The notes beneath the pieces are model-generated. The model saw nothing but the letters and a program-made list of their open reading frames with translations. It did not search any database and was not told where the DNA came from. 64,000 nt of DNA from Flavobacteriales bacterium (lineage in GTDB: Bacteria; Bacteroidota; Bacteroidia; NS11-12g; UBA955), in contig CANMCY010000005.1 of assembly GCA_947496375.1 (NCBI GenBank), positions 1 to 64,000 of the forward strand, written 5' to 3'. This document shows positions 1-64,000 of this stretch, piece after piece; the stretch's first letter is position 1; every line of letters begins with the position of its first letter. A program made the translations under genes and the position numbers.

Positions 1-1
1 C

Positions 2-382
2 GAATTAAGAAAGAATCTGAAGGTCAATGCTCTTTTTTACGGGGATTTGTATAACAAACGCGTGTATGGCGGGCTTACCCTAGGGCTTTACTGGAGGCCA
101 TTCAAAGCATTTAGTGTTAATGTCAACAACACGTTTTATGGTCGGGCCTGGCTGAATCCCGGTATTGCCCTGGCGGTTAATGCGGGGGCTATGCAAACCT
201 ATATTTCTGCAGAGAATTTTCTGGCGCCGGTTTTACCTGCCATTGCGAGAGGTGCCGCTGTGAGAGCGGGTGTGAATTTCACTTTCGGAAGAGCCAAAAG
301 CAGGGGTGAAAATCTCAATAATTCGCAGGATAAGGGTGGCAACGGGAAAGCAGCACCGATAGATCCCACATCTATCCAATAA
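2..382 (+). CDS. C-terminal part of a probable outer-membrane protein (5' end outside window)
   Basis: The frame is open from the left edge to TAA at 380-382, so only about the last 126 residues are present. They alternate short hydrophobic/aromatic stretches with Gly and Asn (LYWRPFKAF, INFTFG-like end FTFGRAK), as in the last strands of a beta-barrel, followed by a polar 30-residue tail. The style resembles DUF5723-type Bacteroidota outer-membrane proteins, but I cannot confirm the family from this fragment. The last 11 bases overlap the 3' end of the convergent helicase gene. Function unknown. Confidence 0.6.
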   Translation, partial: ELRKNLKVNALFYGDLYNKRVYGGLTLGLYWRPFKAFSVNVNNTFYGRAWLNPGIALAVNAGAMQTYISAENFLAPVLPAIARGAAVRAGVNFTFGRAKSRGENLNNSQDKGGNGKAAPIDPTSIQ

Positions 383-2678
383 TCCGCATCTTAGCAAACT
401 TCAACACCAGCTTTTTCTCACCCAGTCCTTCAAACAGCACGGTGGCTTTCCTATTATCGGCATCGCCGTCTACCGCAATGACAGTGCCGTGGCCAAACCG
501 CTGATGCGTGACTTTATCCCCGGCTTTTAAACCGCTGATATCGCCGGGTTCAAAGTTAGGGTCTGGTTCCGGTAGGTTGGTATTGCGCGAGGGGGCCGTT
601 CCCAGTAATGTTGAAATCGGTGTTTTTTCTGTGCCTTGTCGGTTTTCCCGCCGTTCGAATAATGCATTGAGCGGATTTTCTTTTTTGAGTCCGGCCAGGT
701 TCATGTCCAGATACTGATTGTCTATTTCATCAATAAACCGGCTGGGTTCGCATGGCATAAGACTTCCGTATCTAAACCGACTGCTGGCATAGCAAAGGGT
801 GAGTGCTTTTTCCGCACGGGTAATGGCTACATAAAACAAACGTCTCTCTTCTTCCAGGTCTGCCCGTGATGTCAGAGCCATCTGAGATGGGAACAGGTTT
901 TCCTCCAGGCCACCAATAAAAACATGTGGAAACTCCAGCCCTTTGCTGCTGTGTATGGTCATTAAACTCACGCAATCCCTATCCGGGTCCTTGTCTTTCT
1001 GATCATCGGTATACAAAGCCACCTCTTCCAGAAAGTTGGAAAGCGTTTTTTCTTTTTCGCTTTCATCATCTTCCGTAAATTCCTGAATGCCATTTAGCAA
1101 TTCAGTCACATTCTCATACCGGCTAATGCCTTCCACGGTTTTATCATCGTACAGGGTTTTTAGCAAGGTGGTTTGTTTGGCCACGTGGGTAGCCATATCA
1201 AACGCATTGTGGGTTTCGGTCATAGCCATGAAGCTTTTCATCATCATGGCAAAATTCTCTACCCTGCTTGCACCGGTGCCCAGATCGGGGTAGTTGCGGG
1301 CATTGGCCACAATATCCCAGATTCCGGTTTTATTTTCAGAAGCCAGAAACAGCAGCCGGTTTACGGTTGTGTCTCCAATACCCCTCGCAGGATAATTGAT
1401 TATGCGTTTAAGGGCTTCTTCATCGTTTGGGTTGACCGTCAATCGGAGGTAGGAGAGTAGGTCCTTGATTTCCTTTCGCTGATAGAAACTCGTGCCACCG
1501 TATATGCGGTAATCAATGCTTTGTCTTCTCAGGGCTTCCTCAAAACTGCGGCTTTGGCTGTTCGTTCTGTACAGAATGGCAAATGCCTTGTTGGGCAAAT
1601 GTTTCTGGTTTTTCTGTTCAATGATTTGCTGGGCTACAAAGCGGGCCTCATCACTATCGGTAGCTGAGCGCACCACTTTGATTTTATCGCCCGTTTCATT
1701 GGATGTCCATACCTCTTTTTCCAGTTGTTTTCGGTTGTTTTTGATTACGCTGGAGGCAGCATTGACAATATTTCGGGTGCTCCGGTAGTTTTGTTCCAGT
1801 TTCACCGTAAATACATCCGGATAGTCTCGATTAAAGTTTAGGATGTTTTGGATGTTGGCACCCCGGAATGCATAAATACTCTGAGCATCATCCCCTACCA
1901 CACAGATATTCTGATGTACCGCTGCAATCCGCTTGGTTATCATGTATTGCACCGTATTGGTGTCCTGATACTCGTCTACCATTACATACTTGAAGCGATG
2001 TTGCCATTTATGGCACACATCGGGGTGTTTTTCCAGCAGCAGGTAGGTGTTAATGAGTATATCATCAAAATCCATGGCACCGGCTCGGAAACAACGTTCG
2101 GTGTAGGTTTTGAAAATTTCAGCGAATTTGGGCCGGTTGGCGTTTTTGTCTTGCTGATTGAGCTCCTCATTTTTGTAATAGGATGCTGCTGTAATCAGGT
2201 TGTTTTTTGCCATGCTGATTCTCCCCAGAACCATTCCCGGCTTATACGTTTTGTCATCAAGATTCATTTCTTTCAAAATGCCCTTGATAAGACTTTTGCT
2301 ATCGTCGGTATCGTAAATGGTGAAGTTGGAGGGATAACCCAGTTTATCCGCTTCCTGCCTAAGGATTCTGGCAAAAACGCTGTGAAATGTTCCCATCCAC
2401 AAACTCTTGGCTGCAGCCCCAACCAAATTTTCAATGCGGTTGCGCATTTCGCGGGCTGCTTTGTTGGTGAAGGTGAGGGACAAGATGCTGAACGGATCGG
2501 CTCCCTTTTGCAATAGGTGGGCTATGCGGAAGGTCAATACGCGTGTTTTCCCGGATCCTGCACCGGCAATAATCATCACAGGACCGTCTACATGGGTTAC
2601 GGCCTGCCGCTGAGGATCGTTTAGTTTTTCCAGGTAAGGCGGAATGTCATCAGGTTCGTTTTGGTCAGGCCAACGCAT
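372..2678 (-). CDS. UvrD/PcrA-type superfamily 1 DNA helicase
   Basis: ATP-dependent 3'-5' DNA helicase for repair and replication restart. The 768 residues match the usual PcrA/UvrD length. Visible motifs in order: Walker A GAGSGKTR (about 39-46), Walker B VDEYQD (about 233-238), motif III GDDAQSIYAFRGA, motif IV QNYRST, then the C-terminal motifs MTIHSSKGLEF and YVAITRA. The last 50 residues (GDKVTHQRFGHGTV onward) form the small Tudor-like domain that binds RNA polymerase in PcrA. ATG start at 2678. It is divergent from the dioxygenase-like gene, with 117 bp between. Whether it is best named pcrA or uvrD cannot be settled by eye. Confidence 0.95.
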   Translation of the reverse strand: MRWPDQNEPDDIPPYLEKLNDPQRQAVTHVDGPVMIIAGAGSGKTRVLTFRIAHLLQKGADPFSILSLTFTNKAAREMRNRIENLVGAAAKSLWMGTFHSVFARILRQEADKLGYPSNFTIYDTDDSKSLIKGILKEMNLDDKTYKPGMVLGRISMAKNNLITAASYYKNEELNQQDKNANRPKFAEIFKTYTERCFRAGAMDFDDILINTYLLLEKHPDVCHKWQHRFKYVMVDEYQDTNTVQYMITKRIAAVHQNICVVGDDAQSIYAFRGANIQNILNFNRDYPDVFTVKLEQNYRSTRNIVNAASSVIKNNRKQLEKEVWTSNETGDKIKVVRSATDSDEARFVAQQIIEQKNQKHLPNKAFAILYRTNSQSRSFEEALRRQSIDYRIYGGTSFYQRKEIKDLLSYLRLTVNPNDEEALKRIINYPARGIGDTTVNRLLFLASENKTGIWDIVANARNYPDLGTGASRVENFAMMMKSFMAMTETHNAFDMATHVAKQTTLLKTLYDDKTVEGISRYENVTELLNGIQEFTEDDESEKEKTLSNFLEEVALYTDDQKDKDPDRDCVSLMTIHSSKGLEFPHVFIGGLEENLFPSQMALTSRADLEEERRLFYVAITRAEKALTLCYASSRFRYGSLMPCEPSRFIDEIDNQYLDMNLAGLKKENPLNALFERRENRQGTEKTPISTLLGTAPSRNTNLPEPDPNFEPGDISGLKAGDKVTHQRFGHGTVIAVDGDADNRKATVLFEGLGEKKLVLKFAKMRIIG

Positions 2679-2753
2679 AGAGAACTACAAAATTACTGCA
2701 GCATTGTTGCCGCCTGTAAAACACTTTTGCACAGTTCATGCCCAAAAAAAATA

Positions 2754-2784
2754 TTGCAGGTTGGTCTTTTTAATTGTAAATTTG
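2754..2784 (+). promoter_or_regulatory. Bacteroidota sigma-A promoter
   Basis: TTG at 2754-2756, a 20-nt spacer and TAAATTTG at 2777-2784, an exact match to the Bacteroidota -33/-7 consensus (TTG, about 20, TAnnTTTG). The ATG of the following gene is at 2796, so the expected transcript start (5-8 nt after the -7 box) leaves a leader of only a few bases. Confidence 0.8.
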
Positions 2785-2795
2785 TTTAAACAAAC

Positions 2796-3686
2796 ATGAA
2801 AAGGCGCGCTTTTTTACATGGATTGTGTGTGCTACCGCTTGGTACTATGGTAAAAGATATAAAGATATTGCAAGAATGGGTTGATGGCACCCCGGCTACA
2901 GTGCGTCAGCCGGTGTTGTTTATTGGTCATGGCAGCCCCATGAATGCCATAGAATCCAATCCTTACACTATGGCTTTACGGGAAATAGGGGCCCGAATTT
3001 TAGAAAGAAACAGGCCCATAGCGGCAATGGTAGTTTCGGCCCATTGGCTCACCCGCGGTACTTTGGTGCAGAAGTCCGCAGCCCCTGAAATAATATATGA
3101 TTTTGGAGGATTCCCGGACGAACTTTACAAGGTGCAGTACCCGGTTGCAGGGAACCCGAATATCGCAACAGATACTGCCTCGCTGATAGCAGGTGCAATG
3201 CCGACAGAAGACTGGGGCCTCGACCATGGGGCATGGGCAGTACTAAAACACCTGTTTCCCAAGGCAGATATTCCCAGTTTCCAAATGAGTATTGACTGGG
3301 GTAAACCCATGTTGCATCACTATGAATTGGCCGGAATGTTATCTGCATTGAGGGAAAGAGGTGTCCTAATCATAGGCAGTGGTAACATCGTGCATAATTT
3401 GGGTGTTAGTATTCCCATGCTGGGCAGCGGTAATCGAAAGCCTTTTGATTGGGCTGTTGAGTTTGATGCATGGGTAGCCAATGCGCTGCAAAACGGCGAT
3501 TATCGAAAATTAACATCATACGAAAGTGCCGGCAAAATGGGCTTACTGTCGGTGCCTTCTCCGGATCATTATATTCCTCTGCTCTACACGCTTGGCTTGG
3601 CTCGCCCGGGTGAAAGCGCCCGAACTTTTTATGAGAGTGTAGAGTATGGCGGTATCAGCATGCGCAGTTTTATTGTTGATTCCTAA
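2796..3686 (+). CDS. 4,5-DOPA-extradiol-dioxygenase-like protein (LigB/YgiD family)
   Basis: Member of the class III extradiol dioxygenase superfamily, whose enzymes open catechol rings using an active-site metal. Family signatures: LFIGHGSPMNAIE (about 46-58), VVSAHWLTRG, DYDFGGFP-like YDFGGFPDELY, LDHGAWAVL and GSGNIVHNL; the conserved His residues in these are the metal and catalytic ligands of the family. It starts MKRRAFLHGLCVLP, which resembles a Tat signal (RRxFL plus a short hydrophobic stretch), as often seen in Bacteroidota homologues, so it may be exported. 296 residues. Monocistronic behind an exact promoter. The natural substrate is unknown; activity on L-DOPA is known for E. coli YgiD only. 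Confidence 0.88.
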   Translation: MKRRAFLHGLCVLPLGTMVKDIKILQEWVDGTPATVRQPVLFIGHGSPMNAIESNPYTMALREIGARILERNRPIAAMVVSAHWLTRGTLVQKSAAPEIIYDFGGFPDELYKVQYPVAGNPNIATDTASLIAGAMPTEDWGLDHGAWAVLKHLFPKADIPSFQMSIDWGKPMLHHYELAGMLSALRERGVLIIGSGNIVHNLGVSIPMLGSGNRKPFDWAVEFDAWVANALQNGDYRKLTSYESAGKMGLLSVPSPDHYIPLLYTLGLARPGESARTFYESVEYGGISMRSFIVDS

Positions 3687-3736
3687 GCATACTGGATTTT
3701 TTGGAAAATTCACTTTTTTTGCGTATATTCACACTC

Positions 3737-4066
3737 ATGAAAAGAAATGGCTTAACGCTGGTTGCACTGTTGTTCACCTCCATTTTTGGACTGATGCATT
3801 GTAAAAAATCCACCGGCACCGGCTTTGAACATGCCATCATGCGCCCTTGGTTCGATAAGAATTGTCAGTCATGTCATGGAAGTGGTGGCAGCAATAGCCG
3901 CAACTGGTCATACAACCCTGATGATTACGAGTCTTCTATCAAAAAACATGCATCTCATATTTATGAGGTGGTGTATACCCAAAAATCTATGCCCCCCGCC
4001 GGACTGACTCAGAATGAGCTGGAGCAATTTAAGGCATGGTATGATGCGGGTTATCCGGTAAAATAA
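3737..4066 (+). CDS. small cytochrome c-type (CxxCH) lipoprotein
   Basis: 109 residues. The N-terminus MKRNGLTLVALLFTSIFGL then MHC resembles a lipoprotein signal, with Cys22 as the likely lipid-anchored residue, although the lipobox is weak. One haem-attachment motif CQSCH (about residues 45-49) and a possible distal Met in SMPPAG (about 86-91) give a minimal mono-haem cytochrome c domain. An upstream in-frame ATG at 3701 would put 12 polar and aromatic residues before the signal peptide, so 3737 is preferred. A near -7 box (TATATTCA) lies just upstream. Likely an electron carrier or sensor on the periplasmic face; partner unknown. The next gene encodes a histidine kinase. Confidence 0.8.
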   Translation: MKRNGLTLVALLFTSIFGLMHCKKSTGTGFEHAIMRPWFDKNCQSCHGSGGSNSRNWSYNPDDYESSIKKHASHIYEVVYTQKSMPPAGLTQNELEQFKAWYDAGYPVK

Positions 4067-4099
4067 CATGGGCATTAATCAGGCAAAAGTCTTGTTGAT

Positions 4100-4107
4100 T
4101 ATATTTG
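4100..4107 (+). promoter_or_regulatory. -7 promoter element TATATTTG
   Basis: Exact TAnnTTTG match ending only 4 nt before the ATG of the histidine kinase at 4112. No clear TTG at the -33 position. If used, transcription would start at or next to the A of the start codon, giving a leaderless mRNA. Confidence 0.55.
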
Positions 4108-4111
4108 CCTG

Positions 4112-5056
4112 ATGCAAGTTTACACGGGTAGTGACCTCTTGTGGGTATTTATTCTGATTATCGGAATAGGGGTTTTTGTGGTGAGTTTGCTATGGCGCAA
4201 AAGGGAACGTAAAATCCTTCGTTCACTCTCAAAATTAATCGCCATTGAGAAAGAAGATCACAGTCAGCGTGACTTTTCACAGGTAAAAGATGTTGAAGAG
4301 GCATTGAAAAAGCTGTTTGAGTCCAGAAAAGATGAAATGGATCAATTAAAGCGGCTGGAGGGCTACAGACGAGACTATATCGGTAATGTGGCCCATGAAT
4401 TAAAAACACCTATTTTCAGTATTCAGGGATATTTGGATAATATCCTGGATGATGATGATGTGGATGACGATACACGGAAAATATTTTTGGAAAAAGCATC
4501 CAAAAACACACAGCGTTTGGTGCAAATTGTAAGTGATCTGGATACCATCACCAAGTATGAGAGCGGTTTTCTGCAGCTTGAGTATGAAGATTTCGACATC
4601 AAAGAGCTGGCGGATGAAGTAATTGATAGTTTAGAAATACAGGCCAAAGAGCGAAAAATAACGCTCTATGAATTTGCCGGTTCCGGTAGGTTTTGGGTTC
4701 ATGCCGATAAATTCAGAATCAGGCAGGTGCTCACCAACCTGGTGTTAAACAGCATACGCTACGGAAAAGAAAGCGGGTATACCAAGATCAGATTGAGCGA
4801 TACCGGTGAGAAAATTATTGTGGAGGTGGCTGACAATGGCATTGGCATTGGCAGAGATTCGCTGTCTCGCGTATTTGAAAGATTTTACCGCGCCGATAAA
4901 AGCAGAAGCAGAGACAGCGGGGGCAGTGGCCTGGGGCTGAGTATCTGCAAACATATCATGGAATCACACGGTGAACATATAGAAGTGATGAGCACAGAAG
5001 GGGCCGGCAGTGTTTTTTCTTTTGCATTAAAAAAGTCCGAAACTACCGAGGTTTAG
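4112..5056 (+). CDS. membrane sensor histidine kinase (PhoR-like core)
   Basis: Two-component sensor kinase of 314 residues. One transmembrane helix (about 9-28) and a short basic linker lead straight to the dimerisation domain with the phospho-acceptor His95 in NVAHELKTP. ATP-binding motifs follow: N box (RQVLTNLVLNSI), G1 (DNGIGI), F box (FERFYRAD) and G2 (GSGLGLS). No periplasmic sensor domain and no clear HAMP domain, so it may sense a partner or the membrane. No response regulator gene is adjacent, so its partner is encoded elsewhere. The upstream neighbour encodes the mini cytochrome c lipoprotein. The start is fixed by the single ATG before the membrane helix. Confidence 0.92.
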   Translation: MQVYTGSDLLWVFILIIGIGVFVVSLLWRKRERKILRSLSKLIAIEKEDHSQRDFSQVKDVEEALKKLFESRKDEMDQLKRLEGYRRDYIGNVAHELKTPIFSIQGYLDNILDDDDVDDDTRKIFLEKASKNTQRLVQIVSDLDTITKYESGFLQLEYEDFDIKELADEVIDSLEIQAKERKITLYEFAGSGRFWVHADKFRIRQVLTNLVLNSIRYGKESGYTKIRLSDTGEKIIVEVADNGIGIGRDSLSRVFERFYRADKSRSRDSGGSGLGLSICKHIMESHGEHIEVMSTEGAGSVFSFALKKSETTEV

Positions 5057-5133
5057 TGGTTTGGGATTTGGACAATCCCTTGAATGTGTGAATAATTTTG
5101 ATGGGGTTTTAGTGTTTAGCACACCGGTGGAAT

Positions 5134-5141
5134 TAAATTTG
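5134..5141 (+). promoter_or_regulatory. -7 promoter element TAAATTTG
   Basis: Exact TAnnTTTG match 28 nt upstream of the glutamate dehydrogenase ATG at 5170. The -33 region is only T-rich (gtttag), without a clean TTG. The predicted leader is A-rich (aaaaaaataaag) with no Shine-Dalgarno, as is usual in Bacteroidota. Confidence 0.6.
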
Positions 5142-5169
5142 CCCCGCTAACAATACAAAAAAATAAAGT

Positions 5170-6444
5170 ATGACCGACATCAGCAGCAAGGGAGCTCCTC
5201 AGTATAATCCGCTGGAGAGCATGATGAGCCGATTTAATGAGGCAGTGAATATTTTAGGTTTAGATAATCATTTTGCCAATCTGTTAAAAGTTCCGGATAA
5301 GGCCGTTATTGTGAATATTCCGGTAACAATGGATGACGGTACAATTCAGGTTTATGAAGGATACAGGGTTGTGCACAGCGTGCATCTGGGGCCCAGCAAG
5401 GGAGGAATCCGCTACAGTATGGATGTGCACCTTGACGAGGTAAAAGCCCTCGCTGCCTGGATGACATGGAAATGTGCTGTGGTTAATATTCCCTATGGCG
5501 GTGCCAAGGGTGGCATTAAGTGCGACCCACGCAACATGAGCAAAGGAGAACTGGAACGCCTGACACGTGGTTATACCCTGGCCATGAAGGATGTTTTTGG
5601 TGAAGATAAAGATATTCCTGCGCCCGACATGGGCACCGGTCAACAGGAAATGGCCTGGATATTGGATGAATTTAGCAAAATTCGTGGCCAAAACAGCTGG
5701 GGTGTAGTAACAGGGAAGCCACTGGTACTGGGCGGTAGTCAGGGTAGGGTAGAAGCTACCGGCCGCGGTGTAATGGTAAGTACCCGCAGTGCACTGGCCA
5801 AGCTGGGCATCAAACCCACAGATGCATCCTGCGTTGTGCAGGGATTTGGCAATGTAGGAAGTATCTCGGCCAAACTGATAGCTAAGCTCGGAGTGAAAAT
5901 TGTAGGCATTTCCGATATCAGCGGTGGGTATCACAATCCCAATGGCATAGATGTAGAAGAGGCCATGGCATACGTAGCCAACAGCCCAACCCGCAGTCTG
6001 GAAGGGTATACTGGCGGAAGCAAAGTTTCAAATGCTGAATTGCTTACCCTGCCCTGTGATGTGCTGGTGCCTGCTGCCATGGAAGATCAGATAACAGCGG
6101 AGAATGCTGCAGATATAAAAGCCAGACTGATTGTAGAAGGTGCCAATGGTCCTACCACAGCAGATGCTGACCCTATTCTTAACGCCAAAGGCGTGCTGGT
6201 AGTGCCGGATATTCTGGCCAATGCCGGAGGCGTGACTGTGAGCTATTTTGAATGGGTACAAAACCGCCTTGGATACTACTGGACAGAAGAACGGGTGCAT
6301 CGCCGTGCAGACAGGGCCATGAAAATGGCTTTTGATAATGTGTATGCCGCATCAGAAAAATATAAAGTGAACATGCGCATTGCGGCCTACGTGGTGGCCA
6401 TTGATAAAGTAGCCAGTACCCTCAAACTGAGAGGTTCCTTCTAA
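5170..6444 (+). CDS. glutamate dehydrogenase (Glu/Leu/Phe/Val family)
   Basis: Interconverts glutamate and 2-oxoglutarate plus ammonia, using NAD(P). The 424 residues fit the short hexameric class. The substrate-binding and catalytic region reads VPYGGAKGGIKCDP-like (about 106-117, with the conserved Lys of GGAKGG), and the cofactor domain has VVQGFGNVGS (about 222-231). The C-terminus ANAGGVTVSYFEWVQN is diagnostic of the glutamate-specific branch. Nine bases separate it from the phosphatidylserine decarboxylase gene, so the two are probably co-transcribed. NAD versus NADP preference cannot be read reliably. Confidence 0.92.
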   Translation: MTDISSKGAPQYNPLESMMSRFNEAVNILGLDNHFANLLKVPDKAVIVNIPVTMDDGTIQVYEGYRVVHSVHLGPSKGGIRYSMDVHLDEVKALAAWMTWKCAVVNIPYGGAKGGIKCDPRNMSKGELERLTRGYTLAMKDVFGEDKDIPAPDMGTGQQEMAWILDEFSKIRGQNSWGVVTGKPLVLGGSQGRVEATGRGVMVSTRSALAKLGIKPTDASCVVQGFGNVGSISAKLIAKLGVKIVGISDISGGYHNPNGIDVEEAMAYVANSPTRSLEGYTGGSKVSNAELLTLPCDVLVPAAMEDQITAENAADIKARLIVEGANGPTTADADPILNAKGVLVVPDILANAGGVTVSYFEWVQNRLGYYWTEERVHRRADRAMKMAFDNVYAASEKYKVNMRIAAYVVAIDKVASTLKLRGSF

Positions 6445-6453
6445 TTTCATCAC

Positions 6454-7107
6454 ATGACACTTCACAGAGAAGGCTTTAAAATCATCTTGTTCTCCACCTT
6501 GATTTTGGGTGGTCTTAACTTTGGCTTGCATGAATGGCTGGGTGATAACCTGATTGTTCAGTCAGTACTGATACTCTCTTTAATTCTGTATGTGCTGATT
6601 ATACAGTTTTTCAGGAATCCCAGAAGATTTACCCCCCAGGATGAAAACCATATCATTGCTCCTGCAGACGGTAAGGTTGTGGTGATTGAAGATGTGGAGG
6701 AGCCGGAGTTTTTCAAGGGCAAGCGCAAACAAATCAGCATATTTATGTCGCCGCTTAATGTGCACGTTAACCGTTATCCTATTTCCGGCAAGGTAATTTA
6801 CCAAAAGTACTACCCGGGTAAATACCTGGTGGCCTGGCACCCCAAAAGCAGCACCGAAAACGAACGAACCACCGTGGTGGTTGAAAATGCGAAAGCCCAG
6901 ATTCTGTTCAGGCAGATTGCGGGTGCTCTGGCGCGGCGTATTGTTTGTTATGCCAAAGTGGACGATAAGGCAGTACAAGGTGCGGAGTACGGATTTATAA
7001 AATTTGGAAGCCGTATCGATCTTTTTTTACCCGTGGATTGTAAAGTCAATGTCACTTTGGGACAAAAAACAACCGGTGGAGAGACCATACTTGCTTTTCT
7101 GGCCTGA
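6454..7107 (+). CDS. psd: phosphatidylserine decarboxylase, short archaeal/Bacteroidota type
   Basis: Converts phosphatidylserine to phosphatidylethanolamine in the inner membrane. 217 residues, with two N-terminal membrane helices (about 5-50) and then the decarboxylase core: FFRNPRR (about 51-57), IIAPADGKVVVIE, IFMSPLNVHVNRYPISG and KFGSRIDLFLP. The Gly-Ser of FGSR (about 182-185) is where the proenzyme cuts itself and forms the pyruvoyl cofactor. Length and motif order match the short Psd class. It follows glutamate dehydrogenase closely. No phosphatidylserine synthase gene lies in the window. Confidence 0.93.
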   Translation: MTLHREGFKIILFSTLILGGLNFGLHEWLGDNLIVQSVLILSLILYVLIIQFFRNPRRFTPQDENHIIAPADGKVVVIEDVEEPEFFKGKRKQISIFMSPLNVHVNRYPISGKVIYQKYYPGKYLVAWHPKSSTENERTTVVVENAKAQILFRQIAGALARRIVCYAKVDDKAVQGAEYGFIKFGSRIDLFLPVDCKVNVTLGQKTTGGETILAFLA

Positions 7108-7121
7108 TTGTTGTAAATTTG
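7091..7121 (+). promoter_or_regulatory. Bacteroidota sigma-A promoter
   Basis: TTG at 7091-7093, spacer of exactly 20 nt, TAAATTTG at 7114-7121. It overlaps the last codons of psd and drives the cysteine-rich secreted protein (ATG at 7150). Confidence 0.8.
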
Positions 7122-7149
7122 AATAAATAACATTTAAATAAAGCATATC

Positions 7150-7533
7150 ATGAAAAAAATAATCGTTTTCGCCATCTGCGCCGTTGGATTCGCTTTCGCA
7201 GCGCATGCACAGACTACATCAGCCGATGTTGCTGCCACCAAAACTGAAGATCAGTTGGCCGCTGAAAAGAATGGAACTGCGGTAGCCACTACGCAATCAG
7301 CAGAGAAAAAGCAGTGCGCAGGAGCCAGCAAATCTTGCAGTAAATCAACTGCAGGAAAATCTTGCTGCAAAGCAAAAACCGGAGAAGCTTCTGCTACAGC
7401 AGCCGGTACTGAAAAGAAATCATGCTGCAAAGACAAGGCAGCAGGTACTGCCGCCTGTAAGGGTCATGAATCAGCCGCCAATGGCGAAAAGAAATCATGT
7501 GCCAAGCCCTGCTGCAAAAAAGCTGAGCACTAA
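7150..7533 (+). CDS. small secreted cysteine-rich repeat protein
   Basis: 127 residues with a clear signal peptide (MKKIIVFAICAVGFAFAAHA, cut before QTTS). The mature part is Lys/Ala/Ser rich and holds 10 cysteines, mostly in a repeated short unit of the form K(K/S)SCCK or K(K/S)SC: GKSCCKAK, KKSCCKDK, KKSCAKPCCKK. No aromatic or other fold-forming residues are evident, so it is probably disordered or folds around metal or disulfides. It has its own exact promoter and a strong terminator, so it is a single-gene unit. I do not recognise a named family. Metal binding or redox buffering in the periplasm is a guess from the paired cysteines. Confidence 0.8.
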   Translation: MKKIIVFAICAVGFAFAAHAQTTSADVAATKTEDQLAAEKNGTAVATTQSAEKKQCAGASKSCSKSTAGKSCCKAKTGEASATAAGTEKKSCCKDKAAGTAACKGHESAANGEKKSCAKPCCKKAEH

Positions 7534-7551
7534 ACCATTGTAATTTCATAA

Positions 7552-7584
7552 AAAAGGTCGCCGATTGGCGGCCTTTTCTTTTTT
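7552..7584 (+). terminator. rho-independent terminator
   Basis: 11-bp stem (7552-7562 with 7567-7577, one G-T pair), 4-nt loop and a following T-rich run. It lies 18 bp after the cysteine-rich protein's stop codon. Confidence 0.88.
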
Positions 7585-7617
7585 ATGCGTGTCGCTGCCC
7601 GTTATTTTGCATCCTGA

Positions 7618-8499
7618 ATGCAAAAGGATAAAGGATTTCGCCGGCGGGTAATTACCTTAATTACAGTTGTGCTGATTACCGCTGCGGTGGTGGCAGTTTA
7701 TCTGGCTTATGGGGTGCACTCCCGAAGCAATTTACCGCTGATTGTTCCATCTAATGCTGACTGGTTCTACCATTTTCAAAGTCGCAGCGTAGATGAAGCC
7801 GCCCGAAAATCTGCAGACAGCCGCCCGTTGTATTACGACAGTTTCTACTACACCCTCCTCAAGCTGCCTGTTTTACACAACGTAAAAGATGCCGGTCAGC
7901 CCGGTATTTATCTCATGACCGATGTGGTACTTTTTGCTGATAAAAAAGGATGGTATGCGGCTCTCACTGTCACTTCAGATGAAAAATTAAACGCATTTTG
8001 CAGGGATAATGTACCTTCTGACCTAATTGAAAAGCCGGTAGAAAAACCGGAATTCACCTATGTGAAATCTAAAACCAGAAACCTTTATTTTGCCTATAAG
8101 CACAAGGCATGTGTATTTTACGTTCCCGCTGATACCGCTTCAGATGTTGCTGCCGCTGAAGCTGCATTAAATGCAGTTTTCACCCAAAAAGACAGCAGTA
8201 TCTATAATATTCAGGCCTTGCAAAATATTTACGACAAGGAATGTCAGGTAGTATACTGGGGAGGGAATATGGGGCATGGTGTGCAACTATCCGGCGAAAT
8301 GACACAATTTCATTTCTCGGATTCCGTAAGAAACCAAAAGCCGATTTCGCCGTTATATCTGTTCAGCAAAGCAGGAATATCCTACAACGAAGCTGATATT
8401 GACCGAATTTTGAATAAAAACAACCAAATCAAGTCCCGTGAATATCTGAATCAGACATTTCGGGCGATGTATTACTTTTTAAAACCATTTGTACAATGA
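7618..8499 (+). CDS. membrane-anchored protein of unknown function
   Basis: 293 residues. Basic N-terminus (QKDKGFRRR), one transmembrane helix (about 12-32), then a long soluble part presumably outside the cytoplasmic membrane. The soluble part has no motif I recognise; it is rich in Tyr and Lys and contains an NxxWFYHFQS segment near the start. Its TGA overlaps the ATG of the next gene (ATGA, 8496-8499), so it is translationally coupled to the homocysteine methyltransferase. A near -7 box (TTATTTTG) sits upstream. Function unknown; the coupling is the only contextual clue. Confidence 0.75.
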
Positions 8500-9512
8500 G
8501 TGTTGCAACAACCTTAAAAAAACTGCTTAGTGAGCGAATCCTGATTATTGACGGTGCCATGGGTACCATGATTCAAAAACATAAACTTACCGAAGAAGAT
8601 TATCGCGGTGAACGATTCAGGGATTATGCCCATTCGCTGAAAGGCAATAATGATTTGCTGGTGCTGACACAGCCGCAAATAATTTTAGACATTCACCGTG
8701 CGTTTCTGGAGGCAGGGGCCGATATATTGGAAACCAATACCTTCAGCGCCAATGCAATTTCCATGGCAGATTATCACATGGAAAACCTGGTGTGGGAACT
8801 CAATGTAGAAGCAACCAAACTGGCCAGAAAGGCAGCGGATGAATTCAATGCCAAAAATCCGGAGAAACCCCGTTTTGTGGCCGGTTCCGTGGGGCCAACC
8901 AACCGCACGGCAAGTCTCAGTCCGGATGTGAATAATCCCGGTTACAGGGCAGTGAATTTTGAGGATTTACGTGTTGCCTACCGCGAGCAGGTGCAGGCAT
9001 TAATGGAGGCAGGATGCGATCTGCTGCTGGTGGAAACCGTATTTGATACGCTGAACTGCAAAGCAGCCCTCTTTGCGATTAACGAACTCAAAGAGGAAAT
9101 GGACTCTGATATACCGGTAATGGTAAGCGGAACCATCACAGATAATTCTGGGCGCACACTCAGCGGACAAACACCCGAGGCCTTCTGGAATTCGGTTTCT
9201 CATGGTGACATTATTTCAGTGGGTTTTAATTGTGCACTTGGGGCAGAACAGATGCGTCCCTACATCGAAGAATTGAGCCGTGTGGCCTGGATCAATGTTA
9301 GTTGCTACCCCAATGCGGGTCTGCCTAATGAATTTGGTGAATACGACGATACCCCTGAGGGAATGGCAGCTGTGCTGGAAGGATGGTGCAAGGAAGGATG
9401 GATTAATTTGGTGGGCGGCTGTTGCGGAACAACTCCGGAACATATTCAGTCAATTGCCCGCGTGGCAGCCATGTATAAACCAAGGGCCATACCTACTTTA
9501 ACATTGCCATAA
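8496..9512 (+). CDS. homocysteine S-methyltransferase module (N-terminal half of split MetH)
   Basis: Zinc-dependent homocysteine-binding (beta/alpha)8 barrel that makes methionine. It matches the N-terminal module of Met[12 protein letters not shown] (about 17-27), [23 protein letters not shown], and the three zinc cysteines in GFNCALGA (about 246) and GGCCGTT (about 308-312). It ends at 338 residues, without the folate, cobalamin and reactivation domains of full-length MetH (about 1200 residues). Bacteroidota commonly encode MetH as two proteins; the second half is not in this window. Alternative: a cobalamin-independent Mht-type enzyme, but the GERFRDY and [11 protein letters not shown] segments favour MetH. 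Confidence 0.88.
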
Positions 9513-9545
9513 GATTAGACTGTAATTTTTTTATCGAAATGGTTG

Positions 9546-9553
9546 TATCTTTG
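9546..9553 (+). promoter_or_regulatory. -7 promoter element TATCTTTG
   Basis: Exact TAnnTTTG match 16 nt upstream of the leucine dehydrogenase ATG (9570). The -33 region is a T-run without a clean TTG. Confidence 0.6.
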
Positions 9554-9569
9554 CAAACTCATTTAAAAA

Positions 9570-10670
9570 ATGGCTGATATTCAAACCATGAATACGCCCG
9601 CTACGGTCTTTGATCTTTTTGCAGGGCTTGAATCTACTCAACACGAACAAATCGTTTTTTGTCAGGATAATGCCACGGGGCTCAAAGCCATTATTGCCAT
9701 TCACAACACGGTTCTTGGACCGGGTCTGGGTGGTACGCGCATGTGGACGTATGCCAATGAAAAAGATGCAGTGCGAGATGCGCTGCGCCTTAGCCGTGGC
9801 ATGACCTACAAGGCATCGGTAGCCGGACTCAATCTCGGAGGCGCCAAAGCAGTGCTCATCGGTGATCCTAAAACAGCCAAAAGTGAGGCGCTCATGCGTA
9901 AATTTGGTCGTTTTGTTGAAAACCTGAATGGTAAATATATTACCGCTGAGGATGTAGGAACTACCACCCGCGACATGGAATACGTGAACATGGAAACAGA
10001 CCATGTGGTAGGTTTGCCTGAAATGATGGGTGGAGGTGGAGATCCATCGCCGGTAACTGCGTTTGGTACCTACATGGGTATAAAGGCCTCTGCAAAAAAA
10101 GCATGGGGTAATGACAGTCTGAGTGGTAAGAGCGTGGCTGTTCAGGGTATTGGTAAAGTGGGTATGCATCTTTTGGAATATTTACAAAAGGAAGGTGCAA
10201 CATTGTACGTAGCCGATATCAATGAAGGTGCCCTGAAACAGGCCGCTGAAATGGGAGCCATTCCCGTTAGCGGCGACGACATGTATGATTTGAATGTAGA
10301 TGTATTCGCTCCTTGTGCTTTGGGTGCCATTCTCAATGATAACACCATCCCTCGCCTGAAGTGCCAGGTGGTGGCAGGCGCAGCCAACAACCAGCTGGAA
10401 GATGAAAAAGTTCATGGCGACATGCTCAAAGCCAAAGGCATCGTGTATGCACCCGATTTTGTAATCAATGCAGGCGGATTGATAAACGTTTACAGCGAGT
10501 ATAACGGATATGTGCGTGAGCAGGCCATGGCACAGGCAGAAAATATCTACAAGACCATTCTGGATATTTATTCCCTGGCCGATGCTCAAAATGTGAATAA
10601 CCAGCAGGCAGCTATCAAACTGGCTGAAAAGCGTATTCATGATATGATGCTGGTGAACAGCACCTATTAA
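9570..10670 (+). CDS. leucine (branched-chain amino acid) dehydrogenase
   Basis: NAD-dependent oxidative deamination of leucine, valine and isoleucine to the 2-oxo acids. At 366 residues it has the length of LeuDH rather than glutamate dehydrogenase. Motifs: GGTRMW (about 52-57), MTYKASVAGLNLGGAKAV with the catalytic Lys, TAEDVGTT, and the NAD-binding VQGIGKVGMHL. The C-terminal APDFVINAGGLINVYSEY is typical of LeuDH. It would supply iso-branched starter units for the branched fatty acids common in Bacteroidota (inference). It is about 3 kb from the paralogous glutamate dehydrogenase, with no sign of recent duplication. Confidence 0.9.
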   Translation: MADIQTMNTPATVFDLFAGLESTQHEQIVFCQDNATGLKAIIAIHNTVLGPGLGGTRMWTYANEKDAVRDALRLSRGMTYKASVAGLNLGGAKAVLIGDPKTAKSEALMRKFGRFVENLNGKYITAEDVGTTTRDMEYVNMETDHVVGLPEMMGGGGDPSPVTAFGTYMGIKASAKKAWGNDSLSGKSVAVQGIGKVGMHLLEYLQKEGATLYVADINEGALKQAAEMGAIPVSGDDMYDLNVDVFAPCALGAILNDNTIPRLKCQVVAGAANNQLEDEKVHGDMLKAKGIVYAPDFVINAGGLINVYSEYNGYVREQAMAQAENIYKTILDIYSLADAQNVNNQQAAIKLAEKRIHDMMLVNSTY

Positions 10671-10757
10671 GGTAGCAATCCTTAAATCCCCCCACTAACC
10701 TGATATTTCAGGATTTATATCTGTTTTTTCATTTAAATTGCATTAATTGCAAATAAT

Positions 10758-12224
10758 ATGAGATTATTGCGACATCCCATGCAAAATGCAGTTGTTTGCG
10801 TTTTGCTCATTGTGTTGGCAGTGGTCTTACAGGTATTATTCTGGAGACAAGCTGAATGGCCCGCCGGTGGTCAGGATAGCTGGAATCATTATCTATATGC
10901 ACGTTTTGCTCCCGGTCATCCTGAATTATTCACTGATCAGTGGGGTAAGCCATTTTTTACCCTGATTGCAGTACCCTTTGCCTATTTTGGAATAGAAGGG
11001 GTGTATGTGTTAAATATCATGTGCATGGCAGCTGGTGGATGGCTGCTGTATTTGACCGCCAGGCGACTCAATTTTAAAATGCCTTGGCTGGCCGCTTTAT
11101 TTTTCCTTTTTCAGCCCGTTGTTTTTGGTAATATTATCAGCGCACTCACAGAGCCGCTGAATGCGTTTGTACTGTGCCTGGCCATTTATTGGCTGGCTTC
11201 GCTCAGGTATATTCCTGCTGCTATCCTGGTTTCTTTGTTTCCGTTTTTTAGGTCGGAAGGGGTGATATTGTGGGCAGTTGTATTGCAGTTTTTTATAGTC
11301 CGAGCTCGCTGGAAACCCCTGATTTGGTTGTTTTCAGGTACATTGGTTTTAAGTTTAATCGGGGCGTTGGTCTCAGGTGATATATTCTGGATACTCACCC
11401 ATAATCCTTACTTTAAAGCAGAAATAGAAAATCGTTTTCAAATTGGCCATGGCGATTTCTGGCACTATCTGCATGCGCAAAGACAAATTTGGGGAGGAAT
11501 CGTCACTGCCTTGTCTGCATTAGCCCTGGTATGGCTACTCGCTCATATTGTATACCTCGTTCAGAAAAAAACTCCGGAAGAGAAGAGCCGATTTTGTTTC
11601 TGGCTGATTGCTCCTATGTTTATGGCATTTTTTCTGGCCCATTCCTGGATTTGGTATAAGGGCTCATTCGGATCACATGGATTGCTGCGCGTGTTCCTAT
11701 TGACAGCACCCCTCACGGCTTTACTGGCTCAGTATGCATCCGATAAAATTTTGACCATTGATATTAAGATCATCAAGCGGTTATACATCGCTGTTATTGT
11801 CATCCTCATAATTTCAGGGGCCTATGCCGGAAATAAAACTCCCTATCCATGGCAATCTGAGCCCACTGTGGCTGCTTTTCCCGGAGAACCACAGCTAAAT
11901 AGTGCATTAAGTTTTATTGACCAACAGGGGTTAAAAAACAAAGTGCTGGTACATCAGTTGCCCTGGCTGAATGCCCGTCTGGGTCTGGATCCATGGGCAA
12001 AACCTGAATCGGCAGAAACCTTTTATATCTGGAGCATAGACAAAAGGCCAGGCAAGGACTGGATGCCCGACAGCGCCGTAGTGCTATGGGATAATTTTCA
12101 TGCCCGTAGGGATGCCCCCATGACACTTCAGGATATTAGAAAACTGACACAGTACCGGGAGCTTAGGTATTTTCCCGCTCAGGATAGTATTTACGATGTT
12201 CGGGTATTCCTGAAAGTAAAATAA
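10758..12224 (+). CDS. multi-pass membrane protein, GT-C glycosyltransferase-like
   Basis: 488 residues with about 9-10 hydrophobic helices (first at about 10-28), then a soluble C-terminal 120 residues. An early luminal loop holds acidic residues after the first helix (GGQDSWNHYLYARFAP, about 38-53), which resembles the catalytic loop of GT-C polyprenyl-phosphate-sugar transferases, and a FFRSEG segment sits between later helices. Likely a mannosyltransferase or related enzyme using a lipid-linked sugar, but donor and acceptor are unknown. It stands alone, and the downstream convergent SDR gene ends 8 bp away. Confidence 0.6.
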   Translation: MRLLRHPMQNAVVCVLLIVLAVVLQVLFWRQAEWPAGGQDSWNHYLYARFAPGHPELFTDQWGKPFFTLIAVPFAYFGIEGVYVLNIMCMAAGGWLLYLTARRLNFKMPWLAALFFLFQPVVFGNIISALTEPLNAFVLCLAIYWLASLRYIPAAILVSLFPFFRSEGVILWAVVLQFFIVRARWKPLIWLFSGTLVLSLIGALVSGDIFWILTHNPYFKAEIENRFQIGHGDFWHYLHAQRQIWGGIVTALSALALVWLLAHIVYLVQKKTPEEKSRFCFWLIAPMFMAFFLAHSWIWYKGSFGSHGLLRVFLLTAPLTALLAQYASDKILTIDIKIIKRLYIAVIVILIISGAYAGNKTPYPWQSEPTVAAFPGEPQLNSALSFIDQQGLKNKVLVHQLPWLNARLGLDPWAKPESAETFYIWSIDKRPGKDWMPDSAVVLWDNFHARRDAPMTLQDIRKLTQYRELRYFPAQDSIYDVRVFLKVK

Positions 12225-12232
12225 ACAGGTGT

Positions 12233-13039
12233 TTAAAGTTTTAGCAAATCACGCATTTTGCGTTGAATCATCTGGGCAGCAAGTGCCGGGTTCAGGCGGT
12301 AAAGGATATCCATCCATTTTGCATCTTGGCCTATGAAAATATGGTACGCATTATTTTCAATCCCTTTCACCATAGCTTCCGCCACCTGTAGGGGTGATGT
12401 TTGGGAATAATTTTTGAGTTTAGAGGCAGGAATTTCTGGTGGTGTTACACCCGAATGCAAGGTGATTTCTGTGGAAACCGCTCCCGGAAACGCAACAGTA
12501 ACCCCAATGCCGGTTTGTTTCAGCTCAGAACGAAGTCCTTCTGAAAACAATTTAACGGCTGCTTTTGACGCACCATAAAACACTTGTCCGGGTACCGGCA
12601 CATAAGCCCCCATACTGCAAACATTCAGGATGTGTGCCTCTCTTCGAGGCAATAAATGTGGCAACATAGCCCGGGTCATATTGACCGTGCCAAAAAAATT
12701 AATATTCATCACCTTTTCGATATCCTGCATGGATATATTTTTTACTGTGGTGAAGGGTTGTATGATGCCGGCGTTGTTGATGAGCCCATCAATACAGCCA
12801 TGCTGATGAATGATTTGGTTTACCATGGCGGGCAATTTGTCTGATTGGGTTATGTCTACGGCGTGACTGGAGATTCTCACCGCTAGTGACCCTGCCTCCA
12901 TTTCGGTTTTGTGCAGTCCTTCTTCGTCCTTATCAATGCAGGCCACTCGTGCGCCTTTGTCCAGTAAATGCAAAGCCAATGCTCTGCCAATGCCATTTCC
13001 TGCGCCCGTTATGGCAATGGTTTTTTGTGCAACTATCAT
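12233..13039 (-). CDS. short-chain dehydrogenase/reductase (SDR)
   Basis: NAD(P)-dependent oxidoreductase, 268 residues, classical SDR. Cofactor motif TGAGNGIG (about 11-18), NNAGI (about 88-92), catalytic Ser in NVCSMGAY and Tyr-Lys in YGASKAAV (about 155-162). The substrate is unknown; the C-terminal region (SKLKNYSQTSPLQVAEAMVKGIE) resembles SDRs acting on hydrophobic or lipid substrates, which is weak evidence. Last gene of the minus-strand cluster running from 17471; 52 bp after the aminotransferase gene. Confidence 0.9.
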   Translation of the reverse strand: MIVAQKTIAITGAGNGIGRALALHLLDKGARVACIDKDEEGLHKTEMEAGSLAVRISSHAVDITQSDKLPAMVNQIIHQHGCIDGLINNAGIIQPFTTVKNISMQDIEKVMNINFFGTVNMTRAMLPHLLPRREAHILNVCSMGAYVPVPGQVFYGASKAAVKLFSEGLRSELKQTGIGVTVAFPGAVSTEITLHSGVTPPEIPASKLKNYSQTSPLQVAEAMVKGIENNAYHIFIGQDAKWMDILYRLNPALAAQMIQRKMRDLLKL

Positions 13040-13091
13040 GGTTGCTGCAAAGAAGTGAAGTAATAGAAAAAGAAATCCTGACTAAGGTCAA

Positions 13092-14354
13092 TCAGTGGGT
13101 TGATATTTCGTTGAGAGCGGAAACCAAAGCATCCAGGTCTTCAATGGTATTGCTTAAATGAGGCGTAATTCTGACACCTTTGATAGCGGGATGATCGATG
13201 GCAACGGTAAAAATTCTGTATTTTGAGAATAAAATGTCTGCCAGTGCTCCGGGTGTGTATCCGTCTACCGATACATTGGCAATTGCACCACAACGTTTGG
13301 GATCTTCCCAGGGCGTATTTATGCTGATTCTATTTTGATTTGCCACTTTCGATGTCCAGTATTGCATCATATACCGAAGTCGTTTTTCTTTGAGTGTACT
13401 CCCTATTTTGTGGTGAAAATCGATGGATTCGGGAATGCACTGCAGTGTTTGAATAGGCCGTGTTCCCACATGCTCAAATCGTCTGATGTTATTCATGGGC
13501 TGGGTTGTATCTCCCATCAGTGGCCATAATATTGGGATATGCTCTTTTCGCATCCACAAAAAGCCCGAACCCAGGGGGTTACAAAGCCATTTATGTAAAC
13601 TGGCTCCTACAAAATCGGCCTGAAGATCGGCTAAGCCAAATTCCAGCTGGGCCACAGCATGCGCGGAATCAACGGCTACCATGATGTTGTTTTTTTTGGC
13701 CTCCTGTGCAATTTTTGCCACCGGAATCACCTGGCCTGAAAGGTTAATCATGTGGGTGAGGTGAACCATTTTGGTTTTTCGGGTAAACAAACGTTTGTAA
13801 GCTTCGGTCACATCCTCATCGCTGTTGGGGCGAAGCGGCACCTCTGCATATTTTAGTGTGATTCCAAATCGCTTGGATGCCTGTTGGAATGCCTCGGTCA
13901 TGCTCCCATAATCCTGATTGCCGAGCACCACTTCATCTCCTTTTTTCCAAGGAAATCCCATGATGATAATATTCATGGCTTCGGTAGTGTTACGCACCAA
14001 TGCCAGCTCTTCCGCATCGCATGTTAGAAAACCGGCCAGGGCTGTTCTGGCTGATTCTATGGCTTGCTGTTGCTCTCTGCGCATGAACAGACTGGTTCGG
14101 GTATTGATGTCGTTTTCTTTGAGATGATGAAACGATAGCGTGGATGCGGGCTGGTGACTAAAATACCCATTTTCCAGATTGATGAATCCTTCAGGCCTTG
14201 AAAACAGGGCTCTCACAGCGTTCCAGTAATTTTCATCGGTTTCACCGTTCTGCAGGTGCGGTGGCATGGGCAGAGCAAGGGTGTTGAAGAATGATGGGAT
14301 TAGGGCAGTTCCGGACAGCGCCACTGAACCAGAGATGAAATCGCGACGGTGCAT
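13092..14354 (-). CDS. exported PLP-dependent class V aminotransferase (isopenicillin-N-epimerase-like)
   Basis: 420 residues. The N-terminus MHRRDFISGSVALSGTALIP has a twin-arginine motif (RRDFI) and a hydrophobic stretch, so the folded PLP enzyme is probably exported by Tat. Core motifs: RNTTEAMNIII, GDEVVLGNQDYGS, VDSAHAVAQLEF (Asp binding the PLP nitrogen) and SLHKWL with the Schiff-base Lys near residue 253. Relatives include cysteine desulfurase-like proteins and isopenicillin N epimerase. No catalytic Cys loop of a desulfurase was seen, so epimerase or lyase chemistry on an amino acid or peptide is more likely. Substrate unknown. Confidence 0.85.
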   Translation of the reverse strand: MHRRDFISGSVALSGTALIPSFFNTLALPMPPHLQNGETDENYWNAVRALFSRPEGFINLENGYFSHQPASTLSFHHLKENDINTRTSLFMRREQQQAIESARTALAGFLTCDAEELALVRNTTEAMNIIIMGFPWKKGDEVVLGNQDYGSMTEAFQQASKRFGITLKYAEVPLRPNSDEDVTEAYKRLFTRKTKMVHLTHMINLSGQVIPVAKIAQEAKKNNIMVAVDSAHAVAQLEFGLADLQADFVGASLHKWLCNPLGSGFLWMRKEHIPILWPLMGDTTQPMNNIRRFEHVGTRPIQTLQCIPESIDFHHKIGSTLKEKRLRYMMQYWTSKVANQNRISINTPWEDPKRCGAIANVSVDGYTPGALADILFSKYRIFTVAIDHPAIKGVRITPHLSNTIEDLDALVSALNEISTH

Positions 14355-14381
14355 GTCGCAATTTAGCCATTGACCTGTGAA

Positions 14382-15143
14382 TTAAATCATATCCTTAGGC
14401 AAATTTTCTTCGCCGGGTTTGTAATGCTCCCTGAGTTCGGCCGGTGATTGCGTTTTACGATGCATGCGCATCTGAAGCAAATCTACCAGGAATGAAAATG
14501 CCATGGCGAAATAAATATATCCCTTAGGGATTTCAAGACCCCAGCCCTCGGCAATGAGGGAAAAGCCAATCAGCAATAAAAACGCCAGCGCCAGCATCTT
14601 AAATGCGGGGTGTTTATTGACAAAATTACTGATAGGGCTTGCGGCAAACAGCATCATCACTACAGAGAAAATAACGGCAACATACATTACCCATAATTCT
14701 TTAACCATGCCAATGGCGGTGATAATGGAATCAATGGAAAATACCAGATCCATGATGAGAATCTGAAAAATAACCGAGCTTAAACCGGCTTTTTTTATTT
14801 TTGAAGAAACATCGCCTGATTCGCCTTCTGTTTTGTGGTAAATTTCAGCAACACTTTTGTACAGCAGAAATAATCCCCCGGAAATCAAAATTAAATCTTT
14901 GCCTGTGAAACCTTTTCCCATCAGGGAAAAGAGCGGTTCTTTCAGTTGCATAATCAGCGAAATGATGCCCAGTAATGCCAATCTTAGGATTCCGGCCAGT
15001 ATCAGACCGATTCGCCTTGCTTTTCTTTGCTGCTCTTTTGGCAGTTTTGATGCAAGAATGGAAATGAAAATGACATTATCTATACCCAATACTGCTTCCA
15101 GCAACACTAGGGTAAAAATGGAAAGGATTATTTCAAGTTCCAT
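14382..15143 (-). CDS. TerC-family integral membrane protein
   Basis: 253 residues, about seven membrane helices. Two repeated signatures with intramembrane Asp: LLEAVLGIDNVIFISIL (about 15-31) and LIMDLVFSIDSIITAIG (about 130-146). TerC proteins are linked to tellurite resistance and, in several bacteria, to manganese export or metallation of exported proteins. The polar C-terminus (TQSPAELREHYKPGEENLP) is cytoplasmic or regulatory. Only 4 bp after the recJ stop codon and 27 bp before the Tat-type aminotransferase gene, so co-transcribed with both. Confidence 0.9.
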   Translation of the reverse strand: MELEIILSIFTLVLLEAVLGIDNVIFISILASKLPKEQQRKARRIGLILAGILRLALLGIISLIMQLKEPLFSLMGKGFTGKDLILISGGLFLLYKSVAEIYHKTEGESGDVSSKIKKAGLSSVIFQILIMDLVFSIDSIITAIGMVKELWVMYVAVIFSVVMMLFAASPISNFVNKHPAFKMLALAFLLLIGFSLIAEGWGLEIPKGYIYFAMAFSFLVDLLQMRMHRKTQSPAELREHYKPGEENLPKDMI

Positions 15144-15147
15144 GCAT

Positions 15148-16845
15148 TCAGGACTTAATGTCTTTTAATTTCAACTGAAGATTGGTTCTGCCGTTGAAGG
15201 TGTTTTCTTCTATGCAGTAGCAGGCATGAAAAGTTTGTCTGTTGCTTACTGCATGGATGTGATGACTCATTCCAAAACCAATACTGTCAAGTCCCGCGGA
15301 ATGCTGGTGAACCATCATTTTTAGATGCTTATCCTTTAGTACCCGGGCAGAACTGTTGGAATTCAGGTTGTCACTTCTGAAAACCGGTATCATATTTCCA
15401 GGGCCAAATGGGGCCATCTGATCAATGATGTTTAGCATTTTGGGGTTAATGTCGTTAAGCGAAATCTGAAGGTCGTATTCTATTTCCGGAAGCGTGGGAA
15501 CGCCATCAGCTTTTTGTTTCACCACATCTTCAAACCGCTTTGCAAAGACTTCAAAATTCTCAGTCCGTATGGATAGTCCGGCCGCATACTTATGGCCTCC
15601 GTATTGTTCCACCACATCGCTGCAGGCGCCTATGGCTTCGTGAATGTCAAAATCCTTCACGCTGCGGGCGGAACCGGTGAGCATGCCATCGTTTTCAGAA
15701 AATACGATGGTTGGTTTGTAAAATTGCTCTACCAGGCGGCTGGCAACAATCCCAATAACTCCCTTATGCCATTGGTTCCCAAACAGTACGGTACTCTTTT
15801 TGGCCAGTAATTCTGCACTGTTTTCCACCAGAGATATGGCTTCCCGTGTGATGTCGTTGTCCAGTTCCTTACGCTCATGGTTGCGTTCCTGAAGCACTTT
15901 GGCCAGTTTTCTGGCGGTGTTAAAATCTTTTTCAATCAGCACTGCCACTGCAGCTTAGGCATCGGCAATACGACCGGCGGCATTAATACGCGGGCCGATT
16001 CCGAATACGATATCAGAAATGGATAGTGAGCTTTTTTGCTGATATCCCTCCAGAAGTGCCTGAATTCCCAAAGAGGGATTTTCGTTTATCTTTTTTAGCC
16101 CAAAATAGGCAAGGGTGCGGTTCTCTCCCCGAATGTCTACCAAATCACTGGCTATGCTAACCGCCACCATGTCAATATATTCCATGATGCTATCCAGTGG
16201 CAGGTCGTGTTTTTCGGCAAATGCCTGTATCAGCTTGAATCCAATGCCGGCACCCGATAACTCTTTGTATGGATATTCACAATCCTTCCTTTTGGGGTTG
16301 AGCACCGCGGCGGCATTCGGAATGGTACTACCGGGCAGGTGGTGATCGCAAATAATGAAATCTACACCCTTGGTGTTTGCATAGTCAATCAGGTCATTGG
16401 ATCGAATTCCGCAATCAAGGGCGATGATTAGTCCAAATCCGTTATCTGCCGCATAATCAATTCCCATTTTACTAATGCCGTAACCCTCCCGATATCTGTC
16501 GGGTATATAGTAATCGATTTCACCGGTATGCCGATTTCTGAGAAAGCTGTATACAATGCTGACGGCAGTAGTGCCATCCACATCATAATCTCCAAAAACC
16601 ATGATTTTTTCGGCATGGGTGATGGCTTTGTCAATGCGTGCAATCGCTTTTTCCATGTCCCGCATGAGAAAAGGGTCGTGTAGATCTTCGATTTTTGGAC
16701 GAAAGAATTTTTCCGCCTGCTGATAAGTTTCAATGCCTCGCTGTACAAGAATTGTGGCCAGGTAGGGATGAACGTTTATTTCCTGGGAAAGACGTGCAAC
16801 TTTTTCTTCGGGGGGGAGGGGTTTTGCACGCCAGACGAATTCCAT
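15148..16845 (-). pseudogene. recJ: recJ, single-strand DNA exonuclease, interrupted by one in-frame TAA
   Basis: RecJ degrades single-stranded DNA 5'-3' in recombination and mismatch repair. The first 296 codons (from ATG 16845) carry the DHH domain: GDYDVDGTTA, DCGIRSNDLI, CDHHLPG and GPRINAAGRIADA. Then TAA (15955-15957) interrupts the frame, which continues without a shift into VLIEKDFNTARKLA, HKGVIGIVASR, TGSARS and the DHHA1 motif GGHKYAAG to the stop at 15148. Together about 564 residues, the normal RecJ length. Aligned to family consensus from memory, the stop replaces exactly one residue; AAA (Lys) to TAA is the simplest origin. A GTG at 15946-15948 could restart the second half. Could be a true nonsense mutation, a sequencing error, or a split two-protein RecJ. 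Confidence 0.88.
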
Positions 16846-16922
16846 AATCTGCAAAAATCGTAAATTTTAGCGAGGGTAAAAAATAAATCGATGATAATGT
16901 GCAGAAAGCCGATGATAATGCG

Positions 16923-17471
16923 TTAAGGCAATGGCCTGAATTCGGGTTCTGCAGGAAATTCCTGAGGGTCAGCCAGTGGACATCGCATCCAGCAAACATC
17001 TATCCATTCGCCATTTTTCCAACCGGCTTTTTTATGAACGCCCTGTACCTCAAAACCACAGGATTTGTGCAGTTGGATGCTGTTTTCATTGGGCATTCCT
17101 ATCAATGCAAAAGCATGGGTGAAATTTCGTTGAGTGAGGGTGTTGAGGAGGGTGCTATACAGTTTTTTACCATATCCTTTTCCCGTGAAATCCTTTGCCA
17201 GATAAATGGATGTTTCCACCGCCCACCTATATGCCGCACGCTCCCTGTGGGCACAGGCGTATGCGTATCCTGCTACTGTATGGTTTTGCTCCAGAATATA
17301 AAAAGGGAACCGCGCTGCTATTGCGTCTAATCTTGCGCCGAATTCATCCATATTGGGTACAACCGTTTCAAAAGTGTAGGGCCCGTTTAGAATGTAGTAC
17401 TGATAAATCTCCCGGATGAGCACAACATCTTCAGTCCTGTAAGCGCGTATGGTCAAGAGGTCCTCGGGCAT
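16923..17471 (-). CDS. GNAT N-acetyltransferase (phosphinothricin acetyltransferase-like)
   Basis: 182 residues. It transfers acetyl from acetyl-CoA to an amine, as in the Pat/YwnH/MddA group (typical substrates are phosphinothricin-like or methionine-derivative amines). Signatures: LTIRAYRTEDVVLIREIYQYY at the start, FETVVPNMDEF, VAGYAYACAHRERAAYRW, and the CoA-binding loop GKGYGKKLY (about 97-105), followed by ALIGMPNENSIQLHKSCGF, diagnostic of this subfamily. ATG at 17471, first gene of the minus-strand cluster that includes recJ; 49 bp from the divergent T9SS gene. Confidence 0.9.
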   Translation of the reverse strand: MPEDLLTIRAYRTEDVVLIREIYQYYILNGPYTFETVVPNMDEFGARLDAIAARFPFYILEQNHTVAGYAYACAHRERAAYRWAVETSIYLAKDFTGKGYGKKLYSTLLNTLTQRNFTHAFALIGMPNENSIQLHKSCGFEVQGVHKKAGWKNGEWIDVCWMRCPLADPQEFPAEPEFRPLP

Positions 17472-17479
17472 CGATTAAT

Positions 17480-17510
17480 TTGTAAATCTGATGCAAATTT
17501 CGTATATTTG
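17480..17510 (+). promoter_or_regulatory. Bacteroidota sigma-A promoter
   Basis: TTG at 17480-17482, 20-nt spacer, TATATTTG at 17503-17510. An ATG at 17512 lies directly after the -7 box and would not be transcribed. This fixes the start of the next gene at the second ATG, 17521. Confidence 0.8.
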
Positions 17511-17520
17511 AATGATAGAC

Positions 17521-18822
17521 ATGAGATTAATTATTGTTACGTCTCTTTGTTGCCTTGTCACTCTGGTCCGGGCACAGATCACCATCACCCAGGCAGCCAT
17601 GCCTTCCGCTAATGATACCATTCGGTACTCTTCCGTTGCGCCGGCGGGGGTGAATTTAAATATTCAGCAAAAAGGAGCGTCCCAATCCTGGGATTACAGT
17701 AAGCTGGTTGCCAACGGGCAGGACATTTATCGATACGCAGCGGCCAATAATACCCCCTATTTGCTGTATTTTTTTAATCAGGTAGGCCTGAAAACTGCAG
17801 ATAGTCTGGGAGCAGGGCCTGTGATGCTAAAGAATATTTATTCTTTTTTTACTAAAAACAGCACTGTGTTTAAACAGGAAGGAATAGGGTATTCCTATCA
17901 AGGGTTTCCACTCGCAGCGCAAAATAAAGACGATGATGAAATCTATCAGTTTCCGCTTAAATACGGAGACTCAGATGTGTCTACCTACAATTTCAGATTT
18001 GTTATTCCCGGTAACCTTCTCACGTTTGTTCAGGCAGGTGTGAGAACCAATGTGGTGGATGGCTGGGGAAGCATTGTAACGCCTTACAAAACGTATCCCA
18101 ATGTGCTGCGCGTAAAAACGCTGGTTAATGGCACCGATTCTTTGATAACGCAATTTGGCAGGGTTCCTATTCCACGCCGACAGGTAATATACAAATGGTT
18201 AAGTGCAGATGAAAAAATACCGGTTCTGGAAATGACGGGAACAGAAACCGGAGGCAATTTTACCGCTACTCAGATCCGCTATCGCGATAAATACCTGGGA
18301 CTGGTAAGTCCGCTCAGACCGCAGGCGGGCTTTAGCATCAGTAAATCTTCCGGTTTTGTAACGGTGGATACCTTTACACTCACCGACCGCAGCAGGCCAT
18401 TTGCCACGGGATGGAACTGGCAGATAACGCCCGGTGCCGGTGTTTCATTTGTGAGCGGTACCACCGCCGGCAGCCGCAATCCCCGCGTGGTTTTTAGGCA
18501 AGCCGGTCTCTACAATGTATCATTGGTTGCCTCTAACACATTCGGTACCGATGATACTACTGCAGCCAATGCAATCAGTGTGCAATATGGCTTGTCTGTC
18601 GATAATTTCAATCTGTCTGAAAAGTACTTTTATCCTAATCCGGCAAGGGGACAGATTACCATGGTAAAACCGGGCACACTGCAAATTTTTGATGCAACGG
18701 GACGCTGTGTTTTGCAGTGCAAGGTTAGCGCTTCTCAGGTGGTTTCAATTCATGCGCTGCCGGTAGGTGTATACACTTTAAAGGTGAATGATTCAGCTGC
18801 AATGCCGCTATTGCATTATTAA
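17521..18822 (+). CDS. secreted protein with PKD-like and T9SS sorting domains
   Basis: 433 residues. Signal peptide MRLIIVTSLCCLVTLVRAQ; the promoter position excludes the ATG at 17512. A N-terminal region of about 250 residues has no recognised family, then a PKD-like beta-sandwich (about 265-350: GWNWQITPGAGVSF, NPRVVFRQAGLYNVSLVASN) and a C-terminal sorting domain (about 365-433, with KYFYPNPARGQI, GVYTLKV). T9SS cargo of this type is cut and anchored at the cell surface or released. Function of the N-terminal part unknown. Monocistronic with its own promoter. Confidence 0.85.
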   Translation: MRLIIVTSLCCLVTLVRAQITITQAAMPSANDTIRYSSVAPAGVNLNIQQKGASQSWDYSKLVANGQDIYRYAAANNTPYLLYFFNQVGLKTADSLGAGPVMLKNIYSFFTKNSTVFKQEGIGYSYQGFPLAAQNKDDDEIYQFPLKYGDSDVSTYNFRFVIPGNLLTFVQAGVRTNVVDGWGSIVTPYKTYPNVLRVKTLVNGTDSLITQFGRVPIPRRQVIYKWLSADEKIPVLEMTGTETGGNFTATQIRYRDKYLGLVSPLRPQAGFSISKSSGFVTVDTFTLTDRSRPFATGWNWQITPGAGVSFVSGTTAGSRNPRVVFRQAGLYNVSLVASNTFGTDDTTAANAISVQYGLSVDNFNLSEKYFYPNPARGQITMVKPGTLQIFDATGRCVLQCKVSASQVVSIHALPVGVYTLKVNDSAAMPLLHY

Positions 18823-18917
18823 ATCAATTTTTGTTGAAATGGCAGGGTAATATCTGCCGAAATGCTTGTCAATCCATGCGCTAATCTTTACTTTCGCAGT
18901 GGTTATTTACTACTCTT

Positions 18918-20024
18918 GTGAAGATTGCAATATTAAAAGAAACCCGTGAGCGAGAGCAGCGGGTAGCCGTATCGCCTCAGGTGGCTGCTGCCTGGGTTAA
19001 ACAGGGTTTTGAAATTTCGGTGGAATCAGGTGCCGGCGCCGGTAGCTGGTTTACTGATCAGCTATATACAGACGGCGGTGCCTCGATTGGCACTCAGAAA
19101 GAAGTGCTCAGTAGAGCCGGTATTGTTATGAAAATCAATCCGCCAACTGCTGAAGAGATTGCCGCAATGCCTGAAGGATGTCTGCTTTGCAGTCTGCTGT
19201 ATCACAGAAGTAACCCTGAAATAATAGCCGCACTGAATGCTAAAAAAATATCAGCGGTTTCGCTGGATGCAATTCCCCGGATTTCCAGGGCCCAGGCCAT
19301 GGATGTGCTAAGCTCACAGTCGAACCTTGCCGGTTATATGGCCGTTATCAAGGGCGCCGGTTACCTGGATAAAATATTCCCGTTGTTGATGACGGCTGCC
19401 GGAACCATTACTCCGGCGCGCGTGTTGATTTTTGGTGTGGGTGTAGCCGGTTTGCAAGCCATTGCCACGGCCAAGCGCTTGGGCGCGGTTGTTGAAGCCA
19501 CCGACGTTCGTCCCGAAACCAAAGAGCAGGTGGAATCGTTGGGAGGCAAATTCATAGAGGTAAAGGGCGCTGAAGTGGGTAGTGAAGGTGGTTACGCCAA
19601 AGAGGCGACCGAAGAATATCGTGCAAAACAAAGAGAAGCTGTCAATAAATCGTTAGCCCAGGCCGATCTGGTCATTACCACGGCACTGGTTCCCGGTAGG
19701 AAGGCCCCGATTTTGGTGGATGAAGAGCAGGTGGGCATGATGAAGCCGGGATCAGTATTGATAGACATGGCGGCAGAACAAGGTGGCAACTGTGTATATA
19801 CAAAAGAATATGAAGTGGTAAATCATAATGGGGTTAGGATTGTAGGTGCTGCTAACATGGCGGCTGAATTACCTATCAATGCCAGTGAACTGTTTGCCAA
19901 AAACCTGGTGGAGCTAATGAAACTGATTGCTCCAAAATCAGAATTGGTATTGGATGTGAATGATGAAATTGTGGCCGGTTGTCTCGTGTGCCATGAGGGG
20001 GCTGTAAGATTGGCTGCGGGTTAA
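18918..20024 (+). CDS. pntAA: proton-translocating NAD(P) transhydrogenase, subunit alpha part 1
   Basis: NAD(H)-binding subunit of the membrane transhydrogenase that uses the proton gradient to make NADPH from NADH. 368 residues with a GTG start (VKIAILKETR...). Signatures: ILKETRERE, SGAGAGSWF, the NAD-binding GVGVAGLQAIATAKRLGA (about 172-189), and ALVPGRKAPILV and SVLIDMAAEQGGNC near the end. The alpha chain is split into soluble (AA) and membrane (AB) parts, as in Rhodospirillum. First gene of a three-gene operon; pntAB begins 19 bp on. Confidence 0.95.
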   Translation: MKIAILKETREREQRVAVSPQVAAAWVKQGFEISVESGAGAGSWFTDQLYTDGGASIGTQKEVLSRAGIVMKINPPTAEEIAAMPEGCLLCSLLYHRSNPEIIAALNAKKISAVSLDAIPRISRAQAMDVLSSQSNLAGYMAVIKGAGYLDKIFPLLMTAAGTITPARVLIFGVGVAGLQAIATAKRLGAVVEATDVRPETKEQVESLGGKFIEVKGAEVGSEGGYAKEATEEYRAKQREAVNKSLAQADLVITTALVPGRKAPILVDEEQVGMMKPGSVLIDMAAEQGGNCVYTKEYEVVNHNGVRIVGAANMAAELPINASELFAKNLVELMKLIAPKSELVLDVNDEIVAGCLVCHEGAVRLAAG

Positions 20025-20043
20025 AATAAATTATCAATAAGAA

Positions 20044-20370
20044 ATGGACTTAATATTCAACTTTATAGGCGAGAATATCTCAATGATATATCTCGTAATC
20101 CTCATGGTTTTTGTGGGGATTGAACTGATAGGGCATGTGCCCAGTGTGCTCCACACACCCCTTATGAGCGGTGCGAACGCCATACATGGTGTGGTATTGA
20201 TAGGCGCCATATATGTGCTGGGCCATGCTGAAGAAAACGATACTTTTAGTCTCATAGTGGGCTTTATTGGCGTAATTGTGGGAACCCTGAATGTAATCGG
20301 CGGATTTGTGGTTACCGACCGCATGCTTGAAATGTTTAAGAAAAAACCCGGGAAAGGAGCCAAATCGTGA
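20044..20370 (+). CDS. pntAB: NAD(P) transhydrogenase, subunit alpha part 2
   Basis: 108-residue membrane subunit with three or four helices (about 13-30, 40-58, 65-95), containing conserved IELIGHVPSVLHTPLMSGANA (about 20-40), which lines the proton path. It ends GKGAKS, and its TGA overlaps the GTG start of pntB (GTGA, 20367-20370). Together with pntAA and pntB it forms the complete transhydrogenase. Confidence 0.95.
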   Translation: MDLIFNFIGENISMIYLVILMVFVGIELIGHVPSVLHTPLMSGANAIHGVVLIGAIYVLGHAEENDTFSLIVGFIGVIVGTLNVIGGFVVTDRMLEMFKKKPGKGAKS

Positions 20371-21773
20371 GGCATTTTCAGGAAGTGTTATTTCTATTGG
20401 GTTCACTGGGATTTGTAGTGGGCCTGAAGATGATGGGTAAACCGGATAGCGCCCGTAAAGGCAATCTGGTGGCTGCAGTCGGTATGCTTTTCGCTGTTCT
20501 GGGTATAATGTTTTTCAAACACGGCGAGGAAGGTATTCACGTAGTAAATAATGTAGGACTGATTTCAGCTGCCATTGGTGTTGGAACGCTGGTGGGCTGG
20601 CTGATGGCCAAACGAGTACAGATGACAGCTATGCCCGAAATGGTTTCTCTATTCAATGGTATGGGTGGTTTGTGTGCAGCATTGATATCGCTGCTGGAAT
20701 GGAAATTTAAAGGGGATTCTATTGCCACTATGCCTGCAGGTGAATACCTGGCAATTATTGCAGGTCTTATCATTGGTACCGTATCGTTTGTGGGCAGCAT
20801 TGTAGCGTGGGGTAAGCTCAGCGGTAAACTGGGAGATTTTAGGTTTCCCGGACAGCAGTTTATTAACATCATTATGCTGCTTGCCATAGTAGGTGCTGCC
20901 TGGATGAACTTTGGTGCCGCCGCCGATAACAATATGCTTTATTTCTATCTGGTAATTGTTTTGGCAGCAGTTTACGGTTTACTGTTTGTGTTTCCTATCG
21001 GAGGTGCAGACATGCCTGTGGTTATTTCGTTGCTCAACTCATTTACCGGTGTGGCTGCTGCCTGCGGTGGATTTTTATACCACAACAATGTAATGCTGAT
21101 GGGTGGAGTACTGGTGGGTTCTGCAGGTACTATCCTTACCATCGTAATGTGCAAAGCCATGAATCGCAGTCTTACCAATGTGTTAATTGGTGCCGTTGGC
21201 GGAAGTTCTGTTGCTGCGTCTTCAGGCGGTAAATCCGGTGGCAGTGTTCGTGAGGTGCAGGCAACCGATGTGGCCATTTTGATGAAATATGCCCAAAAAG
21301 TGATTGTAGTGCCCGGTTATGGTCTGGCAGTTGCACAGGCGCAGCATGTAGTGCATGAGCTGGAGGGATTGCTTGAAGCCGAAGGGGTGGAGGTGAAATA
21401 TGCCATTCATCCTGTAGCGGGTCGTATGCCGGGTCACATGAATGTGTTGCTGGCTGAGAGCAACGTTAGTTATGATAAGCTCGTGGAAATGGAGCATATC
21501 AACCCAGAGTTTGCTACAACGGATGTGGTCCTGGTGGTAGGTGCAAATGATGTGGTGAACCCCGCAGCCAAAACCGATCCGTCAAGCCCAATTTATGGTA
21601 TGCCCATTCTGGATGTAGAAAACGCCAAACAGGTTATCGTATTGAAGCGAAGTATGAAATCCGGTTATGCGGGTATTGAAAATGAACTTTTCTACAACAG
21701 CAAGTGCGGCATGTTGTTTGGCGATGCCAAAGAAAGCCTGCAAAAGCTGGTGAATGAGGTAAAAACACTGTAA
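20367..21773 (+). CDS. pntB: NAD(P) transhydrogenase, subunit beta
   Basis: 468 residues, GTG start overlapping the pntAB stop codon. About eight or nine membrane helices in the first 270 residues, then the NADP(H)-binding domain: VIVVPGYGLAVAQAQH (about 310-326), HPVAGRMPGHMNVLLAE, VVLVVGANDVVNPAAKTD, and GYAGIENELFY near the end. All three chains are intact and in the standard order, so the operon should encode a working NADPH source. Confidence 0.95.
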   Translation: MRHFQEVLFLLGSLGFVVGLKMMGKPDSARKGNLVAAVGMLFAVLGIMFFKHGEEGIHVVNNVGLISAAIGVGTLVGWLMAKRVQMTAMPEMVSLFNGMGGLCAALISLLEWKFKGDSIATMPAGEYLAIIAGLIIGTVSFVGSIVAWGKLSGKLGDFRFPGQQFINIIMLLAIVGAAWMNFGAAADNNMLYFYLVIVLAAVYGLLFVFPIGGADMPVVISLLNSFTGVAAACGGFLYHNNVMLMGGVLVGSAGTILTIVMCKAMNRSLTNVLIGAVGGSSVAASSGGKSGGSVREVQATDVAILMKYAQKVIVVPGYGLAVAQAQHVVHELEGLLEAEGVEVKYAIHPVAGRMPGHMNVLLAESNVSYDKLVEMEHINPEFATTDVVLVVGANDVVNPAAKTDPSSPIYGMPILDVENAKQVIVLKRSMKSGYAGIENELFYNSKCGMLFGDAKESLQKLVNEVKTL

Positions 21774-21819
21774 TAAAAATGGTGCGGCAAACTATTATTG
21801 CCGTAATTTGCATCTGTCC

Positions 21820-23961
21820 ATGAAATCAGTTCTACTTACCCTGTTATTTCTGCTCACTACAGCGTCATTTGCGCAGTCTTATTATCATCAAAAGCCCCAG
21901 AAAGGCAATCCGGGTGGTGTCAATAAAGAAAATGACCAGGAAAATGATAATGGCGGTGGCTGGGTACTTATTATGGATTCGGCTGCAAAGCCCTCATATT
22001 CTGCTATTCAGGCACTTCCCATAGGTTTTAACTTTCGTTTTGCCGGCCAGTCTGTTACTCACTTTAAAGTGAGCAGTACGGGCTTCCTGACTTTTGATAC
22101 CCTGGCGGCTAATGCCCCGATAACCGGTCCGGAAGCACTGCCCAGCAGCAACTTGCCAAACCAAACCATCAGTATATGGGGAATGGGGAGCTATGGTAAT
22201 AATGATAAGGTAATCTGCAAGGTTTTTGGAAATCCTCCAAACCGACAGTTCTGGGTTAAGTTTTACAGCATGAGCACGCCGGGAGATAGTGTATCATACA
22301 ACTATTGGAGCATGGTGCTGGAAGAAGGCAGCCATGATATTCATCTGGTTTCTATGAATCACGGGGCAGTCCGGGATTATGTTTCATCCAAACATTCCCT
22401 AGGTATACAGATTTCAGCGTCTAACGCGACCATGGTTAACGGCAGTCCCAATATTCTGAATAGCCCACTGGGAGATTCATACAGTGACAACTTTTACTAC
22501 CGTTTTACCTACGGAAATCAGCCGACAACGGATGTGGCTGTTACTTCGTTTCATTTGCCGTTACTTACCCTTGCAGGAAAATCCAATGCCATAAAAGTGG
22601 TTGTTAAAAATGAAGGAGCCCAGGCGGTTACCTCATTGAAGCTGAATTATCAGCTTAATGCCGGTCCCATTCAAACCTTTGATTTGAACGGATTGAATAT
22701 CCTGCCATCTTCAGGTTCTGAGGATACACTCAAAGTTCCGGGTAATATGGCAGCCGTTATACCGGGTGATATTCAGCGGGTGAAGGTTTGGATAAGCAAT
22801 GTGAATGGTGGCAATGAATTGAATACAAATAATGACAGTACAGCGGCTCATACCACCGTTTATGCCGGTACTGCGCCCAAACACAGCAAGGTATTGTTGG
22901 AATACACTACGGGTGCATGGTGCACAGATTGTCCGCCGGCAGATGCAGTAGTGGAAAAAATGAAGAAATCCCTGAGTGATTCCCTCATTGTGATTGCCCA
23001 CCACACACTGGATGGTATGGCACTGCCCGGCGATTCTTTTGTGAAAGAGAAACTGGTTTCTTTCCCTGCTGCAATCGTTCAGAGGGATGCATTGCCTTCA
23101 AATCAAGAGATTGCCGTTGAAGGCACTGCTAGCTGGACATCTGCCGTACGCAATGCATTGCAAATGCAACGCTGGGCAGACATGCGTTTAAGTAACCTTC
23201 AACTGGATACCTTTGGTTTGCTTAGCTGGAAGTTGAAGGTAAAAATGCTGGATTATGTGGCCAAATCGGATATTAGGGTAGGGAGTGTTGTTGTAGAGGA
23301 CAACAGACGCGGAAACGGTCAGGCATTCGATCAACAGATTGCCAATAAATATCTTATCGCCGACGGCAGTACTTTCAAAGGCAAATCCAGTCCGCTGGTG
23401 GGCTACTTTCATCAAAATGTACCGGTATCTTCTCCAACAGGCATCTGGGGCGCCCCATGGTTGGCTTCCGCAGAAGTTCTTAAACCCGGTGACAGTTTTG
23501 AGTGGAACATGAGTTACCGTTTCGACAAACTGTTAAAGAAAGAATTCATGGCTTCCACAGCACAATATTTGCCCAGCGGCACTGATGTGTTTGTTTCCGG
23601 GAAGCCCATAGATATGAGGGTGGTGTCATTCTTGGCACTAAACGGTCAGGATGGGGATAGAAGTATTTTATCGGTAACCCAATCCAGGTTGTGGGAGGTA
23701 AGTCTCAATAACCGCAATATCAGCAAGGCAAATATGCGCCTCTATCCCAATCCGGCCAATGAACAGGCATTACTTGCCACCGACATGGCAGGAGAGAAGC
23801 GGATTGTTTTATTTAATGCTGCCGGACGTGTGATCCGGGAGTTTACTACCAGGGAAAGTGCCATTTTGATTTCAACCGAAACCCTTTCAGATGGTATTTA
23901 TTATCTGCAATGTGTGGGTGCCGACAATGCAAAGCAGGCAACACTGATGGTGCGTCACTGA
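21820..23961 (+). CDS. secreted Omp28/thioredoxin-like protein with T9SS sorting domain
   Basis: 713 residues from ATG 21820, which gives the signal peptide MKSVLLTLLFLLTTASFAQS; an upstream TTG would add four residues only. The N-terminal 280 residues form a beta-rich domain. A CARDB-like region (DVAVTSFHLPLLTL...) leads to a thioredoxin-like segment with LEYTTGAWCTDCPPAD (Cys near 367 and 370), as in Omp28-type Bacteroidota proteins, then the T9SS sorting domain (MRLYPNPANEQALL, DGIYYLQC). The CxxC suggests a redox or metal function at the cell surface. Convergent with the YyaL-type gene, with a 7-bp overlap of the 3' ends. Confidence 0.85.
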   Translation: MKSVLLTLLFLLTTASFAQSYYHQKPQKGNPGGVNKENDQENDNGGGWVLIMDSAAKPSYSAIQALPIGFNFRFAGQSVTHFKVSSTGFLTFDTLAANAPITGPEALPSSNLPNQTISIWGMGSYGNNDKVICKVFGNPPNRQFWVKFYSMSTPGDSVSYNYWSMVLEEGSHDIHLVSMNHGAVRDYVSSKHSLGIQISASNATMVNGSPNILNSPLGDSYSDNFYYRFTYGNQPTTDVAVTSFHLPLLTLAGKSNAIKVVVKNEGAQAVTSLKLNYQLNAGPIQTFDLNGLNILPSSGSEDTLKVPGNMAAVIPGDIQRVKVWISNVNGGNELNTNNDSTAAHTTVYAGTAPKHSKVLLEYTTGAWCTDCPPADAVVEKMKKSLSDSLIVIAHHTLDGMALPGDSFVKEKLVSFPAAIVQRDALPSNQEIAVEGTASWTSAVRNALQMQRWADMRLSNLQLDTFGLLSWKLKVKMLDYVAKSDIRVGSVVVEDNRRGNGQAFDQQIANKYLIADGSTFKGKSSPLVGYFHQNVPVSSPTGIWGAPWLASAEVLKPGDSFEWNMSYRFDKLLKKEFMASTAQYLPSGTDVFVSGKPIDMRVVSFLALNGQDGDRSILSVTQSRLWEVSLNNRNISKANMRLYPNPANEQALLATDMAGEKRIVLFNAAGRVIREFTTRESAILISTETLSDGIYYLQCVGADNAKQATLMVRH

Positions 23962-25991
23962 TTCAGTGAAATCAGATCCTGAATCATTTCAATGGCCTGT
24001 TCTGCATTATGAACCGGCTCAAGGCAGGTTTCTCCCAAACAAACATAGATATGAAGAGAATCCAATTTTTTACCGGTAAATTGAGGTAAATCATTTCCGC
24101 TTTCTGTAAAAGAAACCTGGGCATGAGATGGCAGGGCAAATAGCAGTTTTTGTGCTGCTTGTTCAGATTGGGGACCGGTGCAGGTTACCTGTATTAAACC
24201 TGAGGAGGAAGACAGTGCCATTCGGCCCCAATTGCTGTACCAACCCGGGTACTCTGATAGTTGTTTTTTTACAAAACCCATCAAATCTATGCCCATGGCC
24301 ATATAGCCATTCTTCTGGAAAATGGTGCCCAACTTGCCGAGCGTATGCGCCATCACAGAAACAGAACTGTTAATGACATCATCAGCCAGGTCTGTTTTTC
24401 TAACAATCAGATTTTCCCCATCCTGAGGCGAAAAATAAAATGCACCTGTTTCGGTATCACGGAATTTTTGTATGGCAGTATCGGCAAGGGTTTTGGCAAA
24501 ATGGGCGTATTCGGGTTTACCGGTAGCCGTGTAAAGGGCGGTCAATCCCTCGGCAACACAGGCATAATCTTCCAGGAACGCAGGAATGCTGGCTTTTCCC
24601 CGGCTGTAGATGCGATATAGCACGTTGTTTTGCCATAAGTTTTCTGCTATCCATGATGCCAGTTTCTCTGCCCGGTGCAGATATTCAGGGTTGTTAAGGT
24701 AAAGTCCTGCTTCTGCCAGGGCTTTTAACATCAGTCCATTCCAGGCAGCAATAATTTTATTGTCGAGTCCGGGGCGTGGACGTAAATCCTGGAAATTACG
24801 CAGTTTTTGTTTTACGGTTCTCAATAGTGCCGTGTAAGAACTTACATCCATATTCAGGGTTTCCAGCACCTGCAGTGGCGCCAGTTTTCGGTGAAGGATG
24901 TTTTGACCGTGCTCCCAGTTACCGTTTTCAGTACAAGAAAAAACCGTTTGGGCAAATTCCAGTTCATCTTCAACCAGGCATTGGTTCATTTCCTCATGGC
25001 TAAATACATAAAACTTGCCCTCTACACCTTCACTGTCAGCGTCTAATGCGCTGAAGAATGCAGTTCCGTCACTCAACTCTTTCAGGCAAAAATGAATGCA
25101 TTCTGTGGTAATTTCTTTGTAAAGCGGTGCATCGGATATGGAATATGCCCGGCTGAATAAACTGATGAGTTGGGCGTTGTCATATAACATTTTTTCAAAA
25201 TGGGGTGCAAACCACTTCCCGTCAGTACTGTATCGGCAGAAGCCACCGCGCAGATGATCGTAAATGCCGCCATTGGCCATTTTAAGCAATGACAGGTGGG
25301 TAAAGTCGAGGGCTTCCTCATTGCCAGTCTGCAAATAATAATCCAGTAAAAATTCATACTGATTGGGCAGCGGAAATTTAGGCACCCGGTTAGCTCCACC
25401 CTCTTCCCAGTCAAAGCCCTCTGCTATTTTTTCGTAGAGGGCGGGAATTTCTGCTTTGGTGAACAGCGTTGAATTTACCGATATCACCTCATTCATTCCT
25501 TTGAGCCCATTCATTACCTTGGCAGCATATTCCCTTGCTTTCTCTTGATCATGATTCCATAGGGTGTGAATTTGCAGTAACACCTGCTGCCATTTATCAA
25601 TGGGGAAGTAGGTTCCGGCGTAGATGGGACTGCCGTCGGGCAGACAAAATACGTTTAGTGGCCAGCCCCCTCGTCCCGTCATGAGCTGGCACGCGTCCAT
25701 ATATACCATGTCTATATCCGGGCGCTCCTCACGATCTACTTTCACATTGATGAAAAATGCATTCATCAGTTCAGCGGTTTTTTCATCCTCAAAACACTCT
25801 TTTTCCATCACATGGCACCAGTGGCAGGCACTATAACCCACGCTGATGAGTACAGGTTTGTTTTCACGCTGCGCCTGTTGCCAGAGTTTTTTGTGCCATT
25901 CTATCCAGTTGACCGGGTTGTGGGCATGTTGAAGCAAATAGGGACTGCCGGCATGGATAAGCGAATTGGTGTGTTTGGGATTGGCTTTCAC
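23955..25991 (-). CDS. YyaL-type thioredoxin-domain protein (DUF255, spermatogenesis-associated 20 family)
   Basis: 678 residues. N-terminal thioredoxin-fold domain: SPYLLQHAHNPVNW, VLISVGYSACHWCHVMEKE (CxxC near 53-56), then KVDREERPDID and TGRGGWPLNVF, all diagnostic of the family. The long C-terminal part is an alpha/alpha six-barrel, like glycoside hydrolases and N-acylglucosamine epimerases (RPGLDNKIIAAWNGLML). The reaction is not established; cytosolic, since no signal is seen. Intact family length. Starts divergently from the next small gene, 27 bp away. Confidence 0.92.
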   Translation of the reverse strand: MKANPKHTNSLIHAGSPYLLQHAHNPVNWIEWHKKLWQQAQRENKPVLISVGYSACHWCHVMEKECFEDEKTAELMNAFFINVKVDREERPDIDMVYMDACQLMTGRGGWPLNVFCLPDGSPIYAGTYFPIDKWQQVLLQIHTLWNHDQEKAREYAAKVMNGLKGMNEVISVNSTLFTKAEIPALYEKIAEGFDWEEGGANRVPKFPLPNQYEFLLDYYLQTGNEEALDFTHLSLLKMANGGIYDHLRGGFCRYSTDGKWFAPHFEKMLYDNAQLISLFSRAYSISDAPLYKEITTECIHFCLKELSDGTAFFSALDADSEGVEGKFYVFSHEEMNQCLVEDELEFAQTVFSCTENGNWEHGQNILHRKLAPLQVLETLNMDVSSYTALLRTVKQKLRNFQDLRPRPGLDNKIIAAWNGLMLKALAEAGLYLNNPEYLHRAEKLASWIAENLWQNNVLYRIYSRGKASIPAFLEDYACVAEGLTALYTATGKPEYAHFAKTLADTAIQKFRDTETGAFYFSPQDGENLIVRKTDLADDVINSSVSVMAHTLGKLGTIFQKNGYMAMGIDLMGFVKKQLSEYPGWYSNWGRMALSSSSGLIQVTCTGPQSEQAAQKLLFALPSHAQVSFTESGNDLPQFTGKKLDSLHIYVCLGETCLEPVHNAEQAIEMIQDLISLNQ

Positions 25992-26018
25992 GTGAACTTG
26001 ATGTTAATTTGAACAATC

Positions 26019-26546
26019 ATGGGCAAAGTTCGTTTGGCAGGCGCAATAATCAGCACATTGCTGACAATTAATGTGGCGTTCAGCCAGCGTGTGCTCACGG
26101 CCGATACCTTGCCCCGCAAATCTTTTGTTAATTATCGCGAAGCAGCCGATACGCTCTGGAGTAAGCTGGCCTCCAGGAAGAAATCGTCGCTGCTGGCGTA
26201 TACAGCATCAGATTCTGTATACTACCGTATGCTTAGAAAACAAAACCCTGAACTGAGCGAGCAAATTTCGCGTGGTTTATGGCTAACCTACGGCTATAAG
26301 GTCGATAAGTCCTATGGAAAGGCATATAAACAGCTGAGAAAACAGAAAATCGGGTTGTCGCGGTCAAAAAAAGATACAATTCTTGTTTCATTTACCGCAA
26401 ATAATGCGGAGATTATTCGGGTGGAACAATATTTTAAAAAAGGGAAGTTGCAGTATTGTTTGCGTTTTATGTTGTGGAATGCGGAAAATGGATGGTATTA
26501 CACCGGAAGTATCGATTTTTATGAAGACCGAACCCGATTACGCTAA
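26019..26546 (+). CDS. small secreted protein of unknown function
   Basis: 175 residues with a signal peptide (MGKVRLAGAIISTLLTINVAFS, cut near QRVL). The mature part is basic and amphipathic at first (SLLAYTASDSVYYRMLRKQNP), then a beta-strand-rich C-terminal half (IRVEQYFKKGKLQYCLRFML, GSIDFYEDRTRLR). No family recognised. Its TAA overlaps the TAG of the convergent pyrD gene by sharing CTAA at 26543-26546. Confidence 0.7.
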   Translation: MGKVRLAGAIISTLLTINVAFSQRVLTADTLPRKSFVNYREAADTLWSKLASRKKSSLLAYTASDSVYYRMLRKQNPELSEQISRGLWLTYGYKVDKSYGKAYKQLRKQKIGLSRSKKDTILVSFTANNAEIIRVEQYFKKGKLQYCLRFMLWNAENGWYYTGSIDFYEDRTRLR

Positions 26547-27559
26547 AGGCCTGACAGCAGTGTTTTTACCATTCCCGGGCCCTGGTAAACAAATCCGGTA
26601 TACACTTGATACAGCGTGGCGCCGGCGGCTTTTTTATCCTGAATATCTTTAGCGGTGAAAATACCACCCACACCCATGATCGGATAATCTGCACCCAGCA
26701 ATTCCCGCAATTGTTTGATTATTTCATTGCTTTTCTGCCTTACAGGAGCGCCGCTGAGGCCACCTGCACCAATTTTTTCAAGGGTATCTTGTCCGCAAAC
26801 GAGATTTTCTCTGGAGATAGTAGTGTTGGTAGCAATAATTCCTTCGATATTGCATTCGCGAACGGTATCAGCAATTTCACACAGGGCTTCCGGGGTTAAA
26901 TCCGGTGCGATTTTCAGTAGTATGGGTTTAGAATTTTCGTACTGATTTCTGAGCCGTTGCAGTTCCTGAAACAGGGCTGTTAAAAATGCCTTTTCCTGCA
27001 ATTCGCGTAAGCCGGGGGTGTTGGGGCTGCTCACGTTCACCACGATATAGTCTACCCAGGGATAGATTTTTTCAAAACAAATGCGATAATCGTCAATGGC
27101 ATTTTCGTTGGGCGTTACTTTGTTTTTCCCAATATTGCCTCCTACGATCAGGCCTGTGGGACGTTTTTTCAGACGTTCCACCATGGCATCAATTCCCTGA
27201 TTATTGAAGCCCATGCGGTTTATCAGCGCCAAATCTTTTTTTAGGCGGAAAAGTCGTGGTTTCGGGTTACCATCCTGTGGCAGCGGGGTAACTGTTCCTA
27301 CCTCCACAAACCCAAAGCCAAGATTCGTTAATAAATGCAGCCACCGGGCGTCTTTGTCGAAGCCGGCGGCAAGGCCAATGGGATTGGGGAAATTAATTCC
27401 CAGAAAAGTAACGGGTAGTCGGGTATTGCTTGCGTACCGGCGTTTAAAGATATTCTTTATCAAAGGCATTTTTAGTGCCAACGAGAGTAAATCCATGGCC
27501 ACATAGTGTGCCTTTTCGGGCGGCAGCATGAATAATAAGAAACGCAGGATACGATACAT
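26543..27559 (-). CDS. pyrD: dihydroorotate dehydrogenase (quinone), class 2
   Basis: Fourth step of de novo pyrimidine synthesis: dihydroorotate to orotate, with electrons to the quinone pool at the inner membrane. 338 residues. The N-terminal amphipathic helix (MYRILRFLLFMLPPEKAH) is the quinone-docking element of class 2 enzymes. FMN and substrate motifs: GLAAGFDKDA (about 63-72), NRMGFNNQG, VNVSSPNTPGLR (with the catalytic Ser, about 175-186), LKIAPDL, ATNTT and GVGGI. Five bases after purH, so purine and pyrimidine genes are probably co-transcribed. Confidence 0.95.
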   Translation of the reverse strand: MYRILRFLLFMLPPEKAHYVAMDLLSLALKMPLIKNIFKRRYASNTRLPVTFLGINFPNPIGLAAGFDKDARWLHLLTNLGFGFVEVGTVTPLPQDGNPKPRLFRLKKDLALINRMGFNNQGIDAMVERLKKRPTGLIVGGNIGKNKVTPNENAIDDYRICFEKIYPWVDYIVVNVSSPNTPGLRELQEKAFLTALFQELQRLRNQYENSKPILLKIAPDLTPEALCEIADTVRECNIEGIIATNTTISRENLVCGQDTLEKIGAGGLSGAPVRQKSNEIIKQLRELLGADYPIMGVGGIFTAKDIQDKKAAGATLYQVYTGFVYQGPGMVKTLLSGL

Positions 27560-27564
27560 GGGCT

Positions 27565-29061
27565 TTAGTGCTTGAAATGACGTATACCTGTCATCACCAT
27601 GGCAATGTTGTTTTCATTGCAATAGTCAATGCTTGCCTTGTCTTTGATGCTTCCACCGGGCTGAACCACCGCTTTAATTCCGGCTTTATCGGCAATTTCT
27701 ACGCAGTCAGGGAAAGGGAAGAACGCATCGGATGCCATCACAGCGCCTTCCAGGTCAAACCCAAAACGACCCGCTTTTTCAATGGCCTGGTTTAGCGCAT
27801 CTACCCGGCTGGTTTGTCCGGTACCGCTGGCCAGAAGCTGTTTGTTTTTCACCAGTACGATGGTATTGCTTTTGGTGTGCTTTACAATTTTGAGGGCAAA
27901 CTCAAGGTCTGAAAATTGCGCATCGGTAGGCACCTGATCTGTTGCGGGCTTCATGTCGGTAGCAGAGGAAAGGGCATTATCACGATCCTGAACCAGTTCT
28001 CCGTTTAAAACAGTTCTGATCATTTGCTGCTTGAATGCCCCGTTATGGGTTTTCAGCAATATGCGGTTGGTTTTTGTCTGAAGAATCTGCATGGCTCCCG
28101 GGGTGAAATCATCGGCCATCAGCACTTCAAAGAAAAGGGTATCTATCTTGCGGGCGGTTGCCTCGTCTACAGTAGTATTGATGGCCAGAATACCTCCAAA
28201 TGCCGATACCGGATCGCAGGATAGGGCTGCATCCCAAGCTGCTTCCGCAGTTTCACGGGTTGCCACACCGCAGGCATTGTTGTGTTTTACTATCACGCAG
28301 GTAACACCCCTGTTTTTATCAAAATCTCGCAACAGGCATAGCGCACTGTCCACATCCAGCAGGTTATTATAGCTGAGTTCTTTGCCTTGTAATTTGGTGA
28401 AAATAGCATCAGGGTTACCCTTGAAAACAGCTTTCTGATGTGGGTTTTCACCATAACGCAACGGGTGACTTTGGGTACCATCAAACCAGTCGGCAATTTG
28501 CCTGTCGTAATGGGCTGTGGTATTGAACGCCCTGCGGGCAAGTTCTTTTCTTTCGCTGATGTTCAATGAGCCGTTGCCATTGTTGTATTTATCCAGGAAC
28601 CAGCCGTAGTCTGCTTTATCGCTGATGATACAGGTGTGATTGAAATTTTTAGCACCTGCCCGAATTAAGGAAACGCCGCCTATGTCTATTTTTTCAATGA
28701 CTTCCTGTTCGCTGCCACCGGCATTCACGGTTTCTGTGAAAGGGTATAAATCAACGATTACAAGGTCCAACAACGGGATTTCATACTGCGTAGTTTCCGA
28801 TAAATCCTGCTGGTTTTCACGGCGAGCCAGAATTCCTCCAAACACTTTAGGATGAAGGGTTTTAACCCTTCCACCCAGGATGCTTGGATAGCCGGTTACA
28901 TGTTCAATTCCGGTGCAGGGAATACCCAAATCTTCAATAAATTTCTGGGTTCCTCCGGTGCTGTAAATGGTTACCTTATTTTGATGAAGGGCACGAACGA
29001 TGGGCTCAAGACCGTCTTTGTAAAAAACAGAAATCAGCGCAGATTTGATTTTAACATCCAC
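27565..29061 (-). CDS. purH: bifunctional AICAR transformylase/IMP cyclohydrolase
   Basis: Last two steps of IMP synthesis. 498 residues; the N-terminal cyclohydrolase domain (IKSALISVF, YSTGGTQKFIED, HPKVFGGIL, DLVIVDLYPF, GGVSLIRAGAKN) and the C-terminal transformylase domain (LRYGENPHQKA, KHNNACGVA, VSAFGGILA, VVQPGGSIKD, GIRHFKH at the end) are both intact. The start is GTG at 29061 (VDVKIKSAL); the ATG two bases downstream is out of frame. The -7-like TAATTTCG lies 3 nt upstream of this GTG. Confidence 0.95.
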   Translation of the reverse strand: MDVKIKSALISVFYKDGLEPIVRALHQNKVTIYSTGGTQKFIEDLGIPCTGIEHVTGYPSILGGRVKTLHPKVFGGILARRENQQDLSETTQYEIPLLDLVIVDLYPFTETVNAGGSEQEVIEKIDIGGVSLIRAGAKNFNHTCIISDKADYGWFLDKYNNGNGSLNISERKELARRAFNTTAHYDRQIADWFDGTQSHPLRYGENPHQKAVFKGNPDAIFTKLQGKELSYNNLLDVDSALCLLRDFDKNRGVTCVIVKHNNACGVATRETAEAAWDAALSCDPVSAFGGILAINTTVDEATARKIDTLFFEVLMADDFTPGAMQILQTKTNRILLKTHNGAFKQQMIRTVLNGELVQDRDNALSSATDMKPATDQVPTDAQFSDLEFALKIVKHTKSNTIVLVKNKQLLASGTGQTSRVDALNQAIEKAGRFGFDLEGAVMASDAFFPFPDCVEIADKAGIKAVVQPGGSIKDKASIDYCNENNIAMVMTGIRHFKH

Positions 29062-29064
29062 TGT

Positions 29065-29073
29065 GCGAAATTA
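29065..29073 (-). promoter_or_regulatory. possible variant -7 element TAATTTCGC for purH
   Basis: Reads TAATTTCGC on the minus strand, one base off TAnnTTTG. The same nine bases precede secA and typA. It ends 3 nt before the purH GTG, so a leaderless transcript is possible. Confidence 0.4.
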
Positions 29074-29136
29074 GCTTTCAAAAAACAGGAACGGATGTAG
29101 ATTGTCACAAAGGTTTTTACATTTTGTACACAAACC

Positions 29137-32672
<3,536 letters not shown>

Positions 32673-32682
32673 AGGATAAGGT

Positions 32683-32691
32683 GCGAAATTA
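32683..32691 (-). promoter_or_regulatory. possible variant -7 element TAATTTCGC for secA
   Basis: Minus-strand TAATTTCGC ending 10 nt before the secA ATG. Same nonamer as upstream of purH and typA. Confidence 0.4.
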
Positions 32692-32751
32692 CATATTACA
32701 ACATGTAAGCCAAAAAAGGGAGGGATGAAAATACCGACATTTTGGCCGAAA

Positions 32752-32785
32752 ATGAAAAATCCCTCCGTAAAGAGGGATTTTTCAT
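32752..32785 (-). terminator. rho-independent terminator of hsp20
   Basis: 14-bp perfect stem (32752-32765 with 32772-32785) and a 6-nt loop, with A/T arms that provide T-runs on both strands. It lies 17 bp after the hsp20 stop codon on the minus strand, and separates it from secA. Confidence 0.85.
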
Positions 32786-32802
32786 GACTTTTTCAGGAAT
32801 TT

Positions 32803-33243
32803 TTATTTAACCGGAATTTTTTTGGAGGTAGTAATGGCCTCCACATACTTTTTGTTTAGGTTAATATTTAAAATTCCATCGGTGTAGGTGGCTTTTATAC
32901 TGTCTTTCTCGCAGTTCTCAGGCAGTGCAAATGAACGTTGAAATGCTTGGTAACTGAATTCCTTTCTGAGAAATTTACCCTCCAGTTTTTCCTCTTTCTG
33001 TTCTTTCTTTTCTGTGGAAATGGTCAATACGTTGTTTTGCAGTTCAATGTTGAAGTCATCCCTTTTCATTCCCGGTGCAGCCAGCTCTATTCTGTAATCT
33101 TTGTCTGACTCTCTCACATTGACGGATGGGGTTGTAGTGGTCAAATCTCCGTCCCATTCCAGCAAATCTTTGTTCAGGAAATCTTCCCACAGGGAGGTGA
33201 ATGCCGGAAACATCCGGGCGGTGGTGGTGGCTAATGTGCTCAT
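32803..33243 (-). CDS. small heat shock protein, Hsp20/alpha-crystallin family
   Basis: ATP-independent holdase chaperone, 146 residues. The alpha-crystallin domain runs from about 38 to 135: VNVRESDKDYRIELAAPGMKR-type start (PGMKRDDFNIELQNNVLTI), then FSYQAFQRSFALPENC, YTDGILNINL near the end. N-terminal arm about 35 residues. A sequence close to the -7 consensus (CAACTTTG) lies upstream; no CIRCE-type inverted repeat was seen, so the heat control mechanism is unclear. Confidence 0.93.
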   Translation of the reverse strand: MSTLATTTARMFPAFTSLWEDFLNKDLLEWDGDLTTTTPSVNVRESDKDYRIELAAPGMKRDDFNIELQNNVLTISTEKKEQKEEKLEGKFLRKEFSYQAFQRSFALPENCEKDSIKATYTDGILNINLNKKYVEAITTSKKIPVK

Positions 33244-33409
33244 GATTGTATATTTAAAATGTTGGACTGCAAAGTTGAAATCTGGGGAGGGCGTCCGTAA
33301 TGATTAAGGTCAAAACCGGTGATGTTTTTAATTCCCGGTATATTGGGCCCGTAAGGTATTTTTTTATTTTTTGTTGAACTTTTGGTCCGGTAAATTGTTT
33401 AAGTTTTAT

Positions 33410-35812
33410 ATGCGATACGTAATTGTTTCCATTTTGGCATTGCTCACGTCTTCTGTTTTTTCTCAGAATATTGTCATCAAAGGCGTTGTAAAAGATGCCG
33501 CTACCAATGCCCCGGTTTCTAAGGCAGAGGTGAAAATTTTAAAAACCGAGGTTTCCGGAATTTCAGATTCTGCTGGTAATTTCCTGCTCATGCTTTCTGA
33601 ACCGGGCTTTTATGTGATTGCGGCAACAAAAGAGGGTTACAATGACGGTTTTGCAGCAGAGATGTTGTTTACCTATGATAAAAGTCCATTTGTTCAAATC
33701 AGCATGGAAAGCGCAAGCAAAAGCATTGGTACGGTCAATATTTCTCGTAGCGCCATTCAGGCACGAAGGGCAGAGAGTCCGGTGGGTGCTCAGTCATTGA
33801 GCATTCGTGAAATTGAGCGAAATCCTGGGGGTAACCGCGATATCAGTAAAATTGTGCAATCCCTGCCTGGAGTTATCAGTGTACCGAGCTTTCGTAATGA
33901 CATCGTTATCAGAGGTGGTTCTCCCGCAGAAAATAAATTTTACCTGGATGGTTTTGAAATTCCTGTAATTAATCATTTTCAAACCCAGGGCAGTACCGGT
34001 GGTCCGGTAGGGATTCTGAATGTTAATTTTATTAAAGATGTTAACTTCTACACTGGTGCGTTTCCCATAAATTACGCCAATGGAATGAGTTCTGTAGTGG
34101 ATTTCAGGCAGATTGAAGGTAACAGCGAAAAGCCCAAATTTCGTTTCACACTGGGCAGCTCCGATCTGGGTTTTACGGCAGACGGGCCTTTGGGGAAATC
34201 TAAGAAAACTACTTTCATCGTTTCGGCTCGTCAGAGCTATCTGCAAGGGTTGTTTACCCTCTTGAAATTGCCTTTTCTTCCCAATTTTATTGATTATCAG
34301 GCCAAGGTAAAAACGAAGCTGAGTGATAAATCCGAGCTCAATGTGGTACTATTGGGAGCCGTTGATTATATACGGTTAAATGAAAAGGTGATTGAAGGCA
34401 TCACTGATACATTAACCCTTAAGTCCAATCAGTATATACTGGGCTATATCCCCGATTATCAGCAATGGAATTACATGATTGGTGCTTCCTATACCTATTT
34501 CGGAAAATCCAAGCATCAGGTGTTTCTGAGCCGAAATATGCTGAGTAACATCAATACAAAGTATCAAAACAATGATGAATCGGATCCGGCCAAGAAAATT
34601 TTGGATTACCGCAGCACGGAAGAGGAGAACAAACTCCGATATGAACAGTCTAGGCGCTATGGCCGCTGGTCTGTAATGAACGGGGGAGGGTTTGAATTTT
34701 CACAGTACGGTAATAAAACATTTAACCGAATCAGCACACCACTGGGACCACAGACTATCAATTTTCAGAGTGACCTGAATGTGGTAAAGTACAATCTATT
34801 CAGCAAGTGGAGCCGCAGTTTTTCTTCAGGTGCCATGGTGGCAATGGGCTTTAGACTTGATGGTTCAGGATACAATACCTCCACTGCCAATCCCCTAAAT
34901 CAGCCCGGAATATCGCTGTCGGCCTCTGTTCCTGTGGCAAATGGTATATTTTTTAATGCGAATGTGGGGCGCTTTCACCAGTTGCCTGCCTACACACTGC
35001 TGGGTTACAGAGACAGCATGGGTTCACTGGCCAATAAGTCCCATCTGCAATACCTTCAAAACAGCATGGCTGCAGCGGGATTCCAGTACAACTACGGATT
35101 GGAAACCAAAATTACCCTGGAGGGTTTTTATAAGCAATACCGTCGCTATCCGGTAGGTCTTCGCGAGGGAATTAGTTTGGGTAATTTGGGTGGAGATTTC
35201 ACCATTGTAGGCAACGAGCCGGTGATTTTTAACGGCACAGGCCGCGCGTATGGCATGGAGTTTCTGGTGCAGCGCAGAAGTCGCAAAGGACTTTATGGTA
35301 TTGCAAGCTACACGCTTTGCTGGAGTAGTTTTGCCGACCCTCAGGGCAAGCTGGTAGCCAGCGCATGGGATAGTCGGCATACAGTTGTCCTGACCGGTGG
35401 TATGAAACTGAAGCGAAACTGGGAATTGGGCGTTAAATGGCGCTTTATAACCGGAAGACCTTTTACCCCGTATGATACCAACCGATCACTGGCCAAATAC
35501 AGCTGGGATGTGGTTGGGCAGGCAGTTCCTGATTATCGCCGGTTGAATACGCTCAGGGTGGGAAATTTTAATCAGTTTGATGTAAGGGTTGATAAAGTTT
35601 GGTATTTCAGGAAAAGTTCACTAAATTTATATATCGATATCCAGAACTTTTTCAATACGCAGTATGTGGGACCAAACACACTCGTGGCTGCCCGCAATGC
35701 CAATGGAGCATTGATATCAGATCCATCCAACCCCTTGCAGTATCAAGCCGACTTTTTACCCAATACCTCCGGTACATTGCTGCCCACCATTGGTGTGATT
35801 CTGGACTTTTAA
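33410..35812 (+). CDS. TonB-dependent outer-membrane receptor with carboxypeptidase-like N-domain
   Basis: Outer-membrane transporter energised by TonB. 800 residues from ATG 33410, which gives the signal peptide MRYVIVSILALLTSSVFSQN; an upstream start would add 13 residues ahead of it. Order: carboxypeptidase-regulatory-like domain (IKGVVKDAATNAPVSKAEV, about 25-105), plug domain (SAIQARRAESPVGAQSL..., VIRGGSPAENKFYLDGFEIP), and a beta-barrel to the C-terminus, ending TLLPTIGVILDF. No SusD-like gene is beside it, so it is not a typical SusCD glycan importer; substrate unknown (siderophore, metal or cobalamin are possible). Confidence 0.92.
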   Translation: MRYVIVSILALLTSSVFSQNIVIKGVVKDAATNAPVSKAEVKILKTEVSGISDSAGNFLLMLSEPGFYVIAATKEGYNDGFAAEMLFTYDKSPFVQISMESASKSIGTVNISRSAIQARRAESPVGAQSLSIREIERNPGGNRDISKIVQSLPGVISVPSFRNDIVIRGGSPAENKFYLDGFEIPVINHFQTQGSTGGPVGILNVNFIKDVNFYTGAFPINYANGMSSVVDFRQIEGNSEKPKFRFTLGSSDLGFTADGPLGKSKKTTFIVSARQSYLQGLFTLLKLPFLPNFIDYQAKVKTKLSDKSELNVVLLGAVDYIRLNEKVIEGITDTLTLKSNQYILGYIPDYQQWNYMIGASYTYFGKSKHQVFLSRNMLSNINTKYQNNDESDPAKKILDYRSTEEENKLRYEQSRRYGRWSVMNGGGFEFSQYGNKTFNRISTPLGPQTINFQSDLNVVKYNLFSKWSRSFSSGAMVAMGFRLDGSGYNTSTANPLNQPGISLSASVPVANGIFFNANVGRFHQLPAYTLLGYRDSMGSLANKSHLQYLQNSMAAAGFQYNYGLETKITLEGFYKQYRRYPVGLREGISLGNLGGDFTIVGNEPVIFNGTGRAYGMEFLVQRRSRKGLYGIASYTLCWSSFADPQGKLVASAWDSRHTVVLTGGMKLKRNWELGVKWRFITGRPFTPYDTNRSLAKYSWDVVGQAVPDYRRLNTLRVGNFNQFDVRVDKVWYFRKSSLNLYIDIQNFFNTQYVGPNTLVAARNANGALISDPSNPLQYQADFLPNTSGTLLPTIGVILDF

Positions 35813-35817
35813 GCCAT

Positions 35818-35845
35818 AAAAAAACCGCCATAAAGGCGGTTTTGT
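35818..35845. terminator. bidirectional terminator
   Basis: 9-bp stem (35821-35829 with 35835-35843), 5-nt loop, A-run on the left and T-run on the right, so it can end both the TonB receptor gene and the convergent universal stress gene (3' end at 35862). Confidence 0.88.
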
Positions 35846-35861
35846 CAAATTGCAAATTTTA

Positions 35862-36728
35862 TCAATATTCGTAAGTGAAGCCGGTTTCTTTGGGGTGAAT
35901 GCACATTACCGGTGTATTGCTTCTGTTTACGATTTGCTGGGTGTAGGTACCTCTCAGCATATCGGTGATTCCAACCTCCATGTCTGTCATAATCAGTATT
36001 AGGTCTGCATTGGCTTTCTCTGCGTAGCGCATGATTTCAGTGGCGTAGTTTTCAAGCAATTTGTCTTCAATTTCCACGTCTTTGAAGTTTACGCCGTTTT
36101 GCGACAACTTGCTTTCTACCGATTTTACATTGGCTTTAATGCGGTTCTGGGTGAATTCATCACTACTGCCCTGATAAACCACGTGGATTTCAGAATTGAA
36201 TTTCTTTCCAACATGAATGGCCCAGTCGGTTTTCTGCCGACTTTCAATGGAGAGATCCATGGGCATGATGATTTTTTTGTAACCTTCACCCACAGAATGA
36301 TTTTTTACTACCACCACCGGAACTTCTGCACTCTGAATGGTTCGGCTGGCGTTTGATCCTATCACCTGTTCAATTCCGTTGGCACCGTGGCTGCCCATAA
36401 TGATGGAGTCAAAATTTTCATCGTTGGCAATCTGGGAAATAGTTTTGTATATGCGACCTGAGCCAATTCTTGTATGAACATTGATCCCATGCTTAGATTT
36501 TATTTCAGTGGCGATATTTTCCAGACGGTTCTGAACGGCCTCCTTGACCAGCTCAGTTTGATTACCGCCCCCAAAAATTCCTCCAAAAAGACCTTCATCA
36601 ACGATGTTAACTAGGGTAATTTCATTGTTGTAGACTTGGGCAACTTTAATGGCATGGCCTAAAGCGCTGCTGGCCACATCTGAAAAGTCGGTAGGCACGA
36701 GAATGTTGTTATTGGTTTTGCGTTGCAT
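35862..36728 (-). CDS. tandem universal stress protein (two UspA domains)
   Basis: 288 residues, two UspA domains (about 6-145 and 150-285). The first has a complete nucleotide-binding signature GSHGANGIEQVIGSNAS (about 107-122), so it probably binds ATP; the second has a degenerate loop (MTDMEVGITDMLRGTYTQ), so only one site is likely active. Cytosolic stress or growth-arrest protein, mechanism not established. Exact -7 box (TAATTTTG) upstream, terminators on both sides: single-gene unit. Confidence 0.92.
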   Translation of the reverse strand: MQRKTNNNILVPTDFSDVASSALGHAIKVAQVYNNEITLVNIVDEGLFGGIFGGGNQTELVKEAVQNRLENIATEIKSKHGINVHTRIGSGRIYKTISQIANDENFDSIIMGSHGANGIEQVIGSNASRTIQSAEVPVVVVKNHSVGEGYKKIIMPMDLSIESRQKTDWAIHVGKKFNSEIHVVYQGSSDEFTQNRIKANVKSVESKLSQNGVNFKDVEIEDKLLENYATEIMRYAEKANADLILIMTDMEVGITDMLRGTYTQQIVNRSNTPVMCIHPKETGFTYEY

Positions 36729-36747
36729 ATAAATTAAGTTTTCGGTG

Positions 36748-36755
36748 CAAAATTA
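36748..36755 (-). promoter_or_regulatory. -7 promoter element TAATTTTG
   Basis: Exact TAnnTTTG on the minus strand, 19 nt upstream of the universal stress protein ATG. The nearest TTG lies only 15 nt further upstream, so the -33 element is weak. Confidence 0.55.
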
Positions 36756-36815
36756 GTGCACTTGTGGCTACAAAAAGCGATTTTAGTCACATTGTGACAA
36801 AGGTTTTCGTTAAAA

Positions 36816-36850
36816 AAAACAAAAAGCAGGACAAGCCTGCTTTTTGTTTT
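36816..36850. terminator. rho-independent terminator
   Basis: Perfect 15-bp stem (36816-36830 with 36836-36850) and 5-nt loop, with T-runs in both directions. It ends the minus-strand cysteine/PKD-repeat gene (stop at 36866) just before the universal stress gene promoter. Confidence 0.9.
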
Positions 36851-36865
36851 GGAATAAAATATGCT

Positions 36866-39265
36866 TTAAGGTTGTCTTTCCACTACAAAACGGCCGGTTT
36901 GCAGTCCCGCGTCCCCATTCAGTTGAATGGTATAAATTCCCGGGGGCAGTGAAGCGGTATTTAAAACGGTTTGCCCTGCCGAAACTTGCGACTGATATAC
37001 CATTTTGCCCGAAGCTGAGTACACTGTAATTTTATTGTATGTTCCTGCCCATGAAACGGTTGAGGTCTGGTCTGCGGGGTTAGGATATATCTGCATACCG
37101 GTTTTCAAGAACTCAGGTTGCTGAGATGCACGGGTTTTTACAATTTGTACCGTCAAACAGAAGGTAGTACTGCATTTGCCAAGCGAATCCCAAACAGTAA
37201 GGCATATTTTGCGGCTGCCGCCGAATTTGTATGCGTGGTATCCGGGTGATTGCAGCTTACTATATGTGCTGTCACCCCAATCCCAGCTGTAAGAGTACCC
37301 TCCTGAACTGAGGTTGGTTACATAAACAATACCGGATTTACTGATGCTGTCAACACGGAATTTGGCAGTTGCCGAGCAGGGGTTGCAGTTAATATTGATA
37401 TTCTGGCAGATGCTGGTATCGCATTTTTTGCAGGTATCATTAAGTTTCAGGCAAACACTGTAAGTGCCATTGTTGGTATAGTTTACAGTTGCGGTTTGCC
37501 CGGTTCCTATAATGGCTCCTGCACTGTACCAGGTGTATTTTACACAGCCATTATTCAGATTGTTGGCCGTGAGCGTAACTTTTTTGCAATCTACCCTGTA
37601 GGTATAGCCGGCGCCGGCTTTTTTCCAGTTGCAGGGCGTAGAGCAATCTACGTATATTTTCTTGCAAATGGTGGTATCGCATTTTTTGCAGCTATTGGTG
37701 AGTTTCATGCATATCCAGTACCAGCCATTGCTGCTGAAGCCAATGCTTTGGGTTCTGCCGTTAAAGGTAGCCAGCGGAACATTATTTGCATTGGAAACAG
37801 TGAATGAATAACCGATGCATGAATCGTTCAGGTTGTTGCCTTCCAGAATCAGATTGGGGCACTTCATCGTGTAACTGAATCCTGCACCGCGTTTTGCCCA
37901 GTTGCAACTTTCGGTGTAACAGGACACATTCACAGTTTTGCAGATGACAGTGTCGCATTTTGTACAGCTATTGTAAAGTTTAAGACAAATGGTGTATGAT
38001 CCGTTTTTGGGCAGGGTAATGGTTTTCAGGCGGCCTCCGATGCTATCGGCATACACTCCATTAACGGTCCAGTTGTAGGATATACATGAATCAGCAAGAT
38101 TCCATGCCTCCAGCTTCACCACCGCACAGGTGTTTGTGCTGACAATGCTGAAACCGGCTTGTCCCCAGGTGCAACGCTTTACCGGTAAATTTATGACAAC
38201 CTTTTTGCAGATGGTGATTTTACAACGTTTATCTGAGGAAACTATGGTTACGCATACATTGTAGGTGCCCGATGTTTTGTAGGTCTTTTGTGGGTCTTTA
38301 CCTGTGGCACTGGTTCCATCACCAAAATTCCATGTATAGGTGGCGTTTTTATCTGTGCTGTAGCCGACGAAATTAATGGTACCACTACTGCCACTCTTAA
38401 ACAGGAATCCACCCTGTAAACGGCAAGGTTCTTCAATCACAATTTTTTTACAGATGGTAGTGCAGCATTTTTGTGTTTTGTCGCAAATGCGAACACATAC
38501 TTCATAGGTTCCGGGCTTTTTGTACCATTTGGAAATACTTTTACCGGTGCCGGTGCTGCCGTCCCCAAATTTCCAGGTGTAATAATATCCGGTGCTGCTG
38601 AACGCTTCAAACTTTACCTGGCCTCCGGTGCCATAATAGACTTTTAGCTCTCCTTTAATATTACAGGGGTTGCTGCAGCTGATTTTAACTTCTTTGCAAA
38701 TTTCTTTAACACATACCGTTGTGGTTCCGGGCACTTTCCAGGTAGCTTTCAGGCATACTTTGTAGATACCATCTTTAACGAATGTTTTGCTGGGGTCGGT
38801 ACCTGTGGATGTACTGCCATCACCCCAGGTCCAGCTATAGCTGACGCCGGAGTTGTTGACCAGGCCTGAGGTGGCAAGAAAACGAACATTCCTGCAGTCC
38901 GCTTTCCAGGTGAAATCGGGTTTAAAATTTAAACAGGCATTGGGTGGGCAGGTATCAACTTTAATGGTTTTGCAGTAAAATGAATCAACGGATTTACAGA
39001 TGTTTTTGACCTTAAGACAAACCTGATAGGTGCCGGGTTTGGTGAATTTATAACTCAAGGTAGAGCCCGTAACCCATTTGCCATCGATTTGCCACCAATA
39101 ATCAAGGCAGCTGTCCGACTTTAGGATGTTGGCTGATGCAGTCAAAGTCAGGCATTCTGAGCGATACGTCCAGCCGTATTGATTTTGTGCTTTGAGCTCC
39201 TGATTGTTGCCCATAGCGAAGATGGACGTCAGTAAGGTGAATAGGAGGGTATGTTTTAATTGCAT
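36866..39265 (-). CDS. secreted cysteine-rich PKD-repeat protein with T9SS sorting domain
   Basis: 799 residues with a signal peptide (about 1-26). About eight beta-sandwich repeats follow. Four or five are PKD domains with WGDGS, FGDGS or FGDGT turns (about 145, 225, 310, 655). Three others near 370-610 are a distinct repeat: CNW..AGAG..Y...C near the start, NNLN..C..Y in the middle and CLKL...CKKCDT.ICK at the end. Both types end with paired Cys such as TTICKK, so disulfide-stabilised. The C-terminus is a T9SS sorting domain (MQIYPNPADQTSTV, GIYTIQL). A surface or extracellular structural or adhesive role is likely; no catalytic motif seen. Confidence 0.85.
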   Translation of the reverse strand: MQLKHTLLFTLLTSIFAMGNNQELKAQNQYGWTYRSECLTLTASANILKSDSCLDYWWQIDGKWVTGSTLSYKFTKPGTYQVCLKVKNICKSVDSFYCKTIKVDTCPPNACLNFKPDFTWKADCRNVRFLATSGLVNNSGVSYSWTWGDGSTSTGTDPSKTFVKDGIYKVCLKATWKVPGTTTVCVKEICKEVKISCSNPCNIKGELKVYYGTGGQVKFEAFSSTGYYYTWKFGDGSTGTGKSISKWYKKPGTYEVCVRICDKTQKCCTTICKKIVIEEPCRLQGGFLFKSGSSGTINFVGYSTDKNATYTWNFGDGTSATGKDPQKTYKTSGTYNVCVTIVSSDKRCKITICKKVVINLPVKRCTWGQAGFSIVSTNTCAVVKLEAWNLADSCISYNWTVNGVYADSIGGRLKTITLPKNGSYTICLKLYNSCTKCDTVICKTVNVSCYTESCNWAKRGAGFSYTMKCPNLILEGNNLNDSCIGYSFTVSNANNVPLATFNGRTQSIGFSSNGWYWICMKLTNSCKKCDTTICKKIYVDCSTPCNWKKAGAGYTYRVDCKKVTLTANNLNNGCVKYTWYSAGAIIGTGQTATVNYTNNGTYSVCLKLNDTCKKCDTSICQNININCNPCSATAKFRVDSISKSGIVYVTNLSSGGYSYSWDWGDSTYSKLQSPGYHAYKFGGSRKICLTVWDSLGKCSTTFCLTVQIVKTRASQQPEFLKTGMQIYPNPADQTSTVSWAGTYNKITVYSASGKMVYQSQVSAGQTVLNTASLPPGIYTIQLNGDAGLQTGRFVVERQP

Positions 39266-39329
39266 GTTTTGAGTTATGGATTTTAACGATAGACCCGGTT
39301 TTGATTAAAAACGTTGTCTAAATATGATT

Positions 39330-39337
39330 CAAAAGTA
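39330..39337 (-). promoter_or_regulatory. -7 promoter element TACTTTTG
   Basis: Exact TAnnTTTG on the minus strand, about 64 nt upstream of the PKD-repeat gene start; a TTG lies 22 nt further upstream. Confidence 0.55.
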
Positions 39338-39403
39338 TAAAATAAAAGCCAAAATCTATCAATACAAAATAAGTAATCCTTATTTAGATTAATTCAAAGC
39401 AAA

Positions 39404-40525
39404 CTAAATCATTAAATCCCTGCTGATTGCATCTGAAAACAGGCGGCCCCGCTCTGTTAGAATAATATGGTTATCAGTATATAATATAAGGTTTTTTTGT
39501 GACATTTCCAAAATAATTGGTCGTTTCAGGGTTTCCCAGCCAGCATCTATTTCATGGATATCCAGAATGTTTAATCCCTTCTGTTTTCTGAGCCGTGTAA
39601 TAATCAGTTCGTTAATAAATTCATGATCGGTAAGTTCTTCCTGTACAAAATTCAGCTGCCCCTTTTCTATACCTGAAACGTACTGTAAATTGTCAGATAC
39701 ATTCCAGCGCCTTGTGCGTTTGCCGTCAAAGCTATGGGCTGATGGTCCAATACCCATATAGGGTTTATTGTTCCAGTAATTGCTGTTGTGCCTGGCTTCA
39801 AAACCGGGTTTACACAGGTTGCTGGTTTCGTAATGCTCCCACCGATGTTTTCGGACGAATTCCTGCAGCACTTCAAAATGCCTTGCCTGTTTGTCATCGT
39901 CAAGCTCCGGAGTTTTTCCCAGTTGAATGTCTTTAAAAAGTCGGGTATTGGGTTCTGCGGTTAACGCATAGGCAGAAATATGCTGAGCGCCGCAACTGAA
40001 TGCCCAGTCAAGGGTATCTGACCAGGCAGCATCACTCAGCCAGGGACTACCGTAGATCAAATCAAGGTTTACGGACCGAAAATTCGATTGTACCAGCATG
40101 TTCATAGCCAAAAGCGAATTGGCTGACAGGTGAGCCCGGTTCATGGCCTTAAGCTCTATGTCGCTTAGCGACTGAACACCAAGACTGATGCGGTTGATCC
40201 CTATCTCTTTCCATTCCTCAATTTTTACCGTATCCACGTCTTCAGGATTTACTTCGAGCGTGATTTCGGCATCATTTTCAATGCCCACGGTTTGCCTGAT
40301 ATGCTCCATTAAATCGCCAAGTTGAGCTGTTGGCAATAGGGAAGGGGTGCCACCGCCAAAGTATAGGGTTTCCCATGCTCCGGGCCATTCCTGCTGGCGG
40401 GCATCGTATTCTCTTTTTAAATATTGAATAAAATCATTTTTGTAGCGCTGCCCTGTGGTGAAATGAAAATTGCAGTAGGTGCAAGCTTTGCGGCAAAATG
40501 GAATATGAATGTATAGTCCTGACAA
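39404..40525 (-). CDS. hemW: HemW-type radical SAM protein (haem chaperone)
   Basis: Radical SAM protein related to coproporphyrinogen III dehydrogenase; HemW members bind haem and deliver it. Radical SAM cluster motif CRKACTYCNFHF (CxxxCxxC), without the extra Cys of true HemN, plus FGGGTPSLL, VNPEDV, NRISLGVQSLSD, DLIYGSPW and AYALT. The family usually begins xSGLYIHIPFC, so TTG at 40525 (373 residues) is preferred. A TTG at 40555 would add 10 residues; a -7-like GAACTTTG falls between the two, supporting the inner start. The divergent Omp85-type gene begins within 40 bp. Confidence 0.88.
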   Translation of the reverse strand: MSGLYIHIPFCRKACTYCNFHFTTGQRYKNDFIQYLKREYDARQQEWPGAWETLYFGGGTPSLLPTAQLGDLMEHIRQTVGIENDAEITLEVNPEDVDTVKIEEWKEIGINRISLGVQSLSDIELKAMNRAHLSANSLLAMNMLVQSNFRSVNLDLIYGSPWLSDAAWSDTLDWAFSCGAQHISAYALTAEPNTRLFKDIQLGKTPELDDDKQARHFEVLQEFVRKHRWEHYETSNLCKPGFEARHNSNYWNNKPYMGIGPSAHSFDGKRTRRWNVSDNLQYVSGIEKGQLNFVQEELTDHEFINELIITRLRKQKGLNILDIHEIDAGWETLKRPIILEMSQKNLILYTDNHIILTERGRLFSDAISRDLMI

Positions 40526-40561
40526 TTCAGGGCAAAGTTCGTAATTTGCGGACAATAACGT

Positions 40562-42187
40562 TTGTTAAAGAAATTTCAAATAGGGTCATGGTTCGTGTTG
40601 CAAGGATTTTTTACACTAGCCCTTGCAGCCGGGAATGCTGACAGTAGCGGGATGAACGATATGCTAAAGCGGCTGTATGCGGAAGGTTTTTTTAAACCCG
40701 GAAAACAGGGGTATGTCCACAGAAGGCCGCCGGCAGACATAGTCCTATACATCAGTGAGAAAGGGAAACAGCAGCGTTACACCCCGACCCATTTTATAAC
40801 TATGCAGGATAGCTGGCTCTCGTCGCAGCTCAATTCCGGTTATCCTTTCGCATCGTATCAGATAATACCGGATACTGCTGTGGAAATGCAGGTGTTTGTT
40901 ACCATTAATTACGAAATGGGACCCCGCTGCAACTATGATTCAATTGCAGGTAACGGATTGAAATTGTCTTCATATTTTTTAAGAAAGACAGGCGCATTGG
41001 CTGTAGGCATGCCTTATTGTGATGACGATGTGCAGCGTTTTCGAAGCAAAATGCTGGCAGTAGACGGATACATGCTGAAAGGCGAGGCTGAGCCCTCCAT
41101 ATACTACGGGAAATTCGTATTGAACCATGCTGTAACGCGGCAAAAACGCGACCGTCTTTCAGGATTGATGGGTGTGGCTACGGAAGCCAATAAAAGACCC
41201 GTGATTACGGGAGAGGCCGATGCTGCATTTTATGATCTTTTTGGCCATGGTATTTCATTTTATACTCGCTGGAGGCGTTTTCAGGCACGTTCACAGGAGT
41301 TGTTTGCCGGTGCTGAATTGCCCTATTTATTGGGGTCTCCGTTCATTTCTGGTTTTCACCTGGGGTTGGAAAAATACGATACCGTATACACCCGGCTGAA
41401 ACGCAGTGTGATGTTGCGTTTTCCCGTTTCCAGGCAGTGGAGATGGAGTTTGGGCATTGAGCGAACCGGGATTACAGGTTTGGGTATAGACACATTATGG
41501 GTAAAAAGCAGACGAAGCCTGCCCTACAACGCACCCAGCCGCACCTCAGGATACGCGGTTTCGATAGAAAAAACGGGGTCGGGAGGTGAGGCATTTCCCA
41601 GACGCGGAAGCGGTTTTAAGGTGGAAACTACGATAGGTAGCCGAACCTGGTTGCGCGATGCCAATATGGCTGCTGTTACCTGGCAGAATAACGAAGGCAA
41701 ACAGGAAAACATATTTGATAGTTTGGGTAGGATTGGAAAACTTAGGCAAACGACTTTTAGACTTCGATACTCAGGTTCTGTGTTGATGCCTGTGATTAAA
41801 AACTGGGTAGGTGTATTGTCCTTTATGGGAGAGGAATACAAGGCGCCCAATATGAATTTTGCTGAATTGTCTCGTTGGGGAGGAATAAATTCCATCCGAG
41901 GGTTCAATGAGCAGCGTATTTTTGCAAACTCATTTCACATGGCTAATCTTGAATTTCGATTTATGGCAGGCACTTCCGGATACGTAGCTCCGTTCGTTTC
42001 GGCTGCTGTATATCGCAATTCTGCAGCGCTGCAAAATAGGTTTCAGGCAATTCACAGTCTGGGCCTGTCTGGTGCGGTTAAAACCGGTGCCGGAATACTG
42101 AAATTTGCATGGGCGTTGGGAAATGACGGTAAGGGTTTTGTTTTTAGGGATGCTAAATTTCACTTGGGGCTGAGCAATGCTTTCTAA
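40562..42187 (+). CDS. Omp85/BamA-like outer-membrane beta-barrel protein
   Basis: 541 residues from a TTG start with a signal-like N-terminus (MLKKFQIGSWFVLQGFFTLA). Residues about 60-190 look like POTRA-type folds (SWLSSQLNSGYPFASYQI, YDSIAGNGLKLSSYFL). The rest alternates as a beta-barrel with the conserved GGINSIRGFNEQ (about 440-451), the VRGF-type motif of the Omp85 superfamily that sits inside the barrel. Shorter than BamA (about 800), so likely a TamA-like or Bacteroidota-specific relative. It overlaps DUF4271 by 11 bp and leads an operon ending in hemD. Cargo or partner unknown. Confidence 0.8.
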   Translation: MLKKFQIGSWFVLQGFFTLALAAGNADSSGMNDMLKRLYAEGFFKPGKQGYVHRRPPADIVLYISEKGKQQRYTPTHFITMQDSWLSSQLNSGYPFASYQIIPDTAVEMQVFVTINYEMGPRCNYDSIAGNGLKLSSYFLRKTGALAVGMPYCDDDVQRFRSKMLAVDGYMLKGEAEPSIYYGKFVLNHAVTRQKRDRLSGLMGVATEANKRPVITGEADAAFYDLFGHGISFYTRWRRFQARSQELFAGAELPYLLGSPFISGFHLGLEKYDTVYTRLKRSVMLRFPVSRQWRWSLGIERTGITGLGIDTLWVKSRRSLPYNAPSRTSGYAVSIEKTGSGGEAFPRRGSGFKVETTIGSRTWLRDANMAAVTWQNNEGKQENIFDSLGRIGKLRQTTFRLRYSGSVLMPVIKNWVGVLSFMGEEYKAPNMNFAELSRWGGINSIRGFNEQRIFANSFHMANLEFRFMAGTSGYVAPFVSAAVYRNSAALQNRFQAIHSLGLSGAVKTGAGILKFAWALGNDGKGFVFRDAKFHLGLSNAF

Positions 42188-43121
42188 CTATAAATATCAT
42201 TGGGTTTTTATCCTATTGGCATTTTTCTGTTGTCATGAAATTTCCGCTGCAGCCAATGATATAAACAGAAAACGCAGGAGAGATAACAGGACCGTAACAG
42301 CCAGGGATACCCAAAAAAAACTCAAATTTTCATTTATTGACAGTCTGAAAAATGATAGTCTCAAGCATAAACTTGTCTCCAGATTTAGCATCAATGTCAA
42401 TAAAACAGTCATACCCAAGGCAATTGACCCTTTTGATCCATACGCTCATCAGGCATTCTATAGGGTGGGGCAGGCCAAGTTCTGGTTTTTTCTGATATCA
42501 CTGCTATCGCTGGGACTGTTTCTGTATTATCGGGCTGCATTTCCCAAGCAATTTTATCAGCGATACCGGGGGGTGTTTAATAACTATTATTTCAATGAAT
42601 TAATATCAGACAGATCACTTTCTTTCACTTCCGGAAGTCTGGTCTGCATTTTGGTATCTACCTTTGTTATGGCTCAGACTGGCCTGTTGATTGCAGTTTA
42701 CAGTCAGTTTTTACAGCTAAACAGTCTGGTGTTTTTCATTGTGATGCTGGTTGCGGTTTCTGTATGGAAGCTGGGTTTATATTTTTCACAACGACTGCAG
42801 TCTTTTGTTTTTTCTGCTGTAGACGTTTCCAGGGCGCTGCTTCAAAAACAAATCTCTGTAGATTTTTGGGTATCGATTGTGATATTTCCTGTAATTAATA
42901 TCATTTACTATAATCCAAATCGCTTGAAGGATTTTAACATGTCTCAATGCCTGCTGCTTATGGTATTGGCCTGGTTTGTTTTAAAAATGCTTGTGCAGTT
43001 ATTTTACTTATTTCGTGAAAATAATTATTCATTCACCAATATTTTGTATTTTTGCGCCTTGGAAGTTTTGCCCCATGCAATTCTGACAAAAACCCTTTTC
43101 AGCATCTCACAAACTCAATGA
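42177..43121 (+). CDS. DUF4271 membrane protein
   Basis: 314 residues. Signal-like N-terminus, a polar basic stretch (about 30-80), then about six membrane helices. The segment HQAFYRVGQAKFWFFLIS (about 90-107) begins the DUF4271 core, with FYRYR-like QFYQRYRGVFNNYYFNEL before the next helix; this family commonly stands before hemD in Bacteroidota. Its ATG lies inside the end of the Omp85-type gene and its TGA overlaps the hemD ATG (ATGA), so translation of the three is coupled. Function unknown. Confidence 0.82.
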   Translation: MLSNYKYHWVFILLAFFCCHEISAAANDINRKRRRDNRTVTARDTQKKLKFSFIDSLKNDSLKHKLVSRFSINVNKTVIPKAIDPFDPYAHQAFYRVGQAKFWFFLISLLSLGLFLYYRAAFPKQFYQRYRGVFNNYYFNELISDRSLSFTSGSLVCILVSTFVMAQTGLLIAVYSQFLQLNSLVFFIVMLVAVSVWKLGLYFSQRLQSFVFSAVDVSRALLQKQISVDFWVSIVIFPVINIIYYNPNRLKDFNMSQCLLLMVLAWFVLKMLVQLFYLFRENNYSFTNILYFCALEVLPHAILTKTLFSISQTQ

Positions 43122-43885
43122 ACGAAAGAGAGAAAAAGGTAAAGAGCATTCTCATTACCCAGCCCCCACCCGAAGCGGGGAAAAATGTATATGAGGATTT
43201 TGCAAAGAAAAATAAGCTGAAAATAGATTTCCGCTCATTTATTCACATAGAGCCGTTAACAGCCAAAGAAATCAGAAGGCAAAAGGTGGCCTTCCCCGAC
43301 TATACAGCCATTATTTTCAACTCCAAAAATGCCGTGGATTCGTTTTTTACCATGGCACAGGAAATGAAAGTGGAAATGTCTCAGGATACCAAATATTTCT
43401 CGGTGAATGAAAACGTATCCAACTATGTGCAGAAATACATTGTGCCCAGAAAGCGCAAAATGTTTCATGGCAAAGGAACCGAAAAGGATTTTCTAGCCCT
43501 GATGAAAAATCACAGTTCAGAGAAGTTTCTTTTTCCCTGTTCAGATATTCGTAAGCCAAACATCCCCAATTTCTTTGCAGAACATAACCTGAACCTCAAA
43601 GAATGCATCATTTATCGCACAGTTAGCAGCGATTTAAGTGATTTGCGTGAGGTGTTTTACGATATTCTTGTGTTTTTTAGTCCGGCCGATATTAAGTCTT
43701 TGTACGATAACTTCCCTGATTTTGTTCAAAATGCTACCCGCATTGCAGGTTTTGGTGATAGTACCCAAAAAGCCATTCTAGAGCATAACCTGATACTGGA
43801 TATTCCCGCGCCTGCCCCCGACAGCCCTTCTATGCTGGCAGCCCTGGATAAATACGTGAAAAGGGCCAATACCGAAAAGAAATAA
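43118..43885 (+). CDS. hemD: uroporphyrinogen-III synthase
   Basis: Closes hydroxymethylbilane to uroporphyrinogen III in haem synthesis. 255 residues from ATG 43118; an in-frame GTG further upstream lies inside DUF4271. Signatures: KSILITQPPPEAGKN near the start, YTAIIFNSKNAVDSFF (about 65-80), FLFPCSDIRKPNIPNFF, and the terminal FFSPADIKSLY and AGFGDSTQKAI. Sequence conservation is low across this family, but the HemD pattern of Bacteroidota is clear. Its stop is immediately followed by the stop of the convergent methyltransferase. Confidence 0.88.
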   Translation: MNEREKKVKSILITQPPPEAGKNVYEDFAKKNKLKIDFRSFIHIEPLTAKEIRRQKVAFPDYTAIIFNSKNAVDSFFTMAQEMKVEMSQDTKYFSVNENVSNYVQKYIVPRKRKMFHGKGTEKDFLALMKNHSSEKFLFPCSDIRKPNIPNFFAEHNLNLKECIIYRTVSSDLSDLREVFYDILVFFSPADIKSLYDNFPDFVQNATRIAGFGDSTQKAILEHNLILDIPAPAPDSPSMLAALDKYVKRANTEKK

Positions 43886-45076
43886 TCAATCGGGCTTCCT
43901 CGCTACAAAGCAGGTTTTAATTTTGTCTTTACCGGTAAGAAATAAATACATTTCGCCACCGTCTTTTAATCCCAGTTTTTTGCGAGCTTCCTCGGCCGGT
44001 AATATGAAGTCCCGCGCACTTACATTGGCTTTCAAAATCCCCAATAACTTAATTTGCTTTTCAATTTCACCCAAAGAACCTGAAAATGTATGTTCCAGTA
44101 TGAAGCTGCGGCCCAATGCATGCGGAATAATCGCATTTCCTGTCAGGTAATAACTGTTTTTGTTGATGGGGGTTAATCCTGATTGTTCAATGATATGTTG
44201 TTTGAATCCCGCTTTGATAGCTGCTGCGGTCAATTCGCAAAAAATCGGTTTTTCTGATGCCATCAGGGTAAGCTGAGCATCATTGTCAATGATGCTGAAT
44301 CCAATGTCATTCACCTCTACTATGCAGGTTTCATTGGTATCTGCACTGCCTATTTCGGCGAGCATTTCCCTGATTTCATTTTTATAGCTGAAAACATACA
44401 TTTTCACAGGGCAGTCCACTTGTTTTTGAAACCATTGGATGTCGGTCATGGGGCTGAGCTTAATCAGCCAGCGACGGGAAATACCGCAATGATTTTTGTA
44501 CAGTGTAAAAACGTCGGGGGAGTATGCCGCCGTATTGCCCGTGATGCGATTTCCATCGGGTCTGCGGTCAGGATCCACATAAACGCAGCTCCATTGGGAA
44601 GTATGCTGAAGTAAAAATTCTTCAGCCCCCATATCTAACCGTGTCACATTGTCTATGCCCATTCGGACCTGGTTGAATCGCACAATGGCGTTCAGTCCTG
44701 TGTCTGTATCAATACTGGTAATTTGATCAAATGACCGGGCAAATGCATGGTCATCCACCCCAAGTCCGCCGGTGAGACTCAGTAGTTTTTCGCCTCCAAA
44801 AAGGTGGGCTTTTACCGATGAGATTCTCTCGGAAGTGCATTGTTCCAGTGGCACAGTGGCAAATAAGCATTGTTGGGTAAGCCATGAAGGCAGTTTGTGT
44901 TTCGCCTTCAGCCGGCAGGATTGCTGTTCCTGAATAGTTGTTTTTATAAAAGTAGCATCTTCATCGGAAATTCCTGATTTTTTGTCACCTTTGGAATAAA
45001 ACCCATCGGATATTCGTTCAATACGAAGTGAATCTCCCAAAATTGAGTTTAATTTGCAGTAAATTTCCCTAACCAT
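43886..45076 (-). CDS. class I SAM-dependent methyltransferase with THUMP-like C-terminal domain
   Basis: Probable RNA or other nucleic-acid methyltransferase. Core: AKHKLPSWL near the start, LLSLTGGLGVDDHAFARSF (SAM-binding loop), SIDTDTGLN, and YVDPDRRPDGNR (acidic residue and DPxR motif). The C-terminal THUMP-like part ends DGGEMYLFLTGKDKIKTC. The longest frame runs much further upstream, but its extra part lacks family resemblance and lies opposite the next genes. ATG 45076 (396 residues) is the last ATG before the conserved core; a TTG at about codon 13 or later is possible. Start uncertain. Confidence 0.8.
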   Translation of the reverse strand: MVREIYCKLNSILGDSLRIERISDGFYSKGDKKSGISDEDATFIKTTIQEQQSCRLKAKHKLPSWLTQQCLFATVPLEQCTSERISSVKAHLFGGEKLLSLTGGLGVDDHAFARSFDQITSIDTDTGLNAIVRFNQVRMGIDNVTRLDMGAEEFLLQHTSQWSCVYVDPDRRPDGNRITGNTAAYSPDVFTLYKNHCGISRRWLIKLSPMTDIQWFQKQVDCPVKMYVFSYKNEIREMLAEIGSADTNETCIVEVNDIGFSIIDNDAQLTLMASEKPIFCELTAAAIKAGFKQHIIEQSGLTPINKNSYYLTGNAIIPHALGRSFILEHTFSGSLGEIEKQIKLLGILKANVSARDFILPAEEARKKLGLKDGGEMYLFLTGKDKIKTCFVARKPD

Positions 45077-45203
45077 GAACAAGGCAAAAGTAATCATCGC
45101 AGTCCTGATTTGTATAACCGCAGTTTCCTGCGCCTCTCTGCGCAAGAAAGACAAGTGTCCTACTGTGGGAACCGCAAACCATGGCATGAGTATTAAAAAG
45201 TAA
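45075..45203 (+). CDS. 42-residue lipoprotein
   Basis: ATG 45075 to TAA 45201-45203. Basic N-terminus, hydrophobic core (VIIAVLICITA) and lipobox AVSC, so Cys19 is the likely lipid anchor; the mature tail (ASLRKKDKCPTVGTANHG) has one more Cys. Its ATG overlaps by two bases the ATG of the divergent methyltransferase (CATG), and its TAA overlaps the ATG of ytxJ (TAATG). A TAATTTG element (a one-base-short -7 box) lies upstream. Small size makes it easy to miss; the lipobox, promoter and coupling argue that it is real. Function unknown. Confidence 0.7.
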   Translation: MNKAKVIIAVLICITAVSCASLRKKDKCPTVGTANHGMSIKK

Positions 45204-45538
45204 TGTCTGCACCACTGCGCCTTACAGACGAAAACGGACTCAAAGCCCTGATCGCTGAATCGCACGTGGCTCCGGTATTGATTTTTAAGCATAGTACCCG
45301 TTGCTCCATCAGCAGCATGGCCCTCAATCGCATGGAAAAAGCCGTTCCTTATATACCTTTTCGGCTTGTGGACGTAATCGCCGACCGACCTGTCAGCAAC
45401 CACATAGCAGAGGTTTTCTCTGTGCATCATGCTTCTCCCCAGTTGCTGCTCATACACCGCGGAGCATGTGTGTATGAAGTGTCCCATCTGGAGATTCAGC
45501 CACGTGAAATTCATGCCGAATTATCGTCTCTTCAATAA
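45203..45538 (+). CDS. ytxJ: YtxJ/BrxC-type bacilliredoxin
   Basis: 111 residues, thioredoxin-fold protein that reduces bacillithiol-protein mixed disulfides in the cytosol. Signature VLIFKHSTRCSISSMAL (about 29-45), where the single Cys replaces the CxxC of thioredoxin, and SPQLLLIHRG. It implies that the organism uses bacillithiol; no bsh biosynthesis gene lies in the window. ATG overlaps the preceding stop codon (TAATG). Confidence 0.88.
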   Translation: MSAPLRLTDENGLKALIAESHVAPVLIFKHSTRCSISSMALNRMEKAVPYIPFRLVDVIADRPVSNHIAEVFSVHHASPQLLLIHRGACVYEVSHLEIQPREIHAELSSLQ

Positions 45539-45948
45539 AAACTGCAACCATCAAACCGATTCACAGCATAGGAGATGAAATTAGCAGTGCCAAAACGGTG
45601 CTGCAAGATGATTTGGCCACATTTGAAGCTGGTAATGTGCATCCTTTTTATGGCACCTTTGCACTGGGAAGGGATGTGGAGTGGGCTTGCCGACAGTTTG
45701 TACTGAACATGAAGGAAGACGACGAAGAGGGGATAGGTACTTTTCTGAATATCGCCCATAAAAGTCCCGCCATGTTGGGAGATCAGGTTGCAATTACCGC
45801 AAGGATTATTCGCTTGCAAGGCAATGCCATTGATTGCGAATTTGCTGTGAAAGTGGGAAACCGGCTGATTGCGGAAGGCACCCAGGGACAAAAAATTTTG
45901 AAGAAAGAAAAACTTGCCCGCATCGTGGCTGAACTAACCGGTGGCTAA
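45535..45948 (+). CDS. hotdog-fold thioesterase, probably from a non-canonical AUA start
   Basis: Hotdog-fold acyl-CoA thioesterase-like protein. Clear core: VHPFYGTFALGRDVEWACRQ, EGIGTFLNIAHKSPAMLGD and EGTQGQKILKKEKL. The only canonical start, GTG at 45598, would cut the first beta strand (KPIHSIGDEISSAKTVLQDD), which family members normally have. Upstream in frame, ATA at 45535 overlaps the ytxJ stop (ATAA), exactly where an ATGA overlap would be expected, and the frame closes further up at 45505. AUA is therefore the most likely start (137 residues). Acyl substrate unknown; possibly a 3-hydroxyacyl or fluoroacetyl-CoA-thioesterase relative. Confidence 0.7.
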   Translation: MKTATIKPIHSIGDEISSAKTVLQDDLATFEAGNVHPFYGTFALGRDVEWACRQFVLNMKEDDEEGIGTFLNIAHKSPAMLGDQVAITARIIRLQGNAIDCEFAVKVGNRLIAEGTQGQKILKKEKLARIVAELTGG

Positions 45949-46393
45949 AAAATTAAAAATAGAGATACTGAACCGCAAGGCCGGTTTTAATTTCCATGCC
46001 GATACCAAGTATACGGCCGGGATTATGCTCACAGGAACCGAGGTGAAAAGCATACGTGCCGGCAATGTAAATATGGGCGATGCGTATGCGGTGATGGATG
46101 ATGGTGAATTATGGCTCAAGCATTTGCACATTTCGCCATTCGCCCAGGGCAGCTTTGGTCAGCACGAGCCGCTGCGGGACAGGAAGTTGCTGCTAACCCA
46201 AAAAGAACTCAGAAAAATTGGCGTAGCCCTTAAAAATGTGGGCATTGCTGCATTCCCCATCCGATTGTTTGAAAACGAAAAAGGCCTTTTTAAGCTAGAG
46301 CTGGGGGTAGGGCCTGGTAAGAAGACGCATGACAAGCGGGAAGATTTGAAAACCAAAGATGTACAGCGGGAGATGGCGAGGTTTAAGCATTAA
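45941..46393 (+). CDS. smpB: SsrA-binding protein SmpB
   Basis: Delivers tmRNA to stalled ribosomes (trans-translation). 150 residues, GTG start overlapping the thioesterase 3' end by 8 bp. Signatures: IEILNRKAGFNFHADTKYTAG-type N-terminus (NRKAGFNF), GIMLTGTEVKSIRAGNVNM, DAYAVMDDGELWLKHLHISPF, and the C-terminal GKKTHDKREDLKTKDVQREM tail. The ssrA RNA gene is not in the window. Confidence 0.96.
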   Translation: MAKKLKIEILNRKAGFNFHADTKYTAGIMLTGTEVKSIRAGNVNMGDAYAVMDDGELWLKHLHISPFAQGSFGQHEPLRDRKLLLTQKELRKIGVALKNVGIAAFPIRLFENEKGLFKLELGVGPGKKTHDKREDLKTKDVQREMARFKH

Positions 46394-46411
46394 TAAATAC
46401 CTTCGCATTTC

Positions 46412-46957
46412 ATGCGTTTTTGTATACTCATACTTATTTTTCTAATTACAGGTAACGCCTCCGCCCAGTCCATTATGGCTGGGGTAGAGTATACAAACCT
46501 GACATGGCAGGGGCTTAACAACAAAGAAACGCAGGGTGTCGGCTGGGGAAGAGGGCTGACACTCATGATTTCTAAACCCCTGACTCCCTCATTGTCTTGG
46601 GGGATGGCCCTTGGCGCAGGCGACGTGCGGCAACAATTCGAAAATTCCGAATCAGCCGATGTGGCGACTTACGGGAAGTTACAGGGACAATTAATCTGGT
46701 CGCCGCTGAAAGCGATGGGTTTTGCCAACAGTCGCTATAACCTGGATTTGTTGGGCTGCTACTCCGCCGTGTATTTGCCCGCCTTTCGCAAGGCCGGTTT
46801 TCATGACGTTCACGCCGATGTAGGGGCGGGATTCAGACAATCTTTCAGGATGGGAAAACATACGGGAATATGGGCCGATGTATCCCATCATCAGCGTCTG
46901 GGCGCTGATTTTAAAACGTTTATTGCAGTTCGTGCGGGGTTGGTTTTTAACCCTTAG
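46412..46957 (+). CDS. small outer-membrane beta-barrel-like protein
   Basis: 181 residues, signal peptide MRFCILILIFLITGNASAQS. The mature part shows about eight amphipathic Gly/aromatic strands (GVEYTNLTWQG, GLTLMISKPL, YNLDLLGCYSAVY, GIWADVSHHQRLG, FIAVRAGLVF) with a final Phe-Asn-Pro, as in small outer-membrane barrels. No named family recognised. The 3' end overlaps the convergent TIP30-like gene by 11 bp. Confidence 0.7.
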   Translation: MRFCILILIFLITGNASAQSIMAGVEYTNLTWQGLNNKETQGVGWGRGLTLMISKPLTPSLSWGMALGAGDVRQQFENSESADVATYGKLQGQLIWSPLKAMGFANSRYNLDLLGCYSAVYLPAFRKAGFHDVHADVGAGFRQSFRMGKHTGIWADVSHHQRLGADFKTFIAVRAGLVFNP

Positions 46958-47588
46958 TGCGAAGAATTACCTCGTTTTCCAGTATGTGAATGCCTGCTGC
47001 ACCCTGAATGCAATGTTCCATAAGGGTGCGGGCTACCTGTGTGTCTTTCACCGCTTTGTATCGCGCAGGTATCAACCAAGAAAACAACGACATAATCTGT
47101 TTGCTGATCCATTCTGCCATGCGAAATTCCTTTCGCGGACCCAATAGCATCGATGGCCTCAGTATGACCAGTCTTTTGAAGTCCATCGTTTTTAGTTCGT
47201 TTTCCAGTTTGCCTTTTACCCTGGAATAAAACAAACGTGATTTTTCATCGGATGCAGTCGCTGAAACCAAACAAAACGATTCGGCTCCGTTGCGCAGGGT
47301 GGCTTTGGCCAGTTCTAATGGATAATCATGGTCTACCTGAAAAAATCGTTCCTTGGTTTTGGCTATGCGAATGGTGGTTCCTAAACAGCAGTAAACATCA
47401 TGGCATGGAATATTGAATTCAGATAAATCACCGAAATCCACCACCAATTGCTGCAATTTTGGGTGCTGAATGGGCAAGGTTCTTCTTCCCAGGGATATAA
47501 CTTTTTCATATTGCGGATTGTCCAGTAGCATGGGCAACAGAGCCGTGCCTATCAATCCTGAGGTGCCTGCAATGATTGCTGTTTTCAT
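46947..47588 (-). CDS. atypical SDR / NAD(P)-binding protein (TIP30/HTATIP2-like)
   Basis: 213 residues. N-terminal Rossmann motif AGTSGLIG (about 7-14), LGRR (NADP preference suggested by the Arg pair), CCLGTTI in place of the usual NAG, and YSRVKGKLENEL with Tyr and Lys of the YxxxK type. LRPSMLLGPR is the conserved C-terminal segment of the TIP30-like group. Substrate unknown. Its ATG overlaps the menD stop by 4 bp, so it is translationally coupled to menD. Confidence 0.88.
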   Translation of the reverse strand: MKTAIIAGTSGLIGTALLPMLLDNPQYEKVISLGRRTLPIQHPKLQQLVVDFGDLSEFNIPCHDVYCCLGTTIRIAKTKERFFQVDHDYPLELAKATLRNGAESFCLVSATASDEKSRLFYSRVKGKLENELKTMDFKRLVILRPSMLLGPRKEFRMAEWISKQIMSLFSWLIPARYKAVKDTQVARTLMEHCIQGAAGIHILENEVILRTKG

Positions 47589-49153
47589 GAGGTAAAAATC
47601 TCGATTATTCCCCTTGTTGCGGAGATGATATTGCGCAGTTCAAAACCCAATTCCGGGGCTTTTAAGCCACGATAAGGTATGTGGTAGTGTTCTGCTATGG
47701 ATTTGGTAGTGAAATCGTGAGGCGTGTGCACAAATGGCCTTAATTCGGGCATTTTTTCGGGGCCATGCAGTCGGTCAAAGATCATTCCTCCTCCGTTGTT
47801 AATGATGATAACCAGTAAATTTTGGGGCATTGGGTTACACCACCAGGCATTTTTATCATATAAAAATCCAATATCGCCGGTAATGCAATAAACCCGTTGT
47901 TGTGGTTTAGCCCAGGCATAGCCAACGGCAGTACTAACAGATCCGTCTATACCGCTGCTGCCTCGGTTCCCAAATACAAAATCAGGTAGATGATTACAGC
48001 GGTTGGCATGCCGCACCACCATGCTGTTTCCCAGTTGCAGGCAGGCATTACGCGGAATTTGTCTGATAACATCATGCACAAGTTCGGCCTCTGTATCGCC
48101 CTGAATTTGGTTTTCAAATGCATATTGCCAGGCACTCAAAAACGCACTGTCCTGGTTTTGGGCACAATCCTTTAGCCATTGATGCATGAAGCCGGCTACA
48201 TCCGTTTGGAGGGTTTGCGGTTTGCTGAAAAAAGGATCACCGGTAAATCCGCCGTCACCCAGGTGAATGTGGTGTTGAATATGGAGGTTTCGTAAATGCT
48301 GTTTCAGCGATTTGCTTACCATGCTCAGGCCCAGCGTAATCAATACATCCGGCGTTTGGTTTTCATCCGTTAAATGGAGTTTTTCAATGCCGTTTACAAT
48401 CTCACCTCCCTGCACATTGCTTAGCACATCTGCCAGTACGGGTGCATGTTGGGATATGGTTTTCAAGGCAGCATTCACCGATTCGGAAGGTGGGTGCTGT
48501 CCCACCACCCACAGTGTTTTTCGGGAATTTAAAACTTCACCGGGAATGTTTTGAGTTGCGGGCTTTTCAATTTCATATTTCGGTGGATTTATAAAATTTG
48601 CCGATTTTTCAGCATCAAGTCCTTCATAAATGGGTTCCGCAAGGGGAATATTGATGTGTACCGGGCCTTTGGGCCTTTCCATGCTTGCATGCCATGCTTC
48701 AGCGGCCATCTTTGCCAGTGTAGATTCTGTTTCTTTGGCATGTATATCTGCTGTTAAGTGAAAACTCCGCAGGATGTGTTTTTCAAAAATATCCTTTTGC
48801 CGAATGGTTTGTCCATCCCATTGATCGATCAGGTTTTCCGGCCTGTCGGCGCTGATGGCAATCAATGGCACCCGCTGGTAGTAGGCCTCACAAATGCCGG
48901 GATACAGATTTAAAACGGCCGTTCCGCTGGTACATAATACTACGGCGGGTTTACCTGTGGCCTGTGCTGCGCCCAGCGCCATAAATGCGGCGGCTCGCTC
49001 ATCGGGTGCGGAAAGCAAATTAAATCCCCCAATTCTTAGAAAACCGGCAATGATAGGAGCGTTGCGCGATCCCGGAGAAATTACCACATGTTCAATGCCC
49101 TGTTGTTTTAATGAATGGGCTAAGGAATCCAGGTTATGGCGTAAATGAGACAA
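47585..49153 (-). CDS. menD: SEPHCHC synthase (menaquinone biosynthesis)
   Basis: ThDP-dependent addition of 2-oxoglutarate to isochorismate, step of menaquinone synthesis in the cytosol. 522 residues. Signatures: HVVISPGSRNAP (about 21-32), DERAAAFMALGAAQATGKP, CTSGTAVLNLYPG, ADRPENLIDQWDGQTIRQ-type (NLIDQWDGQTI), and the ThDP motif GNRGSSGIDGS plus ITGDIGFLYD...NNGGGMIF. The start is TTG at 49153; an exact -7 box lies 7 nt upstream. Other men genes are not in the window. Last genes of an operon with the MBL hydrolase and the TIP30-like protein. Confidence 0.94.
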   Translation of the reverse strand: MSHLRHNLDSLAHSLKQQGIEHVVISPGSRNAPIIAGFLRIGGFNLLSAPDERAAAFMALGAAQATGKPAVVLCTSGTAVLNLYPGICEAYYQRVPLIAISADRPENLIDQWDGQTIRQKDIFEKHILRSFHLTADIHAKETESTLAKMAAEAWHASMERPKGPVHINIPLAEPIYEGLDAEKSANFINPPKYEIEKPATQNIPGEVLNSRKTLWVVGQHPPSESVNAALKTISQHAPVLADVLSNVQGGEIVNGIEKLHLTDENQTPDVLITLGLSMVSKSLKQHLRNLHIQHHIHLGDGGFTGDPFFSKPQTLQTDVAGFMHQWLKDCAQNQDSAFLSAWQYAFENQIQGDTEAELVHDVIRQIPRNACLQLGNSMVVRHANRCNHLPDFVFGNRGSSGIDGSVSTAVGYAWAKPQQRVYCITGDIGFLYDKNAWWCNPMPQNLLVIIINNGGGMIFDRLHGPEKMPELRPFVHTPHDFTTKSIAEHYHIPYRGLKAPELGFELRNIISATRGIIEIFTS

Positions 49154-49160
49154 TCGATTG

Positions 49161-49168
49161 CAAAGTTA
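49161..49168 (-). promoter_or_regulatory. -7 promoter element TAACTTTG before menD
   Basis: Exact TAnnTTTG on the minus strand, overlapping the stop codon of the upstream MBL gene and ending 7 nt before the menD TTG start. It suggests an internal promoter with a near-leaderless menD mRNA. Confidence 0.5.
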
Positions 49169-49807
49169 CGAACCTGCCGGGAAAAACGGATTGTGCGCGC
49201 GTTCATGGCCTACGGTTGTAGAAGGTCCATGTCCACAGTGCAGCGTATAATCATCGGGCAGGGTAAAAAGTTGTTCGCGAATGCTGCTCAACAATTCTTC
49301 ATGGTTGCCACCGGGCAAATCGGTTCTGCCTATGCTACCCTGAAACAGGGTATCGCCGCAAATTACCGTTTTGCTGTCGTGGTGTATGAATACCATGTGT
49401 CCGGGTGCATGCCCGGGTACGTGACATACTTCCAATGATAATCCTGTCAGTTCCAGTGTGCCCTTTTGCAAATCAATATCGGGTTGTGGGGAAGGGGTGT
49501 ACTTTAGATTCCATAAAGCTGCCATACTTTCTGCCCTTTCAAACAGCGGAATGTCCAAATGGCTTAGGTATAAAGGCACATTCCATTTATGCTTTACATA
49601 ATCATTTCCCATAATATGGTCTATGTGTGCATGCGTGTTCAGAAGCGCTACCGGATGTAGATTGCGGGATTGTATGAAATCAGTCAATATGATTTCTTCA
49701 TGGGCATTATAGCAGCCCGGATCAACAATGATGCATTGTTTTTCTTTGCCAATAAGGATATAGGTATTTTCTGCAAAAGGCCCGAACTCGAAACTATGAC
49801 ATTCCAT
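49166..49807 (-). CDS. metallo-beta-lactamase-fold hydrolase (glyoxalase II-like)
   Basis: 213 residues from ATG 49807, which is directly before the family start FEFGPFAENTYIL; longer upstream frames have no resemblance. Zinc motif NTHAHIDHIMG (HxHxDH, about 75-85), further ligands in VPGHAPGH and CGDTLF, and LHCGHGP near the end. A YcbL/glyoxalase II-type cytosolic hydrolase acting on thioesters; substrate unknown. First gene of a likely operon with menD. Confidence 0.92.
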   Translation of the reverse strand: MECHSFEFGPFAENTYILIGKEKQCIIVDPGCYNAHEEIILTDFIQSRNLHPVALLNTHAHIDHIMGNDYVKHKWNVPLYLSHLDIPLFERAESMAALWNLKYTPSPQPDIDLQKGTLELTGLSLEVCHVPGHAPGHMVFIHHDSKTVICGDTLFQGSIGRTDLPGGNHEELLSSIREQLFTLPDDYTLHCGHGPSTTVGHERAHNPFFPAGS

Positions 49808-49880
49808 CTTGCAGCAAAAATCGCATAGATAATTTACAAAACAACCATTTACTTTTTTAGGGTGATGGGTATATATAGAC

Positions 49881-51848
49881 ATGAAAATGATGAAAACACA
49901 ATATTTAGTCCCATTGTCTGTAATGGCTTTCATGGCAGAAAATGCCTTTTCACAGGCCTATTTCAATGGCAGTGTAAGCGAAGCGGTGAGTGGCACCAAG
50001 TTAAAAAACGTGAAAATCATGGTCATTAATAGCCGCGATACCAGCTATTTTGATGTAGGCGCAGATGGCAGGTACAACATCACCACCAAAGAAGGTAAGA
50101 ATCGCATTTTTGCCATTGCCGATGGTTACATCACCGAGCTAAACAGCATGGAAGCTGCGAAGGGCTCTGTGAACAAGGTGGATATTTCTATGGTGTCAAA
50201 ATCAAAGGTGGAGACCGATGATGGAAAACGTATCAAATACCTCAGGTCTGCAGAACCTGCTACCGATGACGCAACACCCCGATATGATTATGAAACCGGT
50301 GTCCCTGCTACTTTCAAATATATGAAAAGCACTGAACCCAAAACCTCAGCCATGGGCATACATCCTGTTAGGACAATACACGGATTCCCTGTGGCTTCGG
50401 TCGGTGCGGCCGGAAAATTAACGGCTGGAAGTATACTGGATTTTGGCAAATGGAGAATGTGGTCAGACCTGCACGAGGGCATTTTTCAGCAGTTTGGCAG
50501 GCGATACAGGCATCATGTGAGCAAGGGCGACCGTTATGTGGTGCAGGTTACCACACCCGCAGGTGTACCTGTGGTTGACGCCGCCGTGGTATTGAAATCG
50601 GGCAGTGAGGTTTTGTGGAATGCCCGAACCGACAATACGGGTAAAGCCGAATTGTGGAATATGGCCCCCAAAATAGAAGGGAAAACGCCCAAAGTGCGCT
50701 TCACTGCGGAAGTTACGGCATACGGCAGAACGGAAATGATGGATAAGGTGCATCCTTTTGAAAAAGGCATTAATTTTTGGATGATGGATGGCCCCTGCAG
50801 TATGGCCGACCAGCTGGATGTAGCTTTTGTAGTGGATGCCACCGGCAGTATGGGCGATGAAATTCACCACTTGAAACTTGATTTGGATACCTTTATCAAA
50901 ACCATTGCGTTGCGCAACAAGGACATTAACTTACGTCTGGGTTCGGTATTCTACCGCGATCGGGGGGATGAATATGTGCACCGTATGTCACCCTTCAGCA
51001 GCAATGCTCACGTAACTGATAATTTTATTCTTGATCAGAAGGCAGCCGGTGGAGGCGATTTTCCTGAGGCGCTCGATGAGGCTCTCAAACAGGCCGTACT
51101 GAACATGAACTGGAGCAGCACGGCCCGTGCCCGCATTATTTTTCTGATGCTGGACGCCCCATGTCATCCGGATGAGCCAACTTACGATACTCTGCAGAAA
51201 TACGTGGCCATGGCTGCTTCCAAAGGAATTCGGATTGTGCCCGTGGCCTGCAGCGGCACCGATAAGTTCACCGAATTTATGCTGCGCAATATGGCTTTGC
51301 TCACGAATGGGAAATACCTGTTTCTCACCAATCATAGCGGTATTGGCAACCCCCACATTGAACCCAGCACAGATATATACTCAGTGCGCAGTTTGCTCGA
51401 TGAAATGCTTGCTGTGACTTCGGAGTTTTCAATTGTACCTGATTGCCGAAAATACCTGGATCCCAATGCCATATTTCACACCGATTCGCTGAGGATTACC
51501 ACAGACCCATTTACGGTGCTGGATAGCATACAGTCATTAAAGCTCAGTAATAAAGACAGTGCTGCCTTGCGTGATAGCGCCATCATTCGGGAACGGGGGA
51601 AATATGGTGCGGTATCATGGGTGAAAATTTATCCCAATCCCACCGAGGGTCCACTTACAATTAATGTGCAAGCGGATATAAGAGAGGTGTTTATTGCCGA
51701 TATAGGCGGAAAGCTATTGCAACGTTTTACCTGCAAAAAAGGCGATGTGCTCACACCCGATTTAAGTGCCTACAGTTCCGGCATCTATTTTGTGAAATAC
51801 CCAACAGCCAACGGCTGGGTGGCAGAAAGAATCGTCTTGAGGCGATAG
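49881..51848 (+). CDS. secreted VWA-domain protein with T9SS sorting domain
   Basis: 655 residues with a signal peptide (MKMMKTQYLVPLSVMAFMAENAFSQ, cut after FSQ; an ATG nine bases in is equally plausible). Order: carboxypeptidase-like domain (YFNGSVSEAVSGTKLKNVKI, about 27-100), a linker with a repeated KYLRSAEP/KYMKSTEP motif, a second beta-sandwich (about 215-290), a von Willebrand A domain with MIDAS DATGSMGDE (about 319-327), and a T9SS sorting domain (KIYPNPTEGPLTI). The DxTxS variant still binds divalent metal in this family. A cell-surface ligand-binding or adhesion role is likely. Confidence 0.88.
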   Translation: MKMMKTQYLVPLSVMAFMAENAFSQAYFNGSVSEAVSGTKLKNVKIMVINSRDTSYFDVGADGRYNITTKEGKNRIFAIADGYITELNSMEAAKGSVNKVDISMVSKSKVETDDGKRIKYLRSAEPATDDATPRYDYETGVPATFKYMKSTEPKTSAMGIHPVRTIHGFPVASVGAAGKLTAGSILDFGKWRMWSDLHEGIFQQFGRRYRHHVSKGDRYVVQVTTPAGVPVVDAAVVLKSGSEVLWNARTDNTGKAELWNMAPKIEGKTPKVRFTAEVTAYGRTEMMDKVHPFEKGINFWMMDGPCSMADQLDVAFVVDATGSMGDEIHHLKLDLDTFIKTIALRNKDINLRLGSVFYRDRGDEYVHRMSPFSSNAHVTDNFILDQKAAGGGDFPEALDEALKQAVLNMNWSSTARARIIFLMLDAPCHPDEPTYDTLQKYVAMAASKGIRIVPVACSGTDKFTEFMLRNMALLTNGKYLFLTNHSGIGNPHIEPSTDIYSVRSLLDEMLAVTSEFSIVPDCRKYLDPNAIFHTDSLRITTDPFTVLDSIQSLKLSNKDSAALRDSAIIRERGKYGAVSWVKIYPNPTEGPLTINVQADIREVFIADIGGKLLQRFTCKKGDVLTPDLSAYSSGIYFVKYPTANGWVAERIVLRR

Positions 51849-51873
51849 TGAAGAATGGTATTTACGGTCAACA

Positions 51874-51900
51874 AAAAATCCCGGCATGGCCGGGGTTTTT
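51874..51900 (+). terminator. rho-independent terminator
   Basis: 12-bp stem (51874-51885 with 51889-51900, one G-T pair), 3-nt loop and T-run, 25 bp after the VWA gene stop codon. Its stem is nearly the same sequence as the terminator at 52961-52989 on the other side of the RAYT/REP island. Confidence 0.85.
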
Positions 51901-52034
51901 CGTTAGACATAAAATTTAGAATAAAATCTTTTATAATTTGATTTAGTTAAAATGAAATTGTATTTTGCAGTGGGGAAAGTTGCCTTATCAAGCCCGTTAG
52001 TTTTCTGGAGATAGCATGAGTTACGACCGAACCT
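51901..52034. other. gene-free left flank of the RAYT/REP island
   Basis: AT-rich, non-coding. Contains a TATTTTG element (a one-base-short -7 box, at 51961-51967), about 140 nt upstream of the RAYT gene, which may be its promoter. No further structure seen. Confidence 0.5.
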
Positions 52035-52101
52035 AGCCCCATCGGGGCGAAATTTTAGTAATTAACAAAAAAGCAGAAATAAAACTCCGTAGGAGTGAAA
52101 T
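52035..52101 (-). repeat. REP palindromes R1 and R2 (upstream pair)
   Basis: R1 52035-52053 (stem gcccc, loop atc, stem ggggc) and R2 52083-52101 (stem actcc, loop gta, stem ggagt). Both carry the tag gaaat on the right, which is the ATTTC tag of the consensus read on the minus strand. R2 ends 5 nt before the transposase ATG at 52107. Confidence 0.82.
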
Positions 52102-52106
52102 AAAAA

Positions 52107-52571
52107 ATGGCAAATACTTACTCTCAAGTTTATGTGCAAATCGTTTTTGCAGTAAAAGGAAGACTAAATCTAATCAATCCTGCATGGAAAGATGAGTTAT
52201 ATATGTACATCTGTGGTATTGTAAATGGCAACAAACAAAAAGTGTATGCCATTGGTGGGGTTCAAGATCATATCCATATTTTGGTTAGTTTAAAGCCCAA
52301 TATTGCCATCTCAGACCTTGTCAGGGATATAAAAGCCGGGTCGTCTAAATGGATAAATGAAAGACGATTAATTCGGGGTAGGTTTCAATGGCAGCAAGGA
52401 TTTGGTGTGTTTTCATATGCGCAGTCAAATCTGGATTATATCATAGCATACATCAATAATCAGGAAATCCATCATCAGAAAAAATCATTTAAGGATGAAT
52501 ACGTTGAATTACTTGAACTTTTCAAAATAGATTATAACGAAAACTACCTTTTTGAATGGATTATTTACTGA
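52107..52571 (+). CDS. REP-associated tyrosine transposase (RAYT, Y1/IS200-like)
   Basis: 154 residues, single-domain HUH endonuclease. The HUH motif DHIHILV (about 55-61) binds the catalytic metal, and one of the tyrosines in LDYIIAYINNQEIHHQ (about 108-123) is the likely nucleophile that cuts single-stranded DNA and links to its 5' end; the following Gln and His fit the family's helix. Start ATG 52107 gives YVQIVFAVKGR, the usual N-terminal strand. The domain is intact, so it may be active on the flanking REP hairpins. GC is lower than in the neighbouring core genes, which fits a mobile origin. Confidence 0.9.
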   Translation: MANTYSQVYVQIVFAVKGRLNLINPAWKDELYMYICGIVNGNKQKVYAIGGVQDHIHILVSLKPNIAISDLVRDIKAGSSKWINERRLIRGRFQWQQGFGVFSYAQSNLDYIIAYINNQEIHHQKKSFKDEYVELLELFKIDYNENYLFEWIIY

Positions 52572-52767
52572 TTGTTTATGTCGCACCTACGGCGCTGTGA
52601 AAACGAAAACTGCTGTTTTCTAGTAATATGCCGCGCCGCTGGCGCTGAGGGGTCGTTATGAGGATGTGTTATTAATATATCGCCCCTACGGGGCTACTGC
52701 ACCCCGCTTTTCGGAAATACAAACCTTTCACTTACCGGGCAGCGATGGGTACTAGCTCCGTAGGAGC

Positions 52768-52788
52768 GGCATTTTCATAGAAAATGCC
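52768..52788. other. extra hairpin between REP R6 and R7
   Basis: Perfect 9-bp stem (52768-52776 with 52780-52788), 3-nt loop, sharing five bases with R6. It does not fit the REP consensus. Confidence 0.6.
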
Positions 52789-52894
52789 ATCAGGGTTACC
52801 ACGAGCGCCGTAGGTGCGACATAAGACATTGAGACCCATCATAGCAGGATTGTTATGCCGGACCTGCTGTGCTGAGGCAGTGTTACCGGGAAGT

Positions 52895-52914
52895 GGTTGG
52901 TGAGTTTACCAACC
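52895..52914. other. extra hairpin between REP R7 and R8
   Basis: 7-bp perfect stem (52895-52901 with 52908-52914) and 6-nt loop, in the long R7-R8 spacer. A second, looser pairing (gcagg near 52845 with cctgc near 52863) lies next to it. Role unknown. Confidence 0.5.
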
Positions 52915-52960
52915 ATACGGCTAATGCCAGCCAAACATCCAACCCCATGGGGACGGCATA

Positions 52961-52989
52961 AAAAAATCCCGGCATTGCCGGGATTTTTT
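52961..52989. terminator. bidirectional terminator of lpd
   Basis: Perfect 13-bp stem (52961-52973 with 52977-52989), 3-nt loop; A- and T-rich arms. On the minus strand it follows the lpd stop codon (53017) by 27 bp. It also bounds the REP array on its right side. Confidence 0.9.
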
Positions 52990-53016
52990 TATCAATATAC
53001 GAAATTATTTTGACAA

Positions 53017-54402
53017 TTACAAATGGATGCACTCATCATACGCCTGGGCCACTGCTTCCATCACCGCTTCGCTCATGGTAGGGTGGGGGTGCACACTCTT
53101 TATGATTTCGTGGCCTGTGGTTTCCAGGTTGCGCGCAACTACCGCTTCAATAATCATATCGGTAACGCCTTCGCCCACCATGTGGCAACCCAGCCATTCA
53201 CCGTATTTCTTATCAAAAATCACTTTAACAAATCCTTCTTTGTGTCCGCCGGCACTAGCTTTTCCGCTGGCGCTGAATGGGAACTTGCCCACACGGATAT
53301 CATATCCTTTTTCCTTCGCCTGCGCTTCGGTTAAGCCCACGCTGGCTACCTCCGGATGGGTATAGGTACAGCCGGGGATATTGCCGTAGTTTAGAGGATC
53401 GGTATGTGTGCCGCAGATGTGCTCTACGCAAATGATGCCTTCAGCACTGGCAACGTGTGCCAAAGCAGGTCCGGGAACGATATCGCCGATGGCGTATACG
53501 CCGGGAACGCTGGTTTGGTAGTATTCATCCACCATTACTTTACCCTTATCGGTTTTAACTCCCATTTCTTCGAGACCCAGATTTTCCAGGTTGGTTTGCA
53601 CACCGGCTGCACTTAGCACATTGTCAACTTCAAATGTTTGTTCACCGGTTTTGGTTTTTACGGTTACAACACAACGCTCGCCTTTGATTTCAACCTTTTC
53701 AACGCTACTTTCGGTTAAAATTTCAATGCCACGCTTTTTGTAGGTCATAGACATGGTTTTGCTTACCTCTTCATCCTCAATAGGTAGAATGCGGGGCATA
53801 AACTCCACGATGGTTACTTTGGTTCCGATGGTGTGGTAGAAATAGGCAAACTCCATACCGATGGCACCGCTACCAATGATGAGCAATTCCTTGGGCTGCT
53901 TTGGCATTACCATGGCTTCGCGGTATCCCAATACACGGGTGCCATCTATTTTGATGTTTGGCAATTCGCGGCTGCGGGCGCCTGTAGCCAATATAATATG
54001 GTCTGCTTCAACCGTTTCGGTTTTGCCATCGGCGGTAACGGCAATTTTACCTTTTCCTGCCAGTTTGCCGGCACCTTTAATCACGGTAATTTTGTTCTTC
54101 TTCATCAAGAACTCCACGCCCTTACTCATATTGCCGGCCACACCGCGGCTGCGCTGAACCATGCCTTCAAAATCGGCCTGGTGCGAAGAAACGGTAATTC
54201 CGTAATCCTTGGCGTGATTGATATAGTCAAATACCTGAGCACTTTTCAGCAATGCCTTGGTGGGAATACATCCCCAGTTCAGGCATACGCCGCCCAATTC
54301 TGATTTTTCAATAATGGCAACACTCTTGCCAAGCTGAGAGGCGCGGATGGCTGCTACATAACCGCCGGGTCCGCTGCCGATAACTGCAATGTCAAATTTC
54401 AT
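53017..54402 (-). CDS. lpd: dihydrolipoyl dehydrogenase (E3)
   Basis: FAD enzyme that reoxidises dihydrolipoamide in pyruvate, 2-oxoglutarate, branched-chain and glycine complexes. 461 residues from ATG 54402; an upstream in-frame start lies 7 codons earlier and is less like the family. FAD motif GSGPGGYVAAIRA (about 9-21), redox disulfide GGVCLNWGCIPTKAL (about 37-51), NAD motif GSGAIGMEFA, AIGDI and the C-terminal HPHPTMSEAV with the catalytic His-Glu pair. Genes for the E1 and E2 partners are not in the window. Exact -7 box upstream. Confidence 0.96.
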   Translation of the reverse strand: MKFDIAVIGSGPGGYVAAIRASQLGKSVAIIEKSELGGVCLNWGCIPTKALLKSAQVFDYINHAKDYGITVSSHQADFEGMVQRSRGVAGNMSKGVEFLMKKNKITVIKGAGKLAGKGKIAVTADGKTETVEADHIILATGARSRELPNIKIDGTRVLGYREAMVMPKQPKELLIIGSGAIGMEFAYFYHTIGTKVTIVEFMPRILPIEDEEVSKTMSMTYKKRGIEILTESSVEKVEIKGERCVVTVKTKTGEQTFEVDNVLSAAGVQTNLENLGLEEMGVKTDKGKVMVDEYYQTSVPGVYAIGDIVPGPALAHVASAEGIICVEHICGTHTDPLNYGNIPGCTYTHPEVASVGLTEAQAKEKGYDIRVGKFPFSASGKASAGGHKEGFVKVIFDKKYGEWLGCHMVGEGVTDMIIEAVVARNLETTGHEIIKSVHPHPTMSEAVMEAVAQAYDECIHL

Positions 54403-54420
54403 GAGATGGGTATATGGCTG

Positions 54421-54428
54421 CAAAAATA
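54421..54428 (-). promoter_or_regulatory. -7 promoter element TATTTTTG before lpd
   Basis: Exact TAnnTTTG on the minus strand, ending 18 nt before the lpd ATG. No clean TTG at the expected -33 distance. Confidence 0.55.
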
Positions 54429-54484
54429 AGGGAAATTGTTTTTTTCATTCCGGATTTCTGAATATCCTTTTATGATGTTTATAC

Positions 54485-54546
54485 AAAAAACGAGACCCGG
54501 CCGACAGGGATACCCTCCTTTACCCCTGAAACATAAGCCGGGCCTC
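54485..54546 (-). ncRNA. candidate small structured RNA or terminator-like hairpin upstream of lpd
   Basis: On the minus strand: outer 10-bp stem (54537-54546 with 54492-54501, one A-C mismatch), inner 5-bp stem (54524-54528 with 54505-54509), a 14-nt loop (54510-54523), then a T-run (complement of 54485-54490). A TATCTTTC (one base off the -7 box) lies at the start of the hairpin's upstream side, so transcription could begin at the base of the stem, giving an RNA of about 60 nt that ends in its own terminator. The loop contains AAAGGAGG (54514-54521 complement), a perfect Shine-Dalgarno sequence. It could also be only a terminator blocking read-through toward lpd. Not a known family that I recognise. 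Confidence 0.4.
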
Positions 54547-54667
54547 TATTAGAGAAAGATAAACCAAAGGATCACAGGGCTAAATTAATTGCACTGTTGA
54601 GCCATTAGATTTAAATTTTATGTAAAAGTAGTAGATAAAAATACAAAAAACAAATTATCTTAGCGAA

Positions 54668-55852
54668 ATGAAAGAAAAAATGTCGGAATTGGCCGCTGTG
54701 AAGCAAAAGTTTAAGATTCCTGCCGAGAATAAACTCATTCTTTGCCTGGATGGAGGAGGAATGCGAGGCATTCTGAGTATTCAATTATTAAAAACCTTTG
54801 AAAAAATAGCCAGTATGCCGGCTTATGCCGTATTTGATATGGTATCAGGAACTTCTACAGGGGCGATTATCGCTGCTTTGCTGGCTACAGGGCATACCGC
54901 AGCACAGATTGAGCAGCGCTACAACCTAATGGTTGATGAGGTATTTAGTCCACTTTTTTTGGGTAACCGATTTTTCAATCCCCCGCGTTTTACCAAAAAG
55001 GCCTTCCGCCGCTTTGCGGCAGAAAACTTCCGCGACATTACCCTTAGAGAAGCTACAGCAATGCATGGCACAGACCTCTTAATAACAGCCAAGGATATGG
55101 CTGCAGGTGAAGAGACCTTTTTTACGGCTTTTCAATTATCGGATAATCAATTTTCCGGCACCTATGCCGATGTGCTGCTCAGGGCCGCACTGGAGGCATC
55201 CATGTCTGCCCCAACCTATTTTGCCCCTTTGGAACGCTTTGTTGATGGCGGCACAACCACCTACAACAACCCCTCGAGTGCCGCCATCATCGAGGCGCTG
55301 AACTATAGCGGCAATCCCGGCTATGAATACGGTAAAATTACCGTTATCAGTCTGGGTACAGGCATTTCACCCCAGTTTGTGAGTCTGCCCGAAATCAAAA
55401 ACCCCAAAGGTCCTGATATCGCTTTCTGGCTAAACTGGTTAATGACAGAAATGGGACAGGATGCTTCAGATATGCAAACAGATTTGCTGCGTTCCCCCCG
55501 GTTCAGGGATTTGATCGACTACCGAAGATTTCAAATTTCATTTGACAGACAGGCATTAAGTAAGCTCCCGGATGTCAAATTTACCGCACCCATGCACGGC
55601 TTTGGTTCGTTGCATGAAGTGAGCGATAAAATCTTGTGCGGCATGGATATGTCTGAAACCAAGTTTTACGAATTGGTCAAAATCATTGGTCAGCAGATGG
55701 GACTATACATCGAAAAAAACAACGGATTTACCCGTGATATGGTGCTGAAAAACAAGGTGAGAGATGAGCTTGTTACCGCCCGTGGCGACGTGGCTACCAT
55801 ACTTAAGCAAATGAGCAACCACCAATGGTTGCAGAATCAACCGCTGGATTAA
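54668..55852 (+). CDS. patatin-like phospholipase
   Basis: Acyl hydrolase with the Ser-Asp dyad of patatins. 394 residues; oxyanion loop LCLDGGGMRGILS (about 25-37), nucleophile elbow GTSTG (about 62-66) and the Asp of FVDGGTTTYNNP (about 194-205). No signal peptide, so cytosolic or membrane-associated; it would act on phospholipids or neutral lipids. The C-terminal 120 residues have no recognised domain. It stands alone between the divergent lpd gene and the convergent typA (4-bp overlap, TTAA shared by both stops). Related to, but not shown to be, CapV-type defence effectors. Confidence 0.9.
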   Translation: MKEKMSELAAVKQKFKIPAENKLILCLDGGGMRGILSIQLLKTFEKIASMPAYAVFDMVSGTSTGAIIAALLATGHTAAQIEQRYNLMVDEVFSPLFLGNRFFNPPRFTKKAFRRFAAENFRDITLREATAMHGTDLLITAKDMAAGEETFFTAFQLSDNQFSGTYADVLLRAALEASMSAPTYFAPLERFVDGGTTTYNNPSSAAIIEALNYSGNPGYEYGKITVISLGTGISPQFVSLPEIKNPKGPDIAFWLNWLMTEMGQDASDMQTDLLRSPRFRDLIDYRRFQISFDRQALSKLPDVKFTAPMHGFGSLHEVSDKILCGMDMSETKFYELVKIIGQQMGLYIEKNNGFTRDMVLKNKVRDELVTARGDVATILKQMSNHQWLQNQPLD

Positions 55853-57657
55853 AGGCTTAACGCCTTGTTTGCGGCCCGCTTACGGTCATTTTCATCGAGT
55901 AATATTTTTCGCAGGCGAATACTCTGTGGGGTCACCTCCACAAATTCATCCTCCTGAATATACTCCATTGCTTCCTCCAAGGTAAATTCGGTGGGGGGAG
56001 CGAGAACGGCATTATCATCTTTACCCGCAGCCCGGAAGTTGGTCATTTGTTTGGCTGTACAGATATTCAGAACAAGGTCACCGGGTTTTATGTGTTCACC
56101 AATGATTTGGCCTGTATAAACTTCCACACCGGTGTGTATGAAATAACTGCCCCTGTCTTTGAGTTTGTCCATGCTGTAACCGGTAGAAGTTCCTTTTTCT
56201 TTACTAATCAGAACACCGGAAATGCGGCCGGACATGCTTCCTTTAAACGGCTCATAACCTTTCAGACGGTGGCTCATAATGGCTTCGCCCTGGGTGGCGG
56301 TGAGCATGTTGCTGCGTAACCCCATGAGACCGCGGCTGGGAATTTCAAATTCGATCCTTACCATGTCGCCTTTGGGCAGCATGCTCAGCATTTCGCCCTT
56401 TTTTTGGCTTACCAGTTCTATCACTTTACCGCTGGATACTTCGGGTACATCCACCGTAAGTACCTCAATGGGCTCGCACTGCACACCGTCAATTTCTTTC
56501 ATAATCACCCGCGGTTGTCCAACCTGAAGTTCGTACCCTTCTCTGCGCATGGTTTCTACCAAAATGCCAATATGCAGTACCCCACGACCATATACAATAA
56601 ACTGGTCTGCGCTGCCGGTTTCTTCTACCCGCATGGCCAGGTTTTTTTCGGTTTCCTTCATCAGGCGGTCACGCAAGTGGCGGCTGGTAACAAATTTGCC
56701 TTCCTTGCCAAAAAACGGACTATTATTGATAGAAAACAACATGCTCATGGTGGGTTCATCAATGGAAATAGGAGGCATGCCTTCCGGGTTTTCAAAGTCA
56801 GCAATGGTATCACCGATTTCAAAATTTTCAATGCCGGTTACCGCACAAATGTCACCTGCAATAACCTCGGTGGCTTTGGCCTTGCCCAGTCCATCAAATA
56901 AATAGAGCTCTTTGATGCGGGATTTTTGTATGCTACCGTCTCGTTTTACCAGCGAAACCGGCATGTTTTCTTTCAGTGTGCCGCGATTGAGTCTTCCTAC
57001 GGCAATACGACCTGTATAGTTGCTGTAATCCAGGCTGGTTATCTGCAGCTGGGTAGATCCTTCGGTTACCACGGGCTCCGGAACCACTGTCAGGATGGTG
57101 TCCATGAGAAAGGTAAGGTCCTGGGTAGGGGTTTTCCAGTTGGGGCCAAACCAGCCCTGTTTTCCGCTACCATAAATCGTGGTGAAGTCCAGCTGTTCTT
57201 CCGTAGCACCCAGGTTAAAGAACAGGTCAAAAATATCGTCGTGGGTTTGATCGGGGTCGCAATTCGGTTTATCAACCTTATTGATAACCACAATGGCTTT
57301 TTTACCCAGACTCAGTGCTTTTTGCAATACAAATCGCGTTTGAGGCATGGGCCCTTCAAAGGCATCCACCAGCAGCAATACTCCGTCTGCCATGTTGAGT
57401 ACGCGCTCTACTTCTCCACCAAAATCGGCGTGGCCGGGGGTGTCGATGATGTTGATTTTAGTGCCCTTCCAGTTCACGCTCACGTTCTTGGCAAGAATGG
57501 TGATACCGCGCTCTCGCTCCAGATCGTTGTTGTCGAGAATGAGCTCGCCCACCTCCTGATTTTCTCGAAACAAACTGGCCTGATAAAGCATTTTGTCTAC
57601 AAGTGTGGTTTTTCCGTGGTCTACGTGGGCGATGATGGCGATGTTACGAATGGGCAT
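55849..57657 (-). CDS. typA: ribosome-associated GTPase TypA/BipA
   Basis: Translational GTPase that helps 50S assembly and stress or cold growth. 602 residues, the standard length. G1 [15 protein letters not shown] (about 10-24), [31 protein letters not shown], and the TypA-specific C-terminal region ([31 protein letters not shown]). ATG start at 57657. A TAATTTCGC element like those of secA and purH lies upstream. Confidence 0.96.
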
Positions 57658-57673
57658 GCTGGTTTAAAAGTGC

Positions 57674-57682
57674 GCGAAATTA
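57674..57682 (-). promoter_or_regulatory. possible variant -7 element TAATTTCGC for typA
   Basis: Minus-strand TAATTTCGC, one base off the TAnnTTTG consensus, ending 16 nt before the typA ATG. Third copy of the same nonamer upstream of a housekeeping gene in this window. Confidence 0.4.
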
Positions 57683-57951
57683 CCGCTTATTGACCGCATT
57701 TTCAGCATACCGTATCATCAATTGATTGTTAATTGTGCAGTGGTGTGCTACTTATTTTTATTATTTATTGCAAAAGCGTAGAAATAAAACTATTAAAAAT
57801 CGCAAATTTTGGTTGGGTGGTTGCTGAAAATTGCCAGATTCAAATCCTGTTAGGGGTGATAATGCTCTTTTGTGGTTAATATCACAACGCTTATTTTTCG
57901 ATTGCCCGTTTATTGCAAAATCCCTCCATTTCTGCAGCATTTTTTTGCAGC

Positions 57952-58554
57952 ATGAAATCTATCATTATATCCATCATTATGTTTGTGTTTACACTAAATG
58001 CCCATGCTCAAAAGCTTTTGACTGTGCTGGAAAACTATCGTCCTTTGAAAAACGCACATAGTGTGAATGAAGGAAAAGTCTGGGATGATTTTTATGACGA
58101 AATGCCTGCTGCCAGGCGAATGATTGTGCCGGGGTTTACCTGGAAATGGGCCGGTTACACCTTTGATACCCTGTTTATCGGTCAGGGTCGTATAGTGGCT
58201 GAGAAGCATGGTATCCTTTTGAATTTAGGTATGTTTGAAGATCTTTGTGATCGTGGTATCGGAACCGATTCATCCCTTTCTCCCATATCATGGAAAATCG
58301 TGCGAAAGTGGAGAAAAAAGATTGTGATCATTGAGTGGGAAAATGCCGGGTATTTTGATGATTGGAGCTATCGGGGTCGGTGCGACCGTCATATCCATTT
58401 TCAGCTTTGGTTGTATGAAAAAGACCACAGGGTAGAATTGCATTGTCACCGCGATTTGTGGTTCAGGGATGCCGCTGCCCCATTGCGGAAAGCGGAAGCA
58501 CGATTGCTGTTGCCGGAGGGACAAAAGGTTTTTGCCCTTACCTATCAGCCATAA
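57952..58554 (+). CDS. small secreted beta-sandwich protein
   Basis: 200 residues from ATG 57952, giving the signal peptide [20 protein letters not shown]; an upstream frame adds 13 residues ahead of it and is less likely. Its middle part ([14 protein letters not shown], then [19 protein letters not shown], about 125-165) resembles the jelly-roll-like domain found at the start of many T9SS proteins of Bacteroidota, in which IEW.N.GF and FQLWLYE...EIHFG recur. Here there is no T9SS sorting domain or long C-terminal part. Function unknown. It lies 28 bp upstream of prfC. Confidence 0.72.
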
Positions 58555-58582
58555 TTGGAGGATGCCGTATTTTTGCGGCTCC

Positions 58583-60166
58583 ATGTCTTTCGAAACCGAA
58601 ATTGCCCGTCGCAAAACATTTGCTATTATCAGTCACCCCGATGCCGGTAAAACCACCCTTACCGAGAAATTTCTGCTGTTTGGCGGACAGATTCAAACTG
58701 CAGGTGCCGTAAAAAGCAATAAAATCAAGAAAACCGCTGCCTCCGATTTCATGGAGATTGAAAAACAGCGTGGTATCTCTGTGGCAACTTCGGTGATGTC
58801 TTTCGAATACAAAGGCAAGTTGATAAACATTCTGGATACCCCCGGTCACAAGGATTTTGCGGAGGATACTTACCGCACGCTTACAGCGGTTGACAGTGTG
58901 ATTCTGGTGGTGGATTGCGTAAAGGGGGTAGAGGAACAAACCGAGCGTCTGATGGAAGTATGCCGCATGCGCAAAACCCCGGTGATTGTGTTTGTGAATA
59001 AGCTGGATCGCGATGGTAAAGACACTTTTGATCTGCTAGATGAACTGGAAAGCAAGCTGAATATTCATGTACATCCCATGTCATGGCCCATCAATATGGG
59101 CAGGGACTTTAAGGGTGTGTATCTGCTCGAATCCGGGAGTTTGAATTTGTTTGAAAGCAATAAGTCCAAGGTAAGTGACGATTATGTACGGCTCACCGAT
59201 TTGCATGACGAGCAGCTGGATGAAAGGGTAGGAGAGAAGGATGCTGAAAAGCTGCGTGAAGATGCTGAACTGATTGAAGGTGTGTATGGCAATCTGAATC
59301 GAGACCACTATTTGCATGCGGATGTGGCTCCCGTATTTTTTGGCAGTGCACTCAATAATTTTGGGATTCAGGAATTGCTGGATACCTTCATAGAACTAGC
59401 GCCTATCCCACAAACGCGTCCTACTTCTCTGCGCGAGGTGGATCCGAATGAAAAGAAATTCACCGGATTTATCTTTAAAATCCACGCCAATCTCGATCCC
59501 AAACACCGCGACCGAATTGCCTTTTTAAGGGTGTGCAGCGGTGTTTTTGAGCGAAATAAACCCTATACCCACGTGCGTCTGGATAAACAGGTGCGTTTTG
59601 CCAATCCATACACGTTTTTAGCTCAGAGCAAAGAGGTGGTGGATGATGCCTATCCGGGTGATGTGGTGGGTTTATACGATACCGGGAATTTTAAGATTGG
59701 TGATTCTCTCACAGAGGGTGAGAAGCTCATGTTTAAGGGTATTCCAAGTTTTTCTCCTGAGATTTTTAAGGAATTGGTGAACCTGGATCCCATGAAAAGC
59801 AAGCAGCTCGAGAAGGGCATACAGCAGTTAACCGATGAAGGCCTGGCCTCTTTGTTTACCCAGGAACCCGGCAGCCGCCGTTTTGTGGGTACTGTAGGAG
59901 AACTTCAGTTTGAGGTGCTGCAATACCGGCTTGAGCATGAATATGGTGCCAAATGTCGGTTTGAACCCCGGCAGATACATAAGGCATGCTGGATGAGCGG
60001 CGACGAAAATGCGCTTCGGGAATTTATGAAATTCAGGATGAATAACATTGCGATGGACAAGGACGGTCAACCGGTTTTTTTGGCCGAAACGGGCTATATT
60101 TTGCGTAGCATGCAGGAGAATTATCCGAAAATTTCATTTCATTCCATTAGTGAATTTAATGTATAG
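58583..60166 (+). CDS. prfC: peptide chain release factor 3
   Basis: GTPase that removes RF1 and RF2 from the ribosome after peptide release. 527 residues from ATG 58583, which gives the family start [23 protein letters not shown]; longer upstream frames lie in the previous gene. G1 [15 protein letters not shown] (about 17-31), [43 protein letters not shown], and the C-terminal [21 protein letters not shown] and FLAETGYIL typical of RF3. Intact, 28 bp after the small secreted protein gene. Confidence 0.96.
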
Positions 60167-60343
60167 TTGTAGAATATAAACAACAAATAATAACATTTTG
60201 TAATTTCGGTAGTTTAACAATAAAAATATTATACCCTAATTTAAAAATTATAAATCAATTAATATCAATAATATAGGCATGTAATGCAACCCTAAATCAC
60301 GTTGGTTTATTAATAGAATTAATTCAAAGGCGTAGATTCTATA

Positions 60344-60351
60344 TAATTTTG
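60344..60351 (+). promoter_or_regulatory. -7 promoter element TAATTTTG
   Basis: Exact TAnnTTTG in the AT-rich 212-bp gap after prfC, 27 nt upstream of the giant surface protein's ATG at 60379. No other gene lies in this gap. Confidence 0.55.
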
Positions 60352-60378
60352 CACCTTATTAAGGTTAATAGTCTGCCA

Positions 60379-63300
60379 ATGAAATTTTTTCGCTCAATGA
60401 ATAGTTTTGTACTGTTCTTATCTTTCACGTTTTGCTCCCAAGTTGCACTTGCCGTATTGCCTGCCACATGTCCGATTATGCAAAAAAGAAACAACGGCAA
60501 TGGATTATGGGGTGATTGTGCCGGGCAGGGTGGTGTGCCTGTGGCAGCCAATGTGGTGGGAACAAGTTATGCCAACTTTTTCACCAACAACAATATTGTG
60601 GCTTCCACCAAAACCGGCGATATTAATTTTTACTGGCCGGGTGTTACCAATATTACTGAACTTTACGTCATTACCCGAGTTTGGGTGGGTACTACCATTC
60701 TGGCCACTAAAGTGGGGCCTCCTCCTGTGCCAACTGTGCGAAATGGCAATACCTATGCTACCTATTGTTTTTACGTGGTGAATCTTCCCAATGCCGGGGT
60801 ATTAACTTTGGAATTTACCAACCCCCAAACAGGCCTGCCTGCGTATCTCTGTGCGTATGATTTGAAAACAGGAGCAACCACCACCACATCGGTTTCATGT
60901 GCACCCACCTTCAATACCCAGCCGAGCAGTAAATCTGTATGCGGAGATACTACTTCATTTAGGTCAAGCGTGAGCGGTGCATCCAGCTACCAGTGGGAAT
61001 ATTCTTCCAATGGAGGTAGTTCCTGGAGCAACGTTACAGGGGCGCATTTCAGTGGGACAACCACCGCCACTTTATCTATCATTTCCAACGCTACAACCTA
61101 TAACGGCTATAAATTTCGGCTTGTTGCCACAGGTGCAGGGTCATGTGGAAGCACTACAAGCGATGTAGTTACCCTCACCGCATACCCCAAGCCCACCGCA
61201 GCATTTGATGCCGGTGCCATTGTTTGCGGCGTGGGAACCTACAATCTGAGAATCAATTTTACCGGAACAGGCCCTTGGAGTTTCACCTACACCACCAACG
61301 GAGGATCTGCCACCACCGTATCCAATATCGCGGCAAATCCATACTACCTCGCTGTTTCGCCCTCAGTTACAACTACGTATGCCATTACAGCACTCAATGA
61401 CCGTTACTGCGCAAATTATTCTGTATCATCACCGGTAACGATAGTGGTGCAGGCGAAACCTACTATAACACTTACATCGAGTTCAATTAATTATTGTTAT
61501 AATGCCTCCGCCGGCAATGCTACACTGGCCTATACAGGAACTACACAATCTCCTGACCAATATAGTATTACTGCGGGTTCACGTGCCATGCCCTCCTTCG
61601 CGGCCATTTCTAACGCTTCCAATGCTTTCAATTCCGGAAGCGGCAATATTAGCGTGGCCATTCCGGCAGGTACAGCAGCAGGTACCTATGATTTTAACCT
61701 AAAGGTAAAGAAATCTACTCCTGCCCCCGGTTGTGAGTCTGAAACCGTGGCGTTTACCATTGTGGTATTGCCAGCACCACCGCTTACCGTTACATCTTCA
61801 GTTTCATCGGTTTGTTTAGGTGGATCGGTAACCCTCACTGCAAGTCCTGATTTGAGTGCCGCCAGTCCTGCCCACACTTATGCGTGGACCGGCGGAACTG
61901 TAGCCAACAGCACCGCTGTTTCTACTTCAGCGACGGTAACAGCACCTACAACCTACACAGTTACCGTTACCAATAGCAGCAACGGCTGCACCGCATCGGG
62001 CAGTGTGAGCATTACGCTGAAAACAGGACTTACGATCTCTGTAAACAATGCCACCATATGTCCAGGAGACAAAGCTGTACTTACGGCTTCAGGTGCCAGC
62101 ACCTATTCATGGACACTTTCACCAAGTGGAACACCCACTGATTTGTCGTCCACAACGGGCTCAACCGTATTAGCCAATCCTACTGCCACCAAAACCTATC
62201 GTGTAACAGGTTCAAGCGCAACGGGCTGTCCGGGAACGGCCGATGCTACAGTGACTGTGAGTTCAGGGCTTGGGTTGATGTTATCAAATTCTATATCCAT
62301 TTGCCCGGGTAGTCCTACTACGTTAACGGCTACAGCCAGTGGTTCTCCCACATTTTCATGGGCACCTGCAAGTTCCTTGTCGTCAGGGTCCGGTGCTTCG
62401 GTGACGGCCACACCATCTGCCACCACTACCTACACAGTAACTGCTACTGCAGGATCATGCACAGAAACAGGAACAGTAACGGTGACGGTAAGTAACCCAC
62501 CTGTAACTAGCTATCCGCCCAGAGAACTATATCACTGTGGTTCACTTTTTAATGGTAATGATTATTTTACTTTAAGAGTAAATTCAACCTCTGCAGTGCA
62601 GTGTATTTGGCAATATTTTACTACTTCTTGGCAGCCTCCAATTACAGCAACCTCATCTTCTTCCGGTGAATGGAGAAATAATGCTGCTGGCTCTACTTCA
62701 ACTTTAAATGAGCTCTACATTAAAGATAACGGAGCACCTTCATTGCAATTTCGAGTAGGTGTAGTTTCGGGTACCTGCACAACTTACTATTACACGGATC
62801 TGGTAGACTTGAACGTTCCTACACCTGTTTTTTCAGTGTTGTCTGATCAGAATTTATGTAGTGGAGGAACACCAAGCCAGCTGTCTATAAACGGTTCCTT
62901 TACCAGTGGTACTGGAACAGCAACCACTGCCGTTTATCAATGGCAGTCATCCACTGATGGTGTTACTTTTAGTAACATAGGTGGTGCATCATCTTCTTCA
63001 TATTCACCTGGAGCTTTAAGTGCAAATACATGGTATAGAGTTGGTTTAAATTCTGTAGCGGGGTCAACAGATTGCAAGTCAATGGATTATTCCTCATCTG
63101 TAAAAATTACTGTTTCAAGCGGGATTTCAGGCAATACCATATCCGGCACCAGTTGTTCATCGGGGCCCGCAACCTTAACCGGTAGCGCCATTACAGGCGG
63201 TACTTACCTGTGGCAGTCTTCATCAAACGGCAGCAGCTGGAGCGATATTCCGGGTGCAACCAGTCAGAATTATACAGCCCCTACCATTTTAACTCAAAAA

Positions 63301-64000
63301 ACATGGTATAGAAGGCAGGTTTCTGTGGCAAGTTGCACGGATATTAGTGCATCTGTTACGCTGCTTCCTGCCATTTTGGGCAATGAAATTGGGGGCAATC
63401 AAACGGTATGTTTAAATGGCACTGCATCATCATTTGGAACCGTAACACCAAATGGAGGTGAAGGTACTTACACTTATCAGTGGCAATCGGCACCCGATAA
63501 TTCGGGTACTCCTGGTACATGGGCTGATATTGGTGCGGCAACAACAAATTCATACACCCCATTAACTACATCTGCGGGAGTTACATGGTATCGGCTACGC
63601 GTAATTTCAGGTACCTGTACTAGTTTTAGTAATCAAAGTCAGGTTACGGTTATCAGTCTTACTATCAATGCTTCACCGTTAACCGCAACCGTTTGTAGCG
63701 GAACCACCACTACCATTACCGCATCAGGGGCCTCTACGTATTCTTGGTCACCGTCCACCGGGCTTGATGTAACTGCAGGTCCAGTGGTTAAGGCCACACC
63801 CACTACTACCCGAACATATACGGTAACAGGCACCGATGCAAATGGATGTACTGATAACGAATTCGTAACCATTACAGTAAATGCATTGCCAACTGCACCT
63901 ACCTCAAACGGTACATCCACCTATACAGCATGTAATCCGCCAACAAACAGTGTGAATTTAAATTCAATCTTTATTTCAGGCAGTGCAACGGCTCCCGAGG
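60379..64000 (+). CDS. giant secreted Ig/PKD-like repeat protein (3' end outside window)
   Basis: The frame is open from ATG 60379 to the right edge: at least 1207 codons without a stop. Signal peptide of about 32 residues (FFRSMNSFVLFLSFTFCSQVALA-like: MNSFVLFLSFTFC). An N-terminal beta domain (about 33-170), then many Ig- and PKD-like repeats of about 80-100 residues. One group has VCLGGSVTLTAS, PTTYTVTVT and NGC signatures; another has YQWQSS(T/P)DG, TWYR and SGTC. Such proteins occur in Bacteroidota gliding-motility or adhesin (CHU_C) contexts and usually end in a T9SS sorting domain, which would lie beyond the window. Likely cell-surface adhesin. The repeats are diverged rather than identical. 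Confidence 0.88.
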   Translation, partial: MKFFRSMNSFVLFLSFTFCSQVALAVLPATCPIMQKRNNGNGLWGDCAGQGGVPVAANVVGTSYANFFTNNNIVASTKTGDINFYWPGVTNITELYVITRVWVGTTILATKVGPPPVPTVRNGNTYATYCFYVVNLPNAGVLTLEFTNPQTGLPAYLCAYDLKTGATTTTSVSCAPTFNTQPSSKSVCGDTTSFRSSVSGASSYQWEYSSNGGSSWSNVTGAHFSGTTTATLSIISNATTYNGYKFRLVATGAGSCGSTTSDVVTLTAYPKPTAAFDAGAIVCGVGTYNLRINFTGTGPWSFTYTTNGGSATTVSNIAANPYYLAVSPSVTTTYAITALNDRYCANYSVSSPVTIVVQAKPTITLTSSSINYCYNASAGNATLAYTGTTQSPDQYSITAGSRAMPSFAAISNASNAFNSGSGNISVAIPAGTAAGTYDFNLKVKKSTPAPGCESETVAFTIVVLPAPPLTVTSSVSSVCLGGSVTLTASPDLSAASPAHTYAWTGGTVANSTAVSTSATVTAPTTYTVTVTNSSNGCTASGSVSITLKTGLTISVNNATICPGDKAVLTASGASTYSWTLSPSGTPTDLSSTTGSTVLANPTATKTYRVTGSSATGCPGTADATVTVSSGLGLMLSNSISICPGSPTTLTATASGSPTFSWAPASSLSSGSGASVTATPSATTTYTVTATAGSCTETGTVTVTVSNPPVTSYPPRELYHCGSLFNGNDYFTLRVNSTSAVQCIWQYFTTSWQPPITATSSSSGEWRNNAAGSTSTLNELYIKDNGAPSLQFRVGVVSGTCTTYYYTDLVDLNVPTPVFSVLSDQNLCSGGTPSQLSINGSFTSGTGTATTAVYQWQSSTDGVTFSNIGGASSSSYSPGALSANTWYRVGLNSVAGSTDCKSMDYSSSVKITVSSGISGNTISGTSCSSGPATLTGSAITGGTYLWQSSSNGSSWSDIPGATSQNYTAPTILTQKTWYRRQVSVASCTDISASVTLLPAILGNEIGGNQTVCLNGTASSFGTVTPNGGEGTYTYQWQSAPDNSGTPGTWADIGAATTNSYTPLTTSAGVTWYRLRVISGTCTSFSNQSQVTVISLTINASPLTATVCSGTTTTITASGASTYSWSPSTGLDVTAGPVVKATPTTTRTYTVTGTDANGCTDNEFVTITVNALPTAPTSNGTSTYTACNPPTNSVNLNSIFISGSATAPE

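Follow-up and report, generated by a model that had tools for sequence, protein, structure and literature searches.

The recJ gene of an uncultured freshwater Flavobacteriales bacterium is interrupted by one in-frame TAA, at codon 297, on the minus strand of the window (the whole 64,000-nucleotide stretch analysed here). The stop is found in no other genome compared, it lies in the only copy of the gene, and no decay is visible elsewhere in the frame. On balance we slightly favour the view that this is a real, very recent and private nonsense substitution, in which case translation would halt after 296 residues and RecJ activity would most likely be lost. We infer that the base is real; the absence of decay is explained equally well by an error in the assembled sequence. 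A private nonsense allele is nevertheless somewhat more likely than a base error, and with neither would recJ be a new kind of split gene.

One stop codon in an otherwise open recJ frame

The recJ frame comprises 565 codons followed by TGA, and the TAA, flanked in frame by GRIADA and AAVAVLIEKD, is its sole interruption; there are no frameshifts and no other stops within the 565 codons. An earlier note had described a single in-frame stop that splits recJ without a frameshift and had attributed it to a one-base change from AAA to TAA. Both statements are borne out, the frame being otherwise open throughout and the codon being AAA in the four closest relatives; the GTG that the note placed just beyond the stop is also where it was reported (Table 1).

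The two halves match positions 2–276 and 279–546 of the TIGR00644 recJ model (546 positions), and either half alone scores below the whole-protein cut-off. The DHH (PF01368), DHHA1 (PF02272) and RecJ_OB (PF17768) domains are all present, spread over the two reading-frame pieces. When joined, the pieces align over nearly their full length with bacterial RecJ proteins (TIGR00644; Deinococcus radiodurans RecJ, 5f54/5f55/5f56; RecJ of 8y30), with DHH, DHHA1 and OB domains in the identical order. Unlike those proteins, the window recJ is not one continuous reading frame, as a single stop interrupts it past DHH motif V and ahead of the linker helix. The search for a second recJ proposed in the earlier note was run and none was found in this genome. 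The only other DHH-family protein, on contig C4, was considered for this role and rejected, as its motifs suggest a putative NrnA-type enzyme.

Table 1. Features of the recJ region (positions in the window)
Feature	Position	Strand	Basis or remark
recJ frame, interrupted once	15148..16845	-	TIGR00644 across both halves
In-frame TAA, codon 297	15955..15957	-	Lys (AAA/AAG) in six genus relatives
N-terminal piece, 296 aa: DHH domain, motifs I–V	15958..16845	-	PF01368; motif V via drRecJ alignment
C-terminal piece, 268 codons: linker helix, DHHA1, RecJ OB fold	15148..15954	-	PF02272, PF17768
GTG six bases past TAA, possible restart codon; Val of AAVAVL	15946..15948	-	GTG in some relatives
terC (name from the earlier note), starts 5 bases past recJ stop	14382..15143	-	Arrangement same in G002
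Aminotransferase-like gene (name from the earlier note, putative family), downstream of terC	13092..14354	-	ORF; order kept in G002

At this codon all six relatives in the same genus have lysine (AAA in five, AAG in one), and none has the stop. More distant relatives carry Lys, Thr, Asn, Arg or Gly, and never a stop. A whole-protein search of the order, covering 108 genomes, gave a recJ match in 102, among which this genome alone has an internal stop in an intact-looking recJ; the count leaves aside a frameshift-ridden second recJ copy at a contig end in genome G103. The closest records are uncultured Bacteroidota assemblies, several of them apparently lake-derived judging by their isolate names.

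The second copy in G103 (L151, G103:C15:44000-48500, about 1472–3188) lies near the contig end and is scattered over several frames. It is near-identical to a partial copy on G103:C12 that is free of stops in the matched part, and is probably a product of low-quality consensus at the contig end. The damage is quite unlike the lone substitution in the window recJ.

Age of the stop and reliability of the base

The part of the gene past the stop showed no relaxation of selection in its distances to the four nearest relatives. Nonsynonymous distances of the C-terminal half from the window to G002, G003, G004 and G005 were 0.061–0.075, as compared with 0.047–0.082 among those four genomes themselves; synonymous sites were at or near saturation, and dN/dS ratios were not computable for most pairs. 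The terminal branch of this half was 0.048 for the window and 0.048–0.063 for the intact relatives, and in neither half does the window differ at a position that is invariant in the other 40 sequences. An old pseudogene was rejected on these grounds, there being neither relaxed constraint nor further lesions. Because constraint on the sequence past the stop matches that seen in intact relatives, these comparisons indicate that the stop is either very recent or not real. If real, it resembles the recent nonsense alleles (incipient pseudogenes) of other bacterial genomes, which likewise consist of a single substitution, show no further decay and are private to one genome; the sole distinguishing feature here is that a single-copy repair gene has been struck.

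A base-call or consensus error, or a minority allele caught in the assembly, would leave the organism with an intact recJ. We regard this as a serious possibility, less probable than a genuine substitution. The sequence is a single base away from an intact frame, there is no other damage, both halves are fully constrained, and recJ is present in 63 of the 64 good-quality genomes of the order. Against it, no other lesion was detected when 92.7 kb of coding DNA from this genome was set against the ORFs of three relatives (132 ORF comparisons). Frameshifts were absent from this sample, in which recJ is the only broken gene; the other stops encountered lay either within 32 codons of the start of mechanically called ORFs, where the called ORF begins upstream of the probable gene start, or, in one ORF, at the final one or two codons. 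This survey argues against a generally poor assembly and is compatible with an isolated base error. Since the genome statistics are also of high quality (99.99% complete, 0.05% contaminated, 47 contigs), and no other internal stop or frameshift occurs in the 92.7 kb, we do not take a base error as the default. Moreover, about 4% of random substitutions in the window genes yield a stop, so that a single stop created by error would imply about 25 further errors that went unseen, barring a chance hit; arguments of this kind from error rates are biased, as the case was selected for showing a stop. The literature was also searched for work on stop codons in assembled metagenomes, with no result.

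On contig C8 of G003, at about 19635–21073, 28716–32058 and 32797–35323, several genes are broken into two or three pieces, each of these genes being a single ORF in the window or in G002. The breaks are probably frameshift errors of the G003 assembly.

Readthrough and translational restart

Full-length RecJ would still be made if the TAA were read through or recoded, as might be suspected from the continued constraint on both halves and from a stable hairpin around the stop: the RNA at 15900–16020 (minus strand) folds better than its shuffles (z −2.3), with the stop within the hairpin loop. The hairpin is not conserved in the relatives, however, nor was a conserved readthrough signal found in them, and the 33 tRNA matches include no ochre-anticodon tRNA that could act as a suppressor reading TAA. 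Neither a stop conserved among orthologues nor a suppressor tRNA or conserved stimulatory structure, as expected of a recoded gene, was found. TAA as a recoded codon was rejected, as it is the main stop of the window, terminating 25 of the 43 large ORFs. Regulated readthrough or recoding is disfavoured by this evidence, and we consider it very improbable.

An evolved two-piece RecJ, in which ribosomes would stop at the TAA, resume at the GTG six bases downstream and so yield two fragments that combine into an active nuclease, appears scarcely more plausible. Bacterial ribosomes commonly reinitiate when the intercistronic distance is short (PMC5972666), an in-frame GTG lies nearby, and the break falls at a domain boundary; a further reinitiation paper (PMC4648390) concerns eukaryotic ribosomes and does not bear on this case. 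Nevertheless, this GTG is a conserved, pre-existing valine codon that is also GTG in some intact relatives, no relative shares the split, and there is no sign of adaptation to it, features that disfavour such an arrangement. From the consequences listed in the earlier note, sequencing error and loss of RecJ thus survive, while a two-piece RecJ and readthrough do not fare well.

Consequences for RecJ and its neighbours

In the alignment with D. radiodurans RecJ (drRecJ), the TAA falls near residue 285, as counted from Arg280, which places it just downstream of motif V and ahead of the linker helix. Arg280 belongs to motif V, and helix 296–327 connects DHH to DHHA1; in drRecJ, Arg280 acts together with Ser371 and Arg373 of motif VI to hold the phosphate (PMC4846377). 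The N-terminal piece keeps the DHH domain and is without the DHHA1 residues equivalent to Ser371 and Arg373 and without the OB fold. Because of these missing elements, loss of RecJ activity is the simplest interpretation if the base is real. With a genuine nonsense allele, the product would be a DHH-domain fragment devoid of linker helix, DHHA1 and OB domains, the 5'-3' single-strand exonuclease activity would most likely be lost, and the cell would rely on the other nucleases and helicases that it still encodes. Recombination genes found in the genome include those for the ExoVII large subunit, RecQ, RecF and a 1061-aa PDDEXK_1 protein.

In G002, too, recJ, terC and the aminotransferase gene follow one another in this order on a single strand, and a polar effect of the stop on the two downstream genes is therefore possible.

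Free-living bacteria can lose recJ, as in Prochlorococcus MED4 (PMC551534), a free-living aquatic bacterium. There recJ is gone from a reduced genome, whereas the window recJ carries a fresh point lesion. A single base in the assembly of one genome should not be taken for gene fission. If the base is real, this is a lineage whose only RecJ has just been lost while the other recombination genes that were checked remain, and it would provide a natural test of the dispensability of RecJ.

Follow-up and report, generated by a model that had tools for sequence, protein, structure and literature searches.

A conserved terminator-like hairpin with an invariant GGAGGGT loop between patatin and lpd genes in one genus of Flavobacteriales: a candidate insulator of lpd

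Background

The stretch of DNA analysed here (called the window; 64,000 bp of contig CANMCY010000005.1, Flavobacteriales assembly GCA_947496375.1) contains a compact hairpin with a Shine-Dalgarno (SD)-like sequence in its loop, a short distance upstream of a flavoprotein gene. In this genome SD sequences are uncommon, GGAGG being found within 25 nt upstream of only 5 of 310 simple ORF calls; what would such a loop do there? The initial annotation proposed a self-terminating RNA of about 60 nt that titrates or probes the free anti-SD sequence of 16S rRNA. The structure that it described is sound, and the genes around it suggest another role.

Structure and strength of the hairpin

The two-tier stem-loop occupies 54492–54546 on the minus strand (outer stem of the GAGGCCCGGC/GCCGGGTCTC type, inner stem CAGGG/CCCTG), as judged by folding with shuffles, covariation and its single copy. 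Its apical loop carries the motif GGAGGGT (54512–54518, minus strand), and a run of six T's (54485–54490, minus strand) in the position of the U-tract of an intrinsic terminator follows immediately, so the element has the stable G+C-rich hairpin and adjoining T-run by which such terminators are recognized. The initial annotation was exact in its coordinates, its two-tier stem and its T-run; the 14-nt loop that it gave holds for the two-tier description but not for the minimum-energy fold, where inner G-U, U-A and A-U pairs form and the loop is 8 nt (AAGGAGGG). The predicted folding energy of a 91-nt minus-strand piece is -32.4 kcal/mol, whereas shuffled sequences average -21.1 ± 2.7 (z = -4.2; none of 200 shuffles as low), and the plus-strand fold is weaker (-21.2 kcal/mol; 4 of 200 shuffles as low). 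The minus-strand, terminator-ended and structurally conserved element with an SD-like loop that had been predicted from the letters is thus supported by fold, T-run and covariation (below). The Rfam scan that the initial annotation recommended gave nothing sensible: Rfam 15 has no family match at gathering score in the whole window, and at E ≤ 10 in 54400–54700 just four eukaryotic snoRNA/scaRNA families appear, far under their cut-offs.

Among the terminator-like hairpins sampled in its own genome this one is unusual. Our survey covered 160 intergenic segments of 30–600 bp in 464 kb of that genome (the window plus 400 kb), bounded by simple ATG-to-stop ORFs of at least 100 amino acids, and found 44 terminator-like hairpins with a median loop of 5 nt. 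The hairpin before lpd is the strongest of these (-30.6, with the runner-up at -21.3), and it is the only one of the 44 with GGAGG in its loop.

Conservation and distribution

It is a single-copy element in its own genome (G000), in which one full match is accompanied by matches of 16 and 14 nt, and an origin as a REP/BIME repeat made by the nearby Y1 transposase was rejected on this ground. A covariance model built from four sequences was used to search three overlapping sets of genomes, 70 from the family, 108 from the order and 395 from the class. In the family and order searches strong matches (72–85 bits) occur only in G000 and three congeners (G036, G038 and G039), all of one genus, and every other match is below 34 bits; in the class draw, which contained G000 and in which none of the other carriers is listed, only G000 exceeds 34 bits. 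The homologues in the three congeners occupy the same place as in G000, so the covarying homologues upstream of lpd that the initial annotation suggested looking for do exist, but no strong match was found elsewhere in the 395 class genomes. Weak relatives may have been lost, because Infernal's stricter filters were used and only part of the first-look candidates were scored. The weak-match loci inspected (31 from the family and order searches and 14 of the 24 other class-draw matches) are mostly ordinary short terminators; none of the 14 contains GGAGG, and among the 31 only L050 does, in its stem. Locus L047 (28.3 bits) was rejected as a relative; it sits at an ORF start. A pattern scan of genome contigs returned at least 118 stretches; among those listed, three reach 72 bits or more under the model (L095 of G038, L135 of G036 and L151 of G039) and the rest score at most 26.2 bits. 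The G036 contig (L135) is filed under Sphingomonadales; by kinship it belongs with this Flavobacteriales genus, and it is probably from a mislabelled MAG.

The hairpin is found in all four genomes that have an assembled start of the neighbouring patatin-like gene (below). This gene was found in five of the 70 family genomes, all of this genus. Presence of the hairpin cannot be judged in the fifth, G034, where the patatin contig begins within the gene and lpd gave no match. In G035 neither lpd nor patatin gave a match. In G037 lpd is present but patatin gave no match, and the contig stops some 240 nt upstream of lpd. A different terminator hairpin precedes lpd in G037, with GGAGGAG near its apex (L233, about 6040–6070, minus strand; the same as L013 near 3000–3030), and this may be a reduced homologue of the GGAGGGT hairpin.

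Conservation statistics come from four sequences only. In these, standard pairs fill 93.3% of the pair cells and 4 of 15 pairs have changed on both sides. Of 500 shuffles, 10 do as well on either measure and 94 on the number of further pair types. The consensus energy is -23.2 kcal/mol for the minus strand and -14.8 for the plus strand, and none of 300 column shuffles comes as low on either; the minus strand is favoured because 8 of 60 pair cells are G-U there (A-C on the plus strand). The four sequences therefore display the structure conservation across species that would mark an autonomous small RNA. Columns are invariant at 26 of 56 positions in the hairpin, 13 of 92 in the stretch before it (as far as the AT-rich block described below), 10 of 49 after it, and 7 of 7 in GGAGGGT; lack of loop conservation, which the initial annotation had said would count against it, is not what is seen. 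Overall conservation of the hairpin is not exceptional, since its per-base alignment score between G000 and G038 (0.49) falls within the 0.39–0.83 of ten compact hairpins among 28 window candidates. It is the loop, rather than overall conservation, that stands out.

Neighbouring genes and promoters

The gene order is typA, a patatin gene on the opposite strand, the hairpin and lpd. The gene at 53020–54402 (minus strand; Pfam Pyr_redox_2 and Pyr_redox_dim) encodes a dihydrolipoamide dehydrogenase-type flavoprotein and is presumably lpd. The patatin-like phospholipase gene (54668–55852, plus strand; PF01734) is followed by a typA/bipA GTPase gene (55849–57657, minus strand; BipA_C), and the 3' ends of the two overlap by 4 bp, as they do in all five genomes that show both ends. 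The hairpin lies on the lpd strand, 85–89 nt before lpd, and typA points at it through the antisense strand of patatin; both statements hold for all four genomes, and the latter arrangement is absent from the initial annotation. Because of the overlap there is no room for a terminator between typA and patatin, and any typA transcript that escapes cutting at its stop codon has to run on into the patatin antisense strand. In all four genomes nothing terminator-like between the typA stop and lpd on the typA strand reaches -25 kcal/mol or lower except the hairpin; weaker sites lie earlier, among them those of G039 (-18.4, -15.8 and -22.2 kcal/mol, the last being the next strongest site before lpd) and G036 (-12.1), so typA transcripts may already stop before the hairpin. 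In several other genera, read by eye, lpd directly follows the C-terminal codons of either typA or a PrfC-like gene. On its other side lpd adjoins an IS200-like Y1 transposase gene (PF01797, 52107–52571), with 21-nt perfect inverted repeats at 52576–52596 and 52804–52824; in G038 the transposase is absent between lpd and the next ORF, which is 63 nt from lpd.

Promoters were scored with a -7 matrix built from this genome. The motif TAnnTTTG, reported as the sigma-A -7 consensus in F. psychrophilum (PMC9723704), is over-represented in front of ORFs: 143 upstream regions contain 49 sites, and their shuffles 10.3 ± 3.3. The best -7 score has a median of 6.8 in real upstream regions, and in shuffled 90-nt sequences its 90% and 95% quantiles are 7.0 and 8.3 bits. 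The lpd gene has a -7 box of the TAnnTTTG type downstream of the hairpin (TATTTTTG, 54421–54428, minus strand), with 14.0 bits here and 12.6–14.9 bits across the four genomes. Very different is the box at the stem base by which the initial annotation placed the RNA 5' end: TATCTTTC (54554–54561, minus strand) is present, but its score is only -0.2 bits in both G000 and G036, and a promoter there was rejected. In G038 and G039 the stem base has -5.6 and -2.1 bits, and these are also the best scores in the 45 nt before the stem; in G000 and G036 the best sites in those 45 nt lie 42 nt upstream, with 5.1 and 1.7 bits. No convincing promoter for a self-contained RNA of about 60 nt is thus found at the stem base in any of the four genomes.

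Next to the start of patatin, alignment and matrix scores also mark a conserved block rich in A and T (54618–54656, not assigned to a strand), which is probably the patatin promoter and possibly also a minus-strand promoter. Its minus-strand -7 match (CTACTTTTACA in G000) scores 6.1 bits in G000, 6.1 in G036, 8.6 in G038 and 6.2 in G039, and an RNA starting there would be about 130–160 nt long; a second minus-strand match, over the patatin start, has 7.6, 9.9, 7.6 and 7.3 bits, respectively. The patatin and lpd promoter regions (54640–54662 and 54427–54449) form a mutual 23-nt inverted repeat with 78% complementarity, and are perhaps two similar promoters facing apart.

Pairing with the 16S rRNA tail

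All 12 of the 16S tails that were read, from 11 genomes of the family (G036 being the sole representative of the genus), keep the anti-SD sequence CCTCCTTT, as the initial annotation had stated for Bacteroidota; a 16S tail was looked for in the window's own assembly and not found. Of these 12 tails (L192–L203), eleven have GGACCACCTCCTTT, not the usual GGATCACCTCCTTT; the exception, L200, is possibly a contaminant. The proteins bS21, bS18 and bS6 are reported to hide the tail in Flavobacterium (PMC9976891), and a titrator or probe would pair through its loop with the free tail on ribosomes that lack bS21. GGAGG is present in all four loops, and the loop-tail duplexes have predicted energies of -12.7, -9.8, -16.1 and -10.7 kcal/mol, where random upstream 15-mers have their 1% quantile at -10.3 (cofold values were left out, as cofold cannot represent loop-tail kissing). 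The rpsU leader forms a duplex of -12.9 in four of seven congeners, and of -6.5, -7.4 and -4.9 in the other three; the leaders (L250, L247, L248 and L251) of G000, G036, G034 and G038 contain AGAAAGTAGGTAGG, an imperfect extended complement of the 16S tail, and those of G035, G037 and G039 have degenerate versions of it. Against such pairing, the fuller complement AAAGGAGG (54514–54521, minus strand) is not conserved, being present only in G000 and G038, while the G and T that follow GGAGG, though invariant, have no pairing partner in the tail; for F. johnsoniae the rpsU effect is reported to require an extended SD (PMC9976891). Anti-SD binding is possible and is not the simplest reading, and we think it very improbable that titration or probing is what the hairpin is for. 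Equally improbable to us is the broader idea that the GGAGGGU loop engages ribosomes with unoccluded anti-SD, or other C-rich RNA, and would couple ribosome state to expression of typA, patatin and lpd in bacteria that mostly shun SD pairing.

Possible roles of the hairpin

From the structure and its likely strand, the T-run, the gene order, the 4-bp overlap, the lpd promoter match, the covariation and the loop conservation, we consider it slightly the better bet that the hairpin is a minus-strand intrinsic terminator that would insulate lpd by ending typA-derived or antisense/divergent RNA ahead of it. Polymerase leaving typA would travel along the patatin antisense strand, or might instead have initiated on the minus strand beside the patatin start; it would be halted at the hairpin, which would form the 3' end of the RNA, and lpd would therefore be driven by its own promoter just downstream. 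This reading is supported because the hairpin is the strongest of the 44 sampled and the only site of its strength before lpd, and because the lpd -7 box lies downstream of it in all four genomes; antisense RNAs arising through imperfect termination are reported in F. psychrophilum (PMC9723704). It is also close to the plain read-through terminator that the initial annotation had named as fatal to its own proposal, given that typA points at the hairpin. What it does not explain is selection on the loop: a plain terminator needs no invariant 7-nt loop motif, no loop of 8–14 nt and no two-tier stem. The invariant loop hints at a second role, be it in stability, protein binding or pairing.

A rival reading is a genus-specific, trans-acting small RNA on the minus strand, about 130–160 nt from the AT block (or about 60 nt from the stem base) and ending at the hairpin, whose GGAGGGU loop would be a seed for CCCUCC-type sites; we regard this as possible, though doubtful. 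The loop is invariant in all four genomes, as few positions from the AT block up to the hairpin are, and the AT block and the patatin start both offer minus-strand -7 matches in all four, but these scores lie within the shuffled range, patatin's own promoter probably takes up part of the AT block, and the RNA would be poorly conserved upstream of the hairpin. A seed-target search around 310 ORF starts found no enrichment of ACCCTCC, which occurs once (0.81 expected from permuted words). Less probable again, and unlikely in our view, is the idea that it attenuates transcription within a long lpd leader read from a distal promoter: the hairpin is indeed on the lpd strand at a nearly constant 85–89 nt before lpd in all four genomes, but the near-consensus lpd -7 box lies downstream of it, no conserved alternative pairing partner was seen and the upstream stretch is poorly conserved.

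The protein CsrA binds GGA in hairpin loops. A CsrA-decoy RNA was nevertheless rejected, as PF02599 has no match in this genome; the control matched in 3 of 14 genomes.

Relation to known systems

Like Rho-independent terminators, the hairpin is G+C-rich, directly precedes a T-run and lies upstream of the next promoter; unlike them, it has a two-tier stem, a larger loop and an invariant GGAGGGT, and is far stronger than the other hairpins sampled. The convergent genes, whose transcripts must overlap, recall the excludon or noncontiguous operon (PMC7154746), although here overlap of transcripts is deduced from the 4-bp gene overlap. The extended SD reported for rpsU of Flavobacteriales (PMC9976891) is likewise purine-rich and able to pair with the 16S tail, but GGAGGGT sits in a hairpin loop, has no start codon after it and keeps only its GGAGG core in all four genomes. 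The independent small RNAs Rfp1-89 reported from F. psychrophilum (PMC9723704) are also short, structured and without coding potential; the RNA upstream of lpd is a predicted one, and the likeness lies in these general features. No title or abstract that we found in the open-licence literature describes a GGAGGGT hairpin upstream of lpd.

If the hairpin is an insulator only, it would be a clear case of a gene inserted between typA and lpd that brought with it a terminator separating neighbouring transcription. If the loop has a partner, it would represent a new small RNA family in uncultured Flavobacteriales, and in a group where SD-like sequences are rare the meaning of such a loop should be easy to test.
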